NCBI RefSeq assembly: GCF_000024005.1
Contig: NC_013132.1
Location: 3,032,001-3,096,000, forward strand
DNA length: 64,000 nucleotides
Direction of reading: 5' to 3'
DNA from: Chitinophaga pinensis DSM 2588
GTDB lineage: Bacteria > Bacteroidota > Bacteroidia > Chitinophagales > Chitinophagaceae
Shown in pieces: positions 1 through 64,000 of the stretch. A program made the position numbers and the translations under genes. The notes beneath the pieces are model-generated. The model saw only the letters and a list, made by a program, of their open reading frames with translations, ran no database searches and had not been told where the DNA came from. Position 1 is the first letter of the stretch. Each line of letters begins with the position of its first letter.

Positions 1-1
1 G

Positions 2-1078
2 GGTAAGCCCGATTCTCCTATCGCTAAAATATACAGGCGGACATTCAAGGTGGATTCCAGTGCTTTACCGTTTAAGAAATACCCTTCAGAAAATATCCCA
101 TTGACTTTTGATAACCCCTATTTCAAAGATGTGACCAGTGATTATTTCCGTACTAAAACGGTTGCTGTAGATCTCTTTGAAACAGCAAAGGATATAAAAG
201 ACCGACATGCTTACTTATGTGTATGGGATGACGCTAAATGGTTGCCGATAGCATGGGGGGATATTCATAATGGAAAGGCCACTTTCAGGGATATGGGACT
301 GAACGCACTTTATCTCCCGGTGATCTATAAAGATGAGAAGACCTTCATTCCGATAGGGACTCCTTTTATACTCAGGGATAGTCTTATTCAATATGTTTCT
401 CCGCAACAGGAACAGCAGGTACAGGCAGTTTTAAAACGTAAATATTACTGGCCGGAAGAACATTTTATGGACTTTCGGCTGAATGGAGGTCGCTTCCAGG
501 CTGCGAATAAAGCCGACTTCTCAGATGCTGTCACATTATATACCGTAAAAGGTAAAATTGCTCCAATCCCTTATAACATTCCTGTCAGTGATACAAAGAC
601 TTATAAATACTATCGTTATCTGGGTCCCCGCTCAGGTTATGGAAACCTCGCAGAACTGAAGTTTTATGATAAGGCAGGCCGGGAAATGAAGGGTAAAATC
701 ATTGGCAGCGAAGAGAGTTATAAGTTATTGGGTAACACAAAGGATAAGGCGTTTGACGACGATGTCCTGACTTTTTACGATGGGTTCAGCCGGAATATAA
801 GCTGGCTTGGGATGGAATTCGCACAACCCGTTGCTATCGGTAAGATAAAGTTTATCCCAAGGAATGATGGGAATTGTATAGAGATGGGGGATGATTATGA
901 ACTGATGTACTGGAATAATAAAGACTGGCAGTCCCTGGGAATGGTTATTGCCCGCGAGGATTCGCTGATATATAAGAATTGTCCTAAAGATGCGCTATTC
1001 TTACTGCACGATAAGACCAAAGGAAAGCAGGAGCGTATCTTTACGATAGATAAAAAAGGGAAACAGGTCTGGTGGTAG
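2..1078 (+). CDS. C-terminal part of a secreted discoidin-domain protein (transglutaminase-like family?), cut by window edge
   Basis: The frame is open to the first base of the window, so the true start lies upstream; the GTG at 50 is internal. About 358 residues are visible. The last 150 or so have the pattern of a discoidin-like (F5/8 type C) domain: YYRYLGPRSGYGNLAELKFY, then FDGD-like FDDDVLTFYD, then IPRNDGNCIEMGDDYEL. This matches, from memory, the C-terminal domain of Bacteroidota secreted proteins that carry an N-terminal transglutaminase-like domain. That catalytic part would be outside the window, so the enzyme class is inferred. The stop is 41 nt before the next gene's ATG on the same strand, so the two may be cotranscribed. 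Confidence 0.6.
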   Translation, partial: GKPDSPIAKIYRRTFKVDSSALPFKKYPSENIPLTFDNPYFKDVTSDYFRTKTVAVDLFETAKDIKDRHAYLCVWDDAKWLPIAWGDIHNGKATFRDMGLNALYLPVIYKDEKTFIPIGTPFILRDSLIQYVSPQQEQQVQAVLKRKYYWPEEHFMDFRLNGGRFQAANKADFSDAVTLYTVKGKIAPIPYNIPVSDTKTYKYYRYLGPRSGYGNLAELKFYDKAGREMKGKIIGSEESYKLLGNTKDKAFDDDVLTFYDGFSRNISWLGMEFAQPVAIGKIKFIPRNDGNCIEMGDDYELMYWNNKDWQSLGMVIAREDSLIYKNCPKDALFLLHDKTKGKQERIFTIDKKGKQVWW

Positions 1079-1119
1079 CCGGGAAGGCGGATTCAGTAAG
1101 ACTTCATATATTTATACCT

Positions 1120-1845
1120 ATGCAACGAAAAACAGTTCTGCTGCTTGGCGCCAATTCAGATGTCGCCAAAGCTGCCATTCTCCTCTATGCGGCAAAAGGT
1201 TTCCGCATCATCGCGGCTTCGCGTAGTACCGATGCGCTTCAGGCGTTTGCGGATCAACAATCGTTCCCTAAAGAACTACTGACGATACTGTATTTCGATG
1301 CAGCAGATTTTGACAGTCATGCAGGCTTTTATCAACAGTTGCCAGAGAAACCGCATATTGTCGTATATGCCGCCGGTTATCTGAAAAATAATGAAGAGGC
1401 ATTACTGGATTTTCCGGGTAGTTTCCGGATGATGCAGGTGCACTACGCAGGGGCTGTTTCCATACTGAATATCATCGCGATGGATACGGAAAATGTGCGT
1501 CTGGAGAGAATCATTGGATTGTCTTCGCTATCCGGCGTACGAGGCAGAAAGAGCAATTTTATTTATGGCAGTACGAAGTCTGCTTTCACGCAGTACCTCG
1601 CCGGATTGAGACAATATCTCTTCAACAGGAGGGTCACCGTCAATGTGATAGTGGCAGGATATATCCGGAGTAAGATGACTGCGGGTCTGCACCTTCCTGA
1701 ATCGCTGATGCTGGAACCGGACTTTATTGCAAAGGCGGTGGTGGAAGCTGGTAATAGTCTGATTGTCGTTCCCGGGTTTAAATGGAAACTCATTTATACG
1801 ATACTGAAATGGATGCCTGAGCGACTGGTAGCGAGATTGCCGTAG
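1120..1845 (+). CDS. Short-chain dehydrogenase/reductase (SDR) family oxidoreductase
   Basis: A cytoplasmic NAD(P)-dependent oxidoreductase of about 241 residues, the usual length for a classical SDR. The N-terminal nucleotide-binding loop is a degenerate GANSDVA at residues 10-16, in place of TGxxxGxG. VYAAGY fills the NNAG position. The catalytic pair is Y149 and K153 in YGSTK, with the serine preceding them in LSSLSGVRG. I chose the ATG at 1120 because the residues before it, from 1072, show no SDR similarity and overlap the previous gene. The substrate cannot be deduced. Relatives with this loop include decaprenyl-phosphoryl-ribose epimerase-like SDRs, but that assignment is weak. Confidence 0.8.
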   Translation: MQRKTVLLLGANSDVAKAAILLYAAKGFRIIAASRSTDALQAFADQQSFPKELLTILYFDAADFDSHAGFYQQLPEKPHIVVYAAGYLKNNEEALLDFPGSFRMMQVHYAGAVSILNIIAMDTENVRLERIIGLSSLSGVRGRKSNFIYGSTKSAFTQYLAGLRQYLFNRRVTVNVIVAGYIRSKMTAGLHLPESLMLEPDFIAKAVVEAGNSLIVVPGFKWKLIYTILKWMPERLVARLP

Positions 1846-1992
1846 CCGCATGTACCTGCTGCCATGTCCAGCCACGGACAGCCATGTACTAAAACCGGAC
1901 ATATGTAATAATTGTCATCTGTTTATGCATCTGATTAAACGTATTGTTTAATTTGGCTTTAAAATAGTTGTAGATTCAGATATGCTATCACT

Positions 1993-4371
1993 ATGTTGAA
2001 GAACTATTTTAAGATCGCATGGCGGAACCTGCTTAAAAATCCACAGGCTACCTTCCTGAATCTTGTCGGCTTATCCACAGGGCTGGCAGCTTTTCTACTG
2101 ATTTATTTATGGGTATACGATGAACTGAACGTTGACAGGTTTCATGAGAAACGTAGGCAGCTGTTTCAGGTCATGGAAAATGTAAAGGATGGCAGAGGTA
2201 CCATCACCAATGGGGGAACACCGGCCTTGCTGGCGGATGCACTTAATGGTACAATGCCTGAAATTGTGTATGCTGCCACCACCACACCACCGTCCTGGTT
2301 TCCGGAAATCACTATCTCAACAGGTGAGAAGCCTGTGAATGCCGCTGCACTATTCGCAGGAAAGGATTACTTCAATATATTTTCTTATCCGCTGGTACAG
2401 GGGAATAAAGCGACCGTACTGGCAGACAGGGACGGTATGGTCATCTCGGAAGCGCTGGCCATGAAGCTATTCCACACTACCGAAAATGTGATTGGTAAAA
2501 CCATCAGCTGGCAGATACAGGAGTTTAAAAAACACAGTACTGTCTCCGGCGTGTTTAAGGGTACTCCCGCTAATTCTTCTATACAGTTTGACTTTGTATT
2601 ATCTTTTGAGGCATTTAAGGAATTGATGGGCATAAAGGGCGTGTTAGACAGTCAGAATAGCGATGGGCCCTTTTTCACTTACCTGGTGTTAAAGAAAGGG
2701 ACGGATGTAAACGCTTTTAATAAACAACTGAGTGAATTCCTGAAAACCAAAAGTAAGGGTATTCCCCGTGATCTTTTCTTACAGCCCTATGCAGACAATT
2801 ATCTCTACAGTGAATTTAAAAATGGCAAGGCCGCAGGGGGCAGGATTGCTTATGTGAAATTGTTCTCATTGATTGCGGTACTGATCATGCTGATCGCCTG
2901 TATCAATTTTGTTAATCTCTGCACCGCGAAATCTGCCGGCAGAATGAAGGAGATCGGTATCCGGAAGTCGATGGGCGCACGTCGCAAAACGCTTGTTTTT
3001 CAGTTTATGGGAGAATTCATGTTGCTGGTCTTCCTGGCACTGTTGATAGCCCTTTTATTGGTGATATGCCTGCTGCCGGCCTACAATGAGATTACTGGCA
3101 AACAGGTAGCTTTACGCCCCGATCTTAACCTGATGCTGTCTGTACTGGGTATTACATTTATTACGGGACTTATCGCAGGCAGTTATCCTGCTTTTTATCT
3201 TTCCGGGTTTAATCCGCTGGAAGTCCTGAAAGGACGCATATTGAAAGGAAGCGAAGGTCAACTATGGGCACGCAAAGGGCTGGTGATATTCCAGTTTACG
3301 ATGTCTGTTGTGTTCCTGATAGCTGTTATTATCGTTTATCGTCAGCTGAATTATATACAAAATAAAAAGCCGGGTTATGACAAGGAACATGTCGTTTACT
3401 GGAATGCAACCGGTAAGGTACCCGCTGATATGGATGGATTTTTGTCAGCAATAAAGCAGATCCCAGGTGTCGCCAACGCATCGGGAATGGTGGCGAATGT
3501 GCTTTCTACGGGACCAGGTGTACCTGTGAAGTATACGGTAAATGGACGGGAGGAATTGATCGCTTTCAACTCCCTGCAGGTCTATTATGGCATGATTGAA
3601 ACCCTGGGGATTGAAATGGCCGCAGGACAAACCTTTTCCCGAAATTTCGGCGCAGAGACTGATAAAATCATTTTCAACGAGGCCGCGATTAAAGCATTGG
3701 AGATTAAAGACCCGGTAGGAAAGATCATTGATTTCCGGGGCAAAAAGCTCCAGATCAAAGGAATGATCAAAGACTTCCATTTCCAGTCATTGCACGAAAA
3801 GATCAGACCCATGTATATCATACCGGATCAGCTGGTAGGAACAATCATGGTAAGGACAAAAGCAGGTATGGAACAGGAGGCTTTAGCAAGGCTGAGTGCT
3901 TTTTACAAAGACTATAACCCGGATTTTCCATTTGAATATAAATTCCTGGATGACGATTACCAGGCGCAGTATATAGCAGAAAAAAGAGTCGCCACTTTGT
4001 CTAAATACTTCTCGGGATTAGCGATGTTGATATCCTGCCTGGGATTACTTGGACTGACAGCTTTCACCCTGGAAAAAAGAAGCAAAGAGATCAGTATCCG
4101 CAAGGTGCTGGGCGCTACCGGTAATAATATTGTATTGATGTTTTCTAAGTCATACCTGGTATTTGTATTATTGGCCGCATTACTGGCGGTGCCACTGGGA
4201 TGGTGGATCATGAATAGCTGGTTACAGGGCTTCGCATACCATGTTAATATCGGTGTAGATGTTTTTCTGATTGCCTTAGGGGCTGTATTACCAGTTACTT
4301 TATTATCTGTGATTTTTATCGTAGTCAGGGTGGCCTGGGCAAATCCGGCGACGAGTTTAAAGGCAGAGTAG
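1993..4371 (+). CDS. ABC transporter permease, MacB/FtsX-like (792 aa)
   Basis: A long inner-membrane permease of the type expanded in Chitinophagaceae, often annotated as an antimicrobial-peptide or macrolide transport permease. It has an N-terminal transmembrane (TM) segment after MLKNYFKIAWRNLLKNP and then a periplasmic MacB-like core domain. An FtsX domain of three TM helices follows (about residues 285-415) with the hallmark KEIGIRKSMGARR. A second periplasmic domain and a second FtsX domain close the protein, with KEISIRKVLGA near residue 700. The two half-units match the full-length duplicated architecture. No ATPase gene is adjacent, so its partner must be encoded elsewhere. The substrate is unknown. 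Confidence 0.85.
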   Translation: MLKNYFKIAWRNLLKNPQATFLNLVGLSTGLAAFLLIYLWVYDELNVDRFHEKRRQLFQVMENVKDGRGTITNGGTPALLADALNGTMPEIVYAATTTPPSWFPEITISTGEKPVNAAALFAGKDYFNIFSYPLVQGNKATVLADRDGMVISEALAMKLFHTTENVIGKTISWQIQEFKKHSTVSGVFKGTPANSSIQFDFVLSFEAFKELMGIKGVLDSQNSDGPFFTYLVLKKGTDVNAFNKQLSEFLKTKSKGIPRDLFLQPYADNYLYSEFKNGKAAGGRIAYVKLFSLIAVLIMLIACINFVNLCTAKSAGRMKEIGIRKSMGARRKTLVFQFMGEFMLLVFLALLIALLLVICLLPAYNEITGKQVALRPDLNLMLSVLGITFITGLIAGSYPAFYLSGFNPLEVLKGRILKGSEGQLWARKGLVIFQFTMSVVFLIAVIIVYRQLNYIQNKKPGYDKEHVVYWNATGKVPADMDGFLSAIKQIPGVANASGMVANVLSTGPGVPVKYTVNGREELIAFNSLQVYYGMIETLGIEMAAGQTFSRNFGAETDKIIFNEAAIKALEIKDPVGKIIDFRGKKLQIKGMIKDFHFQSLHEKIRPMYIIPDQLVGTIMVRTKAGMEQEALARLSAFYKDYNPDFPFEYKFLDDDYQAQYIAEKRVATLSKYFSGLAMLISCLGLLGLTAFTLEKRSKEISIRKVLGATGNNIVLMFSKSYLVFVLLAALLAVPLGWWIMNSWLQGFAYHVNIGVDVFLIALGAVLPVTLLSVIFIVVRVAWANPATSLKAE

Positions 4372-4395
4372 CCTTCGGTATCTCCATATAAACAA

Positions 4396-4425
4396 AAAAG
4401 GCCTTCTCTTGTGAGAAGGCCTTTT
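4396..4425. terminator. Bidirectional terminator between convergent genes
   Basis: A perfect 13-bp stem (4396-4408 with 4413-4425) and a 4-nt loop TTGT, with an A-run on the left and a T-run on the right. It can terminate both the permease gene and the facing cytochrome lipoprotein gene. Confidence 0.85.
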
Positions 4426-4447
4426 ACAGTATTGGCTTATGCTATCA

Positions 4448-7400
4448 TTAATTGTCCGTTTTCTGTTCCGCCAGGAAACTTACCACGTCCCTTATTTCTT
4501 TCTTTGACAACAGCAGTTTCATATCCGGCATACTGGACTCCGCATATTTTTTATTGACGATCTGGTCGGCGGCGATGGTGCGTTCTTCCTGTCCTTCTTT
4601 GATCTTTAGTGCTGTTTTGGTTTCTCCCTGTAGGATGCCGGTCAGTTTTTTACCATCTTTCAGCTCAAGCGTCACCATACCAAAACCAGGAGCCAGTCTT
4701 GCACTCGGTGTAATAAGTGCCTGCAATATCTGCTCTCTGGTGATCCGTCCGGCAACGCCGTTCAGTCTGGGACCTGCGTTACCTCCCCGGTCATCATACG
4801 AGTGACAGCGCATACACTGTGAATTCTGGTTGTGGAAGAATATCTGCCTGCCACGTTTAGGATCGCCTCCAAGCAGACAACTGCTGTAGGAAGCCATCAG
4901 ATCGTCCGGCGATACTTTGCTATTGATTGTTTTATAACGGGTAGCCAGTGCGCTGGAACGACTGCTATCAATTGCTTCTCCTAACTCAAGATAGATACCT
5001 TTATCCAGTTGTCCGGCAGCCATTTTATCCAGTAATTCGCTCAGTGGTTTTTCCACATATTGTTGTGGCAGTTTACCCAGTGTCAGCAGGGCTGCCTGTT
5101 TTTCCTCCACCGTTTTATTGGCAATCACGCCCATGAGCAGTTTTACCATCACGTTTTCAGAGATATGCATTTTACCCAACAGATCAAGACCTGCTACACG
5201 TACCGCTTTCTCCTTGTCAGTCAGGGCGGCTGTAATACCCTGTTCCATACCTGCGTCCTGTAAGGCGACCAGCGCTTCTAATGCGGCAACGCGCATATCA
5301 GCATCGTGGTCTGCCTGTACAGCCGCCAGCAATGATGTTCCTGCCTGTTTGATCTGTAATTTGGCAATCGCTCTGGCAGCGCTGATACGTACCGGTAACT
5401 CTTTGTCTTTTAATAAGGCGGTAAGCGGAGAGGTGGAAAGATGCACTACCGGAGCTGCGTTTCTTTTTATTTCTCCCCTGAGGCGGCCATCTACACGATC
5501 CAGTACGGATGGTTTAGCCCATACACTCAGTGCGTCTATAGCTTCTGCACGCATAGGAGCAGGGCTACCCGCTTTTTGTGCGTAGGAGAGAAGATTATTT
5601 AGTGCACTGTCTGTACCTACCCGCAGATTCGCATTGATTGCACGTCGGATCAGGGCTTCATTTTTAAAGGAAGTAGTGACCAGCAGTTTGGCCAGTGCCG
5701 GTAAAGCATCTTTAATAGACAGATCATCGTTGATGGCACGGGCAGTTTCTGTTACGACAAATTCATCTTTATCATTCAGAAATGCCGCAATACCCGGATG
5801 ACTCATTCTTCTGAGTGTTACGACTGCCGCTATACGCAGCGCACGCGAAGGATTGTTGGCCAATGCGATCAATGGCGCTGCCTCTCCTATACGCGACAAT
5901 GCCAGCGTACCGGCATGACGCTGATAGGCGTCTACATCGTTATTGGCTTCAAGATATGCAATCAGTGGTTGTACCGCAGGTGCATATGCTATTCTACCCA
6001 GTGCCTCTGCTGCAAAGAAACGTGCACGGCTGGCAGTATCTTTTAATAATGGCACAAGTGCTGCACCTGCTTCTTTGTAACGGATATCTCCCAGCCATTT
6101 GGCTGCCTGGGCCCGGATCTCCGGATCGTTATCCTTCAGGAGTGGTAATAAAGCTTTCGCATATTGTTTATCCTGACGTGCCAGCTGGCTCAATCCCCAT
6201 ATGCCGTGTACCCTTGCCAGTTGATTGTCTGTTTGTTTCAATGCCTGTTCAAACAATGGTGCGCCCTTTTCCTTCCGTTTTACCAGTTCAAACTGGGCTT
6301 TCATACGTACACGCATGTCCGGGTTGTTCAGTAAGCCAGCGAGATCGGCTTCCTTACGTTTGCTGAAATCTTCTGCCAGCAGTGCTTTGGTTAATTTACG
6401 TTCAGCACTGGCAGCGTCTTTTTTATCATCCAGTTTCCAGATACGTCCATAGTTATGGGTATCCCAGCCATCTATCCAGTCAGCTACATAGAGTGCGCCA
6501 TCCGGACCAAAATCAATACCGGTCGCCAGTATGCCCCCCAGTACTTTCTTATGTTCGCCCAGTTCGAAAGTGGCGCCTTTAGGATTCAGTTTGAAGGCGT
6601 GTACGCCGGAGTTGGATGGATTGCCTACAAACTCTGCCACAAAGAAGGTATTCTTATAAGCAGGGCCTAATGCTGTACCAGGATTGTATACAAAACCAGC
6701 CGGACCACTTACAAAATTACTGATGCAGGGAGTAATGTAAGCCGCCTGTCCTTCGAAACGGGGCAGGTACATCTTTTCATCCATCCATACTTTATAGGTG
6801 TTGTTGTCCGGATCATTATATTTACCATATTGCCAGTTGCTGCGCCAGCCCTGATCGCCACCATTTACCAGGTATACCAGGCGTTCCTTTTCACCAGGAT
6901 GGTCGCCGTCATTGTCTTCACTGATAATATTACCATATTCGTCAAAGGCAAACTCGTGTGTATTACGGATACCATATGAATAGATTTCAAAATCGCTGCC
7001 ATCGGGATTGGAGCGGGCTAATACGCCACAGTTAGGGAAAGACCATTCTTTACCATCAGGGCCTTTGCCGTTAAAACCGATGTCACCTATCTGCCAGTAG
7101 ATACGCCCATCAGGCCCCATTTCCACACCTGACATACCATGGCCGCTAAAGCCCACATGAACGGCATAGCCATGAGAGATAGAAGTCTTTTCATCTGCAA
7201 TACCATCGTGGTTTTTATCTCTAATACGCCAGAGGTCAGGCGCGACAGCCAGGTACAGATCATCGCCGTCACTCAGTACACCACCGGCAACGTCAGTCAC
7301 TTCATCGTGAAAATCATCTACAACCATTTGTGACTGATCAGCGACTCCGTCTCCGGTAATATCATCTAAGCGGTATACATGTTCTTTTTCTATGGCCAGG

Positions 7401-7861
7401 TCACGCCAGTCGTGAGAACTGTCGCCATTAAGATCTTCCAGCCACAGGTTCCGTTTACTGTTTTCAGGAGATAACTCCTTGTGCAGGAAGGCGCGGCGGT
7501 CTTCTACGGTTTGCAGACTGATAGATGGTATCTCCCAGTCCCGGTGTCCGCGAATATCAAATTCGGAATGTTTTTGCCGGTCAGTAGTCGTATAGTATAC
7601 ACGTCCCTGATCATCTATATCGATACCAATAGGAGAGATCACAAGCGAATCAATCCCCCAGAGACTAAGGGAAAGTCCTTCCGCCAGTTCAGGTTTCACA
7701 ATACTGGTGATTGAGTCCGCCAGGTGAGCTGTAAGCGTCGTATCCATCCGTTTGATCCGCTTGTCTGCGGGGCCGGAATCTTGTTTACAGGCGGTGAGAC
7801 AGGCCGCAGAAAAAAGCAGTGATGCCAGAATAGGACCTTTTAAAGCAAGCAGTTTTTTCAT
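4448..7861 (-). CDS. Lipoprotein with PQQ-dehydrogenase-like propeller, HEAT repeats and C-terminal cytochrome c (1137 aa)
   Basis: A large exported lipoprotein. From the ATG at 7861 it has a signal sequence ending in a lipobox, SAACLTAC. Residues of about 50-470 resemble the sugar-dehydrogenase/membrane-bound dehydrogenase beta-propeller, with DG-rich blades such as FGPDGALYVADW. Residues of about 480-930 are HEAT-type helical repeats (for example RAQAAKWLG, RFFAAEALGRI). The last 130 residues are a c-type cytochrome with CMRCH (C1016, C1019, H1020) and a distal Met candidate near SSMPDMKLLL. The same three-part design is common in Planctomycetes/Verrucomicrobia (PVC-type heme-binding protein) and Bacteroidota. 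It probably oxidizes a sugar or alcohol in the periplasm and passes electrons to heme. The substrate is unknown. An upstream GTG at 7891 is less likely as the start. Confidence 0.8.
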   Translation of the reverse strand: MKKLLALKGPILASLLFSAACLTACKQDSGPADKRIKRMDTTLTAHLADSITSIVKPELAEGLSLSLWGIDSLVISPIGIDIDDQGRVYYTTTDRQKHSEFDIRGHRDWEIPSISLQTVEDRRAFLHKELSPENSKRNLWLEDLNGDSSHDWRDLAIEKEHVYRLDDITGDGVADQSQMVVDDFHDEVTDVAGGVLSDGDDLYLAVAPDLWRIRDKNHDGIADEKTSISHGYAVHVGFSGHGMSGVEMGPDGRIYWQIGDIGFNGKGPDGKEWSFPNCGVLARSNPDGSDFEIYSYGIRNTHEFAFDEYGNIISEDNDGDHPGEKERLVYLVNGGDQGWRSNWQYGKYNDPDNNTYKVWMDEKMYLPRFEGQAAYITPCISNFVSGPAGFVYNPGTALGPAYKNTFFVAEFVGNPSNSGVHAFKLNPKGATFELGEHKKVLGGILATGIDFGPDGALYVADWIDGWDTHNYGRIWKLDDKKDAASAERKLTKALLAEDFSKRKEADLAGLLNNPDMRVRMKAQFELVKRKEKGAPLFEQALKQTDNQLARVHGIWGLSQLARQDKQYAKALLPLLKDNDPEIRAQAAKWLGDIRYKEAGAALVPLLKDTASRARFFAAEALGRIAYAPAVQPLIAYLEANNDVDAYQRHAGTLALSRIGEAAPLIALANNPSRALRIAAVVTLRRMSHPGIAAFLNDKDEFVVTETARAINDDLSIKDALPALAKLLVTTSFKNEALIRRAINANLRVGTDSALNNLLSYAQKAGSPAPMRAEAIDALSVWAKPSVLDRVDGRLRGEIKRNAAPVVHLSTSPLTALLKDKELPVRISAARAIAKLQIKQAGTSLLAAVQADHDADMRVAALEALVALQDAGMEQGITAALTDKEKAVRVAGLDLLGKMHISENVMVKLLMGVIANKTVEEKQAALLTLGKLPQQYVEKPLSELLDKMAAGQLDKGIYLELGEAIDSSRSSALATRYKTINSKVSPDDLMASYSSCLLGGDPKRGRQIFFHNQNSQCMRCHSYDDRGGNAGPRLNGVAGRITREQILQALITPSARLAPGFGMVTLELKDGKKLTGILQGETKTALKIKEGQEERTIAADQIVNKKYAESSMPDMKLLLSKKEIRDVVSFLAEQKTDN

Positions 7862-8030
7862 ATGAGGAAGCAATAATTGTCGGTTGTACACACTTTTTGC
7901 ATGACCGATTAAGATAGGTTAAAAAAAATCGACAATGGAATATTTTTTTTGAATGGAATCGCCTGCTATTTTGACATTCAACGGTAATGTATAATGTTAT
8001 TGATTGAATCATCCGGTTGGCAAGGGATGA

Positions 8031-8675
8031 CTAAAGAAATTTCGGTGATCCCATATCAAGGGGGCCATTTTCCGGCCAGGGACCATCGGGAATACTTAAC
8101 TCGCTATGTGGCCAGGCCATCCATTTGTCGCGGGACATACCGGCGGCCGTAGTCAGATTTTGCAATACAATAGAGAGATCTGCCATCCGCCATACATCTT
8201 CATTAGGATCTTCCTCCTGACCAGCAGATGCTGTCATGGCTTCCTGTCCTGTGCGTGATAATACCAGGGTAGAACATGGCGGACTCCAGCAACCTAATCC
8301 GCCAAAAACAGCCTGTAACCTGGCAGTCACTTCAATACCACCCACAGAATCCATTGTGACTGCACAGGCGACAGGTTTGCCGAAAAAGGCAGGCGTATTT
8401 TCAAATGCAGTCATGACTTCTATAAAACGCTGTAACGGGGAACTCCAGTTATTCCAGTATACACCGCTGATCACCAGAAACGCATCACAATCTACTAACA
8501 GATCATATACCTCCCGGACTGACGGCAACGGCGCTGCAAGTGTGAGCTGTTTTACGGCCTGTTGCAGGTCATGTTCCAGTATTTTTACGGCTGCAATTGC
8601 CACAGCGGCTGAATTGCCTGTTGTGCCACGAAGGGAACCATTGATGATCAGTATCTTTTTTGCCGTAACTATCAT
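8031..8675 (-). CDS. NAD(P)H-dependent FMN reductase / flavodoxin-fold oxidoreductase
   Basis: Flavodoxin-like protein of 214 residues. The N-terminal strand and phosphate-binding loop read ILIINGSLRGTTGNSA, typical of the NADPH-dependent FMN reductase family. A middle segment, VISGVYWNNWSSPLQRFIE, matches the family's second FMN-contact loop (usually P.YNGS.PG.LK). It probably reduces flavin or a quinone/nitro compound in the cytoplasm. The ATG at 8675 lies 36 nt downstream of the stop of the DinB-like gene on the same strand, so the two form a likely operon, possibly for detoxification. The exact substrate is not readable. Confidence 0.75.
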   Translation of the reverse strand: MIVTAKKILIINGSLRGTTGNSAAVAIAAVKILEHDLQQAVKQLTLAAPLPSVREVYDLLVDCDAFLVISGVYWNNWSSPLQRFIEVMTAFENTPAFFGKPVACAVTMDSVGGIEVTARLQAVFGGLGCWSPPCSTLVLSRTGQEAMTASAGQEEDPNEDVWRMADLSIVLQNLTTAAGMSRDKWMAWPHSELSIPDGPWPENGPLDMGSPKFL

Positions 8676-8711
8676 GTTGTCTGTTACAGATTGTTTTATC
8701 GGGATCAGTTG

Positions 8712-9236
8712 TTAATGGTGTTGCACATGGTTGTCTATCACGACTCTCACCCGCGCCAGGTGATGATCATCATGCTCTGCTACAAAGTAGGCCAGATCAA
8801 TGATGCGCATAGGCGTTTTCAGTCTTGGATGCAGGGCCGTCTTTTCTAACTGTTCATCTGTCAGCGCAGAAAGTTTCTTTACAAAGGCTTCTCTTTGTTC
8901 TCTGAACCTTTGCAGGAGAACAATAGTCTTTGTGGAATTATGGTCCGCATTATGGGTCGTCTGATTAGTAAGATCAGCTACTCTCAGTTCGGTCTCGCCA
9001 TGTGTCAGGTCATCCGTTCTGCCTGACCACAAGGGTTCCATATCACCAAGATGCCCGATCTCTTCTTTGATGCTCCATTTGCCATCATCTTTCAATGTCA
9101 GGAGCTCAGTATCCAAGGCGCCGATGATCTCTTCCACACGGGCGGGTGTACCACAGAGTCTTTCTATAATAGCGGGCAACAGACCGTTGTCTTCGATAAC
9201 AGGAAATTTCCTTTTAAACCATTCAGTTCTTTTCAT
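8712..9236 (-). CDS. DinB-like protein (putative metal-dependent thiol transferase fold)
   Basis: A 174-residue four-helix-bundle protein of the DinB/YfiT superfamily. The likely metal-binding histidines are in the usual three places: GHLGDMEPLW near residue 62, HNADHNSTK near 95, and EHDDHHLARV near 155. Family members bind a divalent metal and some are bacillithiol or mycothiol transferases; the function of this one is unknown. It is the first gene of a two-gene minus-strand unit with the flavoprotein. Two further DinB-like genes lie at 17.0 and 17.6 kb, too different in sequence to be recent duplicates. Confidence 0.8.
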   Translation of the reverse strand: MKRTEWFKRKFPVIEDNGLLPAIIERLCGTPARVEEIIGALDTELLTLKDDGKWSIKEEIGHLGDMEPLWSGRTDDLTHGETELRVADLTNQTTHNADHNSTKTIVLLQRFREQREAFVKKLSALTDEQLEKTALHPRLKTPMRIIDLAYFVAEHDDHHLARVRVVIDNHVQHH

Positions 9237-9286
9237 AGTGTAATGAATATGTCCGTGTCAAATGTATGGAAATTCCTGTTGTAATT

Positions 9287-9327
9287 GCTCCCATGCCATA
9301 CAGGCATCACCTGTATGGCTCCCATGC
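9287..9327 (+). repeat. Small inverted repeat nested in a direct repeat
   Basis: A 9-bp inverted repeat, CCATACAGG (9296-9304) and CCTGTATGG (9310-9318), has a 5-nt loop. It is nested between two copies of GCTCCCATGC (9287-9296 and 9318-9327). It lies between the divergent DinB-like gene and the discoidin remnant. It could be a regulator site or a scar of rearrangement; the sequence alone does not decide. Confidence 0.4.
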
Positions 9328-9338
9328 GGTTACAGGTG

Positions 9339-9494
9339 AGCTGGGAAGACGCCGCTGCTTTTTCACTGGCAAACGTAAAGGAGAATCAGCCAAAATTTCT
9401 TACTACCTTTCGGGACGTACGTTACGTGAAGATCGTGATCCTGGAAAGTTACAATGGTAGCTACACGCATCTGGCGGAACTAAAATGCTTTTAG
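9339..9494 (+). pseudogene. Orphan C-terminal fragment of a discoidin (F5/8 type C) domain
   Basis: A short open stretch reads SWEDAAAFSLANVKENQ, then VRYVKIVILESYNGSYTHLA and ELKCF before the stop. This has the form of the last two strands of a discoidin domain, where an RYVK/RYIR strand is followed by a hydrophobic strand and an AEL-x-F end. No start codon with a plausible N-terminus is visible and the upstream part of the domain is missing. I read it as the tail of a deleted secreted protein rather than a gene. The GH2 gene begins 28 nt after its stop. Confidence 0.45.
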
Positions 9495-9501
9495 GGTTTA
9501 A

Positions 9502-12660
<3,159 letters not shown>

Positions 12661-12679
12661 AGTTGTTTGACCTGTAGAG

Positions 12680-12705
12680 AGTCCGCCGTCAGGCGGACTT
12701 TTTTT
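12680..12705 (+). terminator. Rho-independent terminator after GH2 gene
   Basis: 8-bp GC-rich stem (12680-12687 with 12692-12699), loop GTCA, followed by a run of seven T residues. It lies 19 nt after the GH2 stop. Confidence 0.9.
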
Positions 12706-12716
12706 ATTTTTACCCC

Positions 12717-12753
12717 TTACGCTATCCGGAAAAAGATTTACGCTATCCGGAAA
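12717..12753 (+). promoter_or_regulatory. Two 16-bp direct repeats phased 21 bp apart, candidate operator
   Basis: The 16-mer TTACGCTATCCGGAAA occurs exactly at 12717-12732 and again at 12738-12753. The period is 21 bp, two helical turns, so both copies face the same side of the DNA. They sit between the GH2 terminator and the TonB receptor ATG, ending about 85 bp upstream of it. Tandem sites with this phasing are typical for AraC-type and response-regulator binding. The regulator is not identified. Confidence 0.5.
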
Positions 12754-12837
12754 TTCACCACCTGGTAACAAATCCCCTTTTCATTTTATTATTTCTTTGT
12801 AGTCTCTTTTACATCAACCAGAATCCAGTAAATAATC

Positions 12838-15222
12838 ATGAGACGACTACAAGCTGTTTTTTTCCTCCTTTTCCTGACTTCAGTTGTCAATGCACAACAG
12901 CAACACGGCAGTATCAGCGGTATTGTAAGCACTAAAAATGGTGAACCGGTAGCGTATGTAACCGTAGGTGTCAAGGGGACATCATATGGCGCTACGACCA
13001 CTGATAAAGGAAACTTCCGTATTAATCGTATTAATCCTGGTACTTATACAATCAGTGTCAGTGCTGTTAACATCATTTCGCAGGAGAAACAGGTAACGGT
13101 TAACGCCGGCCAGAATGAGATAATTAATTTTGAACTGGACCTGAGTAATACCCAGCTGAAAGAAGTAATGGTAAATGCCCGTAGCAACAGTGTGAAGATG
13201 GATAACCCATCTCAGTCCCTGCGTTTACAGGAACCACTGATCCAGGTGGCACAGAATATCCAGGTTGTGTCAGCACAGTCTATCAGGGAACAGCAGATCA
13301 TCAGCATGAGTGATGGGATCATCCGTAACGTGAGCGGTGCAGTAAGATTAGAACACTGGGGCGACTTATATACAAACATTACCATGCGTGGTTCACAGAT
13401 AAAGGCTTTCCGGAATGGTTTCAACGTCGTGAGTTCCTACTGGGGACCACTGACAGAAGATATGAGCTTTGTTGATCACATTGAATTTGTAAAAGGACCT
13501 GCGGGTTTTATGATCTCTGCCGGTGATCCAAGCGGATTATACAATGTAGTGACTAAAAAGCCGACCGGTCAGACTAAAAACGAGTTTAGCTATACCGTAG
13601 GTAGCTTTAACCTTAACCGTGCGTCACTGGACCTGGATGGTAAATTGAGTAAAGACGGCAAACTGTTATATCGTCTCAACCTCTCCGGACAGAACAAAGG
13701 TTCCTTCCGTGCCAATGAATTTAATGACCGTTATGCCATTGCTCCGGTACTTTCATACCAGGTAGACGATAAGACGAAATTAACGGTAGAATATGTTTAC
13801 CAGCGTGCGAATATGTCAGACGTCGGTTCTTACTATATATTCACGCCTAAAGGATATGGTGCATTACCAAGGGATCTCTCTGATCTGCCTTCCGGTTTGC
13901 CACCAACGAAGATCAATGACCACAGTTTTACCGTGAATCTCCAGCATCAGATCAATGAAAACTGGAAACTGACTGCCCAGGCTGCCTATTATAAATATAG
14001 CCAGGATGGTACTTCTATGTGGGCTGATTCCGTGGAAGCAGATGGGAGATATTACAGGAATGTCGGTATATGGGAAGCTAAAAGCGCGATGTCCCTGGGC
14101 CAGATCTTCTTAAATGGCAAAGTAACTACCGGCCCTGTCGTACACAAGATCTTAGCAGGTATTGATCTGGGTGATAAGCGATATACCGCTGACTACGCAC
14201 AGACGCATTCACTGGATACAGGATCTGCTCCTTTTGATCCCAATCATCCCAACCTCGATTATCCTTCCAACGGGTATCCGGTATATGATCGTACTTCAAG
14301 CCTGGAAGCAAGAGCGGCGGCGGGATTTGGTCTGATTAACTCCAATTATTCCAGCCTTTACCTGCAGGATGAACTGGGCTTCCTGAACAACAGGATAAGA
14401 TTAACACTGGCAGGTCGTTATACCTACATCAGTCAGTCTGACTTTGGTACAACATCGAAAGCAAAACGTTTCACGCCGCGTGTGGGACTGAGTGTTTCTA
14501 TTGACGATTTCACTGCTGTGTATGGTTTGTATGACCAGGCATTTACACCACAGGCGGGCGCTGTCAGTATTGGTAAGTTAAAACCATTGACAGGCAATAA
14601 TATTGAATTTGGTATCAAAAGAGACTGGCTGAATGGAAAATGGAATACCACTGTAGCGGTATACCGCATATTGAAAGAGAACGAACTGACAGCTGATCCG
14701 AATGCCCCTGCTAATTCCGGTCTGAGCATCGTATTCGGCCAGCGCAGAGCGCAGGGTATAGAGTTTGATCTTCGTGGAGAATTACTGCCGGGACTGGATC
14801 TGACAGCCAACTATGCATTGACTGAAGCGAAAGTAAGTAAGGTAAATCCAGGTATCTCTGAAGCTACCGGTATAAAAGTAGGGGATGTAGTACCCGGCTA
14901 TTCCAAGCATGTGGCAAATGCCTGGCTGACTTACAAGTTGCTGAACGGCGCTTTGAAAGGAGCGGGCGTTTCTGCCGGCTTTACTTACCTGGCAGGTCGT
15001 GAGACGGATACCTGGAGTGTTGGTCTGCAACGCTTACCTGATTACTTTAAGATGGAAGGTGGCCTGTTCTGGGAAGGAAGTAAGCTGCGTATCGGTGCTA
15101 ACGTGTTTAATATCTTTGATAAGTATTTATACAGCGGTTCTTACTATTCTTACCTGAATGCTTATTACTATCAGGCGGAAGCACCACGTAACTACCGGCT
15201 TTCTGTTTCCTACAAATTCTGA
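12838..15222 (+). CDS. TonB-dependent siderophore-type receptor with carboxypeptidase-regulatory-like domain (794 aa)
   Basis: Outer-membrane active transporter for a ferric siderophore or similar ligand. A signal peptide ends at VNAQQ. Residues of about 23-110 form the Bacteroidota N-terminal beta-sandwich (GSISGIVSTKNGEPVAYVTV). A plug domain of about 120-240 follows, with the FhuA/FecA-like IRNVSGAV and VEFVKGPAGFMISAGDPSG motifs. The 22-strand barrel ends in the C-terminal aromatic YRLSVSYKF. There is no SusD gene, and the plug belongs to the siderophore class, so a glycan role is unlikely. A phased direct repeat upstream may mark its regulator. Confidence 0.9.
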   Translation: MRRLQAVFFLLFLTSVVNAQQQHGSISGIVSTKNGEPVAYVTVGVKGTSYGATTTDKGNFRINRINPGTYTISVSAVNIISQEKQVTVNAGQNEIINFELDLSNTQLKEVMVNARSNSVKMDNPSQSLRLQEPLIQVAQNIQVVSAQSIREQQIISMSDGIIRNVSGAVRLEHWGDLYTNITMRGSQIKAFRNGFNVVSSYWGPLTEDMSFVDHIEFVKGPAGFMISAGDPSGLYNVVTKKPTGQTKNEFSYTVGSFNLNRASLDLDGKLSKDGKLLYRLNLSGQNKGSFRANEFNDRYAIAPVLSYQVDDKTKLTVEYVYQRANMSDVGSYYIFTPKGYGALPRDLSDLPSGLPPTKINDHSFTVNLQHQINENWKLTAQAAYYKYSQDGTSMWADSVEADGRYYRNVGIWEAKSAMSLGQIFLNGKVTTGPVVHKILAGIDLGDKRYTADYAQTHSLDTGSAPFDPNHPNLDYPSNGYPVYDRTSSLEARAAAGFGLINSNYSSLYLQDELGFLNNRIRLTLAGRYTYISQSDFGTTSKAKRFTPRVGLSVSIDDFTAVYGLYDQAFTPQAGAVSIGKLKPLTGNNIEFGIKRDWLNGKWNTTVAVYRILKENELTADPNAPANSGLSIVFGQRRAQGIEFDLRGELLPGLDLTANYALTEAKVSKVNPGISEATGIKVGDVVPGYSKHVANAWLTYKLLNGALKGAGVSAGFTYLAGRETDTWSVGLQRLPDYFKMEGGLFWEGSKLRIGANVFNIFDKYLYSGSYYSYLNAYYYQAEAPRNYRLSVSYKF

Positions 15223-15241
15223 TCTTTATAGTAAATAAAAA

Positions 15242-15268
15242 ATCGCCCGGTCATATTGGCCGGGCGAT
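15242..15268 (-). terminator. Terminator of the aldo/keto reductase gene
   Basis: 9-bp stem ATCGCCCGG / CCGGGCGAT with a 9-nt loop. On the minus strand it is followed by a T-run, read as the A-run at 15236-15242. It also lies just after the TonB receptor stop, so it may stop both transcripts, though only the minus side has a good T-tract. Confidence 0.75.
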
Positions 15269-16207
15269 CTACAGCCGTTCTACAAATGCGCGCATTTTCT
15301 GAAGACCATTTTCATCAGGGAGGCTGCCATATCCAGCTCCCATATTATCTGCCAGATGTTTTGGGTTTGAAGTGCCAGGTATCACACACGTCACAGCCGG
15401 ATGTGCCAGTATATACTTCAGGAAGAACTGCGCCCAGCTGTTGATCTCATAGTCTGCCGCCCAGGCAGGTAAAGACTGTCCTTTCACCATACGAAACAAT
15501 GATCCGGAGTCAAAGGGCTCATTGATGATGACCGCCACACCACTGTCCCTTGCCGCCTTTAGCAAACTACGTTCTGCATTACGTTCTCTGATGGAGTAGT
15601 TGAACTGTACAAAGTCAACCGCCTTAGACTTTACTATCTGCTCCAACTGATCATGTGCAGCGGATGTATAGTGCGTGATACCCGTATAACGTATTTTTCC
15701 GGCTTCTTTCCACTGGCGCATTGTTTTCAGATGCGTTTGCCAGTCCTGCAGATTATGTACCTGCATCAGGTCCATTTTGCGGAGTTGCATCTTTTGCATG
15801 GAATCATTCATTTGCCGGATCCCGCTTTGCTCGCCGCTGGTCCATACTTTAGTCGCATAAAAATATTTGTCTGCATTCCCTGATGCGGCACTCAGTTCAC
15901 CGACGACGGTTTCTGCTTTTCCATACATAGGAGACGAGTCTATTAAGCGGCCCCCCATTTCCAACATGCTTTTAAGCACATTGATCAATGGTTCACGGGC
16001 ACTGGCATCTGGTCCTACATCAAATTGCTGCCAGGTACCAAGTCCTACCACTGGCAGTTTTTCTCCTGTAACAGGAATCTCTCGTTGTAACATAGTTGAA
16101 TTGCGGATGGTCATTGTCCGGGATATACCGGCAAAAGGTGCTGCCATGACACTGAGACTGGCAGTCCCTATCATTTTGATGACCTTCCGCCGTGAAACCT
16201 GATCCAT
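15269..16207 (-). CDS. Tat-exported aldo/keto reductase
   Basis: NAD(P)H-dependent reductase of the AKR superfamily. Twin-arginine signal SRRKVIKMIG followed by a hydrophobic stretch and MAAPFAG, so it is probably exported folded. The AKR catalytic tetrad is visible in order: Asp in RLIDSSPMYG, Tyr in the same motif, Lys in YFYATKVW and His in MQVHNLQDW. The cofactor-binding C-terminal segment VIPGTSNPKHLADNM is present. I prefer the ATG at 16207; an upstream TTG at 16228 would add seven residues without benefit. A Tat-borne AKR is unusual because the periplasm lacks NADPH, but this form recurs in Bacteroidota. Confidence 0.85.
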   Translation of the reverse strand: MDQVSRRKVIKMIGTASLSVMAAPFAGISRTMTIRNSTMLQREIPVTGEKLPVVGLGTWQQFDVGPDASAREPLINVLKSMLEMGGRLIDSSPMYGKAETVVGELSAASGNADKYFYATKVWTSGEQSGIRQMNDSMQKMQLRKMDLMQVHNLQDWQTHLKTMRQWKEAGKIRYTGITHYTSAAHDQLEQIVKSKAVDFVQFNYSIRERNAERSLLKAARDSGVAVIINEPFDSGSLFRMVKGQSLPAWAADYEINSWAQFFLKYILAHPAVTCVIPGTSNPKHLADNMGAGYGSLPDENGLQKMRAFVERL

Positions 16208-16323
16208 ACCATTATTGTTTATGATCAAAAATTAATACTTTTCATTTAAATAGCCATGTGCAGGGACGGCTGTTATAAATATCACCGCCATGCTTATCTT
16301 TGAAGGCTATATAATCGCGTGTT

Positions 16324-16977
16324 ATGGTGAGTACTTCCCTGTCATTGACATTACCGGCTTCGCTGGGACAGGTATCAGCAATATGTATGGTACCTGAAAA
16401 TCCTGTTTGTATGATGACCCTGGCCCATGGTGCAGGTGCTGGTATGGAACATGTATTTATGGAAACATTGGCCGGATCGCTTGCTGCAGGAGGCATCGGG
16501 ACACTACGTTTTAACTTCCCGTTTACCGAGCAAAAGAAGTTCAGACCAGACGCTCCGGCGGTTGCCCATCAGACGATCGCGACTGCCATTGACAAGGCGC
16601 TTGAATTATATCCTTCATTGCCGCTTTTTGCGGCAGGAAAATCATTTGGCGGCCGTATGTCTTCTCAGTACCTGTCTGTCAATCATCGTCAGGACGTAAA
16701 AGGACTCATATTTTACGGTTTCCCCCTGCATCCTGCCGGTAAGCCTTCTATTGAAAGAGCGGAGCATTTAAAAGAGGTTAAACTGCCTATGTTGTTCTTA
16801 CAGGGAACAAAAGATACCCTGGCTACTATGGAACTGATAACAACTGTATGTAAGTCCCTGAAGAAAGCTACACTGGTGAAACTGGAAGGCGCAGACCACT
16901 CTTTTAAGGCAGGCAGGAACAAAGACACGATACCGCTGTTAACGGCGGAAACTAAAGGGTGGGTGGAAAAGCACTGA
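16324..16977 (+). CDS. Alpha/beta hydrolase of the KANL3/Tex30-like (dienelactone-hydrolase-related) family
   Basis: A 217-residue cytoplasmic hydrolase. The oxyanion segment is AHGAGAGMEHVFM, and the nucleophile elbow is GKSFGGRM with Ser as the candidate nucleophile. The acid is in FLQGTKDTLA, and the His is in LEGADHSF. This pattern (HGAG.GM.H and G.S.GGRM) is typical of the Tex30/KANL3-like alpha/beta hydrolases, whose substrates are mostly unknown. It has its own promoter region opposite the aldo/keto reductase. Confidence 0.8.
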   Translation: MVSTSLSLTLPASLGQVSAICMVPENPVCMMTLAHGAGAGMEHVFMETLAGSLAAGGIGTLRFNFPFTEQKKFRPDAPAVAHQTIATAIDKALELYPSLPLFAAGKSFGGRMSSQYLSVNHRQDVKGLIFYGFPLHPAGKPSIERAEHLKEVKLPMLFLQGTKDTLATMELITTVCKSLKKATLVKLEGADHSFKAGRNKDTIPLLTAETKGWVEKH

Positions 16978-16990
16978 TCTGATATAAGCG

Positions 16991-16998
16991 TATATTTG
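16991..16998 (+). promoter_or_regulatory. Possible Bacteroidota -7 promoter element
   Basis: TATATTTG fits the Bacteroidota -7 consensus TAnnTTTG and lies 24 nt before the DinB-like gene at 17023. No clear -33 TTG was found, and such octamers occur by chance, so support is weak. Confidence 0.3.
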
Positions 16999-17022
16999 CT
17001 GAAACATTAACCCCTAAAATTC

Positions 17023-17571
17023 ATGTTTATGTCCAGATACACACTTCTTCTGGTCAGCATCTTATGCTTTCAGCAGACCGTCGCACAGGTAAAGGAAGAG
17101 AAGGCGCCTGCTACCCTGAAATCCGTATTGTTAGCGCAGTATAAATCTACCTGGGATCAACAGGAATGGTTTGTACCTGTAGAAAAAGGAATTGAGGGTA
17201 TTACTGCTCAGCAGGCATCCTGGAGACCCGCTGATTCCAGTCACTCAGTAGGAGAGCTGGCTTATCACCTGCTCTTCTGGAACAAACGGCTGCTGGATCA
17301 GTTTAACGGGAAAAAGGAAGCCGATTTCAACGGAAACAATAACCAGACTTTTGACGCATTTACAGAAGCATCCTGGACGTCCATTACGCAACAATTAAAG
17401 CAGGTAATGGCAGACTGGGAGAAAGCGATTGAAGGAGCGGATGAAGCAAAACTCCGCTCCTGGTATGGCAATATTGCGAATATGAATACGCACAATGCCT
17501 ATCATACAGGACAGATCCTCTATATCCGTAAACAGGCGGGTAACTGGGATGCTGCCAAAGGCGTAAAGTAA
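17023..17571 (+). CDS. Secreted DinB-like protein
   Basis: A 182-residue protein with a signal peptide (LLLVSILCFQQTVAQ). The body is a DinB-like four-helix bundle with histidines in the usual three places: SHSVGELAYHLLFW, a middle segment, and NTHNAYHTGQILYIRK. Most DinB-like proteins are cytoplasmic; export is seen in several Bacteroidota copies. Its role is unknown. A hairpin terminator separates it from the convergent cytoplasmic DinB-like gene. Confidence 0.8.
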   Translation: MFMSRYTLLLVSILCFQQTVAQVKEEKAPATLKSVLLAQYKSTWDQQEWFVPVEKGIEGITAQQASWRPADSSHSVGELAYHLLFWNKRLLDQFNGKKEADFNGNNNQTFDAFTEASWTSITQQLKQVMADWEKAIEGADEAKLRSWYGNIANMNTHNAYHTGQILYIRKQAGNWDAAKGVK

Positions 17572-17589
17572 TACAACAGATATAAACAG

Positions 17590-17620
17590 CTATGCCCCGT
17601 TATGCAGAATCGGGGCATAG
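17590..17620. terminator. Bidirectional terminator between two convergent DinB-like genes
   Basis: 9-bp perfect stem CTATGCCCC / GGGGCATAG with a 13-nt loop, lying in the 53-nt gap between the two stops. Confidence 0.75.
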
Positions 17621-17624
17621 TTAT

Positions 17625-18125
17625 TTAAGACTGTCGTACACGATAATAAGTAGCCATATCTGTAGAAGAAAGTTTCGTAAAACCAACCTGTCGTAATGCA
17701 TTGACTAACTGCCCCCGATGATAGGTAGAGTGATTGAAGACATGTACACAGGTTTGTGAAAATTCCATTTGCATTTCACCTCCTCTTGGCCATTTGAACA
17801 CAACGGGTCTTTGACAATCTTCCTCTGCACAATTTTCAATGAATCGCTTTAGTCCTGCAGATGCGTTTTCCCATATTGTAATGAGATCCTGCCTGCTACC
17901 CTCGAATCCGGCTGATAAATAAACCGGATCAGCAACATTGTGCCAGAAGTCAATCCATACCTTTTCCGCACTGGCAATATGCACAGCTGTTTGTCTGACG
18001 CTTGGGAAACTACTGCTGATCACCTGTTGCCATTGCTCGTCACTGATCTGTTGTAACCATTCAATAGCGATGCCGTTTGCCCAGGTATTATAATCAGCAA
18101 TAGCCAGCAAAAATTGTTTATGCAT
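17625..18125 (-). CDS. DinB-like protein
   Basis: About 166 residues, beginning MHKQFLLAIADYNTWAN, the classical N-terminus of cytoplasmic DinB-like proteins. The metal-site histidines are probably in TAVHIASAEKVW and NHSTYHRGQLVNAL. I chose the ATG at 18125 because it begins 4 nt after the stop codon of the upstream PEBP gene. A longer start at 18152 would overlap that gene by 23 nt and add non-conserved residues. The tight spacing suggests translational coupling with the PEBP protein. Confidence 0.8.
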   Translation of the reverse strand: MHKQFLLAIADYNTWANGIAIEWLQQISDEQWQQVISSSFPSVRQTAVHIASAEKVWIDFWHNVADPVYLSAGFEGSRQDLITIWENASAGLKRFIENCAEEDCQRPVVFKWPRGGEMQMEFSQTCVHVFNHSTYHRGQLVNALRQVGFTKLSSTDMATYYRVRQS

Positions 18126-18129
18126 CGTC

Positions 18130-18636
18130 TTAATGCTTTTGTCCATAAACAATTAAAGATGCCTTTGCCAGCGTCATGAAGTGCAGATTAAAGCCAACAA
18201 AAGCAGGTGTCGTATGTTGGTCTAATTCCAGTTGTTTACCAAGGGCATACACGGTGATCAGGTAACGATGTGCGGGTCCTTCATTGGGCGCTGCGCCTGC
18301 ATAGCCGGGTATGCCCAGATCTGTATTGCTTTGTATTGCTCCCTGCGGTAATAACTGTTTATCAGGATCGCCTGCTCCGGATACTAATTCATGAACGTCT
18401 TTAGGAATATTAAAAACAACCCAGTGCCAGAAGCCACTACCGGTAGGTGCATCGAGGTCATAGATGGTTACAGCGAAACCTTGTGTATCTGCCGGTGCAT
18501 GTTCCCAGTATAATTGTGGTGACTGGTTTTCTCCCTGATAGCCCATGCCATTGGCATATTGCTGATTGTTCAACTGACCGCCAAGCTCTTTGCTTTTCAA
18601 TGTAAATGTTGGTAATAATGCCATGATCTTTTGCAT
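18130..18636 (-). CDS. YbhB/YbcL family PEBP-like protein (Raf-kinase-inhibitor-like)
   Basis: Phosphatidylethanolamine-binding-protein fold, about 168 residues. Signature motifs in order are SPQLYWEHAP, DLDAPTGSGFWHWVVFNIP (ligand-pocket Asp and His), and EGPAHRYLITVYAL. Bacterial members are of unknown function; the pocket binds anions such as phosphate. The start is taken as the ATG at 18636 (MQKIMALLPTF), with an internal ATG four codons later as an alternative. It is the first gene of a pair with the DinB-like gene, only 4 nt downstream. Confidence 0.87.
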   Translation of the reverse strand: MQKIMALLPTFTLKSKELGGQLNNQQYANGMGYQGENQSPQLYWEHAPADTQGFAVTIYDLDAPTGSGFWHWVVFNIPKDVHELVSGAGDPDKQLLPQGAIQSNTDLGIPGYAGAAPNEGPAHRYLITVYALGKQLELDQHTTPAFVGFNLHFMTLAKASLIVYGQKH

Positions 18637-18718
18637 TTTGTTTGAATGATAATGCAAAGGTAGCGGCAAGGGTAGGGGGCAAAAGATAGGCGCCCGTCCA
18701 GAAAGTGTGGCTGGACGT

Positions 18719-19579
18719 TCAATCTGCTAATTGATACTGTTTAGGGGTTTTACCGTAGATCTGTTTGAAGGACTGAATAAAGCTGGAAAGGTTTTCATAA
18801 CCCAGTTCATAAAAGATTTCGCTGGCTTTCAGTTTGTCCTGCTTTAGCATTTTAGCTGCTTTCTCCATCCTTTTTTCCAGTAACCACCTGTTAGGCGTAT
18901 TGTCATAAATCCGGGCGAATCTGCGCTTGAAGGAAGAAAGACTCATATTGCATAGAAACGCAAGTTCTTCAACGGTGATATTACTGTCCATATGCGAAGT
19001 AACCGCCTGACGGATCACCAGGTCCTCATTCGCATCGGCACTCATATTCCTGATCTGTTGTATCTGTCCCGGATAATGTACGGCCAGGTAGAGAAACAAT
19101 TCCTCCAGTTTTACTTTTTGTAACGCATGGTAGATAGGCTGACCATCGTTTAGCATACAGTCAAGAGAATGTATGAAATTCAACAGGAATGTATCTTTTT
19201 CAAATAAAAGAAAGGGAGGTTGATCTGCTACTTTTGTCTGTTGACTAAGTAATGCCCTATGCCGGTTAAAGAAATCAGCTAATAGTTTATTATCAAATAA
19301 AATAAGGATACTATGGTAGTCTGCATTTACTGCTGCTGCTTTTTCACTCATCAGACAATTTCCCGCTGCCAGCATCACAAACTGATGTGGCTTTAACGTT
19401 ACCTGTGCGCCTGCAAAATGAACCGTTTTCTCCCCTTCCAGCAGAAAGGTGATCAGGTTCTGCTGTAGCATGATCTTCGCTCTGGGAGCAGGCGTACTGG
19501 TACGGTAACGAAGAATGGAAATATCTCCTTCGTCTTGTTTTCCAAATGATGTATGCGGATCCAGTGCGTGCTCGTTCAT
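18719..19579 (-). CDS. AraC-family transcriptional regulator
   Basis: A 286-residue one-component regulator. The first 170 residues are a cupin-like sensor domain (LEGEKTVHFAGAQVTLKPHQF). The last 100 form two helix-turn-helix units, the first with VEELAFLCNMSLSSFKRRF and the second with ASEIFYELGYENLSSFIQSF, then GKTPKQYQ. The ligand is unknown. The target may be its own promoter: a large inverted repeat with three copies of GGATGAGTAT lies 84-166 bp upstream of the start. It is followed, 83 nt on, by the PEBP gene in the same direction. Confidence 0.87.
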   Translation of the reverse strand: MNEHALDPHTSFGKQDEGDISILRYRTSTPAPRAKIMLQQNLITFLLEGEKTVHFAGAQVTLKPHQFVMLAAGNCLMSEKAAAVNADYHSILILFDNKLLADFFNRHRALLSQQTKVADQPPFLLFEKDTFLLNFIHSLDCMLNDGQPIYHALQKVKLEELFLYLAVHYPGQIQQIRNMSADANEDLVIRQAVTSHMDSNITVEELAFLCNMSLSSFKRRFARIYDNTPNRWLLEKRMEKAAKMLKQDKLKASEIFYELGYENLSSFIQSFKQIYGKTPKQYQLAD

Positions 19580-19662
19580 AAATAAACATACGCAGTATTA
19601 TCAGCGTATCGAGCAAAGTTAACGAAAATGGCGTTTCCGGTGATGTATTGATCCCCTGTTTG

Positions 19663-19745
19663 ATCATACTCATCCTTCGTTGATGCTTCGTTCAAAAGGA
19701 AGGAATGCACGAAGGATGAGTATGATTAATATTCGGGATGAGTAT
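19663..19745. promoter_or_regulatory. 18-bp perfect inverted repeat plus a third half-site upstream of the AraC gene
   Basis: The arms at 19663-19680 and 19709-19726 are exact reverse complements over 18 bp, with a 28-nt spacer. Within them the decamer GGATGAGTAT occurs inverted at 19667-19676 and direct at 19714-19723. A third direct copy is at 19736-19745, 22 bp from the second. No T-tract follows, so a terminator is unlikely. A regulator-binding array or a structured 5' leader are the leading options. Confidence 0.5.
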
Positions 19746-19894
19746 TGTTATATAGCTGTAATTTAATGTTTGATCCGATGATCTCCGCTGGTTGATTATC
19801 CACATTTAATCGGTAATGTTGTGGATAATCTCCGCTCTGTTGCAACAGGACTCCCCTTGAATATCGGTAAATTTATATAGCACAAAATATATGT

Positions 19895-19951
19895 ATGGCC
19901 AGACAAAGATCTATCATACCCTTTACCGGTAAATTAGGTATACCGGCATAA
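19895..19951 (+). pseudogene. Short remnant resembling the start of a conserved Bacteroidota MARQ-type protein
   Basis: An 18-codon frame begins MARQRSIIPFTGKLG and stops at once. This beginning resembles, from memory, small Bacteroidota proteins that start MARQKGIIKLKGTIGD. The remainder of the 19580-20231 gap has no convincing gene, so this is at best a decayed leftover. Confidence 0.25.
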
Positions 19952-20231
19952 ACAGTTTCCTGACAAAAATGCCTGAAATCGTCACGAATGGCATATTGCA
20001 CATTCCTGCACAGGAAATATTGTCAGTGCTACGCTGGAGTCAATTCTCTATTGTCCGTATATGCTTCCTGCCGACTACCTGTTCCTTTTCGTCCTTAGTC
20101 ACCTGCGGGTACATGCACACCATATCAAGTCCACCTTTACTCCCTGTCATCGGCTACTTTGATGCGTCGCATCTATTGTACTGATTGATATCTCTGCCGT
20201 TTCATTACCTTGCAGGTATTCAATCCCAAAA

Positions 20232-20711
20232 ATGATGTCAGCAGAAAATATAGAGATCACTGATTATACAGCTGTTTGGAAGGCTGCCTGTATGGAAGCT
20301 TTTATCTCCAATGTGCCCGACTATTTCGCCACAGCAGAAATTGCTCAGTTTGAGGACTGGCTGGATAAAATGAATGAGGATCTAATGTACTGGCACTATT
20401 ACGTGGTTTTATCGGGAGATATATTGATTGGCTGCGGCGGTTTTGTCTATGAAGAGAAACTGAACAGGGTGACCTTTGCATGGGGATTGATCAACAGGAA
20501 ATATCACCGGCAGGGAATGGGGAAGCTACTACTGACATACCGGCTTGAAAAGATCCGTACATTATATGCCGGCGCCGATATCATATTGGACACTACACAG
20601 TTTAGCCATACTTTCTTTGAGCAATATGGATTCGTCACCGTAAAGTATACAGAGAACGGTTATACTATGGGCTTACACCGATACGATATGATACTACATG
20701 CAGGGAAATAA
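20232..20711 (+). CDS. GNAT-family N-acetyltransferase
   Basis: A 159-residue cytoplasmic acetyltransferase. The acetyl-CoA-binding motif A is clear in GLINRKYHRQGMGKLLLTYR (Q-x-x-G-x-G/A type). The preceding strand is DILIGCGGFVYEEK and the late strand FFEQYGFVTVKYTENGY is typical of motif B. The amino-acceptor substrate cannot be deduced. The gene stands alone; a weak imperfect hairpin around 20713-20750 with T-rich tail may end its transcript. Confidence 0.85.
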   Translation: MMSAENIEITDYTAVWKAACMEAFISNVPDYFATAEIAQFEDWLDKMNEDLMYWHYYVVLSGDILIGCGGFVYEEKLNRVTFAWGLINRKYHRQGMGKLLLTYRLEKIRTLYAGADIILDTTQFSHTFFEQYGFVTVKYTENGYTMGLHRYDMILHAGK

Positions 20712-20766
20712 AAGGACCGGCAGGAAGCAAAGCCACCCACCGGTTCCTGTTTGATTTTTATTTGTA

Positions 20767-21708
20767 TCAGAAAGGTACGTTTGCATAGTTGTACCAGGTC
20801 GTATCCAGCGAAATAGCAAAGCCGGTTCCGCCTCCTAATGGATTATAGATATTACCTGACATAACCGTTCTGTAACCACGTGAGAATGGCACATAACGCA
20901 TTTCCTTTACCTTACGTTCGCCCGTAATTTTATCCGGATACACAATCGTAACAGTTAGCTCGCTATTAGGTGACAGCAACTGTGTACTGAAATTTGTACG
21001 GCTGTTTCTTTTCAGCACAATACCCGGATCAGGAATCTGCTCGTCAACATATCCATTGATATAGTTGATGGAACGGTAAGCAGGAGAGGTATATATCAGT
21101 ACACTGCTATCGCCGGGCCAACTGGCTTCGGGCGCATCCAGGATATTTACTTCCACTCTTCCTACAATACGATTTGGCCATATTGCTACTGTCTGTGCAG
21201 GGCCATAACCGGTTACAGTAAAATAAGCGCCACCAACAAATATGTCTGGTGCAGAAACATTCATTGGATAAGGGGCATCCGGCATCCGGATCCGCAATCC
21301 ATAGTAAAAGCTGGTATCCACTATTTCCACAGGATCGGTGGCGGCAATCAGGGTGATGGTGTAACGATTGGCCGGCAATGTGTCTACAAGACTACCAAAA
21401 TCGGCATCATCAGCGCTTTGGTGTATTCCTTTTACATACTGACCGGACTCGTTATAGAGCAGGTAGTAAAGGTGTGATACTTTTCCTGCCAGTGCGGAAT
21501 CTCTGAGGTTACCATTGTTGCCCGCTTCTCTGCCGGAAGGATTAGGTAATTGTTCCAGTTTTTGGAGGAAACCGGTCACACTGAAACTTACGGGGAATCT
21601 TTCGCCATTGTTTGCAGGCGGATTGGGAGTGTCTGTTGGTGCTTTGTCTTTCTTACATGCAAACAGAACAATAGACAGTACTGCGACTGCCAGGAGCAAT
21701 TTTCTCAT
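20767..21708 (-). CDS. Lipoprotein, possible FimB/Mfa2-like fold
   Basis: A 313-residue lipoprotein. The signal peptide ends in the lipobox SIVLFAC, followed by KKDK. The mature part has a strand-rich pattern with two plausible domains. The first begins RFPVSFSVTGFLQKLEQL and includes a segment LPANRYTITLIAATD that resembles fimbrillin/Mfa2-like anchor proteins of Bacteroidota. No major fimbrillin gene is adjacent, which weakens that reading. Function unknown. Confidence 0.65.
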   Translation of the reverse strand: MRKLLLAVAVLSIVLFACKKDKAPTDTPNPPANNGERFPVSFSVTGFLQKLEQLPNPSGREAGNNGNLRDSALAGKVSHLYYLLYNESGQYVKGIHQSADDADFGSLVDTLPANRYTITLIAATDPVEIVDTSFYYGLRIRMPDAPYPMNVSAPDIFVGGAYFTVTGYGPAQTVAIWPNRIVGRVEVNILDAPEASWPGDSSVLIYTSPAYRSINYINGYVDEQIPDPGIVLKRNSRTNFSTQLLSPNSELTVTIVYPDKITGERKVKEMRYVPFSRGYRTVMSGNIYNPLGGGTGFAISLDTTWYNYANVPF

Positions 21709-22250
21709 TGGAGTGTGTTTTAATGTGAAAACAAGGGATTATGGATTGTAAGCGTGTTATACGGATTTTATCTCGCCAGCCGGCCTTATTGTTTTTGTAA
21801 ACCGTATAGCACACGCACAGGTAAAAGGGGATAAGGACAGTGTATACACTGCCGGAAATAACTTTCTCATAAACGCATGTTGGTATTAAATAACAATAGA
21901 TATAGGCGTCATCGCAAACAGATTGCTGATGATCAGGGAATAATTCGTATTAATCTGACGAAATGGTGTCGGATTGAATGTTAATACTACAATGTTGGAC
22001 ACACCGCTATGCGCCGCTATTGCTGATAAATAACTTTCTCATGTGAAATGTGGTTAACTGAATAAATAATTGGATTATCGGGCCAAACAATCACTATTTC
22101 AGGTATAGGTATTAGTTGTTAGTGAGTCTTGGTTAACGAATACGAACTTAGTAAAGTTTTAACATAAAACGAGCACTTTGAATAAAAATCTATGCATAAT
22201 TTTTTTTGCTAAGTGTTCATGCCTGGGAAAGATAGCCGGCATGAAAATTA
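21709..22250. other. Non-coding gap with a 15-bp direct repeat
   Basis: No gene is convincing here. The 15-mer AAATAACTTTCTCAT occurs exactly at 21856-21870 and 22028-22042, 172 bp apart. The stretch is A/T-rich toward 22200. It could hold the promoter of the 20767-21708 lipoprotein gene, but I see no clear promoter motif. Confidence 0.4.
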
Positions 22251-22287
22251 AAATGGACAAACCTGATACTTTTCAGTTTGTCCATTT
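22251..22287 (-). terminator. Terminator of the small 74-residue gene
   Basis: 12-bp perfect stem AAATGGACAAAC / GTTTGTCCATTT with a 13-nt loop that can pair further. On the minus strand it is followed by TTTTAATTTT. It lies 50 nt after the stop at 22337. Confidence 0.75.
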
Positions 22288-22336
22288 ATATGTCGGGCGT
22301 CAATAATCGCTATAAAAATGTTGTACAGGTCATCAA

Positions 22337-22561
22337 TCAGAGATAACGGAAAACCTGTTTCCGGTATTCTTCAAAATCATTTTCTGTAGAGATCGTGTTA
22401 AATCGTTCCTGTTTACCTTTACTATTCTCTCTCACCAGTATTACGCTCATGCCGCCTACTATTGTGCGTTTCGCTTTATCAAATATTAATTCCAGTTCGA
22501 TCAGGTCCTTTGTGGCCTGTAAATCTTCTACACGATTCACTACAATTACAAAATCTTCCAT
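22337..22561 (-). CDS. Small hypothetical protein (74 aa)
   Basis: Not recognised. The 74 residues start MEDFVIVVNRVEDLQA and alternate strands and helices with many charged residues, no signal and no membrane segment. A terminator directly downstream and its position 36 nt after the DUF3592-like gene on the same strand support it as real and cotranscribed. Confidence 0.55.
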   Translation of the reverse strand: MEDFVIVVNRVEDLQATKDLIELELIFDKAKRTIVGGMSVILVRENSKGKQERFNTISTENDFEEYRKQVFRYL

Positions 22562-22597
22562 TTCATCTGTTTAACGCAAATGTAGGACTTTACATCA

Positions 22598-23101
22598 CTA
22601 TTTCCTGCCTGCCGGTGTAAACAGTGATCGCATACCGTTTTTAAACATACTGTATAACATACCTGCGCCTATGAGTAACATGGGGATACCCAGGAATGCA
22701 AACCAGCGGGGATATTTTTTGTCTTTATAGTAATCCACTTGTTTACATGGATCGCGGTGAAAATGTACCGTTGGATCATTAGGATCATACCATACATCAA
22801 GTTCTTTATAGGAAGGGACGATGTTGACGGTAAACTGGCCATTATAGTCCTGTCCGTTTACAGTATACACATACTTGAAGGTGTTCATATTGGTCCCGTT
22901 TGTCCCCTTGAGTGCTATCTTGGTCGTTGTATAATCTTCTGATATCCGGCCTTTCGTTTTCACGGAATTTTTACATAATTGCGCATACATGGCGGCATCT
23001 TTCTCGGAGGGGTAGGAAAGTCCTTTGTCCGTTAATTGCCAGCCTGCCAGTGTGAGCGCAAGGCCGATGGCGACTTTAATGATGATTGCTTTCAGGTTCA
23101 T
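22598..23101 (-). CDS. DUF3592-like membrane protein
   Basis: 167 residues with a membrane segment at each end: IIIKVAIGLALTLAGW near the N-terminus and WFAFLGIPMLLIGAGMLY near the C-terminus. Between them is a small beta domain with KYVYTVNGQDYNGQF and VWYDPNDPTVHFHRD. That last motif (V-x-Y-D/N-P-x-N/D-P) is the hallmark of DUF3592 proteins. The function of the family is unknown. Likely first gene of a two-gene unit with the 74-residue protein. Confidence 0.7.
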   Translation of the reverse strand: MNLKAIIIKVAIGLALTLAGWQLTDKGLSYPSEKDAAMYAQLCKNSVKTKGRISEDYTTTKIALKGTNGTNMNTFKYVYTVNGQDYNGQFTVNIVPSYKELDVWYDPNDPTVHFHRDPCKQVDYYKDKKYPRWFAFLGIPMLLIGAGMLYSMFKNGMRSLFTPAGRK

Positions 23102-23374
23102 ATAGGTATATGGGTTTAAGTGCTTATTAAGAACAGGGGCATTCGCAATAGCCAGCGTACATGCTAATCCGCTGCAATATTATAAATATTTATATAAAAT
23201 AGGAAGGCTGGCCATACGGCAGGTTGAATTTCATTCCGGCAGCCAATGGCTACAGAATGGCTTGATTTATGCATTTCCTACGCACATTCACTGAGCGGGG
23301 GACTGGCATTTAAAAGAACCTTTGTGTATATTAGCGACCGCGCTCAATTAACCCATAAAAATCAGACTTTAAAA

Positions 23375-23908
23375 ATGAAGCGGACCACGATATGGATGTC
23401 TTTCTGTACAGCCTGTTTACTTATAAGCCTGGTATCCTGTGAACCACGCAAGGCAATCACATTGAAAGAAACAATTGCGCAAAAGGAAAGGGTCGCCTAT
23501 AAGATCCTGCTGGATAAGAACGGCCCGGAGTCTAAAAAATTAGACTTGCTGGTAAAAGAGGATTATCCGGGAGCACTTGCCCTGCTGAACGAAGAAGAAC
23601 AAGCTTTCAACGGACTGATCAGCAGTCTTGATAGTTTATCCGTTGATGATATCAAACAAGGGAGTGCCTTAAAAAAGGCAGCTATTGACTATTATGCGGC
23701 CCTGAAGGAACTATATACTTACGATCGGATTCAGATCGCACACCAGGACTCTCTGTCCGGTTTAAAGGGTGAAGCCTTATATGCAGGACAGCAGAAAATA
23801 CTTGAATTAAATAAACAGAAACAACTGCTGTTTGACAAGGTATTTGAAAAAGAAAGTGTCTTTCATAAAGAACAGGAAAGCTTTAATACAGCCAACAATA
23901 TTAAATGA
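23375..23908 (+). CDS. Coiled-coil lipoprotein, hypothetical
   Basis: About 177 residues. I chose the ATG at 23375 because it gives a clean lipoprotein signal, MKRTTIWMSFCTACLLISLVS, with Cys in LVSC; earlier in-frame codons from 23246 would add 43 non-signal residues. The mature part is almost wholly helical and highly charged (EEEQAFNGLISSLDSL, KQKQLLFDKVFEKE), consistent with a coiled-coil helical bundle. Not recognised beyond that. It ends 30 nt before the GH43 gene and may be cotranscribed with it. Confidence 0.65.
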   Translation: MKRTTIWMSFCTACLLISLVSCEPRKAITLKETIAQKERVAYKILLDKNGPESKKLDLLVKEDYPGALALLNEEEQAFNGLISSLDSLSVDDIKQGSALKKAAIDYYAALKELYTYDRIQIAHQDSLSGLKGEALYAGQQKILELNKQKQLLFDKVFEKESVFHKEQESFNTANNIK

Positions 23909-23938
23909 TTGCCCTGGCTGGTTTACAAATAATAAAAG

Positions 23939-25093
23939 ATGAAACGAATAATCAACACACTCACCGGCTTATCCCTGCTGACTTTAACAATGTATACCTC
24001 CGCATCGTCTGCGCAGGATAACAAGACAGTTCCGCCAGGTACTTATCAGAATCCCTTATCCGTGGAATTCGGAGATCCTTATGTATTACATGTAAAAGGA
24101 GACAAATACTACATGTATGGTACCGGTGGTACCGCGCAGAAAGGATATGGCGCTTATTCCTCCACAGACCTGGTAAACTGGAAAAATGAAGGCCAGGTAT
24201 ATTTCGCCAGTAACGTCAATGGTTGGAGTGATTCTACTGCCAGATGGGATGGTGCGTACTGGGCGCCGGAAGTATATGAAAAAGACGGGAAATTTTATAT
24301 GTTCTATAGCGCTCAATGGAAAGAGAATCCTACGAACGAAGAAGAAAACTTCCGTATCGGAGTCGCTGTGGCTGACAAACCCACTGGTCCTTTCGTTGAT
24401 CTGTATAAACGACCAGTTTTTGATCCTGGTTATCCGGTGATTGATGCAAACGTATTGATGGACCAGCAGGGTAAGATGTATCTCTATTATTCCCGTTGTT
24501 GTTATAAACACCCGGTAGAGAGTGAATTTGCCGCCTGGGCAAAACAGAAAGGATGGTTCCGGGAAATTGAAGAAAGTTGGGTGTATGGCGTTGAATTAAA
24601 GCCTGATTTTAGCGGGGTAATAGGTGAGCCGGTACTCTTACTGCGTCCGCCTGTGAGAATGAGCGATAGACAGGCCGAATGGGAAAGCCGCTCTGTGACA
24701 TCAAAAGAAGTGAACCGTAGGTGGACGGAAGGTTCCGTGGCATTTAAGAAGGATAACCTGTACTATATGATGTATTCGGCGAACTACTTCGGAGGGAAAA
24801 ATTATGCGGTAGGTTATGCTACATCAGCAAGTCCTTTAGGCCCGTTTAAAAAAGCGGCGAACAATCCGGTATTGCAGAAGAATGTGGAAAAAGGAGGTGT
24901 CGTAACAGGCACCGGACATAATAGTGTTACCTATTCGCCAGATGGAAAGGAAATGTTCTGTGTGTATCACGGAAGAACAGCTGCTTCAGGTGATCAGCGG
25001 GTGGTCTTTATTGACAGAATGAAGATTCCTAAAAAGGGTACACTTATAGTCGAAGGACCAACAACAACACCACAGCCACTACCGGCAAAATAG
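23939..25093 (+). CDS. Secreted glycoside hydrolase family 43 enzyme
   Basis: Five-bladed beta-propeller glycosidase; family activities are mostly arabinofuranosidase and xylosidase. A signal peptide ends near ASSAQD. The three GH43 carboxylates are visible: base D46 in FGDPYVL, pKa modulator D169 in PVIDANVLMD, and acid E264 in RWTEGSVAFKK. The WDGAYWAPEVYE segment is also typical. At 384 residues it is a single-domain enzyme without a carbohydrate-binding module. No SusC/D pair is adjacent. Confidence 0.9.
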   Translation: MKRIINTLTGLSLLTLTMYTSASSAQDNKTVPPGTYQNPLSVEFGDPYVLHVKGDKYYMYGTGGTAQKGYGAYSSTDLVNWKNEGQVYFASNVNGWSDSTARWDGAYWAPEVYEKDGKFYMFYSAQWKENPTNEEENFRIGVAVADKPTGPFVDLYKRPVFDPGYPVIDANVLMDQQGKMYLYYSRCCYKHPVESEFAAWAKQKGWFREIEESWVYGVELKPDFSGVIGEPVLLLRPPVRMSDRQAEWESRSVTSKEVNRRWTEGSVAFKKDNLYYMMYSANYFGGKNYAVGYATSASPLGPFKKAANNPVLQKNVEKGGVVTGTGHNSVTYSPDGKEMFCVYHGRTAASGDQRVVFIDRMKIPKKGTLIVEGPTTTPQPLPAK

Positions 25094-25117
25094 TTATTGT
25101 TATTACGTATAAATAGT

Positions 25118-25158
25118 AAAAACAACTGCCCGGATAAATCATTCGGGCAGTTGTTTTT
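25118..25158. terminator. Strong terminator after the GH43 gene
   Basis: 15-bp perfect stem (25118-25132 with 25144-25158) and an 11-nt loop, ending in a T-run. Confidence 0.88.
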
Positions 25159-25262
25159 ATTGTAACTATTGTCTGATAATTTCCTCCGGCGAGATCTTCT
25201 CATTTGCTATGTCAGCTGAGGTATATTATCTTCGCTGTATAATATATCCTGTCCTTATTCCT

Positions 25263-26777
25263 ATGGAGAAATCAGCTTCTTTTACCGGATATGGCTTTCG
25301 CCATGCATGTATCACCCTTATAGCTTTTATTTGTGTCCTGGTGGCAGTTATGAATTGCACCGTAACAAATGTGGCGTTTAACGAGATAAGGGGCAACCTG
25401 GGTGTCTCGCTGGATGAAGTCAGCTGGGTAACGACTGTATATGTACTCGCCTATATAGCTATTATCCCTTTCAGCAACTGGCTTTCCCGGAAACTGGGTA
25501 ACAAGAAATACCTCATTATCACACTTATCCTGTTTATCGTTTCTTCCTTTCTCTGTGGCAACGCTACCAGTATAGAAGAACTGTTAATTTTGCGTTTTTT
25601 ACAGGGATTAGGTGGAGGCGCTATGCTGGTATTGTCACATACAATGATCCTGGAAAACTGGCCGCCGCAAAGACGGACTACTGCCCAGGCATTTTTTATA
25701 TTGGGTATGTTGGGTGGAAATATGCTGGCTGCGCCTTTTGGTGGATATATAACAGACAATTACACCTGGTCTTATATTTTTTATCCGAATATACTGGTGG
25801 GTATCCTGCTGTGTATACTGGTCCTTGTTTTTGTAGAAAACAAACGATATCAGCAACGGGAAGACTGGCTGGGAACGATCATGGTGAGCATCGGAGCATC
25901 CTGCCTATATCTGGCGCTGACAAGAGGACAGCAGGAAGAGTGGTTTAAGAGCCCCTTTATCATTGTTCTGCTGCTATGTGGATTGGTGGGGCTCGTTATT
26001 TTTATCCGCAGAGAATTAGAATGGATCACCCCACAGGGAGAGAATGGTTTATTGCGGAATGTGAGTCTGCGTAATGGTCTGATATTAGCATTCGTTGCCG
26101 CCTTGGGTATAGCCGCTTCCTCTTCTACGATAACAATTCCGCTCCGATGGCACGCACAATTGCCAAAGATATCCCCCTGGCTGGTGATTGTTTGTATTAT
26201 TTTGGTAATGGCCCTGATCACGATCCTCATAGAAGAAAAGAAGGCCCTGAAATACATATTGGCAGCAGGTCCGATCCTGTTGATTATTTATAACTATATG
26301 GTATTCCAGCAGCCGGTAGCACCGAAGTATACCACCTACATATACTATCTGCTGGCTGTACGGATACTGGCTGTCATATTGTTGTCCATATCAGTAAGCA
26401 CATTCGTCTTCTCAAAACTGGAAAATAAAGAAATCGGCCCCGGGGTACGCATGTATCACCTCGTACAGCAACTGGGTTTAGCCCTTGGTATTGCGTTATT
26501 TTCTGCATTTACCTACAAAGCGCCGGAACCAGATTACACAAGGTTCTTAGGACACCTGGACCTGAAAGACCCGGTAGTACAAAAGGCGATCAGGGAGAGT
26601 ACTACCTCCTTAGATCAGGTACGTGCTGAAGCATTCGTTAGACAGGCGCATGATACGCAGGTTGGCGTGGTGAAAGCCAACTTTATGCTTATGATAATTG
26701 CGGGCATTATTTTAACGGTACTTATCTTTTCAGTGCGGCAGCGGATTAAAATCAATTCAAAAAACGACAGCAAATAA
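25263..26777 (+). CDS. MFS transporter, DHA2 (EmrB/QacA-like) type
   Basis: A 504-residue inner-membrane transporter with about 14 hydrophobic segments, as in DHA2 drug:proton antiporters. Family motifs visible are SWVTTVYVLAYIAIIP at TM2, LSRKLGNKKYLI at the TM2-3 loop, and LRFLQGLGGGAMLVLS at TM4. The first helix reads VAVMNCTVTNVAFNEI; the Asp usual in LDxTIVNVALP is absent. I chose the ATG at 25263 (MEKSASFTGYGFRHA). No HlyD or TolC gene is adjacent, so it works alone or with remote partners. Confidence 0.85.
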   Translation: MEKSASFTGYGFRHACITLIAFICVLVAVMNCTVTNVAFNEIRGNLGVSLDEVSWVTTVYVLAYIAIIPFSNWLSRKLGNKKYLIITLILFIVSSFLCGNATSIEELLILRFLQGLGGGAMLVLSHTMILENWPPQRRTTAQAFFILGMLGGNMLAAPFGGYITDNYTWSYIFYPNILVGILLCILVLVFVENKRYQQREDWLGTIMVSIGASCLYLALTRGQQEEWFKSPFIIVLLLCGLVGLVIFIRRELEWITPQGENGLLRNVSLRNGLILAFVAALGIAASSSTITIPLRWHAQLPKISPWLVIVCIILVMALITILIEEKKALKYILAAGPILLIIYNYMVFQQPVAPKYTTYIYYLLAVRILAVILLSISVSTFVFSKLENKEIGPGVRMYHLVQQLGLALGIALFSAFTYKAPEPDYTRFLGHLDLKDPVVQKAIRESTTSLDQVRAEAFVRQAHDTQVGVVKANFMLMIIAGIILTVLIFSVRQRIKINSKNDSK

Positions 26778-26787
26778 AAGCATTGTT

Positions 26788-26815
26788 ATGCTGGTCCTCA
26801 TTACAGGACCAGCAT
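26788..26815. terminator. Hairpin between convergent transporter and T9SS cargo genes
   Basis: 11-bp stem ATGCTGGTCCT / AGGACCAGCAT with a 6-nt loop. Its right arm covers the last codons of the minus-strand gene. There is no strong T-tract on the plus side. Confidence 0.5.
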
Positions 26816-28405
26816 TAGGGTGCCCTGTTGCTGGATAAGCTGATTTTTATTATCTGTATAAGTCATCGTCCATACATAAGTACCCGCTGGCAGCGCTGCT
26901 TCCTTATATTTGCCATTCCAGGAAGCGCCAGGATCACGTGATTCATATACAAGCTGTCCCCAGCGACCGTAAACAGCCAGGCGATAGTCAGAGATATTAT
27001 CCTGCAATCTCACACGGAATACGTCGTTTTTACCATCTCCATTCGGACTAAAGGCTGTAGGTACGAAAACAGCACATTCCCGCCACTCACGGGTAATGAC
27101 AGCTTCTCCACCGGCAGAACAATTATGGTTGTCTGTTATGATATACTGGTACGTACCTGCATCAAGTTTACGGATGATACTATCCTGCTGTGCTAACCCG
27201 GATTGCACACTGTAAGTATAAGGTCTTGTTCCTCCGGCTGCCGTCAGGATAATCTGTCCGTCTGAGGCACTGTTACATGTTACGCTGCTGGTCTGTGCAT
27301 GTTCGACTGTCAGAGGGGCTGGTTCTGTGATGTAGATATTTACTGTAGCGGTACACTGTTGATCTGTAATTGTAAGCGTATAATCACCTGCAGGCAAATT
27401 GCTAAAAATCCCGGTCGTATTCACGGCACCATCATCTAACTGATAGGAATAAGGCGCTTGTCCGCTGTTGGAATAGATTTCAATAGCCGCATCTGCGCTG
27501 CCATAACAACTAACAGGCGTCACCTGTTGTGTAAGTGCCATGTTATATGCTGCTACTTCCACCTCTTTATTGACTACTGATCCGGAAGCGCCGCTGAGGG
27601 TGAGATGATAAGTGCCGGCTGATAAGCCGTTTACTTCATTAGTGGTATAGTTGCCGGGCGTCCAGAGATAAGTGTATGTATCCACAGGATTTGGGATCGT
27701 TACACGCACAAAGCCGGTAGCTGCTCCAGGACAGGATGCACCCGTTTCGAGTACATAGTTCATGGTTTCATTGATGGTCGACAGATTGTCGATATCGGTG
27801 GTCACATTAGCCGTATCTCCATCTGCGGAAACAGCCGTGATACGTATATAGTTAATATCAGATGAAGGCGTGAAGACTGCTCTGTAACGTTGCCAGTCGG
27901 CATGGTAGAACTTTCCGGAGGTATAGAGCCGTTGTTCCGGACCGCCCTTGATCGCACTTCCCATAATGGCCATACAGCCATAATAAAGGCTGTTAATGCC
28001 CGGATAAGGATTATAGTCGATCGTCTTCAGATCGAACGATAATTCGTACGTTCTGTTGGTATAAAGCGGTTCATCCAGTTGCTGTCCTATGGAATGGGAC
28101 CAGAACTCAATTTTTCCCGGTGGATTGGAATAAGAGTTGCGGCTATACAATCCCCATAATTCTATAAAATATTTTCCATCAGCAGCAGGTGTTGAGGAAT
28201 TCCAGGCAAAGTCTGGTCCTACAATAGGATAAGGCATATCGCTGTCCCATTTGTCTGCGATGACGGAAGTGCCGGGTGTCTTTGGATCTAGGGAAGGATT
28301 TTTAAGCGGAATGACCTGTTGCGCATAGCTTGTGGAAACTATCAGGAGAAGAATAAATTGCAGTGCATATATGTACCTCGTATATTTATTGCCGCGCATA
28401 CGCAT
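26801..28405 (-). CDS. T9SS cargo with SprB-like repeats and gliding-motility C-terminal domain
   Basis: A 534-residue secreted surface protein. A signal peptide (LQFILLLIVSTSYAQQ) is followed by a jelly-roll-like domain of about 190 residues. SprB-type repeats come next (about 235-440), with VSCYGSADAAIEI, YSYQLDDG and YTLTITDQQCT. The C-terminal 90 residues are the CHU_C/type B sorting domain: VFVPTAFSPNGDGKNDVF, WGQLVYES and PAGTYVWTMTYTD. That domain directs export by type IX secretion. The role is probably adhesion or surface display. Confidence 0.88.
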   Translation of the reverse strand: MRMRGNKYTRYIYALQFILLLIVSTSYAQQVIPLKNPSLDPKTPGTSVIADKWDSDMPYPIVGPDFAWNSSTPAADGKYFIELWGLYSRNSYSNPPGKIEFWSHSIGQQLDEPLYTNRTYELSFDLKTIDYNPYPGINSLYYGCMAIMGSAIKGGPEQRLYTSGKFYHADWQRYRAVFTPSSDINYIRITAVSADGDTANVTTDIDNLSTINETMNYVLETGASCPGAATGFVRVTIPNPVDTYTYLWTPGNYTTNEVNGLSAGTYHLTLSGASGSVVNKEVEVAAYNMALTQQVTPVSCYGSADAAIEIYSNSGQAPYSYQLDDGAVNTTGIFSNLPAGDYTLTITDQQCTATVNIYITEPAPLTVEHAQTSSVTCNSASDGQIILTAAGGTRPYTYSVQSGLAQQDSIIRKLDAGTYQYIITDNHNCSAGGEAVITREWRECAVFVPTAFSPNGDGKNDVFRVRLQDNISDYRLAVYGRWGQLVYESRDPGASWNGKYKEAALPAGTYVWTMTYTDNKNQLIQQQGTLMLVL

Positions 28406-28501
28406 TACCAGTTATTATAGGGCGATACTGTAATCAGACATCGAATATAAATTATTTATATTATTATGTTACTTTTATTGGTAGACAATATTCATTTGAT
28501 C

Positions 28502-29071
28502 ATGCACTCAGCCCTGAAACAATACCTGGCAGGACGAATAACATTATCCCCGGCGCATGAAGCGCTGGTAGAACAATGTTTTGCAGCAAGATCCACAGGA
28601 AGAAATGAAATAGTCTTGCCTGCAGGAGCTATTGCAAAACACCTGTTCTTCGTCATCAAAGGCTGTTTGCGTGTTTTTCTGACCAATGAAGAGGGAGGAG
28701 AGTCTACGCGGTTCCTGATTTTCGAAGGACAAATGGGGACGGCTTTCCCCAGTTTTGTGCAAAGGGAACCCTCTGTAGCGGCTATTCAAAGTCCGGAACC
28801 CTCGGAGCTGCTTATGCTGAAATATGAAGACCGTGAGTTGCTTTTTAACACGATTCCCGGTTGGGAAAGGATGGAACGTCTCGAAGTGGAAAAAGCATAC
28901 GTCAACGCTATCCGAAGGATTGAAGGGCTGATAACCGCTGATTCCAGGGAACGATACCGCCTGTTGATGCAGGATCATCCAGAAATGATCAAACGGCTGC
29001 CTTCCCGTATGATTGCAGATTACCTGGGAATAAGTCCGGAAACTTTAAGCCGTCTGAAGACGAAAAAGTGA
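28502..29071 (+). CDS. Crp/Fnr-family transcriptional regulator
   Basis: About 189 residues. A cyclic-nucleotide-binding beta-roll (residues about 20-120) includes IVLPAGAIAKHLFFVIKGC and LIFEGQMGTAF. A C-terminal winged helix has RMIADYLGISPETLSRLK. The start at 28502 (MHSALKQYLAG) is typical of the short Bacteroidota subgroup; upstream codons from 28466 are unlikely. Its last 27 bases overlap the convergent acyltransferase gene, so antisense effects are possible. Ligand and targets unknown. Confidence 0.82.
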   Translation: MHSALKQYLAGRITLSPAHEALVEQCFAARSTGRNEIVLPAGAIAKHLFFVIKGCLRVFLTNEEGGESTRFLIFEGQMGTAFPSFVQREPSVAAIQSPEPSELLMLKYEDRELLFNTIPGWERMERLEVEKAYVNAIRRIEGLITADSRERYRLLMQDHPEMIKRLPSRMIADYLGISPETLSRLKTKK

Positions 29072-30508
29072 TATTGTATAGGTAAGGAGGATCAATAAAC
29101 CGGCAGCAATCAAACTTACGATTCCCAGCCAATCTCCGTACCTGGTGTAGAACGTATCTACCGTATGCAGTGAAACCACTCCAACTAAAGCTGCTGATTG
29201 CCGGTGCGCACTACTGAATTCACTGCTCACGCTGCCATAACAATCATTAATCGTCAGTAGCCCGGTTCTGGCTGCTCTTACCTGAGGGATTCCATTTTCA
29301 ACACTTCTGAGGAGGGCCATACGACAGTGTAACCAGTCATCCACGATAAAGTCCCAGGCGGGTACAAACAAGACCCTGGGAGCTTGTTTCCCATATTCAC
29401 GGATATACGCCTGGAAATCCAGGTCCTTGCAGATGGCAACAGCTGCGGGTACCTTTTCAAGTTGAAACATTCCGAGGGTCTTTCCTGGTGTGAATTGTTG
29501 TTCAAAGCCGGTTACCAGGTGCCTTTTGTTGTAGTCGCTTAGTAAATGTCCTTTATTGTCTACAACAAGCGCTGAATTATACGCAATATCTTCCCTGAGG
29601 TTGGTGTAACCAGTGATGAGGTAAATATGATTCCTGGCAGCAGCAGCCTGTATCTGCTGCATCATTTCTTTTTCTGAGTGCTTATCTATACTCAGGACAC
29701 GTTCGGGTAATAAGACCACCTGTACTCCCTGCTGTGCTAAACTGTCAATTTGATACAGATAAAGGGCGGTAGCAATACTATCTTTAGCAGCATCCGGTTC
29801 GCCGGAAGTATTATGTAATCCCTCTGGGATGGTCGCCATTCCTATCTTTATTGTACCAGCAGCAGCCGTATGCGCTGGCCGCAGATAACCGAATGCCAAA
29901 GTACCGATGACCAATGGAAGACATACCACTGATAGATATAAAAGTGCGGTTTTGTTCTTCGCATAATAGTATGCAAATGCAATATAGGAGGGGATCAGTG
30001 TGATGATAAACGTAATAGCCAATATCCCGCCGATAGCTGCTACCTGTATGATGGGAAGAAAGTTCATCTGGGAATAGGCAATACTGGCAGCGGTGCCGTC
30101 AGCAGAAAACCTGAAAAGCAGGTATTCAAATGCCGTAAAGTATAACGGAAATGCGAATACGGCATACCATGCCTTTGATCGCATGGCTGTTGACCGACTC
30201 AATATAATAATCCCGGCAAAGATCAGTGCGGTGATTAGCAACATGGTAAGCGCCGGTACCAGGGTTGCTACTCTGATAAGGTAGGTTAGCCAGCTTAGTC
30301 TGCCGATCGCATATGCAAGAAATGCGGCGCCAAAAGCAACTTTCCGGTTATGTACCAATGAAAGGCTGATGATAGGGATGGGAGCAATCCAGACGAGATA
30401 CCAATAGTCTCCGGTTAATCCGTTCCCGACATAAAAGCATACTCCTGATAACAGGATAGAGAGGAAAACTGAAAATCTGGATGTAAAGGCGGTAGCTGAC
30501 ATATTCAT
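29045..30508 (-). CDS. Apolipoprotein N-acyltransferase-like membrane protein (Lnt-like)
   Basis: 487 residues: about six N-terminal membrane helices, then a carbon-nitrogen-hydrolase domain from residue 220, then a final membrane helix. The nitrilase triad is E269 in LLPERV, K328 in YNKRH and C360 in VAICKDLDF, the same order as in Lnt, which N-acylates lipoproteins in the inner membrane. Sequence around the triad differs from classical Lnt (VAICKDLDF instead of ICYE), so this is more likely a paralogue with a related amide-forming or -cleaving role. Convergent 27-bp overlap with the Crp-family gene. Confidence 0.75.
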   Translation of the reverse strand: MNMSATAFTSRFSVFLSILLSGVCFYVGNGLTGDYWYLVWIAPIPIISLSLVHNRKVAFGAAFLAYAIGRLSWLTYLIRVATLVPALTMLLITALIFAGIIILSRSTAMRSKAWYAVFAFPLYFTAFEYLLFRFSADGTAASIAYSQMNFLPIIQVAAIGGILAITFIITLIPSYIAFAYYYAKNKTALLYLSVVCLPLVIGTLAFGYLRPAHTAAAGTIKIGMATIPEGLHNTSGEPDAAKDSIATALYLYQIDSLAQQGVQVVLLPERVLSIDKHSEKEMMQQIQAAAARNHIYLITGYTNLREDIAYNSALVVDNKGHLLSDYNKRHLVTGFEQQFTPGKTLGMFQLEKVPAAVAICKDLDFQAYIREYGKQAPRVLFVPAWDFIVDDWLHCRMALLRSVENGIPQVRAARTGLLTINDCYGSVSSEFSSAHRQSAALVGVVSLHTVDTFYTRYGDWLGIVSLIAAGLLILLTYTISLFRLQTA

Positions 30509-30654
30509 TTCTATCTGTCATAAAGATAGAATATTAGCTGGGGAGGCAGGCTTGACAAATATCAAGAAATGCCGGAGATAAGATTCTGTATAATAGCAAC
30601 GTTTCAAATCCGTTAAATCATTCCTGTATGACCCTTTATGGAGTCGTTCATAAA

Positions 30655-30692
30655 CTCCGGCAGTCCGCGTTATATAACGGGAACTGCCGGAG
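30655..30692 (-). terminator. Hairpin after the beta-helix lipoprotein gene
   Basis: 10-bp stem CTCCGGCAGT / ACTGCCGGAG with partial inner pairing, 13 nt beyond the stop. The T-tract on the minus strand is short. Confidence 0.6.
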
Positions 30693-30704
30693 CCGTATAG
30701 TGCA

Positions 30705-32093
30705 TTAGAATCCCGGTGCGCCGATCTGGGTTTGTCCGACAGGCGTCTGGAATTTTCTGTTACCAGCGCCTGCGGCAGCCATTGTAGGATACCTTTTGTT
30801 TTTATAGACACCGTCGCCTTCTTTCAGCGTAGCGCCTTGTTCGATGTAGATATAATTCTTGTCGTAAATAGTCGATTCACCCTTCCTGGGTGCAATCAGT
30901 ACATTCCCATATATGAACTGAGCAGCTTTCATACCGGTATAGCCATTGAGACGGACGTTATTCCCTCTCGTATTGGCAATGGTATTATAACCGATCCATA
31001 CGATCGCATTTGCGCTGCCGCGCACACTGATGCCATCAGATTCATTGTTCATAAATAGGTTATTGTATATAAAGTGAGAGGAGCCTTTTTCTCCTGATCC
31101 ATAGAACTGACAGAGTTCTCCCCATCCGTCATGTACGTAATTATTGTGGGTTTTCGTATTGGTAGCTCGTCCACCTATCAGTATTCCGCCATTATGTGAA
31201 GCGTTTTGCTGCGTAGCCCAGTGGTATACTTCATTATCATAGATCTCTAACTGGTTAATAGCCGCTGTCTGAATACCATCCAGACCAGTCTCGTGTACTT
31301 TACAGTTATAGATCTTTACATTATTCCACATAGCAGGTTGTACGTATTCATGTCCGGTTGCTCCACTACCAGGAGCGCCATAATAGGGTACATTAGCGGT
31401 CAGATCCCAGTAAGTAGCTGTATGTCCTACGTACATGCCTTCATTTTTAGTATTCATGATATCGATGTCATGTATGGACAGGTTCTGCATGATCAGGTTA
31501 GGATGTACGGTACCCCGATCGCCTTTTACAGGATCTGTTTTCGCAACGATACCGTTGCCGCCGTTCATAATGGAAAGATTGCAGATCTCGATATTATCCG
31601 ATTTATTACCAATCTGTAAATCATAATAGGCTTCCCGGGCAGCTTGTGTAGAACCGCTGATAATAAAGGATTGCTGCCCCGATTGCCCACCTAATTTGAT
31701 ATAATGGCAATTCCATAATACGCACGCAACTGGTTGTCCGCCACCATTCCAGGATGGGTTACCAATACTAACGACAGAATCCTTCAGGTTTTGTATGATA
31801 ATAGGGGCTTTTGCATTACCATTCAGGTTGGAGATCAGAACGGCTTTAAATTGTCCTGCCAGATTCAGCACATCTCCTGGTTGATAAGTATTAATGGCGT
31901 TATCTATTACCAGACGGCCGTCTGCATCCGGGAGCAGTGTGAATTGTCGTCCTGTAGCGGATACTTTGGCGGTAGCGAGATTGTCCGGTGTATCCAGGGA
32001 CTCTATCAGGGTATCTTCTTTCCGGCAACTGGATGCACAGAACAGGAGGGTCGCTACAATCATTGATTGTAGAACAGAGGTGATCGGTTTCAT
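30705..32093 (-). CDS. Right-handed parallel beta-helix lipoprotein
   Basis: About 462 residues. From the ATG at 32093 the signal ends in a lipobox ATLLFCASSC, then RKED. The KED just after the cysteine fits the surface-export signal (K followed by two acidic residues) described for Capnocytophaga lipoproteins. The mature protein has the strand-turn repeats of a beta-helix: NLSIMNGGNGIVAK, IYNCKVHETGLDGIQT and NNYVHDGWGELCQFYG. Such folds include polysaccharide lyases and carbohydrate-binding proteins. No lyase catalytic signature is certain. Probably a surface polysaccharide-active or -binding protein. Confidence 0.75.
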   Translation of the reverse strand: MKPITSVLQSMIVATLLFCASSCRKEDTLIESLDTPDNLATAKVSATGRQFTLLPDADGRLVIDNAINTYQPGDVLNLAGQFKAVLISNLNGNAKAPIIIQNLKDSVVSIGNPSWNGGGQPVACVLWNCHYIKLGGQSGQQSFIISGSTQAAREAYYDLQIGNKSDNIEICNLSIMNGGNGIVAKTDPVKGDRGTVHPNLIMQNLSIHDIDIMNTKNEGMYVGHTATYWDLTANVPYYGAPGSGATGHEYVQPAMWNNVKIYNCKVHETGLDGIQTAAINQLEIYDNEVYHWATQQNASHNGGILIGGRATNTKTHNNYVHDGWGELCQFYGSGEKGSSHFIYNNLFMNNESDGISVRGSANAIVWIGYNTIANTRGNNVRLNGYTGMKAAQFIYGNVLIAPRKGESTIYDKNYIYIEQGATLKEGDGVYKNKRYPTMAAAGAGNRKFQTPVGQTQIGAPGF

Positions 32094-32383
32094 CAGTTTC
32101 GCTTTTAGGGTATGGTTAAAAACATATAGCGCGTACTTACACATACGGTAGGCGCATGTCTAAACAATAAATAAGGTTTGATAAAAGCAAAGCTTAATAT
32201 TTACAAACAATCTATATCAGTAAGTATCGGTCTGTTTAATATGCAGGTCATTTTGTCCTGAAAGATGCGGTACAAATTAGATGCCATTCCTGTCTGCAAT
32301 ACACATAATTTTACCGGCTAATGTTAAAGAAATATATCTTTACGGCTATTGAGCAATAAAACAAATTCTAAACAGAGCCAAAC

Positions 32384-32887
32384 ATGAGGAAATTATTACT
32401 GCTGCTGCTTGCACTGGCGCCTTTTACTATCCTGTCCGCACAAAATAAACGTGCGATCAAACACAATCAGTCTTTATCGGTGGCTTATCTGGCGATTAAA
32501 GATGGACTGGTAAAGAACGACTCTATTGCTGTGAAAAAAGCAGCTATTGCAATGACTGCTGCACTGGAGGAATTCAAACCCGCCGGTATGAAGGCGTATT
32601 CACAGCAGACTTTTGATGCAACCAAGACCAGATTACTGGCAGATGTGACCAGCATGGCCGGTACACAGAACGTGAACAAACAAAGAAAATATTTTGCTGG
32701 TTGCTCCGAGGCTTTCTGGCAACTGACAGGTATCATTCCGATGTATAAGTCAACATTTTATTATCAGCAATGTCCGATGACAGGTGTTACCTGGGTAAGC
32801 AACACAGATGAAATCAAAAATCCGTATTATCCTAAGAATATGCTGACCTGCGGGAAGGTTATCGGGGAACATACGGTTTCGTTGTAA
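32384..32887 (+). CDS. Secreted DUF3347 protein (probable copper binding)
   Basis: 167 residues with a signal peptide ending LSAQN. The DUF3347 core is a helical bundle followed by a metal-binding end. C130 and M132 lie in YYQQCPMTG, and M153 and C156 lie in NPYYPKNMLTCGKV. These residues match the family pattern seen at the C-terminus of CusB-like copper efflux adaptors. Here the domain stands alone, as a likely periplasmic copper-binding protein. It lies about 2 kb upstream of the MNIO peptide system, which could also serve copper handling; that link is inference. Confidence 0.8.
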   Translation: MRKLLLLLLALAPFTILSAQNKRAIKHNQSLSVAYLAIKDGLVKNDSIAVKKAAIAMTAALEEFKPAGMKAYSQQTFDATKTRLLADVTSMAGTQNVNKQRKYFAGCSEAFWQLTGIIPMYKSTFYYQQCPMTGVTWVSNTDEIKNPYYPKNMLTCGKVIGEHTVSL

Positions 32888-32915
32888 ACAACGGTAAGTG
32901 ATTATAACCAGATGG

Positions 32916-32955
32916 AAGCATGTCCGCAGATTTCTCCTGCGGACATGCTTTTTTA
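32916..32955 (+). terminator. Strong terminator after the DUF3347 gene
   Basis: 14-bp perfect stem (32916-32929 with 32937-32950), 7-nt loop, T-run from 32949. Confidence 0.9.
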
Positions 32956-33042
32956 ATGTCCGGGGATGGTATTTTTATTTATGTACCGGACAAGACATTA
33001 TGATTATGTTAGCATTATTAATAAAAAAGGATACCTATCTTT

Positions 33043-33582
33043 ATGGAGATGATACGGACAATCCTTTTTACCGCAATTTTGCTGTCGGCTATGGGCGTAA
33101 AGGCACAGGTGCCTGCGACTGTTGGTGCGCAGGATAGCACGCAATCTTTCTTCAGACGCCCTTCTCATAATACGGACAGCAGCTTCCAGAAGAAATGGTA
33201 TGTGACAAAATATGCAGGTTTGTCCACAGGATTTATTGGTTTTAAGGGAGGAGGAGGATCATATCTGTCCGCCCCCCTGGCATTACAGCTGAATAAGCCA
33301 CTGACCAATAATATAACCGCTTTCGCGAACGTATCAGCAGCCCCTTATCTTTTTAATTTCAACACTGTTACGCGGCAAACGGGTCTTTCCAAGACCAATA
33401 ACTTCATGCAGGTCAGGAAGTTGGGCGCTAACGCCGCCGCTTCAGTAGGTGTAATGTACACGAATGACCAGAAGACGTTCTCTATTTCCGGAAGTATCGG
33501 CGTCAGCAGAGGCAGCTATAATGGCTATTCGCCTTTCTACGCACCGGCTACTTTCCCGGTGATGGGAAATGGTCTGCAATAG
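33043..33582 (+). CDS. Secreted hypothetical protein, possible outer-membrane or surface protein
   Basis: 179 residues with a signal peptide (LFTAILLSAMGVKAQ). The mature part is rich in Gly, Ser, Asn and aromatic residues in alternating pattern (KYAGLSTGFIGFKGGGGSY, AAASVGVMYTNDQKTFSISG), which suggests beta-strands of an outer-membrane type. Not otherwise recognised. It has its own transcription unit between two terminator-like gaps. Confidence 0.55.
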   Translation: MEMIRTILFTAILLSAMGVKAQVPATVGAQDSTQSFFRRPSHNTDSSFQKKWYVTKYAGLSTGFIGFKGGGGSYLSAPLALQLNKPLTNNITAFANVSAAPYLFNFNTVTRQTGLSKTNNFMQVRKLGANAAASVGVMYTNDQKTFSISGSIGVSRGSYNGYSPFYAPATFPVMGNGLQ

Positions 33583-33749
33583 TGACTCCCGGTATCACTC
33601 CACACGGATATTTCACACCCATCAGTAATTTTTATCGTGTTAAAGGCCAGGTACCCCAATTGCCTGCTGCTTTTCCTTTGAGGAATATGGCTTGATTTTC
33701 AGTAAATTACTACTGTAAAATGCATCCATTAATCTTCAAAGGCTAAGTT

Positions 33750-34715
33750 ATGAAAGGTAGATCTTTAAAGCAGGACAAATGGCCTGTATTGAAATTTGAC
33801 GACTTGAAAGGTACATTGGCAGCCGTACATCTGTGGACACAGGTCGTAGGGAAGATCCGTCTCAGGAAGATGCCCTGGTTAAATCACTCCTGGCACGTAA
33901 CCCTGTATGTTACTGCCAATGGATTGAGTTCCGGCAGTATGCCTTATGAACATGGAATTTTTCAGATGGATTTTGATTTTCACCGACACCAGCTGGTGAT
34001 TACGGCAAGCACAGGCGGAAGAGATACGGTAGACCTGGCCCCCGGAACAGTGGCTGGCTTTTATAATGCCGTTATCACAAAATTGAAAGCCCTGGATATC
34101 CACACCGCTATATATACAACCCCCAGCGAACTGGAAGGCGCTATTCCTTTTGAGGAGGATCATGCACAGCGCCCATATGATCCGCAACAAATGGAAGATT
34201 ACTGGCAGGCCCTTGTAAGAGTGCATAATGTATTGACACGGTTCAGGTCCGGATTTACAGGCAAAAACAGCCCGGTTCATTTCTTCTGGGGTGCTTTTGA
34301 TCTGGCGGTTACCCGCTTTTCCGGCAGAGATGCCCCTTTGCACCAGGGATCTGCTCCTAACATGCCGGCAGCGGTTATGCAGGAATCTTATTCAAAGGAA
34401 GTAAGCTCCTGCGGATTCTGGCCAGGCAGTGAACAATATCCACACGTTGCTTTCTATTCTTATTGTTATCCGGGGAATGAGGCTTTTGGTCAGCAGCCTG
34501 TTCAGCCTGAAGCCGCTTTTTATAGTAATGAAATGGGAGAGTACCTGCTGCATTATGAGGCGGTACAACAGGCAGATAATCCTGAAGAGACATTACTGGC
34601 TTTTCTGCAATCCACTTATGAGGCATGCGCCAATACCGCGCATTGGGATCGTACATCACTGGAATGTGATCTGTCCCACCTGGAGAATGAATACGGATGT
34701 TATAAACAGCGATGA
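33750..34715 (+). CDS. DUF5996 family protein
   Basis: 321 residues, no signal. The family's characteristic start is clear: WPVLKFDDLKGTLAAVHLWT, then GKIRL and NHSWHVTLYVTANGL, then FQMDFDFHRHQLVI. Later blocks SPVHFFWGAFDLAVTRFSGR and FYSYCYPGN also match DUF5996. Members are soluble proteins of unknown function, widespread in bacteria. Not obviously linked to the neighbouring peptide system, though it is the gene just upstream on the same strand. Confidence 0.8.
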   Translation: MKGRSLKQDKWPVLKFDDLKGTLAAVHLWTQVVGKIRLRKMPWLNHSWHVTLYVTANGLSSGSMPYEHGIFQMDFDFHRHQLVITASTGGRDTVDLAPGTVAGFYNAVITKLKALDIHTAIYTTPSELEGAIPFEEDHAQRPYDPQQMEDYWQALVRVHNVLTRFRSGFTGKNSPVHFFWGAFDLAVTRFSGRDAPLHQGSAPNMPAAVMQESYSKEVSSCGFWPGSEQYPHVAFYSYCYPGNEAFGQQPVQPEAAFYSNEMGEYLLHYEAVQQADNPEETLLAFLQSTYEACANTAHWDRTSLECDLSHLENEYGCYKQR

Positions 34716-34851
34716 GTATTTATAACCCGGCTGTAACTTTTTATTTTACACCACGTTTAACAGGTAGTAATTCCCAGTGCCTGTAACGACTGGTAGCTGT
34801 AGTCCGGGGACAATAAATACCTATTTCTTTATTCATCTTAAAGACACAAGA

Positions 34852-35007
34852 ATGAAGCTGTCAAAATCTCTTATCAGCGCGATTCTGATCGGTATCGCTA
34901 TTCAGACAACTGTGGTTTCCTGCGGGAAAGACGAACAGCCAAAACCCAAAGAAAAGCCCAAACAAAGTCAACCGCTGGACGCTTGTCCTGCTTGTGGTAT
35001 GGGTTGA
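34852..35007 (+). CDS. Probable MNIO-class RiPP precursor, lipoprotein-like (51 aa)
   Basis: A small peptide with three parts. Residues 1-23 are a lipoprotein signal ending in VVSC (C24). Residues 25-42 form a Lys/Pro/Gln-rich linker. The end is DACPACGMG, with C45 and C48. I recognise this layout from chryseobasin-related peptides, in which Cys residues are oxidised by a DUF692 (MNIO) enzyme, and such an enzyme begins 36 nt downstream. After C24 comes GKDE, a K-plus-two-acidic pattern like the surface-export signal of Capnocytophaga lipoproteins. The ATG at 34852 is chosen because it starts the signal; in-frame codons from 34777 are not needed. The modification and metal-binding role are inferred. 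Confidence 0.75.
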   Translation: MKLSKSLISAILIGIAIQTTVVSCGKDEQPKPKEKPKQSQPLDACPACGMG

Positions 35008-35043
35008 TAACTAATCAGACATTTACGCTGTAATTTCAAAAGG

Positions 35044-36168
35044 GTGCCAAAAGTTTTATCGGCTGTTGCCTGTAATCTGGATGCAAACATCCTCGCTGCT
35101 TGTTTGCCTTTAATGGAAGAATCCAGAATAGAAGCCATAGAGTGGTCGTTCGATGCATTATATAAGGTGAAAGAAGTACCTGATTGGTTTCGGGAACTGC
35201 TGACAGCCTTTAGTGATGAAAACCGTTTGATCGGTCATGGTGTTTTCTTTTCTCTCTTTTCAGGCAAATGGTTACCTGAACAGGAGAACTGGCTAAAACA
35301 TTTATCACAGACCGCCGATGCTTTTCAGTTTGATCATATTACGGAGCACTTCGGGTTCATGACCGGTAAGGATTTTCATCAGGGTGCTCCGCTGAATATT
35401 CCATATACTGCCATTACACTCAATATTGGCAGAGACAGACTGAAACGCATATACGAGGCTTGTAAAAGGCCCGTTGGACTTGAAAATCTGGCATTCTCCT
35501 ATTCACTGGATGAAGTAAAACGACATGGCGCCTTTTTGGAACAGCTACTGGAACCGGTCAACGGTTTTATTATTCTGGATCTGCATAACCTATACTGTCA
35601 GCTGCGGAATTTTGATGTCACATTTGAAGAAATGATCGCTTTGTATCCATTGGATAGGGTGAGAGAAATACACATCTCGGGTGGCAGCTGGGAAGATTCT
35701 GTAGCTACCCCCTCCCGTAGTATAAGAAGGGATACACATGATGATGCGGTTCCCACAGAAGTGTTTCAGCTGCTTGAAATGACCATTCCACGATGTCCGC
35801 AGCTTAAATATGTGGTATTGGAACAATTAGGTAATGGACTGGAAACTGAGACAAGCAGACAATACTTTTATAATGATTTCCTCCGGATGCAGGAGATCAT
35901 TCAGCAGCATAACGATCAGGCAGATGATACTTCGACAGATCCTTTTTTGCCTTTAATACCTTTTTCAACTGACGCTGTTGTTGAAGACATGATGCTGTAT
36001 CAGCAACAGCTGGAACTGTCTGCCATATTCGAATCATCTGCATCTTATGGAGAGGCGATGCAGTCACTTTCAACATCATCACTGGCCAATTCAGACTGGA
36101 GAATAGAACAATGGGAACCACATATGATTGAAACCGCTGTTAAGATTGCACAGAAGTGGATGAAATAA
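35044..36168 (+). CDS. DUF692 / MNIO family oxidase (RiPP-modifying multinuclear iron enzyme)
   Basis: 374 residues; GTG start at 35044 preceded by AAAAGG. The family is a TIM barrel with two or three irons that oxidises peptide cysteines (MbnB, TglH, ChrH). Likely ligands are all visible: H65 in IGHGVFFS, H98 and E101-H102 in DHITEHFGF, E147 in GLENLAF, D179-H181-N182 in DLHNLY, H210 in EIHISGG, H232-D233 in THDDAVP, and E260 in VLEQLG. The barrel ends near residue 285, and an 85-residue helical extension follows. No separate partner protein gene (RRE type) is adjacent, which is unusual, so the extension may act in substrate binding. Its presumed substrate is the CPACGMG peptide just upstream. 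Confidence 0.88.
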   Translation: MPKVLSAVACNLDANILAACLPLMEESRIEAIEWSFDALYKVKEVPDWFRELLTAFSDENRLIGHGVFFSLFSGKWLPEQENWLKHLSQTADAFQFDHITEHFGFMTGKDFHQGAPLNIPYTAITLNIGRDRLKRIYEACKRPVGLENLAFSYSLDEVKRHGAFLEQLLEPVNGFIILDLHNLYCQLRNFDVTFEEMIALYPLDRVREIHISGGSWEDSVATPSRSIRRDTHDDAVPTEVFQLLEMTIPRCPQLKYVVLEQLGNGLETETSRQYFYNDFLRMQEIIQQHNDQADDTSTDPFLPLIPFSTDAVVEDMMLYQQQLELSAIFESSASYGEAMQSLSTSSLANSDWRIEQWEPHMIETAVKIAQKWMK

Positions 36169-36269
36169 AATAAGGAAGGTGACGGTAGCTTGAGGTTATT
36201 ATGGACAAAGTTGGCTGGTAGCCTCTTTCCATTTAGATACAATTAGTGCACCTATCTGTAGCGTACAAC

Positions 36270-36797
36270 TTAAAGCGTTAGCTGAAATAATAAACGCCCA
36301 CTTGTTCGTGTAAGTGTATATGGACGCTCTTCAAGCACGGGATCAGTTACGATGATATAATAAGGCTTACAAGGATTGTCAGCTTTTTCTTCCTTGTTTG
36401 TGTAAGACAAGGTCGTCGTACCCACAGTAGGAATCGTTATCTTATATTTGAACGCTCCTTTTCGGGTATCAGTAATAAGAAATGCCAATGATCCATACCG
36501 GGGCGAGCCAGCATCCTTTATAACCCCAAACGGCACCGCAGTGCTACTTTCAAGCTCCTGCGTGACGGTGATGGCTGCTTCATCGATATCTCCGGATAAA
36601 AGTATGTTTTCTCCCGTTTGTCCATCTATCAGGACCATATTGACCTGTGTAGGTGCTTTTTCACTTATTAAGTCTTCGCAGGGATTAGGTGCTTTTGTTT
36701 TCCTGCATCCTGTGCTAATACTTGCGATAGCCAGTAGTATCAGTGGCAGATAATAAAATTGCTTAGTAAGAATATAGTTTAGTCGTGTCTTTTTCAT
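36270..36797 (-). CDS. Lipoprotein, hypothetical
   Basis: From the ATG at 36797 (MKKTRLNYILTKQF), about 175 residues. The signal ends in the lipobox ASISTGC, followed by RKTK. The mature part looks like a small beta-sandwich, with TQVNMVLIDGQTGENILLSG and KYKITIPTVGTTTLSY. Not recognised. It lies 37 nt downstream of another lipoprotein gene on the same strand, so the two likely form an operon. Confidence 0.6.
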   Translation of the reverse strand: MKKTRLNYILTKQFYYLPLILLAIASISTGCRKTKAPNPCEDLISEKAPTQVNMVLIDGQTGENILLSGDIDEAAITVTQELESSTAVPFGVIKDAGSPRYGSLAFLITDTRKGAFKYKITIPTVGTTTLSYTNKEEKADNPCKPYYIIVTDPVLEERPYTLTRTSGRLLFQLTL

Positions 36798-36834
36798 AAG
36801 GGATTTATTTTTTGAAGGGTAAGGTGCCAATCAT

Positions 36835-37215
36835 CTATCGCTGCCATGCTTTATTGAACTTTTCAGTTTCTTCTGCTGATGGGTTTGTAATTCCAAGCAC
36901 TTCTCCGGTGCCATTGTTCGATATATAAAATTTCAGGGGACTGAGCTGTCTGGTGCTTTCCTCAATAGCTTCATAATATAAATTACCGTTTTTTATACGC
37001 CGGTCAAACTTGAAAAAGGACGCATATTGTCCGAGTCCAAGCCGGTATACAGTGCCGGTATCCAGTACGATACTATTAGCCGCAGTAACAAGCTGATAAG
37101 TGTAACTGCTAATACCCTTACTAACTTCGGGTAACCTGGATGCAATGGGAGTACTTGGTTTTTTGCAGGCAACAACAAGTGGTAATAATAGGTAGTAAAG
37201 GAAATGCGTCTTCAT
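36835..37215 (-). CDS. Lipoprotein, hypothetical
   Basis: 126 residues. A short signal is followed by the lipobox LPLVVAC, then KKPST. The mature part has SYTYQLVTAANSIVLDTGTV and LKFYISNNGTGEVLG, suggesting a small beta domain. Not recognised. First gene of the two-gene lipoprotein unit. Both genes face the MNIO gene convergently and share no visible link with it. Confidence 0.55.
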   Translation of the reverse strand: MKTHFLYYLLLPLVVACKKPSTPIASRLPEVSKGISSYTYQLVTAANSIVLDTGTVYRLGLGQYASFFKFDRRIKNGNLYYEAIEESTRQLSPLKFYISNNGTGEVLGITNPSAEETEKFNKAWQR

Positions 37216-37305
37216 ACATGAATGTACTCAAATTATTTCTAAAGAAGAAGTGAAATCCGGTATTTCACTCAAGGTAAATAAAGACAATATAATGAAGACT
37301 ATGTC

Positions 37306-37313
37306 TATATTTG
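37306..37313 (+). promoter_or_regulatory. Possible Bacteroidota -7 promoter element
   Basis: TATATTTG matches TAnnTTTG about 69 nt upstream of the methyltransferase ATG, in the gap that separates it from the divergent lipoprotein gene. No clear -33 element is visible, so the call is weak. Confidence 0.3.
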
Positions 37314-37381
37314 AAGATAAGTACAAAAGACAGCAACAGGGAACAATGAGCAACCCCGGACAGTACGCAAACAGTTGAAAG

Positions 37382-39187
37382 ATGGCTAATCAGGAGAGAC
37401 AATCAAAGGAATACACATTTGAACCAGTTAAGGGCTATCCGATGTTACATTGGAAAGGCAGGCGTCCTTTTAATATTACCCGGTATTATCCTGCCCAATT
37501 GAAAGATGTCTATGGAAAAGAGGTGAAGAGATGGATGAATAAGATATTCTGGGGGGATAATTTACAGGTGATGAGTCATCTGCTAAAAGACTATAAAGGA
37601 CAAATTGACTTCATTTATATCGATCCTCCTTACGACAGCAAAGCTGATTACAGAAAGAAGATAAAATTACGGGGAAAAGAAGTCATTAATAATGCGATAT
37701 CGTTTGAGGAAAAGCAGTATACCGATATATGGTCTAATGACGAGTATCTGCAATTTATGTATGAGCGGCTTATGCTGATCAGAGAGCTGCTGTCGGATAA
37801 AGGATCCATTATTTTACAATGCGACTGGCATAAAGTGCATCACCTGAGATGTATCATGGATGAGATCTTCGGCCCCGACAATTGCATCAATGAAATCATC
37901 TGGCATTATAAGACCTTTCAGGGACAGACAAAGAAGTATTTCGCCCGAAAACATGATAACCTGTTGTTTTATAAAAAAGGATCGGACTTTATTTATAATA
38001 AATTGTATGATACCTCACTGGAGAATACCATTGATGCTGTCAGATGGGCTGACTATATCGATGAAAACGGCAGGATTTATGGAAAAAAAATGCCGTTACA
38101 GGACAGCCGCTTCATCAGGTATCTGAATAAATGGAAACGGGCGTATAAAAGAGAACCAGAGGCAGATGATGTTATTTATGAAGCAAAAGGTCAACCGCTC
38201 GACTCTGTATGGGACATGAAAGGGCTTGATCCTAAATCGGAAGAAAAGTTAGGCTATCCTACACAAAAGCCGGAAGATCTGATGGAAAGAATAATCCTGG
38301 CAACGACAAACCGCGGATCGATTGTTTTTGATTGTTTTATGGGCTCCGGCACTGTACAGGCAGTTGCCATGAAAACCGGGAGAAAGTTTATTGGCGCTGA
38401 TATCAATTTAGGGGCGGTACAGACGACCACGAAGCGTCTGTTGCATGTTGCCGCAGAACTGAATAAACGGAAGGAAAAAATAACCCGGTATACTGGATTC
38501 CAGGTGTATAACGTTAACCATTTTGATGTATTCCGGAACCCACTGGAGGCAAAGGAGATATTAATAAAAGCACTTGAAATAAAACCCTTTCCCAATAACA
38601 ACGTCTATGATGGCAAGAAAGATGGGAGAATGGTCAGCATTATGCCGATTAACAGAATAACTACCCTTGCTGATCTGAATGAATTAATAGCCAATTTTGA
38701 CTACAAGGCGTTTGAGAAATTAAAAAGCAAACATCCCCGAAAACCTGTACTTCGTCTTCTGTTAATCTGTATGGGACATGAACCCGACTTAGCAATACAT
38801 TTACAAAGTACTGTTCCCTATAAATTGGATATTGAAGTAGTAGATATTTTAAAAGATAAAACTACACTTGAATTGAAACGGGATGCAGAAGCCACGATAG
38901 CTATTGAAGATGCGAAGGTTATTATACAGGCGTTTTACCCGATCAATCTTTTGCAGAAACTATCTCTTCAGCGGGAGAATGTTGGTGACTGGAAAGAATT
39001 GGTGGATAGTGTTATGATCGATTATAACTATGATGGCGCTGTATTCAAACCTAAAGTAGTAGATGTGCCGGAGCGTCATCGTCTGGTAGAGGGCGTGTAT
39101 CCTATTCCGAAAAATGCAGGTGTTATCCATATTAAAATTACAGACCTCTTATCTGAAGTATTTGAGCAGACTGTCAGAAATGGCTAA
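37382..39187 (+). CDS. Orphan site-specific DNA methyltransferase, beta class (601 aa)
   Basis: Amino-methyltransferase (N6-adenine or N4-cytosine) acting on DNA. Motif IV DPPY is at 81-84, followed by the insert that would hold the target-recognition region. Then come motif X-like YPTQKPEDLMERII (about 292-305) and motif I-like FDCFMGSGT (about 317-324). DPPY before FxGxG defines the beta order. The C-terminal 250 residues are of unknown type and resemble the extended Mod subunits of type III systems. No restriction gene flanks it: the next gene is a TonB receptor. It is therefore solitary here, with a recognition sequence that cannot be predicted. Lys/Asn/Ile-rich codons compared with neighbours hint at transfer. 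Confidence 0.87.
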   Translation: MANQERQSKEYTFEPVKGYPMLHWKGRRPFNITRYYPAQLKDVYGKEVKRWMNKIFWGDNLQVMSHLLKDYKGQIDFIYIDPPYDSKADYRKKIKLRGKEVINNAISFEEKQYTDIWSNDEYLQFMYERLMLIRELLSDKGSIILQCDWHKVHHLRCIMDEIFGPDNCINEIIWHYKTFQGQTKKYFARKHDNLLFYKKGSDFIYNKLYDTSLENTIDAVRWADYIDENGRIYGKKMPLQDSRFIRYLNKWKRAYKREPEADDVIYEAKGQPLDSVWDMKGLDPKSEEKLGYPTQKPEDLMERIILATTNRGSIVFDCFMGSGTVQAVAMKTGRKFIGADINLGAVQTTTKRLLHVAAELNKRKEKITRYTGFQVYNVNHFDVFRNPLEAKEILIKALEIKPFPNNNVYDGKKDGRMVSIMPINRITTLADLNELIANFDYKAFEKLKSKHPRKPVLRLLLICMGHEPDLAIHLQSTVPYKLDIEVVDILKDKTTLELKRDAEATIAIEDAKVIIQAFYPINLLQKLSLQRENVGDWKELVDSVMIDYNYDGAVFKPKVVDVPERHRLVEGVYPIPKNAGVIHIKITDLLSEVFEQTVRNG

Positions 39188-39274
39188 TCGCTTTTTTCCG
39201 CATTAGATAAATTCTTTTCCCATTTCGATTATTTATTCGCGCGCATCGTGATAAACTTTGCAGCCAAATAATCC

Positions 39275-41635
39275 ATGATGACAGTACCTCTAAACAAATA
39301 CCTGCTATTTGTAGTAGCAATGCTATGCTTATTTCTTAACGTAAACGCTGCTGATGCACCGAAAGGTAGCATTAAAGGCAAGGTCATTACCAGTGATGGC
39401 AATGCAGCGCCTTCGGTAACGGTTGTGCTGAAAGAGACGAAGAAACATGCCATCACCAATGAGAATGGCGAATTTATATTACGTGATGTGCCAGCCGGTA
39501 CGTATGAATTGGTTGTATCGCTGATTGGCTTTACTACACTTACGCAATCTGTTACGGTAGCAGCGGACAAACAGATCGATGTGACTTTCCAGCTGGCTGT
39601 TTCAGACAAACAGTTACAGGAAGTAGAGATCACCGCAAACTCTAATAAATTTGCAAAAAAAGAAACCTATAATGTTTCCCGCTTGCCTATCAGCAATCTC
39701 GAAAATCCACAGGTATACAGCGTTATTACCAAGGAGCTGATGGGAGAGCAGATTGTAACAGACTACCGTGATGCGGTTAAAAATGCGGCCGGAGTGAATA
39801 CCCTTGAGCAGGTGTCTAATGGACGTAGTTCTACTATTATCCGCGGATTCCGTACGCCTAACTATTTACGTAACGGACTGGTCGCAAATCAGCTGACAAC
39901 GATCGATGTTTCCAACGTAGAACGTATTGAAGTGATTAAAGGCCCATCAGGTACACTGTTCGGTTCAGGTGCTGTATCTTATGGCGGCGTGGTGAACAGG
40001 GTGACAAAACGTCCTTTTGACGTATTTAAGACGGACGTAACCTATACTGGTGGTAGCTTTAGCCTCAGCAGACTGAGTGTTGACATGAATGCGCCACTGG
40101 ATAAAGACAAGAAAACCCTGCTGCGTGTAAATGCAGCCCGTCATTCACAGGAAGGTTTCCAGGAAAATGGATTTTCGCGCAATTACTTTTTTGCACCTAC
40201 CTTGTCTTATCAGGTGAATGATAAAATGTCTTTCCTGATAGATGCAGAGGTATACCGCAATTTCGGTACCAGCATTGGTATGGGTGTTACGCCTAACCCG
40301 GCTGCTTTGCCAAAGCAAAAAAGCATGAAAGATCTGTTACCATACTATTTCCGTACCTTCAGCAGTGACGATCTTACTTCAACCTTCCCTGGTTACAATT
40401 TCTACGGCGCCATGAATTATAAATTCAACAGCAGGTGGAGTTCTTCTACCTCTTTTAACTATGGTGGTATAGATGCAAAGAATCAACTGCAGTTTACACC
40501 TACAATGCTCAATGACACGCTTATGAGCAGGCAGGTACAGAAGTATAACCATCATTACTATGCTGTACAGGTGATGCAAAACATCAATGGTGAATTTAAC
40601 ATAGGACGCTTCCGGAATCGTATGGTAATTGGTATTGATTACCTCGCGGATGTTACGAAACCTACCTATATTCAACGTTTCCTGTATGATTCAATAAATT
40701 ATACCAAACCTGCAACGCCATTCATTACGATAGAGAAAGTAAATCAGCGTTTGGCGCAGTTGCCATTGACTTCCGCTACTACCAGCAAGACATTACGTTA
40801 TGGTGCCTATGCATCTGATGTAGTAAATATCACGGAGCAGTTAATGGTCATGTTAAGTTTGCGTCTGGACAGGATAGAATCAAAAGGTAGTACAAACCTG
40901 CTGACAGGTGTCACAACCGGTGCATACGATAAAACTGCCTTGTCTCCGAAGTTGGGTATCGTATATCAGGTTATCAAAGACCAGCTGTCTGTTTTTGGTA
41001 ATTACCTGAATGGTTTTAACTATTCCTCCAGTCTGGATATCAACGGAAATGTATTCAAACCGGAGATGGCGAATCAGCTGGAAGGTGGTGTAAAACTTGA
41101 GATGCTGAACAAGCGTATTACGGCAACTGCCACTTATTATGATATTGAAGTATCCGAAAAACTGCGTACTGATCCTAATGACAACCGTTACCTGGTACAG
41201 GATGGTACACAGCGTAGTAAAGGTTTTGAAGCTGAGCTTATCGCTAACCCGCTTGACGGATTGAATATCGTGGCAGGTTATGGCTACAACGATAGCAAGT
41301 ACACAAAGTCGGATAAAACGATAGAAGGTAAAACGCCGGCACGGGCACCAAAGAATATGATCAATGCCTGGATCAGTTATCGCGTGACGAACGGCCCTGT
41401 AAGAGGTCTCGGATTGGGTTTTGGAGGCAACTATAACAGTGATAACTATTATAATGACCAGAATACTTTTACCAATCCTGCCTTTACGGTGTTAAATACA
41501 AGTATCTTCTATGATCAGCCCCGTTACAGACTGGGTATCAAAGTGGATAACCTGGGAGACGAGCGTTATTGGGGGCCCTATGGTAATCCTCAACCACCGC
41601 GATCTATTGCAGGTAGCGCCACTTTAAAGTTCTGA
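39275..41635 (+). CDS. TonB-dependent siderophore-type receptor (786 aa)
   Basis: Outer-membrane transporter, second of two of this class in the window. After a signal peptide (LLFVVAMLCLFLNVNA), residues of about 32-118 are a carboxypeptidase-regulatory-like domain (GSIKGKVITSDGNAAPSVTV). The plug includes YRDAVKNAAGVNTLEQ, RGFRTPNYLRNGLVAN and VERIEVIKGPSGTLFGSG. The barrel ends at PRSIAGSATLKF with the C-terminal aromatic. The plug is of the siderophore class rather than SusC, and no SusD is present. The ligand is unknown. Confidence 0.9.
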   Translation: MMTVPLNKYLLFVVAMLCLFLNVNAADAPKGSIKGKVITSDGNAAPSVTVVLKETKKHAITNENGEFILRDVPAGTYELVVSLIGFTTLTQSVTVAADKQIDVTFQLAVSDKQLQEVEITANSNKFAKKETYNVSRLPISNLENPQVYSVITKELMGEQIVTDYRDAVKNAAGVNTLEQVSNGRSSTIIRGFRTPNYLRNGLVANQLTTIDVSNVERIEVIKGPSGTLFGSGAVSYGGVVNRVTKRPFDVFKTDVTYTGGSFSLSRLSVDMNAPLDKDKKTLLRVNAARHSQEGFQENGFSRNYFFAPTLSYQVNDKMSFLIDAEVYRNFGTSIGMGVTPNPAALPKQKSMKDLLPYYFRTFSSDDLTSTFPGYNFYGAMNYKFNSRWSSSTSFNYGGIDAKNQLQFTPTMLNDTLMSRQVQKYNHHYYAVQVMQNINGEFNIGRFRNRMVIGIDYLADVTKPTYIQRFLYDSINYTKPATPFITIEKVNQRLAQLPLTSATTSKTLRYGAYASDVVNITEQLMVMLSLRLDRIESKGSTNLLTGVTTGAYDKTALSPKLGIVYQVIKDQLSVFGNYLNGFNYSSSLDINGNVFKPEMANQLEGGVKLEMLNKRITATATYYDIEVSEKLRTDPNDNRYLVQDGTQRSKGFEAELIANPLDGLNIVAGYGYNDSKYTKSDKTIEGKTPARAPKNMINAWISYRVTNGPVRGLGLGFGGNYNSDNYYNDQNTFTNPAFTVLNTSIFYDQPRYRLGIKVDNLGDERYWGPYGNPQPPRSIAGSATLKF

Positions 41636-41648
41636 TGTGATAAGATAG

Positions 41649-41677
41649 AAAACGCCGGAGATCATCTCCGGCGTTTT
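41649..41677 (+). terminator. Terminator after the second TonB receptor gene
   Basis: 13-bp stem (41649-41661 with 41665-41677), TCA loop, T-run. GC-rich core GCCGGAG / CTCCGGC. Confidence 0.9.
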
Positions 41678-41909
41678 TGTTTACTCCCATTTTCCCTAAT
41701 CTATTACTTGAATTAGTAAATGGATGCTTAGGTGCTCAAGTCGTAATGTATTGATTAATAAGATATGCTGAAATTCTATCACTTTATATATTAAACATAT
41801 GCCAGGATCTTGCATATTATATATAAAATATAGAAATTTGTTTCACGGATTGTGGTGCGACACGACACGCTCCAACCGGCCATATTTAGTTTAGTACATT
41901 AAAAAACCT

Positions 41910-42965
41910 ATGAATCAGACAAATGAATCCCCATCCCGGAGTTTCGGCTTAGATTTCGCCCGCGCTCTTGCCATTATATTCGTATTGATGGCTCACTTCT
42001 TTAAACAACTTGATCACATAGGCTTTTGGGGAGTAGAACTATTCTTCGGATTAAGCGGATTCCTGATCGGACAGATTCTCTGGCGTAGTTATTCGGAGTC
42101 AAATGAATGGTCTTTCAAACACACCGTTAACTTCTGGTCACGTCGCTGGTGGCGTACCTTACCTAACTATTATTTGTTTCTTATCATCATGCTGTTTTAC
42201 CATTACTTTATTGCCGGAGGATTGCCTGGCTTGTCTGTATTGGTAGAACATATCTGGTTCGGGCAAAATCTGTTGAGCCGTCAGGATGGTTTCTTTGGAG
42301 TAGCCTGGAGTTTGTGTATAGAGGAGTTTTTCTATCTCCTGTTTCCGTTGATATTATTTGCTATCAGCCGTTTGTTGACAAAAAGGAAAACGGCCTTTCT
42401 CGTTGCATTGAGTGTTATTTTCATTCTGTCTGCGGCAGTCCGTGAAATGTTGATACAACAGCATACCTCCACCGCCATCAGAGGTGTAACGCTTGCCAGA
42501 CTAGATGCGATCGGCTGTGGCGTATTGGTGAGTTTCTGGCTGTCTAATGCCGAGATCACAAACCGTAAGAAATGGATGGCTTTTATAATCGGGTGTGTCC
42601 TTTTGTGTATCGCTTATTTAGGCGTCTATCATGCGGGTATGTTGTATAATGCGGATATTGAAAAGAGATATTTACTGGTAGTCAGCTCTCTCGGATTTTC
42701 ACTTATGCTCCCTGCTGTAAGCATGTTACCAAGACCTCAGGGGATCTTCAGTATGTTCTCAAAATGGATAGACAGTCTGAGTTTCTGGTCTTACTCTATT
42801 TATCTGAGCCATATTCCGATTTTGTTTACCATCTACAAATTGGTTCAGCATAAGATGCTGTCAAAATTGGCAGCCCTGGTTCTTACACTGATTGTCTCTG
42901 CAATACTGTTTAAGTACTTTGAGACACCGATGATGAAAAAACGACCTAAGGAGATAGCGGCATAA
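41910..42965 (+). CDS. Acyltransferase 3 family membrane protein (OafA/YrhL-like)
   Basis: 351 residues with about ten hydrophobic segments. The family start is clear, LDFARALAIIFVLMAHFF, with the conserved His in MAHF. The next block, GVELFFGLSGFLIGQILWR, matches the AT3 signature. Later ones are RWWRTLPNYYLFL and SYSIYLSHIPILFTIY. Such enzymes O-acylate cell-surface sugars, with the acyl donor crossing the inner membrane. The target glycan is unknown, and no polysaccharide cluster surrounds the gene. Confidence 0.85.
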   Translation: MNQTNESPSRSFGLDFARALAIIFVLMAHFFKQLDHIGFWGVELFFGLSGFLIGQILWRSYSESNEWSFKHTVNFWSRRWWRTLPNYYLFLIIMLFYHYFIAGGLPGLSVLVEHIWFGQNLLSRQDGFFGVAWSLCIEEFFYLLFPLILFAISRLLTKRKTAFLVALSVIFILSAAVREMLIQQHTSTAIRGVTLARLDAIGCGVLVSFWLSNAEITNRKKWMAFIIGCVLLCIAYLGVYHAGMLYNADIEKRYLLVVSSLGFSLMLPAVSMLPRPQGIFSMFSKWIDSLSFWSYSIYLSHIPILFTIYKLVQHKMLSKLAALVLTLIVSAILFKYFETPMMKKRPKEIAA

Positions 42966-42993
42966 CCAGGTCAAAGTAGTTTTCAATAAATAC

Positions 42994-43052
42994 TTTATAT
43001 TAAAAATGGCCTCCGTGAGTCACTGACTTCCGGAGGCCATTTTTAATATAAA
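42994..43052. terminator. Unusually long bidirectional terminator (22-bp stem)
   Basis: The 22-nt arms at 42994-43015 and 43031-43052 are perfect reverse complements with a 15-nt loop. The core GGCCTCCG / CGGAGGCC is GC-rich and the ends are A/T-rich, so a U-tract forms in both directions. It separates convergent genes. Confidence 0.9.
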
Positions 43053-43099
43053 TTGGGCAGTTTTACCTATTGGTGATATTCCGCGTTATATTCCATTTT

Positions 43100-43402
43100 C
43101 TATTTGTAGTAACAGATATAGGCTACATCTGCATCGCATATTACATCAAATGATGTATGCGCAGCTACTTCAAAGCTATCTCCCGCTTTATGTATGATCC
43201 AGTCGCCACCACTTACCTTTGTACTCATTTCGCCTGTAATAATGACCATTGTCTCAAGTGAACTGGTATTGAATACATAAGTTCCCTGTTTCATCACGCC
43301 AACGGTTGCAGGTCCTTTGTCTGTCTCGATACCGAGACTCTGCACCTTTCCATCAAAGTATACATTATGTTGAACCTTATCGGTGGTGGTTGAACTACTC
43401 AT
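43100..43402 (-). CDS. ppnP: Pyrimidine/purine nucleoside phosphorylase PpnP
   Basis: A 100-residue single-domain cupin that carries out phosphorolysis of nucleosides to the base and ribose 1-phosphate. The whole sequence fits the PpnP (YaiE, DUF1255) pattern: YFDGKVQSLGIE, then ATVGVMKQGTYVFNT, METMVI-like LETMVIITGEM, and HKAGDSFEVAAHTSFDV ending in DVAYICYYK. The length is that of the family (about 94-105). Its role is nucleoside salvage in the cytoplasm. Confidence 0.93.
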   Translation of the reverse strand: MSSSTTTDKVQHNVYFDGKVQSLGIETDKGPATVGVMKQGTYVFNTSSLETMVIITGEMSTKVSGGDWIIHKAGDSFEVAAHTSFDVICDADVAYICYYK

Positions 43403-43623
43403 AGTGTTAATTTATTGAATATTTTTTTTCTGATGCCTCTAAATTAATTTTTTCCGTGATAAAATTATAGCCCCTGGTCCTGATCCGGTGTAAAATCACC
43501 TGACTGGGTCTTACTACTAATATACACGGGTGCCTCGGGCGTTGGCAGAAGGAAATATCAAAAATACTGCGGCGACATGCTGTAATAGATTTCGCCTCAG
43601 TATGTCTTTTATTCTTTGACGAT

Positions 43624-44010
43624 CTACCTGATGGTCTTTTTACCATCGGTGATAATCTGTACAATATAGATACCTGTTGGCAATTTAATTACGTCCATAT
43701 TGTAAGTAATGGCAGTAGTGATTCCAGAGATGTGTACTTTATCGCTCATGTCATAGAGGCTGATCTGGCTTTTCTGTCGCCATTGCTGCGGTAGTTGCTG
43801 TTGCCAGGCTTTCATATACCTGGAACCCGTAAATAGAGTATCCATGCTTGGAGCTACGGGCAGTACCATACATACGTACATATCTTGCGGTAGTAGATAA
43901 CCGCAGGCAAATGATAAAGTGACATCTACACTGCGTATATGTTTTGTTAATGAACCGGGCGTCTCATTCTTGGCGTCATTGTAACTTACCCAAGATAAAA
44001 TGTCAATGAA
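43624..44010 (-). pseudogene. Frameshifted remnant of a discoidin plus T9SS type A sorting domain protein
   Basis: Reading the minus strand, a first frame gives VSYNDAKNE and HIRSVDVTLS, typical of the middle of a discoidin domain. After a frameshift, the second frame gives ARYVRMYGTARSS and GYSIYGFQVYES, the hallmark end of that domain. A second shift returns to the first frame, with SLYDMSDKV and LPTGIYIVQI, the type A T9SS sorting signal, then stop at 43624. The three pieces in correct order over two frames show a real former gene for a secreted carbohydrate-active protein. The rest of the gene upstream is lost. Confidence 0.7.
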
Positions 44011-44073
44011 ATAACTTCGCGTTAACTAAATCAGGTGATGATTTTTACTAGTTTCCGATAAATCTTCTTTTAA

Positions 44074-44502
44074 ATGGAAAAAACGAAAAGGAATAATCTC
44101 TTAATAGTCATTGGTGTGGTTTTGGGCACTACAGTGGGAGGGTGGTTAGGACAGAAACTTGTCTTTGTTAATCCCTCATTTGAGAAGACCATGAATCAAG
44201 CCGCTAATGAGATCAATAAAAAATGCCCGCTATTGGTTGATAAAGAAACCCGGATTGATAATGCTGTCGTACTTCCCGGCAATGTTTTCCAATACAATTA
44301 TACGCTCGTTAACTTTGATAGAGCTGCTATAGATACGACTCTTCTGAAACAGTCGATAGAACCAACAATACTTAACAATATTAAGACTAATCCTTTAATG
44401 GCTGAACTACGCAATCATAAAACAACCATTGCATACAATTACGTGGATAAAAAAGGAATTTTTATAGTCAGGATGGTGTTTACAGCTGAGCGGTATAACT
44501 AA
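44074..44502 (+). CDS. Membrane-anchored hypothetical protein
   Basis: 142 residues with one N-terminal membrane helix (NLLIVIGVVLGTTVGGWLG), so probably anchored in the inner membrane with a periplasmic domain. The body includes NKKCPLLVDKETRIDNAVV and NVFQYNYTLVNFDRAAID, a pattern I have seen in uncharacterised small proteins. Not recognised further. Starts about 60 nt after the remnant pseudogene, on the other strand. Confidence 0.6.
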   Translation: MEKTKRNNLLIVIGVVLGTTVGGWLGQKLVFVNPSFEKTMNQAANEINKKCPLLVDKETRIDNAVVLPGNVFQYNYTLVNFDRAAIDTTLLKQSIEPTILNNIKTNPLMAELRNHKTTIAYNYVDKKGIFIVRMVFTAERYN

Positions 44503-44828
44503 TATATACTGCAACTTTTCGTTGATGATAGTGAAATATAGTTTACCTGGATATACTTGGTGTCTCCTGACATGCATATAGGTTTTTTGAGAAATGATTA
44601 AAAGCGACAATGTATCAACAAGCTGTATGATTAAATCTGTAGCATACTACTACGAAAACATCTTCTGTTTTTTTCATACAGCGGTAAACAATCAACAATA
44701 AACGGTTGTTTACAATCTGTATTTCAGTGAATTGACAAACCCTTAAAATACCGGCACCTTATTCATGATACCCGAAAAAATGTCCACGACAAGAACCTCT
44801 GAATAACCAAATTCCAAAACTCCACTAT

Positions 44829-46805
44829 ATGAAAACACCACAAATGGATCAGGCTGTACGCCAGACCAGTGACGATGTGATCGAACACGCGTTCGACCAG
44901 GCTACACGCTGGACACGAGATTATGTATTCGATATCCTGAAAGATTTGGGTATCCATTATATTTTCGGTGTACCAGGGACCAATGAAATTCCCATTATAG
45001 ACGGTACTTCTTATCCGGAAAATGAAGTACGTTATATTGAGTGTCTTCATGAAAACATTGCGATTGGCGCGGCAATGGGATCTGCCCGGATGACTGGTAA
45101 ACCAGGAGTACTGGTTGTACACGTTACTCCCGGTATTGCCCATAGTATCGGCAACTTGTTCAATGCATACCGTTCCCAGGTACCACTGGTAATTCTTTGT
45201 TGCCAGCAACAGAATGAATTGATCACACAGGAACCACTGCTGGCCTCTAATCTGGTAGACCTTGCCAGACAATACACTAAATGGGCGCATGAAGTACGTA
45301 CCCCTGAGGAAATTCCATTAGTATTACAACGTGCCTTTAAAGAAGCTATGGCGCCCCCTAATGGACCTGTGTTCGTATCAATCCCATGGGACTTTACGAT
45401 GGTTGCTATTGAGGATGACGATAAGGTCAAAGGAGTAACCCGTATATCTCCACATTTTACAGGCGATAATGACGCTATCAGACAAGCAGCAGCTATTCTT
45501 TCCGCAGCTAAGAATCCTGTTATAGTAGCCGGTGATGCAGTTGGCTATGCAGACGCCTGGGCGGAATTGCAGGAATTGGCTGAACTGTTGGGTGCACCGG
45601 TCGTATTACAAAGCTTTAGCAGTCTGGCTAATTTCCCTAATAATGATTATCACTGGCAGGGAGAATTGCCTGGAAGTCAGGCGGGTGTCCAGGGCGTATT
45701 TAAAGATCATGATGTAGCATTCCTGATCGGATTTGGCGCACAGGCACAGTTGGCTGTATATAAATATTCCGACGGACCGCTGTTCCCTCCTGAACTGACA
45801 CAGGTATACCTCACGAATAATACCTGGGATATTGCGAAGAACTATTATGGAGAAGCGGCGATCTTTGGTGATATTAAAGCAACACTGCCTATTCTGAACG
45901 ATTATATTAAGCCTGCTCCGCCGGAAGGTGCTGCTGCCAGAAATGAAAAGATGCGCTTATTAGCAGTAAAAAGAGCAGTGGACTGGGATGCATATCTGCT
46001 GGAAGCAATGGAGCAGGAAGATATATGGTCTGTCGTTATCGCTAAAGCATTGAAAGAAGAAATTGAAGAAAGGGAACTGGTAGACGACTTCGTATACGTG
46101 CATGAGGCGGTATCTGATGGCGCTCCTTTCCAATATTATCTGCCATTCAGTACTAATGGAGCCAAACCGGTAAGCTATTACTGTGTAGCAGGAGGTTCAC
46201 TAGGTTGGTCAATGCCGGCATCACTGGGTATCAAACTGGAGAATGCTTCATCACAGGGGACAGGTACGAAGCTGGTGATTAATGCCGTGGGAGATGGTTC
46301 TTCGCTGTTTTATCCACAGACCTACTGGACGGCAGCACATGAGCAGCTACCTATTCTGTATATCATTACAAATAACCAGGAATACCATACCCTGCAACTG
46401 GGATTAGAACAGGTAGTTGGTGCTTACGGCAGTGCACCTGGTTATGGCTGGAAACCCAAAACGATGGATCCGCCGTATCTGCGTCTTGAAAGACCCAAGC
46501 TCGACTTCGTATCACTGGCAAAAGCATTCGGTGGTGAGAACGGAGAAGTGGTGGAAACACCAGGAGCAGTGAAGGGAGCGATCAAACGAGGCATTGATCA
46601 TGTACTCAATAATACTACATCTTATATACTTGATATGAGAATAGCAGGCAATACGCCGACAGCTCCATCCACATCTGACGCTATCACCGCTTATTACAGC
46701 AAGCAACCGGTATTGGATTATTTCCACCAGGATACGGTAAAAGCAAAACTGTTGTCCGTAGCTACTAACAGACATATACCATCCAACATTCCTTCAATCT
46801 TCTAA
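44829..46805 (+). CDS. Thiamine-diphosphate-dependent 2-oxo acid decarboxylase/carboligase
   Basis: 658 residues, three ThDP-enzyme domains in order: PYR domain (about 26-200), central domain (about 210-345), and PP domain (about 400-600). The catalytic glutamate is E75 in LHENIAIGAAM. The ThDP-binding motif GDGS begins at 488 and is completed by NN in TNNQEYHTLQ. The closest types by eye are benzoylformate decarboxylase and acetolactate-synthase-like carboligases. It starts an operon: the stop is 13 nt from the flavin enzyme gene. The natural partner reaction may be decarboxylation or acyloin formation from a 2-oxo acid that the flavin enzyme makes. Confidence 0.85.
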   Translation: MKTPQMDQAVRQTSDDVIEHAFDQATRWTRDYVFDILKDLGIHYIFGVPGTNEIPIIDGTSYPENEVRYIECLHENIAIGAAMGSARMTGKPGVLVVHVTPGIAHSIGNLFNAYRSQVPLVILCCQQQNELITQEPLLASNLVDLARQYTKWAHEVRTPEEIPLVLQRAFKEAMAPPNGPVFVSIPWDFTMVAIEDDDKVKGVTRISPHFTGDNDAIRQAAAILSAAKNPVIVAGDAVGYADAWAELQELAELLGAPVVLQSFSSLANFPNNDYHWQGELPGSQAGVQGVFKDHDVAFLIGFGAQAQLAVYKYSDGPLFPPELTQVYLTNNTWDIAKNYYGEAAIFGDIKATLPILNDYIKPAPPEGAAARNEKMRLLAVKRAVDWDAYLLEAMEQEDIWSVVIAKALKEEIEERELVDDFVYVHEAVSDGAPFQYYLPFSTNGAKPVSYYCVAGGSLGWSMPASLGIKLENASSQGTGTKLVINAVGDGSSLFYPQTYWTAAHEQLPILYIITNNQEYHTLQLGLEQVVGAYGSAPGYGWKPKTMDPPYLRLERPKLDFVSLAKAFGGENGEVVETPGAVKGAIKRGIDHVLNNTTSYILDMRIAGNTPTAPSTSDAITAYYSKQPVLDYFHQDTVKAKLLSVATNRHIPSNIPSIF

Positions 46806-46818
46806 AACCATTATCATT

Positions 46819-48492
46819 ATGGCAAACGAACAAATCGATATCGCCATCATAGGTGGCGGCGTTTCCGGTGTATATAGTGCCTGGAAACTGAAAAAACAGT
46901 TCCCTGATCAGAAGATCGTCGTATTCGAAGGCAGCGATCATATCGGAGGGCGTTTACTATCAGTAAAGCCACCTGAAATCCCATATATGACAGCAGAACT
47001 GGGTGGTATGCGTATCCTGGAAAATACCCAGAAACTGATCGTAGACCTGATTGAAACCCTAAATACGGAATTACCAGCTGCAGAAAAGATTACACTCTAT
47101 GATTTTCCTGTAGATGAACCTCAGAATCTGGCCTATCTGCGTGGTGAATACCTGCGTCTGGTTGATTTTGCAACCAGACCCGATAAGGTACCGTATAATA
47201 TGTCATTCCTGGAAGAAGGAAACGGTCCGGGTACTATTATTGTTAACGCTATCGAACAGATTGTACCAGGTATCACTAATCCTGATCTGACAGAGGACGA
47301 GCGTCGTGAAATGGCTAAAGTGGCTTCTTTTGATGGCTTACCTTTATATCATTGGGGTTTCTGGAATCTTTTGTACAGGGTGATCAGTAGTGAGGGTTAC
47401 CAGTTTGCGATGGATGCAGGAGGTTATGATTCGACGTTGGTAAACTGGAATGCATGTGATGCTATTCCCTGGTACTTATCGGACTTTGGTATCTCTCCCA
47501 AATACAAAGGTTTTACCAATGGTTTCCAGCAGGTACCCATTGCATTGGCAGAGCTGTTTGAAAAGGATGGTGGAGATGTTCGTCTGGAACATCGGCTGCT
47601 GAACTTTGACTATACAGACGGACAGTTTACACTCAATTTTGCGAACGATCAAACGATCATTGCCGGAAAACTGATTCTGGCTATGCCGCGTCGGGCGCTT
47701 GATCTGATAATGCCTGATAGTCCTGAGTTAAAACGGATCCAGCCATTGATCAGCAGTGTTACACCAAGACCGCTGTTCAAACTTTTCACTACTTATGCAA
47801 ATCCATGGTGGAGAATCGCAGGCTATACCAATGCGGAAGGAAAGTTCGTTCCTGTACAGTCAGGCCGTTCTGTAACCGATCTGCCGGTAAGACAAACATA
47901 CTATTGGCCAAACAGTGATGGTACGCCAGCTGTAAATGGCAGGGCGATGTTACTGGCCAGCTATGATGATGGGAATAACATCGGCTTCTGGGATGGATTA
48001 AGGCCACAACGTTCTGCCGCCTGGAGAGCAGGTCTCTCACATGCAAAGATTGCTGATCCATTTATTGGAGATGATGATCAGAAGATTGATGGAAAGAACG
48101 CTGCACCGGTACAAGGCCAATTGAACCAGACATGGGATGAATATCAGGCCCCCCGTCGTATGGTGGCAGAAATAGCTCGTCAGTTACAGCAGATGCATGG
48201 ATTGGATTATACGCCGTTGGTAAAAAGTGCTGCTTTCCGCGACTGGGGAGAAGATCCATATGGTGGCGGATGGAATAGCTGGAATATTGGTATCAGGAGT
48301 TGGGAAGTAAGAGACAAAATCACAAACCCGATAGCAGAGATACCATTATACATTTGTGGAGAAGCGTATTCCGATGCACAAGGATGGGTAGAAGGAGCCT
48401 TGCAGACTGCTGAGATCATGTTAGGTAAATTCCTGGCGCCGTCTGCGAATGCTAAACAAACCAATAATGTTAGTCAGCTGCAACCCAGCTGA
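46819..48492 (+). CDS. FAD-dependent amine oxidase, L-amino-acid-oxidase-like
   Basis: 557 residues. FAD-binding GGGVSG is at 12-17 and the second dinucleotide motif is VFEGSDHIGGRLLSV. The motif ELGGMRI at 61-67 is typical of L-amino acid oxidases of the flavin amine oxidase family. The C-terminal FAD contact is ICGEAYSDAQGWVEGALQTAE. No signal is visible, so it is cytoplasmic. Expected chemistry is amino acid to 2-oxo acid, ammonia and hydrogen peroxide, or an analogous imine. It is the second gene of the ThDP-enzyme operon (gap of 13 nt). Tryptophan or phenylalanine as substrate is only a guess. Confidence 0.82.
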   Translation: MANEQIDIAIIGGGVSGVYSAWKLKKQFPDQKIVVFEGSDHIGGRLLSVKPPEIPYMTAELGGMRILENTQKLIVDLIETLNTELPAAEKITLYDFPVDEPQNLAYLRGEYLRLVDFATRPDKVPYNMSFLEEGNGPGTIIVNAIEQIVPGITNPDLTEDERREMAKVASFDGLPLYHWGFWNLLYRVISSEGYQFAMDAGGYDSTLVNWNACDAIPWYLSDFGISPKYKGFTNGFQQVPIALAELFEKDGGDVRLEHRLLNFDYTDGQFTLNFANDQTIIAGKLILAMPRRALDLIMPDSPELKRIQPLISSVTPRPLFKLFTTYANPWWRIAGYTNAEGKFVPVQSGRSVTDLPVRQTYYWPNSDGTPAVNGRAMLLASYDDGNNIGFWDGLRPQRSAAWRAGLSHAKIADPFIGDDDQKIDGKNAAPVQGQLNQTWDEYQAPRRMVAEIARQLQQMHGLDYTPLVKSAAFRDWGEDPYGGGWNSWNIGIRSWEVRDKITNPIAEIPLYICGEAYSDAQGWVEGALQTAEIMLGKFLAPSANAKQTNNVSQLQPS

Positions 48493-48518
48493 TAAATGAT
48501 ATGGGGTGTTGAAATACT

Positions 48519-48558
48519 AACGGCAAAGCAGTTGTACAACTGTTTTGCCGTTTTGTTT
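48519..48558 (+). terminator. Terminator after the ThDP/oxidase operon
   Basis: Stem of about 14 bp (AACGGCAAA with TTTGCCGTT, plus inner CAGTTG/CAACTG), then a T-rich tail. Confidence 0.8.
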
Positions 48559-48603
48559 TGACTGCCGCTGTTATAATAATACACATAGCCAGACACCATG
48601 AAT

Positions 48604-49005
48604 TTATTCATTGATCTCTTTGGGCAGTTTCAGGTAGAATAATAGATGTAAGAGCAAAAAAGTAAGGTTTGGAATCAACAGCAGTATCAGTTCGTCAAAC
48701 CATGCTGCTTTGACGACTACTAGTATTGACAGAATAGTATAAGCTACAGGACCTCCAAAATAGCGCACAAGTTTACTGGCTTTGTCCGTAAGATAAGTTT
48801 GTATGTCTATGGACAGTACAGGTAATGCGGCCAGGAATAAAAACAGATGTTGAAAAATCTCTGCAACCGCAAAAATCATAAATAGTCCCTGTCCTTTTTC
48901 AAAGCCAGGGTTTGAAGCAGCGTAACAAATGAAGAATAGGAAACCTGATGATACAAACGAAAGTAACAACGTCAATAATAGGTTCTTGATTAGTAATCTG
49001 GTCAT
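48604..49005 (-). CDS. Small membrane protein (four TM segments)
   Basis: About 133 residues from the ATG at 49005, with four hydrophobic segments: LLLTLLLSFVSSGFLFFICY, LFMIFAVAEIFQHLFLFLAA, a middle one near PVAYTILSILVVV, and LILLLIPNLTFLLLHLLFYL. Not recognised. It begins 40 nt downstream of the stop of the larger minus-strand gene, so the two may be cotranscribed. Confidence 0.55.
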   Translation of the reverse strand: MTRLLIKNLLLTLLLSFVSSGFLFFICYAASNPGFEKGQGLFMIFAVAEIFQHLFLFLAALPVLSIDIQTYLTDKASKLVRYFGGPVAYTILSILVVVKAAWFDELILLLIPNLTFLLLHLLFYLKLPKEINE

Positions 49006-49045
49006 AGGTATTTTAAAAATTGAAGATATCCTGATTAAAAAAAAG

Positions 49046-49552
49046 TTAAGCCGGACGGAGATCGCCGGGGAGATAACGTTTCTTCCGAACTTCACCATCT
49101 ACCATGAGAATGTACATATTCGTCTTATCCTCGTAATGGTAGAAACGAGATATAACATGTCCGGTGCGTAGTGTTTTAACATTAGGTCCGATAATGGTAA
49201 CTACCCGCTGACCGAATTTAAATTCTGCAGGTGGCAGATTATCTCTTCTATTAATTAATTCTCCAAAAAAGACGCTCATTTCGTCCGCATTTGCCATTGT
49301 AAGTGTACGCATTACAGTTCCGAAAAAGTTGACGACGAAGTCATGGATCGCGCCATATGATACGGTCTTTTCTATCAGTAATTTTTCTCTCCTGCCGGTT
49401 GAAGAATCCCACCACATATATACCTGTATGTGTGTTCTATAGTCCGGGGTATCCCTCCACCTAACGGTTATTAAAGAACTGAAGGTGAAAGAAAAAGGTG
49501 TTTCGTTTACACCATAGCGCGGCCGTGTCAGCTGTTTATAGAAGCTGATCAT
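49046..49552 (-). CDS. Hypothetical soluble protein
   Basis: About 168 residues if started at the ATG of MISFYKQLTRPRYGV (49552); a longer start at 49627 is possible. The C-terminal half has strand-rich elements, FGQRVVTIIG, HVISRFYHYEDKTN and VDGEVRKKRYLPGDL, like a small KOW/SH3-type barrel. Not recognised. The gene is followed by a membrane protein gene on the same strand. Confidence 0.5.
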   Translation of the reverse strand: MISFYKQLTRPRYGVNETPFSFTFSSLITVRWRDTPDYRTHIQVYMWWDSSTGRREKLLIEKTVSYGAIHDFVVNFFGTVMRTLTMANADEMSVFFGELINRRDNLPPAEFKFGQRVVTIIGPNVKTLRTGHVISRFYHYEDKTNMYILMVDGEVRKKRYLPGDLRPA

Positions 49553-49805
49553 GGCGGTTAGTTTGATAGGATTTTGATGCGTCCATCTAAGTACAGCACC
49601 AAGGCAGTATCCAGGGTGCAGGTACAATAAATCCTTACTTTAGGCGTCCAGTGTGGGCCGGCAGCAGAGATGATATTATGCTGTTTTGAAAAAAGCGCAA
49701 TGTTCTGAAACATAGTTAACAGGGTTTTCTGATCATATAGGGATAGGCGAATATACTATTGTACATTCAAAAAACTGGCTTTTATGGCATTATCATCAAT
49801 AGTGG

Positions 49806-50546
49806 CTAATCGACCAGGTAATGCGTGATAATTTTGCTGATAGTATCTGCTTTATTATAAACCATGAGATGCCCTCCGCCCTTAATGCGATAATCAGGGT
49901 GTACCAGCCGGCTGGTTATTACTCTGTCGGCTGTGCCGTGTATCTGGATAGTTCTCTCCGGTGCTTCTTTATTGTCCCAGTAGGCAATACTTTTTAATGC
50001 CCAGCGAAAGAAACGTACATCTGTATGCTTCAATAATTCTGTTAGTGTCTTTTTGTCTTTTGGTGACCGTGCGCCAAAATATTGATAGGTGAGAAAGTTC
50101 GTTCGTCGGATTAATGAACCGGGAATGATTCGATATAATCCCAATTTCATAAAGAAAAACTGTATCCTGTTTAATTCACTCTTTGTCCTGACAGAGGAGA
50201 TCAGGACCATTTTATCTACCTTTATTTGCTTGGATACTTCCACTGCAACGATTCCCCCAAAAGATAGTCCGATGATATCTGGATTTTCAACGGTGATCTG
50301 ACTCTTTATCCTGCCTGCATATTCCCTGATTGATTCATTTGGCAATGCGGGGATCCAGTTAATATAGATTTTGTGGACGCCAGGAAGTTCCAGGTTCATG
50401 AATATACTTGAGTCCGCCCCCAGACCACTAAAAAGATAAACAGTTTTTTCTTCCTTTATTGCTGTATCCTGTGGGGCCTGAGCACCCGCCACGAGGCTAC
50501 TGAACATAAATAAAATTCCCCAAATCACTTTCACGCTTTGCGTCAT
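49806..50546 (-). CDS. Secreted alpha/beta hydrolase
   Basis: From the ATG at 50546 there is a signal peptide (VIWGILFMFSSLVAGAQA). The hydrolase fold shows an oxyanion segment YLFSGLGADSSIF, a nucleophile elbow GLSFGGIVA with the candidate Ser, an acid in HGTADRVI and the His in GGGHLMVYN. At about 246 residues it is a typical small esterase/lipase-like enzyme. Substrate unknown. An upstream start at 50576 would add ten residues before the signal. Confidence 0.8.
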   Translation of the reverse strand: MTQSVKVIWGILFMFSSLVAGAQAPQDTAIKEEKTVYLFSGLGADSSIFMNLELPGVHKIYINWIPALPNESIREYAGRIKSQITVENPDIIGLSFGGIVAVEVSKQIKVDKMVLISSVRTKSELNRIQFFFMKLGLYRIIPGSLIRRTNFLTYQYFGARSPKDKKTLTELLKHTDVRFFRWALKSIAYWDNKEAPERTIQIHGTADRVITSRLVHPDYRIKGGGHLMVYNKADTISKIITHYLVD

Positions 50547-50576
50547 AGATTGCTTCGCTTCTTGCCTGATAGACAT

Positions 50577-51085
50577 TTTTAATATAGTAGTTTACGATAT
50601 TACTGCAGTCAGGCACATTGTATTTTCCAATACCGGAGCCGCTGTAGTACAAGTTTCTTTCCGAAGATTATCCGTGCTTCTTGTTGAGGAAGTGTAGGAG
50701 TAGCCGCCGTAAAGTATTACCTATGGCAAGTTTGATACCATTTCTTAAAATGGGTCAAATTTAAGATACTTTCAGCAGTTGTTCGCTAAACTTAGCAGGC
50801 ATTGAGGGGCGCTATCAGGTGGTTTATAGTTGAAGGATAGTGTTCCTTTACCCGGGAATGTTTTTGACTTGAAGCGTCTTCCAATGATTTGTAAGTCAGT
50901 TTCTAAAATAAAGTGTGGCTTTGATGTATGTTGCTTATAGTTAAACGTTTATTACAGTTTGAGAATATATTTTTTATACTTAATTTAAGAAGTGTCGGGC
51001 ATACGTGATAATATTCATTCTTGCCCTGCTGCAACTATTTTGAGCCCTCCGCGTCCTTCTTGCAAACAAATTTTATCATTATACC
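50577..51085. other. Non-coding gap
   Basis: About 510 bp between divergent genes with no gene of convincing length and no strong hairpin. The part near 50900-51000 is A/T-rich and could hold the promoter of the metalloprotease gene. Confidence 0.4.
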
Positions 51086-52372
51086 ATGTACAAAACTGCT
51101 TTAGCTTTTTCTCTTTATTTAATAGGTTCAATTTTTAACCCGGCTTTTGGCCAGGAGCGGCAATCTCCTGCACAATTGCAAAACCTGGCTGATAGCTTAT
51201 ATAAAGCAAAGCAATTTTCGCTTGCGGCAAGTTATTACCTGGCAGTAGTTGATAAGAGTGACTTTAAGGCAAAAAAAATGAGTGCCTATTATAATATGGC
51301 TTGTTGTCTTAGTCTTGCCGGAAAATCAGATTCAGCATTGATTATTTTGAAAGAGGCAATAAAAGCCGGTTATGATGACAAAGCTCATTTACAAAAGGAT
51401 GAAGACCTGATTTCCTTACACACTTCATCTAGATGGAATGGTCTCATAAATAGTGTGCAGGAAAGCAAAAAGGTATTAAATACTGATCCTGCCAAAGCGA
51501 GTTTCATTACTACTGATATTCATCATTTCTGGAAAGCCTTTGATATCGCATCGAGGGACACTGCACATTTCAGGCAGATTATAAAGGAGGGATATTTTGA
51601 TAAGGCCAGTAGAGGAATGAATGATTACATGGGCTATAAAGTGAGCAGTATTGACTTTTTCGTTGATCATATCCGCTCTGCACCTGCGTTCTACGCAGCC
51701 ATTCGTAAGAGTACATTTAAGACAGATGAGTATAAGCCGGCCTTTCTGGCTTCCTATGTTAAACTAAAGTCCATATATGAGGATGCGCTGTTTCCTGATG
51801 TATATTTTGTAATAGGTGCGCTTACCAGTGGTGGAACGGTATCTGACGCCGGATTACTGCTGGGGGTGAATCAAACGGCCAAGGACAGTACAGTACCACT
51901 TAATGAGCTTAGTTTCAAACAAAGAACCAGGGTAAATAACATTTTGCTGTTACCATATCTGGTTGCTCATGAACTTATCCATTTCCAGCAGGATGGTATG
52001 AAAAATGACACTACCACCCTAAGCTATGTAATCCGGGAGGGAATGGCTGATTTTATTGGTGAATTAATCAGTGGAGGAAATGCCAACCAGGTGCTTTATA
52101 ACTGGGCAAAAGGTAAGGAGAAACAAATATGGAGCAATTTTACGAAGGATATGTACTATAACAGGTACAGTAACTGGATAGCTAATTCTCAACAATCTAC
52201 CCCAGATAATTTACCGGACCAGGGATATTGGATAGGTTATCAGATCTGTAAATCTTATTATGAGCAGTCTATAGATAAAAAGAAGGCTATTTACGACATG
52301 CTGCATATACAGGATTACGATGCATTTTTCCAACAGAGTAAATGGGCGGATAAAATCTCCACTTTACAGTAA
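51086..52372 (+). CDS. Secreted TPR plus DUF2268-like zinc metalloprotease
   Basis: 428 residues. The signal peptide ends near PAFGQ. A TPR-like helical region (about 30-120) has YYNMACCLSLAGKSDSALI. The C-terminal half holds a gluzincin-type site, H295-E-x-x-H299 in VAHELIHFQQ, with downstream E318 in REGMADFIGE as a likely third ligand. This fits the DUF2268 predicted zinc-dependent proteases. It is probably periplasmic; the target is unknown. Confidence 0.75.
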   Translation: MYKTALAFSLYLIGSIFNPAFGQERQSPAQLQNLADSLYKAKQFSLAASYYLAVVDKSDFKAKKMSAYYNMACCLSLAGKSDSALIILKEAIKAGYDDKAHLQKDEDLISLHTSSRWNGLINSVQESKKVLNTDPAKASFITTDIHHFWKAFDIASRDTAHFRQIIKEGYFDKASRGMNDYMGYKVSSIDFFVDHIRSAPAFYAAIRKSTFKTDEYKPAFLASYVKLKSIYEDALFPDVYFVIGALTSGGTVSDAGLLLGVNQTAKDSTVPLNELSFKQRTRVNNILLLPYLVAHELIHFQQDGMKNDTTTLSYVIREGMADFIGELISGGNANQVLYNWAKGKEKQIWSNFTKDMYYNRYSNWIANSQQSTPDNLPDQGYWIGYQICKSYYEQSIDKKKAIYDMLHIQDYDAFFQQSKWADKISTLQ

Positions 52373-52420
52373 TTAGCTGGAAGTGTATTTGTAGTGAATA
52401 TTTAGCGTGGAAGACATCAG

Positions 52421-52470
52421 CATAAATGATTTCGACCATCAAAGATCTGCAGGTGGCGAAATCATTTATG
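52421..52470. terminator. Hairpin between convergent metalloprotease and outer-membrane protein genes
   Basis: 14-bp perfect stem (52421-52434 with 52457-52470) and a 22-nt loop, in the gap between convergent stops. Confidence 0.7.
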
Positions 52471-52489
52471 TTAAAGGGAAATCCTAGAT

Positions 52490-53167
52490 TTACAGCAAAC
52501 GCCTTAGGAACAAACCATAGTTTGCAGGCAAGGAGCCTGTTCCACTTACCTGTAGGAGGTCCGTACCTAATCCGAATTGCCAGCCTTTATGACTAACACC
52601 CGCTCTGATATATTGATTTGCAAAGTTATACCGGAGTCTATTATCATAGTTGAAATTATAGGAGCCGATAAATTGAGTAAACAAGCGCCAGGTTCCTTGT
52701 GTATTCAATCGCGGACTATAAGACATCAGTACAAAAAGCTCACTGTTAGGAGAGTGGACCGGTTCAAAGGAGCCGAAAGCGGTCAAAGATAGATCCCCAA
52801 CATTATAACTATAGGCGATAGCTATTTGTGGCATGAAGCCAGTGTTTGTTACATAGCCACCACCGGCCAAACTAACGCCCTTGGCAATATCATAAAAGAA
52901 CAGGGATTGACCTGTAAAACTGCTTTTATTTCGATCGGAATAAGGTGTTTCATACCTCAGATAGCCAAAATATCCAAACCGGCTTGTGGAATCCAGGTAT
53001 TTGGTCATATACATTTGATGGGCAAATGCACGATGTCCTGCAAATACTTCCACCGGTATGTCACCTTGTTGGGCAAAGGCGGTCTGATAAAAAGCGAACA
53101 GTGTTATAATGCTAATAATGCCCAATTTTCTGGTCGTGGCCTTTAAGTACAGACTTATCTTTTTCAT
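52490..53167 (-). CDS. Predicted outer-membrane beta-barrel protein
   Basis: 225 residues with a signal peptide ending FYQTAFAQ. The mature part alternates Gly, aromatic and polar residues in strand-like blocks (FGYFGYLRYETPY, LSLTAFGSFEPVHS, WQFGLGTDLLQV) and ends in LFLRRLL. This suggests an 8- to 10-stranded barrel. No family recognised. It lies divergent from the AraC-type regulator, which is a likely regulator of it. Confidence 0.6.
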   Translation of the reverse strand: MKKISLYLKATTRKLGIISIITLFAFYQTAFAQQGDIPVEVFAGHRAFAHQMYMTKYLDSTSRFGYFGYLRYETPYSDRNKSSFTGQSLFFYDIAKGVSLAGGGYVTNTGFMPQIAIAYSYNVGDLSLTAFGSFEPVHSPNSELFVLMSYSPRLNTQGTWRLFTQFIGSYNFNYDNRLRYNFANQYIRAGVSHKGWQFGLGTDLLQVSGTGSLPANYGLFLRRLL

Positions 53168-53204
53168 GTATTGAATTATTTATGTGAGGCGCGTTAAGGC
53201 ACAC

Positions 53205-53233
53205 CACTAGATTAGAAAGCATCACTAGTTTAG
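53205..53233. promoter_or_regulatory. Direct repeat in the divergent promoter region
   Basis: CACTAGATTAG at 53205-53215 and CACTAGTTTAG at 53223-53233 differ by one base. The spacing is 18 bp, in the 221-bp gap between the outer-membrane protein gene and the AraC-type gene. They could be operator half-sites of that regulator. Confidence 0.3.
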
Positions 53234-53388
53234 CGGGTCCTGACACATGGCCAGTGTATCATGAGCTGATTTATACAGGAGTATTTCCCGGCTGGAGAAG
53301 TGATCTTTTTACTATTGGATGGCAAAATTAGACTGGATATGAGGTCTAAAACAGGTACATTTAGGGTATAATTAGGTAGAATCAGCGT

Positions 53389-54222
53389 ATGGTACGGGAA
53401 AATCTATATGAGTCTGTCCAGGTGTATTACGAAACATCAGATAGTTGTTTCGAGGGTGACAAGCAACTTAATTTTTTCGAGTTGTTTTATGTGCTTTCAG
53501 GGAAAGGCGCGCATATAGTGAATGGCAACAAAATACAGTTCAAAAAGAATGAACTCTTCCTGCTTACTCCCAATGACCGTCATAGTTTTGAAGTGGACGA
53601 ATTCTGTGAATTTTTAGTGATCCGCTTTGGTCAGAACTATGTAGCCGAATTTCAATGGAAGAGTATTGACCAGATGGAATGTGTGCTTTTCCATGCATCC
53701 CACTTGTCTGAATCAATTTTGAAAAACCCGGAAGACAATGAGGCGGTAGCATCGCTTATGCAATACCTGTTGCGGATCCTTCAAAGAGATAATTTGTACA
53801 AGGAAGATCTTATCAGGCACCTGGTGAACGCGATTATTGTCATTGCAGCACGTAATCTATCTATCATCAGGCCACAGCGTATGCAGGAAAACGTGGATGA
53901 AAAGATTCTGGAAATGATTGATTACATCCAGGCCCATATCCACAAACCTGATATGCTAAAGCTTGAAGTGATGGCTGATAAGTTCGGCGTATCAAAAACC
54001 TATATCGGTGCTTATTTTCGCAGACAAGCCGGCGAATCGCTGCAACAATATATTTCGGCATACCGTATCAGATTGATTGAACACAGGCTGCGATTTAGTA
54101 ATAAGAGGATTACTGAAATTGCTGAGGAGTTTGGGTTTGCAGACGAAAGCCATGTTAATAAATTTTTCAAGCGGCATACAGGGGTAAGATTGAAGTCTTA
54201 TCGAACGAAAAATAGAGTGTAA
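53389..54222 (+). CDS. AraC-family transcriptional regulator
   Basis: 277 residues. The N-terminal cupin sensor (about 1-150) includes FFELFYVLSGKGAHIVNGN and LTPNDRHSFEV, with the typical H in NDRHSF. The C-terminal double HTH has EVMADKFGVSKTYIGAYFRR, QYISAYRI and ITEIAEEFGFADESHVNKFF. Ligand unknown. It is divergent from the outer-membrane protein gene; a near-exact direct repeat lies between them. Confidence 0.87.
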   Translation: MVRENLYESVQVYYETSDSCFEGDKQLNFFELFYVLSGKGAHIVNGNKIQFKKNELFLLTPNDRHSFEVDEFCEFLVIRFGQNYVAEFQWKSIDQMECVLFHASHLSESILKNPEDNEAVASLMQYLLRILQRDNLYKEDLIRHLVNAIIVIAARNLSIIRPQRMQENVDEKILEMIDYIQAHIHKPDMLKLEVMADKFGVSKTYIGAYFRRQAGESLQQYISAYRIRLIEHRLRFSNKRITEIAEEFGFADESHVNKFFKRHTGVRLKSYRTKNRV

Positions 54223-54694
54223 CAGTCGGATTATTGATAGGCTTTCACAACGCGTATACTACTTACGTGTTATGCGTTTTTTAGTTTCATTTTATAATAT
54301 TTGTAGTCAATTGGATTTCGATGTTTTCCTATACCGTTTTACATACCTTATACTTTATTACAGCATATTCAATACTTATGTAAGATTTAACCCGTACCAT
54401 GAACATTTAGATCTTTGTAAATCTTCTTGTAATAAATCTATACTGTTTTGTTGACGATAAATATAACAGAGATAAGCCGGTGTTAACTTTGGACCACATT
54501 TTTTAAATGTCCTATATGTCTGTATTTTAAATCCAGGTAGCGTGAATGTCAATGTATAATATGCCATGCGGTAATATAAGAGGTGCTGATTAAATAGGGG
54601 AAATGGCAATATATGGATGAATGCGAGATGCGATCTGCAGGTTTTATCAAATCAAAATTAAGTCACAATTTTATAAGTAAGCGTAAAGAGTACA
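54223..54694. other. A/T-rich non-coding gap
   Basis: About 470 bp with no convincing gene. It presumably holds the promoter of the surface protein gene at 54695, but I see no clear motif or strong hairpin. Confidence 0.4.
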
Positions 54695-55852
54695 ATGGAA
54701 AAGAATTTTAGTAAAGGAGTGTTTCTCCTGACAAGTGTTTTGTTTTTTACTGTAAGTGTAAAAGCGCAGACCAACAAGCTTGATAATACGGGGAATGTTG
54801 GTATTGGAACCACGGCTCCTGTAGTGAAGCTGAGCGTGTATGGAGCCACCGAAGATGAAGCTGCCATTTCTGTTCAATCTGCGACCAACAGCCGTTTTTA
54901 TATACAGCAAGGTGGCTCTGTATTGAAAATAGGAGGGACGACGCCAGGCACAGGTATCATCAATGTGTCAAATACCGGTAAGGTTGGTATTGGCACTAAT
55001 GCTCCCGCTTCCATGTTGGATGTTGATGGCGATTTCAGATTGGGCGTTAGTACCGGAGGTACTGCATATTCTATTGGATTTACCCGTACGGTAGGAGCGC
55101 ATCTTTATGGTACAACCGCTACAGGTTTGACTTTAGGTGGAGATCTCACGGGTACCGACGCTGTGATTTTACCGAACGGTAATTTTGGAATTGGCACAAC
55201 TAATCCCTCTAATAAATTGGACGTTGCTAACGGTTCAATCAATATCGGAGCAGGTGCAAATATCGCATACAAAGCCGGTAGTTACCTTTCTATGGGTAAC
55301 ATGTTATATACTAACACACCATATATATCCTTTAATGCATTGTTGACTACTTCGGATAATAAGAACCTGTTTACGCCTAATTATAATGCAGGCGGCGGCT
55401 TAGTGATAAGAGGGGAAGCAGGCGGCAGCGGATTACATTTTTTACAAAAAAACTATAACAATGGTGCGGCGCCATATGATGTTAATACATTTACGGAAGC
55501 CCTTACACTTACATCTACAGGAACAGTTGGTATTGGTACTACCTCTACTGGCGTTCATAAACTGGCTGTAGAAGGGTCAATCGGCGCAAGAAAGGTAAAA
55601 GTTACTCTAACAGGATGGGCGGATTTTGTATTCGATCCCAATTACAAATTGCAGCCATTGTCGGAACTTGAAAATTATATCAAGACTAACAGGCATCTTC
55701 CTGATGTTCCATCTGCTACTGAAGTGGCAAAAGAAGGAGTGGACCTTGGAGAGATGAATAAGATCCTCTTGCAGAAGATCGAGGAACTTACACTGCATGT
55801 GATAGAGTTGGAAAAAAAGGTGAAAGATCTTAAGGCAGAAAATAATAAATAG
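54695..55852 (+). CDS. Surface tail-fibre-like protein with GIGT repeats and truncated S74-type end
   Basis: 385 residues. Signal peptide MEKNFSKGVFLLTSVLFF then KAQT. The central part has repeated G-N-x-G-I-G-T units: GNVGIGTTAP, GKVGIGTNAP, GNFGIGTTNP, GTVGIGTTST. These are common in Bacteroidota surface proteins and phage tail fibres. The C-terminus, ADFVFDPNYKLQPLSELENY followed by HLPDVPSATEVAKEG and a coiled coil, resembles the end of peptidase S74/intramolecular-chaperone-related proteins, without the full autocleaving domain. Probably an exported adhesin-like or fibre protein. Confidence 0.78.
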   Translation: MEKNFSKGVFLLTSVLFFTVSVKAQTNKLDNTGNVGIGTTAPVVKLSVYGATEDEAAISVQSATNSRFYIQQGGSVLKIGGTTPGTGIINVSNTGKVGIGTNAPASMLDVDGDFRLGVSTGGTAYSIGFTRTVGAHLYGTTATGLTLGGDLTGTDAVILPNGNFGIGTTNPSNKLDVANGSINIGAGANIAYKAGSYLSMGNMLYTNTPYISFNALLTTSDNKNLFTPNYNAGGGLVIRGEAGGSGLHFLQKNYNNGAAPYDVNTFTEALTLTSTGTVGIGTTSTGVHKLAVEGSIGARKVKVTLTGWADFVFDPNYKLQPLSELENYIKTNRHLPDVPSATEVAKEGVDLGEMNKILLQKIEELTLHVIELEKKVKDLKAENNK

Positions 55853-56008
55853 TGCTGGCTTGGGTTGCAATTGCGTCTATTTGTACTGCCAGGTAGGATA
55901 TTGTAACTGATCTCCTTTTAATCAAATAATTTACGCAGCTTCAGTACAAAGCCGGAAATAATTAAATAAGTTGTATAGCTCCGATTTGATACGACAGTCG
56001 GGGTATTT

Positions 56009-56050
56009 AAGGCAGTTGGCGAAAACTCGTCCAGCTGCCTTTATTTATTT
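56009..56050 (+). terminator. Terminator after the surface protein gene
   Basis: 11-bp stem with one G-T pair (56009-56019 with 56031-56041), then a T-rich tail TTATTTATTTATT. It is 157 nt after the stop. Confidence 0.7.
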
Positions 56051-56215
56051 ATTGTTATTTGTTATTACTCTTTTTCCCTTCTGGTAAGTGATGGAAATAT
56101 TTATCAAGGTCAACAGATGGCAACTTCTTCATGTTGCTGGTTGATCTTTCCCATGGTATTGTTTAGGTTTTAATCTCTCAAGTTTTCAACTTGATCCGAT
56201 GCTTGTCAATTGACT

Positions 56216-56231
56216 GTCAATAATAGTGGTA
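56216..56231 (+). repeat. Left copy of the 16-bp direct repeat
   Basis: GTCAATAATAGTGGTA, identical to 63010-63025. Its flanks differ from the other copy, so the shared sequence is just these 16 bases. Confidence 0.6.
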
Positions 56232-56239
56232 AAAAGGGT

Positions 56240-56390
56240 TAAAACCTAAGGTCTAGTCAACTATCGGAAGCGAGTCTTGCGTAGTCATCAGAAATGATGG
56301 CACGAAGCGTAGACAGCGACTGCTGAAGGTATGCTATTGAGCCTCAAAATGACACCTGCTGGGTACGGCGGCTGGATTTGCCTCCGATAT
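56240..56390 (+). ncRNA. Possible 5' (domain I) fragment of a group II intron
   Basis: No protein is likely here. The stretch includes GGAAGCGAGTCTTGCGTAGT, GGCACGAAGCGTAGACAG and GCTGAAGGTATGCTATTGAG. From memory these resemble domain I of bacterial group II introns (GAAGCG, GUAGACAG and GCUGAAGG blocks). A decayed intron of that class is present 3.3 kb downstream without such a 5' part, so this may be its separated 5' end. The call is weak without a covariance-model search. Confidence 0.35.
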
Positions 56391-56413
56391 TTTTTAACTT
56401 TGAATACAGTACC

Positions 56414-56846
56414 ATGGCCAAACAAGAACCACGATTCTCAAAAGAATTTCAAGCAGTTTAAGAGCAAACAAGAATTTCATTCCTTCTTTAATAGCCTGTT
56501 TAAGCATGGTGTGGAGGAGATGTTGAAAGCTGAACTTGACGAATACCTCGGTTATGAAAAACATAGCCCTGAGAGCCGTAACTCTGGCAATAGCCGCAAT
56601 GCCTCCTACAAAAAAAAGGTAAAGACAGTAACGCTTGGTGTATACCACAAATACCATAGAAAATCTTAACAGGGGCATCCGTAAGTATACTAAGACCAAA
56701 GTTCAATTTACGGACGACGCATCAGCTCAGGAGGCCGTTTACTGGCTATAATGAATATCGAAAGGAAATGGAGCATACCGCTCCATAACTGGGGGTTGGT
56801 GCTCCATCAATATATTACTATTTTTGAAAACAGATGTCGAATCTGA
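56414..56846 (+). pseudogene. Internally deleted IS256-family transposase
   Basis: The start MAKQEPRFSKEF shifts frame after one extra base near 56455 and continues KQFKSKQEFHSFF, then EEMLKAELDEYLGYEKHSPE and SGNSRNASYKKKVKT, the classic IS256 N-terminus. Directly after this come IENLNRGIRKYTKTKVQFTD in another frame and NIERKWSIPLHNWGLVLHQ in a third, the classic C-terminus. The central part with the DDE catalytic residues is missing. The element is dead, with a deletion and at least three frame changes. Confidence 0.8.
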
Positions 56847-57121
56847 TCAGTTGACTATGTGTTTACACAATATATTTTATAATCTCCATGATAAAAAAGC
56901 TACACATTCGTTGTACAATTGCAAGATTGTAAATCGCCATTTTCGTACAAAGAACGTAGCTAAAACATTGTATCTGCGTTGCAAGTATCATGCTGTCTCA
57001 AATGATAAAGCAGATGCCTGGACGCTATTTTACTGTAATTGTATTCAGACACCTGCATTATAAGACACCAATCACTTTTGGTGTGGGTGTTGTTTTATAA
57101 TAAGATACTATTTTCCAGCAC

Positions 57122-57541
57122 TCATTCCTTCACTACAGCTGAAGTGTCGCTTGTTTGCAGAAAACATAGTCCCTTCATATTCAAACATCTAAACAGATCC
57201 CAGATCACTTTATCTCCTTCCAACCTAACAAGTACATTACCAACCATCACTCCCGCAGTGTGAGCCTTTCCTGCCCGATTGGATAGACGTGATTTTAATT
57301 GTAGGTCATAATATCGACCAATTACAACAGTCTCACAGTTACACATATTTACCTTTGGCGAGGCAATCTTAATAATTGGATTGCCCTTTTGGGCATATAT
57401 GATATACACTGATTCAATGGAGTCAATACCACAAATCCTGTACCTTCCCTCTAAAATGGGAACCGAATCAACTCTCGCTTGAGACAATCCTTGTTGAAAA
57501 CATACAAGAAACAAAAAAATAAAAAATAGCAAATTTCTCAT
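57122..57541 (-). CDS. Secreted hypothetical protein, possible immunity-type neighbour of a toxin remnant
   Basis: About 139 residues from the ATG at 57541. Signal peptide NLLFFIFLFLVCFQQGLSQA. The mature part has RYRICGIDSIESVYIIY and a CNC motif in KVNMCNCETVV. Not recognised. It begins 12 nt after the stop of toxin-tail-like sequence on the same strand, as immunity genes do behind polymorphic toxins, and it is intact while the toxin is broken. The role is a guess. Confidence 0.5.
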   Translation of the reverse strand: MRNLLFFIFLFLVCFQQGLSQARVDSVPILEGRYRICGIDSIESVYIIYAQKGNPIIKIASPKVNMCNCETVVIGRYYDLQLKSRLSNRAGKAHTAGVMVGNVLVRLEGDKVIWDLFRCLNMKGLCFLQTSDTSAVVKE

Positions 57542-57553
57542 GACCAATATTTG

Positions 57554-57990
57554 TTATGGGATAGGGTATGTATACAGTACATTACTCTTCTCACCCTTCA
57601 TTTGATTAAAATAAATAATCGTACCACCTGACAGCGGCTGACTTACATGTTTTCCGTTTGCATCCTGATCAACTTCAAACTGCTCACCTGATTGTAGTAC
57701 TGCAGTAGCATGTGCAATCTCATAAACACTTAAAGCTGCGCCCGATTGAGAAGACGCTTCACTAGTAGTTTGTGAGAGCCGCCCTGCTATGTAAGAGTCC
57801 GTTACCTCGTGACATTATATCTTTTCCTGGCTTTCCATAATAATTACCTTGGATTCCAATTGATCAGGATTAACTTGTTGAAACGACACAGCCTTAGTGA
57901 TACCATCTTGTGTTATCACATCAGTGCCAAGAAAAGCTCCACCTACCACAATTTCTCCGTTTGGGTTTTTGTATACTTTCTGATCTTACC
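57554..57990 (-). pseudogene. Remnant resembling the C-terminal end of an RHS/polymorphic toxin
   Basis: On the minus strand one frame gives GEIVVGGAFLGTDVITQDG and SFQQVNPDQLESK. A second frame gives YYGKPGKDIM, then a third frame HEVTDSYIAGRL, SVYEIAHATAVLQSG and a stop at 57554. From memory HEVTESY-x-GA...SVY-x-AH-x-A is a recurrent block at the end of Bacteroidota RHS toxins. Frameshifts around 57820-57850 break it, and its upstream side joins an unrelated integrase fragment. The rest of the RHS gene is absent. Confidence 0.45.
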
Positions 57991-57992
57991 AT

Positions 57993-58253
57993 TTAGATTC
58001 TCAATAAGATTGGTAGTGTAAATGATATGACGGATTTCAATAGTCTTATGGAAGATATTAACTGCTTGTCACCGGTACCCAGCGAATTAAAATCTTTGGC
58101 GCCATAAACGCTAAGTAAAAAATTATCGCAGACATCAGCAGGAAGGTGCTGCAAATTGTGGGTTTCCATGAATCGCTTTAAGCGAATCCACTTCCAATAG
58201 TGGCTTTCTAATGTCCCATCGGTTCGAAAAAGGTCTTCTTTCAACACCTTCAA
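57993..58253 (-). pseudogene. Possible N-terminal fragment of a tyrosine integrase
   Basis: An 86-codon open stretch without a good start (TTG only). It contains SHYWKWIRLKRFMETHNL and NFLLSVYGAKDF followed by a helix ending KQLISSIRLLKSV. This fits the SAM-like core-binding domain of Bacteroidota tyrosine recombinases (Y-x-x-W-x-x-L-x-x-FM). The catalytic domain is missing. A weak but plausible call. Confidence 0.4.
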
Positions 58254-58500
58254 TATCTAGGTTGTGACAGATTCAAATATTCGAGAATTGTCTCTCATAA
58301 ATCGCTATTTGGGTTACGGAAACATTACCATAACCCAAATAAAAAATTATACAGGGAAATAAAGACAACTTTATTAAAAAAGTAAATTTATATTACATGA
58401 CATTCTATTCCGACATCAGGGCTGATCTCCAGGACAAGCCTCGCCGATAACAAAAGGATCAGCCCGAATAAGTCGGCTTGTAAAAAAAAGTCTTTAAATA

Positions 58501-59052
58501 TTAATTGACTTTATCGAATACGGTCGTCCAGGAACGCCCACTGTCGAATAAGTTTGATTTTGCATTGGCGTGAACGGAAATAGACTTGCCATCATTGCTC
58601 AACTTCCAAACCTCTGTTACGTAAACCAATAGTTGCTCCTGAACATCTGCGTGGTAAGGAGTGGCAACCATCAGGTGTACAATTGAGTTCACCGTCATGG
58701 TTTGTCCATCATCTGACAACTTTACGGTAGACTTCTTTCCTCTCTCCCGGCCATGATTGATTTGGCTTTCTTTACCGTCGAAGGTCAGTTTCTCCTGGCT
58801 TGTAGCCAGCGCTGCGCCAGGAGACGAGCTTGATACCTCTATGGTTAGAAAATTTGCCTGCTCTGCTATTTTCATTGTTTGAGCCAGCATACGATCACCC
58901 GAGTTATAGCAGCAAACAATATTTCCGCCCATACTTATCGACTCTTTGGATTTCCATTCGCCAGAAAAGTTAGCTCGATGAGTATCATTTTTTTGTTGAG
59001 CCTGTACGGCAAAATAAATTACTCCTGTTAACAGAATAATCAGGAAGGGCAA
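58501..59052 (-). CDS. Secreted lipocalin-like hypothetical protein; start possibly lost by a homopolymer shift
   Basis: About 183 residues. The mature part has strand-rich GEWKSKESISMGGNI, EKLTFDGKESQINHG and VWKLSNDGKSISVHA, like small calycin/lipocalin-type secreted proteins of Bacteroidota. In this frame the only start is a TTG at 59052. An ATG at 59072 is out of frame by one base within a run of seven T residues on the plus strand. One more base would give MKNKKNLLPFLIILLTGV, a perfect signal peptide. So it is either phase-variable, a pseudogene, or a sequencing slip. Confidence 0.6.
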   Translation of the reverse strand: MPFLIILLTGVIYFAVQAQQKNDTHRANFSGEWKSKESISMGGNIVCCYNSGDRMLAQTMKIAEQANFLTIEVSSSSPGAALATSQEKLTFDGKESQINHGRERGKKSTVKLSDDGQTMTVNSIVHLMVATPYHADVQEQLLVYVTEVWKLSNDGKSISVHANAKSNLFDSGRSWTTVFDKVN

Positions 59053-59267
59053 AAGGTTTTTTTATTTTTCATATCCTATTAAAGTTTGATACAGCGAACC
59101 TACTTTAATCCTTTTAGTTTGAAGGGTCAGGAGTGTAAATTTAAATGTAACCTTTGTAAATTATTGTAAAAGCACCTTGGACCTCTAATTTAAGCGAATG
59201 TAAAATAATAATCTGAGAACCAATGCTTTGCCCCTTTTACATTGACATAACCGATTACTAAAAATAA

Positions 59268-59639
59268 GAGCTTGGAAAAGGCCTTGCATTTGTGGGACGC
59301 CAATATAAACTGGAAATAAATGAATCGGATTATTTCTTGGATTTGTTGTTTTATCATTTGCATCTACGATGCTATGTTGTAATAGAATCAAAAGCGGGCA
59401 AATTCAAGCCAGAATATGCCGGTAAATTAAACTTCTACTTATCCGCCGTGGATAGTCAGCTAAGGCATTCAACTGATAATGCATCAATAGGGATTATCTT
59501 GTGTAAAATGAAAGACAAGATAGAAGTTGAATACTCTCTTCGTGATATGAATAAACTTATCGGCGTTATCGCTTTCGAGTTATCCGAGGTAACATATCAA
59601 AGGCAGACTGGGGTGATACGGGAACACAGGAGAGCCTAA
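59268..59639 (+). pseudogene. Truncated YhcG/DUF1016-type PD-(D/E)XK nuclease
   Basis: The open stretch reads ELGKGLAFVGRQYKLEIN, then DYFLDLLFYHLHLRCYVVIE, KAGKFKPEYAGKLNFYLSAV and SIGIILCK. This is the C-terminal nuclease domain of the YhcG (DUF1016) family: D in YFLDLLF and E-x-K in VIESKAG. The N-terminal winged-helix/DUF1016 half is absent, and stop codons precede GELGKG. Its last residues diverge and the frame ends where group II intron sequence begins at about 59640. It is not functional as such. Confidence 0.7.
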
Positions 59640-59918
59640 CGTCTCCAAACGGAAGTCGGTTCATGGGATTGACCGAACAAGAATAATCCGGGCTTACAGG
59701 GTTTGTATCGTCACCTTGTTAAGCGCTAAGAAAAGGCGATATCGGGAGGTATCCGAATCGAGAGAAATCGAAGGTAAGGAGAAGGACGAAGGCAGTCTTA
59801 GCATCCTCATAGTACCGTTAGAAGGGTGGGAAATCAGCTCTATGAAAGCCACTTAGTAGGGAAGGGGGATGTCTGTTTACGGAATTAGCATCTTAGCAAC
59901 ACTAAATGTACCAGAGAC
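59640..59918 (+). ncRNA. Group II intron RNA domains upstream of the RT, incomplete
   Basis: No protein is encoded here. The sequence has group II intron features by eye: AACGGAAGTCGG, GAACAAGAATAA, GTTAAGCGCTAAGAAAAGGC, GAATCGAGAGAAATCGAAGG and GAAGGGTGGGAAATCA. It then runs directly into the RT start at 59919, as in introns that carry their ORF in domain IV. The true 5' boundary (GUGYG) is not seen, so the intron is truncated at its 5' end. Confidence 0.55.
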
Positions 59919-61222
59919 ATGAACGAAGTGTTAACAGTAGAGATGCAGATAGCGGCTCGGGCAATGAAGTATCCGGGAGAAGCGCTGACAAACCTGCATG
60001 ATTTTATTGATATCAGACTATTGCATGACTGCTTCGATTCCCTGAATAAGAAGGGTGCAAGCGGAGTAGATGCGGAGAAATGGACTGATTACAATGAACA
60101 AAGAAATGAGAGAATCCCCGAGTTATTGACGGCCTTTAGGAGCGGTAACTACCGTGCACCCAACATCCGGCGGGTATTTATACCTAAAGGAGATGGAAAG
60201 CTGCGTCCGTAGGTCTTCCGACAGTGGAAGATAAGCTGTTGCAGACGCCTGTGTCGCGCGTCCTGACCCCGATATATGAAGGGATATTCTATCATGAATC
60301 GTATGGATTTAGGCCGGGCAAATCCCAACACCAGGCATTAGAAAGAACTGTCCAGAAAAGTGAGCATGAACCGGACGCGTTACATTATAGACGCAGACAT
60401 GCAAAACTACTTTGGTAGCATCAATCATGGTTGCCTGCGTGAGTTCCTTTGACCTAAAGATAAAAGATGGTGTGATAAGGAAAATGATAGACAAGTGGTT
60501 GAAGGCAGGTATACTTGAAAAGGGTTAGGTCGTGTATCCTACGGAAGGTACTCCTCAGGGGAGGTAGCATATCTCCGTTACTGAGTAACATTTACCTACA
60601 CTATGTACTGGATACCTGGTTTAAAGATCAAATCCAGCGATTACTGAAGGATGACAGTTTTATGATCCGTTTTGCGGATGACTTTCTTCTTGGGTTTACC
60701 AACAAGGAAGATGCATTACGAGTGATGGCAGTTTTACCGAAACGATTAAGTAAATACGGACTGACCCTACATCCAGACAAGACCAGATTAATAGATCTGG
60801 ACGATGATGGAGAAGATCATCCCCGTACCACGTTTGACTTCTTAGCTTTTACTCACTATATAAGTAAAAGCCGAAATGGAAAACGTATCCTTAAGCGGAA
60901 AACAAGCAGTAAGAAACTGAATGCGGCTTTGAAGCGTCTGAGTGACTGGATCAAGTTCTATAGACACAAGCTACCTATAGCAGAACTTATAGAATCACTG
61001 AACCAGAAACTACGCGGCCACTATGCCTACTATGGTATAACATTCAATATCAGGAAGCTGCACACGTACTATAACCGGACTAAAAACTTACTCTATAAAT
61101 GGCTAAACCATCGAGGGGGTAAGCGTGTCTGGACATGGGAAAAGATAAGGAAGCTAACGATGGAGTGGATACCCCTTGTAAGACCGAAGGTCTATCACAG
61201 TTATCAATTAGCGAAACCGTAA
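59919..61222 (+). pseudogene. Decayed group II intron reverse transcriptase/maturase
   Basis: RT domain pieces in order: RRVFIPKGDGKLRP, GLPTVEDKLLQ, SYGFRPGKSQHQALE, YIIDADMQNYFGSINH, EGTPQG then SISPLLSNIYLHYVLD, and the catalytic FIRFADDFLLGF-like FMIRFADDFLLG (YADD-type FADD). A maturase X-like end follows (RKLHTYYNRTKNLLYKWLNH). There are frame changes near 60209, 60383, 60449 and 60555, and a stop codon near 60526. About 430 codons in all, the usual length. It cannot make an active enzyme. Confidence 0.85.
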
Positions 61223-61301
61223 ACAGAGGAACCGTATGCGGGAAATCCGCTCATGGGGGTCTGTGGGGGAGCGGGGAGGTAACGAACCGCTCTACCCGGA
61301 A
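61223..61301 (+). ncRNA. Group II intron domain V/VI, decayed
   Basis: Directly after the RT stop comes AGGAACCGTATGCGGGAAAT, then CCGCTCATGGGGGTCTG: the GCGG-GAAAT-CCGC helix and tetraloop of domain V, with changes on the distal strand that break several pairs. Next is GAGCGGGGAGGTAACGA and ACCGCTC, a domain VI-like stem. The order RT, V, VI is correct for a group II intron. Confidence 0.6.
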
Positions 61302-61437
61302 CCAATGGCTTTTGATTGTCGTTAAGTTATCCAAATTAGTGACAGTTGATTGTTAGCCAATCGCTCTTTGTCAGGGAAATAAGGAAACTTATCGTCCGAG
61401 ATTTTATGGCCAAACAGTTTCCTAAAGGTTTCTGTTC

Positions 61438-62613
61438 TTAGTTTTTTACCAATATGCTATTTAAATTTATGGGCATTTTTATTTTCTTCCAAGAGGAATT
61501 AATAGATTGCTGAGATGTTGATCTTTGTTGTATACAAATCCATGGGCAAGTACGTGTGTTGAGGTTAAATTTTGTTTCACCACCAACTTGTAGTAGAGAG
61601 AAAGATACCGTTTTATTTAATTTGGCTGTAGGAAGCGAATAGCCATTTTTACCTAAATATTCTATGAGCATTGTTCCATTATAAAATGAATGAAGACTGT
61701 ATGAGCCTGCTTGATTTGAAATCAATGGTTTGATGTCATATGTGAGAGTTATCCATGGATGACATTTATTCATGGATATACAATAAGTCAAATTATTGAA
61801 AGTATAAGGGTATAATTCCATTCGTAATTTTTCATCTTCTTCAAAAATTGTATCGTGGTTGAAATTTTTTTCAGTGAAAGTCAAGTGCATTTTGGACATG
61901 AAATTCTGCAGTATGAATGTGTCGATTTTTGTCATATAGTTTGTGGAATGAATTTTAGGCAAATACTTAACAATGTAAGGAGTATCATTAATCCCAGAAA
62001 TTTGAACTGACCCGCTATTAATTTCAGTAAGTGAATCGGCAAATCTGAGTATCGATAAATAGTTTTGATATTTATCGTCATTTTCTTCAATCCAAATTTT
62101 TTCACTTATTCTAATTATGATTGGCTCTAAAGGGTGTTGGAGTTCATTTGTTTTTTGCTTGAGTATATTAAAGTTTTCCATCGATTCGGTCATGTTTGAT
62201 GACATTTTTTCTGCGGCAATGTAGATGCTGTCAGTTCTGTGTCTAAGGCTATCAATCTTTGCTTGCTCAATCGAATCTTTAAAGTTTCGTGTAGATTCAG
62301 CGATAGAGTCTTTTATGTATTCGGCTACAGAGTTATTTAAGTCTTTCTGACGCTTGAGAATTTCTTTTACCTCGTTTAGTTTTTTGTCAATAAGTATTCC
62401 AGATAAAATCACGAAGACAGAGATGCTTGCTCCTATTACGGAAATGGTATGCCAGGGAGTTCTTTTTTTTTGTGTAATTTCTCTCTCGCCGTCAAAATAT
62501 GTGATTTCTTTTTCTTTTTTTAAAAAGAACCCACCGATTGTAAATATAAACGTAAGAATAGGAGCAATTAATTTCGTACAAAAATCCAGAAGCTCAAGTA
62601 ATGTTTGTGACAT
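61438..62613 (-). CDS. Membrane-anchored coiled-coil protein, hypothetical
   Basis: 391 residues. Two N-terminal membrane segments, LIAPILTFIFTIGGFFL and TISVIGASISVFVILSGILI, are followed by a long coiled coil of about 80 residues (LNEVKEILKRQKDLNNSV ...) and a C-terminal beta-rich domain. Codons are A/T-rich and Lys/Asn/Ile use is high, unlike the flanking chromosome, as expected for accessory DNA. The gene is intact. Not recognised. Confidence 0.6.
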   Translation of the reverse strand: MSQTLLELLDFCTKLIAPILTFIFTIGGFFLKKEKEITYFDGEREITQKKRTPWHTISVIGASISVFVILSGILIDKKLNEVKEILKRQKDLNNSVAEYIKDSIAESTRNFKDSIEQAKIDSLRHRTDSIYIAAEKMSSNMTESMENFNILKQKTNELQHPLEPIIIRISEKIWIEENDDKYQNYLSILRFADSLTEINSGSVQISGINDTPYIVKYLPKIHSTNYMTKIDTFILQNFMSKMHLTFTEKNFNHDTIFEEDEKLRMELYPYTFNNLTYCISMNKCHPWITLTYDIKPLISNQAGSYSLHSFYNGTMLIEYLGKNGYSLPTAKLNKTVSFSLLQVGGETKFNLNTRTCPWICIQQRSTSQQSINSSWKKIKMPINLNSILVKN

Positions 62614-63009
62614 AAGGCGGATAATTAATTATGTAATAGTTTTTACGTAAAAAAGTTTGACTAGCAACAAAAAAGAGAAGTGAGCTTAGCTCCCTATCAG
62701 ATCTCTTTTTGAGATATCTTCCTCATTTGTAAAGAGTAGGTTAATATTAGTTGCCTTTCAGCGATTAAGGTAACCTATTGCCTATAGACGTGTCATGTTG
62801 AGGATTTAAAGAAAAGTTGAGTAAGTGAAGTGGGGATAACAGACAGCAATACAGATTCGATTTTTTATGACTAATCGTTTGAAAAATAAACCTCATTGTT
62901 GTGTCGACAAGTGTTGAACTTAATCCATAAATATCACCTGTTACAGTCATATACATGACATTAAGCCAACTTATTCATTTACAAGGTAAAGGCTTATTTG
63001 ATATTGCTC
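62614..63009. other. Non-coding gap with a hairpin
   Basis: No gene is convincing. A composite hairpin lies at 62670-62710, with outer arms AAAAAGAGA / TCTCTTTTT and inner GAGC-TTA-GCTC. It looks like a terminator on the plus strand, but no plus-strand gene precedes it; it may be a leftover of lost DNA. Confidence 0.35.
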
Positions 63010-63025
63010 GTCAATAATAGTGGTA
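63010..63025 (+). repeat. Right copy of the 16-bp direct repeat
   Basis: GTCAATAATAGTGGTA, identical to 56216-56231 and in the same orientation, 131 bp before the tRNA gene. Confidence 0.6.
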
Positions 63026-63097
63026 GGATATTAGGAGGATAAACTTGAATCGAACCTGTATTTAATTGATTATAATATAGTTACGCGAGCTCCGCTA

Positions 63098-63163
63098 CTG
63101 GGCACAAAAATAACAAGACCCGCTCTTAGTGAAGTGAGCGGGTCTTGTTATTTTTGTGCCCAG
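63098..63163 (-). repeat. 28-bp perfect inverted repeat that runs into the tRNA-Leu 3' end
   Basis: The arms 63098-63125 and 63136-63163 are exact reverse complements over 28 bp, with a 10-nt loop. The right arm includes the last seven bases of the tRNA-Leu gene (63157-63163). It probably works as the tRNA terminator, but a terminator would not normally copy the acceptor strand of the tRNA. The arm may have been made by an inverted duplication at the tRNA end. Confidence 0.75.
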
Positions 63164-63240
63164 AACTGGATTCGAACCAGCACACCCTTGCGAGCGCTGC
63201 GACCTGAACACAGTGCGTCTACCAATTTCGCCATCTGGGC
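63157..63240 (-). tRNA. tRNA-Leu (anticodon CAG)
   Basis: On the minus strand the 84-nt gene begins GCCCAGATGGCGAAATTGGT and ends CCAGTTCTGGGCA. The acceptor arms GCCCAG/CTGGGC pair. The D-arm GGCGAAATTGGTAGACGC, a variable arm of the long class-II type, and a T-arm with GGTTCGAATCC are all present. The anticodon loop TTCAGGT has CAG, which reads CUG (Leu); the position on the plus strand is 63204-63206. No CCA is encoded; the next base after the discriminator A is C. Confidence 0.93.
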
Positions 63241-63598
63241 ATCTGTTTTCCGTGTCAGGGAGTGCAAATGTATAACTTTTATCCTTATTATGAAATATTT
63301 TTTTATCCATCCTCTTTATTCCGGACGCTGCCGTCCGGAAATGCAATCTGGTAAAGGATCTGTCTCCTAAAAATAATTTTTAACAAGACTCCGCAGACTT
63401 AATCCCTGATTGAACAGCCCCACCGTCTCCTCACATGAAATTTCGCTTCTCCAAATGTCTGACTCACGGATAATTGTGTCCGGTTTACGGTATAAGTGAT
63501 TGGTATTGAGTCCTGTGTCAATGTACCTTCGAAGTGTTGAAAGCACATAACACAAATACACAGAACGAAAATTTACTGACAAAATTAATTTCAATAGT
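63241..63598. other. Gap between tRNA-Leu and the alpha/beta hydrolase gene
   Basis: No gene. A 9-bp perfect hairpin TTCCGGACG / CGTCCGGAA with loop CTGC sits at 63319-63340 without a T-tract. The region should hold the promoter of the tRNA gene (minus strand) and of the hydrolase gene (plus strand). Confidence 0.45.
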
Positions 63599-64000
63599 AT
63601 GAACAACAGCATAAACTTCCTCCGCCGTCATTTCCTGGGTATAGCTTTAATATTTGCCGCATTGAGTATCGGCGGACTGAATACCGTCAACGCACAAACT
63701 AAGGATGCCTCATTTGATCATGTGAAACAGATCAAAGCGGGTGTGCTGGATGTGGGATATGTAGAAGCAGGGCCGGCTGACGGAGAACCGGTAATATTGC
63801 TTCATGGTTGGCCATATGATATTTACAGTTATAAAGAAGTATCTGATATCCTGGCGGCCAAAGGATTCAGGGTATTGATACCTTATCTGCGTGGTTATGG
63901 TACGACCCGGTTTTTGTCGGCAGCTACACCACGTAACGGACAACAATCAGTGGTGGCCGTAGACATCATCGAATTTATGGACGCACTGAAAATTAAAAAA
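63599..64000 (+). CDS. Secreted alpha/beta hydrolase, N-terminal part, cut by window edge
   Basis: From the ATG at 63599 the frame is open to the end of the window. The N-terminus MNNSINFLRRHFLGIALIF has an RR pair and a hydrophobic stretch ending VNAQT, so it is exported. The alpha/beta-hydrolase start is clear: VGYVEAGPADGEPVILLHGW, with the oxyanion HGWP, then ILAAKGFRVLIPYLRGYG. This is typical of epoxide-hydrolase/haloalkane-dehalogenase-like enzymes. The nucleophile lies beyond the window. The name is by similarity only. Confidence 0.8.
   Translation, partial: MNNSINFLRRHFLGIALIFAALSIGGLNTVNAQTKDASFDHVKQIKAGVLDVGYVEAGPADGEPVILLHGWPYDIYSYKEVSDILAAKGFRVLIPYLRGYGTTRFLSAATPRNGQQSVVAVDIIEFMDALKIKK

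Follow-up and report, generated by a model that had tools for sequence, protein, structure and literature searches.

A lipoprotein-like precursor gene and an MNIO gene

The window considered here comprises 64,000 nucleotides of Chitinophaga pinensis DSM 2588 (contig NC_013132.1, positions 3,032,001 to 3,096,000), in which two genes on the forward strand form a compact unit. The first (34852..35007, ATG start) encodes a RiPP precursor peptide of 51 residues of the ChsA/DybA type, assigned by the adjoining enzyme gene and by its match to the NCBIfam family NF050125 ('chryseobasin-related MNIO class RiPP peptide') with 74.2 bits at a cut-off of 40. The peptide starts with a lipoprotein signal peptide (MKLSKSLISAILIGIAIQTTVVS; 34852..34923, forward strand) whose lipobox VVSC, judged from the sequence, makes Cys24 the predicted lipidation site, continues with GKDEQ and a charged linker, and ends with the core CPACGMG (residues 45-51; 34984..35004, forward strand). 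It thus has the C-terminal CPxCGxG motif of precursors of the ChrH/DybH subfamily and, between signal and core, the lipobox cysteine. From the chemistry reported for relatives (PMC12636315), Cys45 and Cys48 are the predicted site of a macrocycle and hydantoin with a mass shift of -4 Da. The sequence-only reading of this DNA had described a 51-residue peptide with lipoprotein signal and CPACGMG end 36 nt before a DUF692 gene, and both open reading frames were confirmed.

The second gene (35044..36168, forward strand, GTG start) encodes an MNIO (DUF692) enzyme of 374 residues that scores 107 bits against PF05114 (cut-off 25) and is the only match to this family in the genome, a single contig of 9,127,347 bases. 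Against NF050165 (MNIO_ChrH) it reaches 405.3 bits, below the curated cut-off of 600, and therefore it is not the ChrH equivalog (the chryseobasin maturase); the scores for the bufferin and oxazolin maturases BufB (86.5 bits, cut-off 310) and HvfB (72.1 bits, cut-off 360) are far below threshold as well. The expected iron ligands noticed at first sight are indeed present: all ten named candidates (H65, H98, E101, H102, E147, D179, H181, H210, H232 and E260) were found, nine of them invariant among 41 aligned enzymes and H98 conserved in 40 of the 41, an alignment that retains 41 of the 55 rows in hand after 14 near-duplicate or broken ones were dropped. E147, D179, H181, H210, H232 and E260 align with identical residues of TglH, and we infer from the alignment with TglH and 3bww that the ten residues bind iron. 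An AlphaFold2 model of the enzyme (pLDDT 90.8) forms a TIM barrel with TglH and MbnB as best PDB matches. Beyond the barrel, where the matched MNIO structures stop by residue 300, the model contains helices at residues 316-331, 335-343 and 359-371 (residues 316-371; 35989..36156, forward strand), as expected for the extra C-terminal helical domain of the ChrH/DybH subfamily.

The start of the enzyme gene differs from that of a public gene model. A protein search returned 2301 relatives at E <= 0.001, and among the best 120 of these is a protein of 351 residues (P0001) that is 100% identical over 94% of the window enzyme and, by its length, must start at M24. Since residues 1-23 show conservation, the GTG start at 35044 is supported, and the public model probably starts 23 codons late. 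Some related genes depart from the common form: in L084 and L086 (genomes G052 and G053) the enzyme has 404-405 residues instead of 374 and two matched segments overlap at query residues 278-294, in L095 (G064, a genome 65% complete) the gene is split over two frames, and L043/L100 (G123) holds a ChrH-like gene containing an inner TGA.

Pairing and genomic context of the cassette

The enzyme is present in 39 of 79 Chitinophaga genomes (E <= 1e-20), and in 39/39 of these loci a precursor gene adjoins it, 38 being recognized by the core pattern and one (G042) by a CPACSMG ending. Conservation of the peptide beside DUF692 genes in relatives had been named as the test of the RiPP interpretation, and the interpretation passed it. 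Conversely, an enzyme gene adjoins the peptide gene in all 12 loci from other genera of the family in which the peptide model scored over its cut-off. Together with four loci from 395 genomes of the phylum (a fifth, in G095, was already among the 12), the 39 Chitinophaga loci and the 12 of other genera (195 genomes searched) make up a set of 55, window included. In 53 of these the pattern identifies a precursor ORF directly ahead of the enzyme gene; L088 has one ending in CPACSMG, and in L100, where the enzyme gene is interrupted and close to a contig end, no precursor was found. The pairing is not due to chance, as 41 of the 45 occurrences of CxxCGMG followed by a stop codon in the 79 genomes adjoin the enzyme gene. 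The remaining four leave little room for other proteins as substrates in trans, within a search that covered the G-M-G form, from which CPxCGLG and the like would escape: two of them end in TGG rather than a stop codon, and three are in genomes that lack the enzyme.

The core tolerates some variation in nature, with CPFCGMG in L033, CIACGMG in L075 and L091, CLACGMG in L110 and CPACSMG in L088; variants such as CIACGMG and CLACGMG indicate that its proline is not strictly conserved. Two precursor genes ahead of a single enzyme gene are found in L081, L082 and L085 within Chitinophaga and in L102, L103 and L107 in other genera, the extra precursor ending in CPPCGRG in L102 and in CITCGRG in L107.

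How constant are the surroundings of the pair? Among neighboring ORFs of at least 80 codons no cluster besides the pair itself recurs in more than 15 of the 55 loci, and no gene for a partner protein accompanies the cassette, which is a two-gene block with varying flanks. The commonest neighbor clusters, classified by eye, resemble ECF sigma factors (15 loci), SusC-type receptors (14) and FecR-type proteins (10), all at scattered positions. Such genes occur in many copies in these genomes. The SusC-type neighbors agree with a remark on SusCD made in the preprint on related systems (PMC12636315). A DUF5996 gene just upstream in the window (33750-34715) was considered as partner and rejected: among 13 relatives it lies elsewhere in nine, beside the cassette in Chitinophaga sp. 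YR627 only, and was not found in three.

Strain YR627 is syntenic with the window across nearly the whole compared stretch. In the next nine relatives (L033-L037 and L064-L067; enzyme 83-85% identical to that of the window), the DNA alignment to the window stops at the end of the enzyme gene (36160-36168) in 9/9 and begins around the promoter described below (34719-34754) in 7/9, the beginnings in L037 and L035 lying at 34823 and 34835, and this comparison aligned nothing else in their flanks to the window. In more distant relatives chiefly the coding part aligns. A genome-wide search in 13 relatives found the other genes of the window elsewhere or missing, YR627 excepted. Apart from this syntenic strain, what the nearest relatives share with the window is thus limited to the gene pair and the region upstream of it. 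In some cases two relatives have more of their flanks in common, which indicates that turnover of the neighbors took place in certain lineages only.

Across 14 close cassettes the nonsynonymous rate (dN) is 0.045 for the signal peptide, 0.094 for the enzyme and 0.018 for the core, and dN/dS is 0.057, 0.071 and 0.023, respectively. The idea of an extra constraint on the signal peptide was therefore only partly borne out: its amino acid change is half that of the enzyme, but synonymous change is lowered as well (0.79 for the signal and 0.80 for the core versus 1.31 for the enzyme), so that, with a dN/dS of 0.057 versus 0.071, the signal peptide is constrained about like the enzyme. In other lipoproteins taken from syntenic pairs, a small and noisy set, conservation of the signal often falls short of that of the remainder.

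The putative promoter pattern and its probable link to lipoprotein genes

Upstream of the precursor gene lies a putative ECF-type promoter (34732..34760, forward strand; pattern match G000:C1:3066732-3066757), consisting of TGTAAC (34732-34737), a 16-nt spacer and CGTTTAA (34754-34760). The pattern was read off a few cassettes and later sharpened on the cassettes themselves. In its refined form, GTAAC-N16/17-CGTTNNA, it is found ahead of the precursor gene in 40 of 42 cases within Chitinophaga and in none of 18 outside the genus; the looser TGTAAC-N14-19-CG is found in 36/42 and 0/18 upstream regions, respectively, at a background rate of 0.019 matches per 260 bases. The regulatory reading accordingly holds at the level of the genus. 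The 40/42 for the refined form were obtained with GTAAC[ACT]TT..CGTT; of these regions 35/40 have a T ahead of GTAAC, and in 40/40 the last base of CGTTNNA, the seventh, is an A. The two upstream regions missed by the refined pattern are those of L069, which fits the looser form, and L085_0, which has none.

When 15 upstream regions of the close clade are aligned, steady conservation outside syntenic pairs begins at TGTAAC. A -35 box and a CGT-containing -10 box at near-fixed spacing, separated by a spacer that drifts, have the structure of an ECF promoter, and a CGT -10 box in a promoter class of Bacteroidota has been read as ECF-type (PMC9723704), the example being the SM6 regulon of Flavobacterium psychrophilum, for which we claim no homology. 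From this conservation we infer that the GTAAC..CGTT pattern acts as an ECF-type promoter of the cassette. Among the matches listed by literature searches, which cover few subscription journals, no paper ties the pattern to Chitinophaga or to DAG-RiPPs, and the word 'promoter' is absent from the main text of the preprint that describes the latter (PMC12636315). The same alignment reveals a second conserved element in the 5'-UTR, GTAGC(C/T)GTAG..GGGACAATAA (34793..34816, forward strand), aligned with some variation, for which an Rfam search gave no match at E <= 0.1.

The pattern is not confined to the cassette. In the genome of the window TGTAACYTTTN{12,13}CGTT has 6 sites versus 2 for the reversed pattern, and GTAACNTTN{13,14}CGTTNNA has 12 versus 3. 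Of the other 11 sites, 6 precede what by eye resemble lipoprotein genes, among them a site with a pair of FKBP-type genes, and 5 do not; none of the 12 precedes an obvious sigma factor gene. The six sites (positions 650451, 1536130, 1649405, 7869921, 8111012 and 8130778 of G000:C1; L148, L151, L152, L156, L157 and L158) were scanned with Pfam, which identified the two FKBP-type proteins at L156, while six other lipoprotein-like proteins match no family. The lipoprotein-like genes behind these sites form a candidate lipoprotein regulon. In five other Chitinophaga genomes TGTAACNTTN{13,14}CGTTNNA has 37 sites versus 3 for the reversed pattern. Loci were obtained for 30 of the 37, and 2 of these are the cassette itself, leaving 28; the cassettes of G044 and G013 do not fit the strict pattern. 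With lipoproteins called by a simple lipobox rule and a site counted when one of the two longest ORFs starting within 330 nt is lipoprotein-like, 19 of the 28 sites are followed by such an ORF compared to 60 of 618 random intergenic points taken from Chitinophaga loci (Fisher P 1.7e-12, a value that overstates the case, as the sites include orthologs in different genomes and hence are not independent, as L184 lies within longer open frames and as open-ended ORFs were allowed for the sites only). Considering the longest ORF alone the counts are 18/28 and 38/618, and under a slightly stricter rule 41 of 531 genes in the loci are lipoprotein-like. As the promoter pattern precedes lipoprotein genes elsewhere in Chitinophaga, the precursor peptide is probably part of a regulon of envelope lipoproteins.

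It could be imagined that the boxes merely reflect common descent of the stretch, or a promoter of general use, and are uninformative on lipoproteins. The whole block is indeed common to close relatives by descent, and the upstream regions from outside Chitinophaga lack the pattern. Against this explanation, the boxes stay while the spacer drifts, and the sequence further upstream is unalignable outside syntenic pairs; the excess over the reversed pattern in the five genomes and the enrichment of lipoprotein-like ORFs, uncorrected for orthologs, also speak against it. We therefore regard this explanation as unlikely and retain the link of the promoter pattern to lipoprotein genes.

Predicted product and possible role of the cassette

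Systems of this kind are already in print, as DAG-RiPPs were described in a bioRxiv preprint of November 2025 (PMC12636315); new are the distribution and pairing in Chitinophaga, the promoter pattern and the link to lipoproteins. According to the preprint, the DybA/DybH pair of Dyadobacter crusticola yields a product of -4 Da with a macrocycle and a hydantoin at CPACGMG and one free thiol, DybH needs no partner protein, the core motif alone suffices for the enzyme, and DybA is triacylated in E. coli. The -4 Da shift is reported there for DybA, ChsA and HymA with their enzymes, structure and lipidation for DybA, and for the ArlAH pair both -4 Da and +10 Da forms. The window pair resembles DybA/DybH in the CPACGMG end, the lipobox cysteine, the lack of a partner and the C-terminal helical domain; it differs in genus and in that product and lipidation, measured for DybA, are predicted. 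ChsA/ChsH of Chitinophaga sancti, likewise an MNIO with its precursor and a -4 Da product, comes from the same genus and another species, and the name 'pinensis' is absent from the main text of the preprint. The published mass of ChsA (7013.45) agrees to 0.002 Da with that of the His-tagged precursor of L069 (7013.452), and L069 is on this ground probably ChsA/ChsH; its enzyme is about 80% identical to that of the window and falls together with it into a clade of 11 rows (support 100/99). In the same scan a mass match of HymA with L033 turned out to be due to chance, as HymA ends in CPGCGLG.

With both protein families above their cut-offs and the peptide beside the enzyme in every Chitinophaga locus, the minimal MNIO RiPP pair with a predicted lipid-anchored peptide proposed by the sequence-only reading stands, and we consider it very probable that the window harbors a self-contained cassette of two genes, belonging to the ChrH/DybH subfamily and making a lipoprotein-RiPP hybrid (DAG-RiPP). 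Product, location, regulation and role of this particular pair are predictions, for which the relatives supply the chemistry and the lipidation. Briefly, the ECF-type promoter would drive a short operon, and the cytoplasmic MNIO, unaided by a partner protein, would bind CPACGMG at the C-terminus of the peptide and use O2 for a four-electron oxidation (-4 Da), creating a Cys45-Cys48 macrocycle and a hydantoin and leaving one free thiol. The modified peptide would then be exported by Sec, receive a diacylglyceryl moiety on Cys24, be cleaved by signal peptidase II and reach the outer membrane, perhaps oriented to the outside, where it may play a role alongside the other lipoproteins that have the same promoter pattern. 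The outward orientation is suggested by CGKDEQ after the signal, which is consistent with surface export in view of the described export signal C-X-K-(D/E)2-X (PMC5080379). This signal is fitted fully by 15 of the 42 Chitinophaga precursors, and CxK[DE] is present in 35, the seven without it being the L034 precursor and a CN-type or CQ-type sequence that is present in six copies. As CxK[DE] is common among the listed lipoproteins downstream of the promoter pattern, CGKDEQ argues but weakly for surface exposure.

What might such a peptide be made for? A lipid-anchored ring could act as an antagonist or bind lipid II, and the authors of the preprint point out a resemblance to the B ring of the lantibiotic nisin (PMC12636315); however, no immunity or export gene is kept beside the cassette, which consists of two genes in changing contexts, and we consider such a function improbable. 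The sequence-only reading had suggested another role, in which the two central cysteines are converted to a copper-binding group on the lipid-held peptide; such a peptide would act as a copper buffer. Methanobactins, bufferins and oxazolins, which belong to the same MNIO superfamily, do bind copper, and some of them have lipoprotein signals (PMC12636315; PMC12452194); moreover, the free thiol retained in the DybA product would allow for copper binding. These systems differ, however, from the window pair in their core motifs, their partner proteins and their copper-binding heterocycles. As described in the preprint, the DybA product lacks a chromophore, namely a UV-vis feature of the aromatic kind known from methanobactin or bufferin (PMC12636315), the EGKCG motif of oxazolins is absent from the window peptide, and the window enzyme scores far below the BufB and HvfB cut-offs. 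Nor do neighbors provide a link to copper: by eye no copper gene is among the ten commonest neighbor clusters of the 55 loci, none of which recurs beyond the number given above, and a Pfam scan of nine proteins encoded next to the promoter pattern, six of them lacking any family match, identified none either. No result obtained here supports this part of the reading, and copper buffering has become highly improbable.

An S-methylated product of +10 Da as in chryseobasin is just as hard to maintain, since, although ChrA/ChrH shares the CPACGMG core, the subfamily and the extra C-terminal domain of the MNIO with the window pair (PMC10214503) and ArlAH gave both forms, the window enzyme stays below the NF050165 cut-off, the two enzymes that exceed it (L038/L039, the same places as L096/L097) have precursors without lipobox and sit on a separate long branch, ChsAH, HymAH and DybAH yield -4 Da (PMC12636315), and, unlike the window pair, the Chryseobacterium operon is described as containing chrI, chrE and chrP, its precursor as not lipidated and its product as S-methylated (PMC10214503).

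Given the promoter pattern before lipoprotein genes elsewhere, the most likely reading is that the cell produces the peptide jointly with other lipoproteins, as a small component of its envelope or surface. More specifically, and as a serious possibility rather than a probable one, the DAG-RiPP may be a surface-exposed member of a lipoprotein regulon controlled by an ECF sigma factor and not a stand-alone secondary metabolite, the cassette keeping its own regulon promoter while its neighbors change and the oxidized C-terminal ring serving envelope or vesicle biology. In the Dma/Das system of Bacteroides, ECF21 factors (Das) set the output of vesicles (PMC13088901), a parallel for which homology is not claimed either. 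The occurrence of the promoter pattern at nearly every Chitinophaga cassette and before other lipoprotein genes points to envelope physiology, and for lipidated macrocyclic peptides, the chemistry of which is known, the shared promoter offers a route to their purpose.
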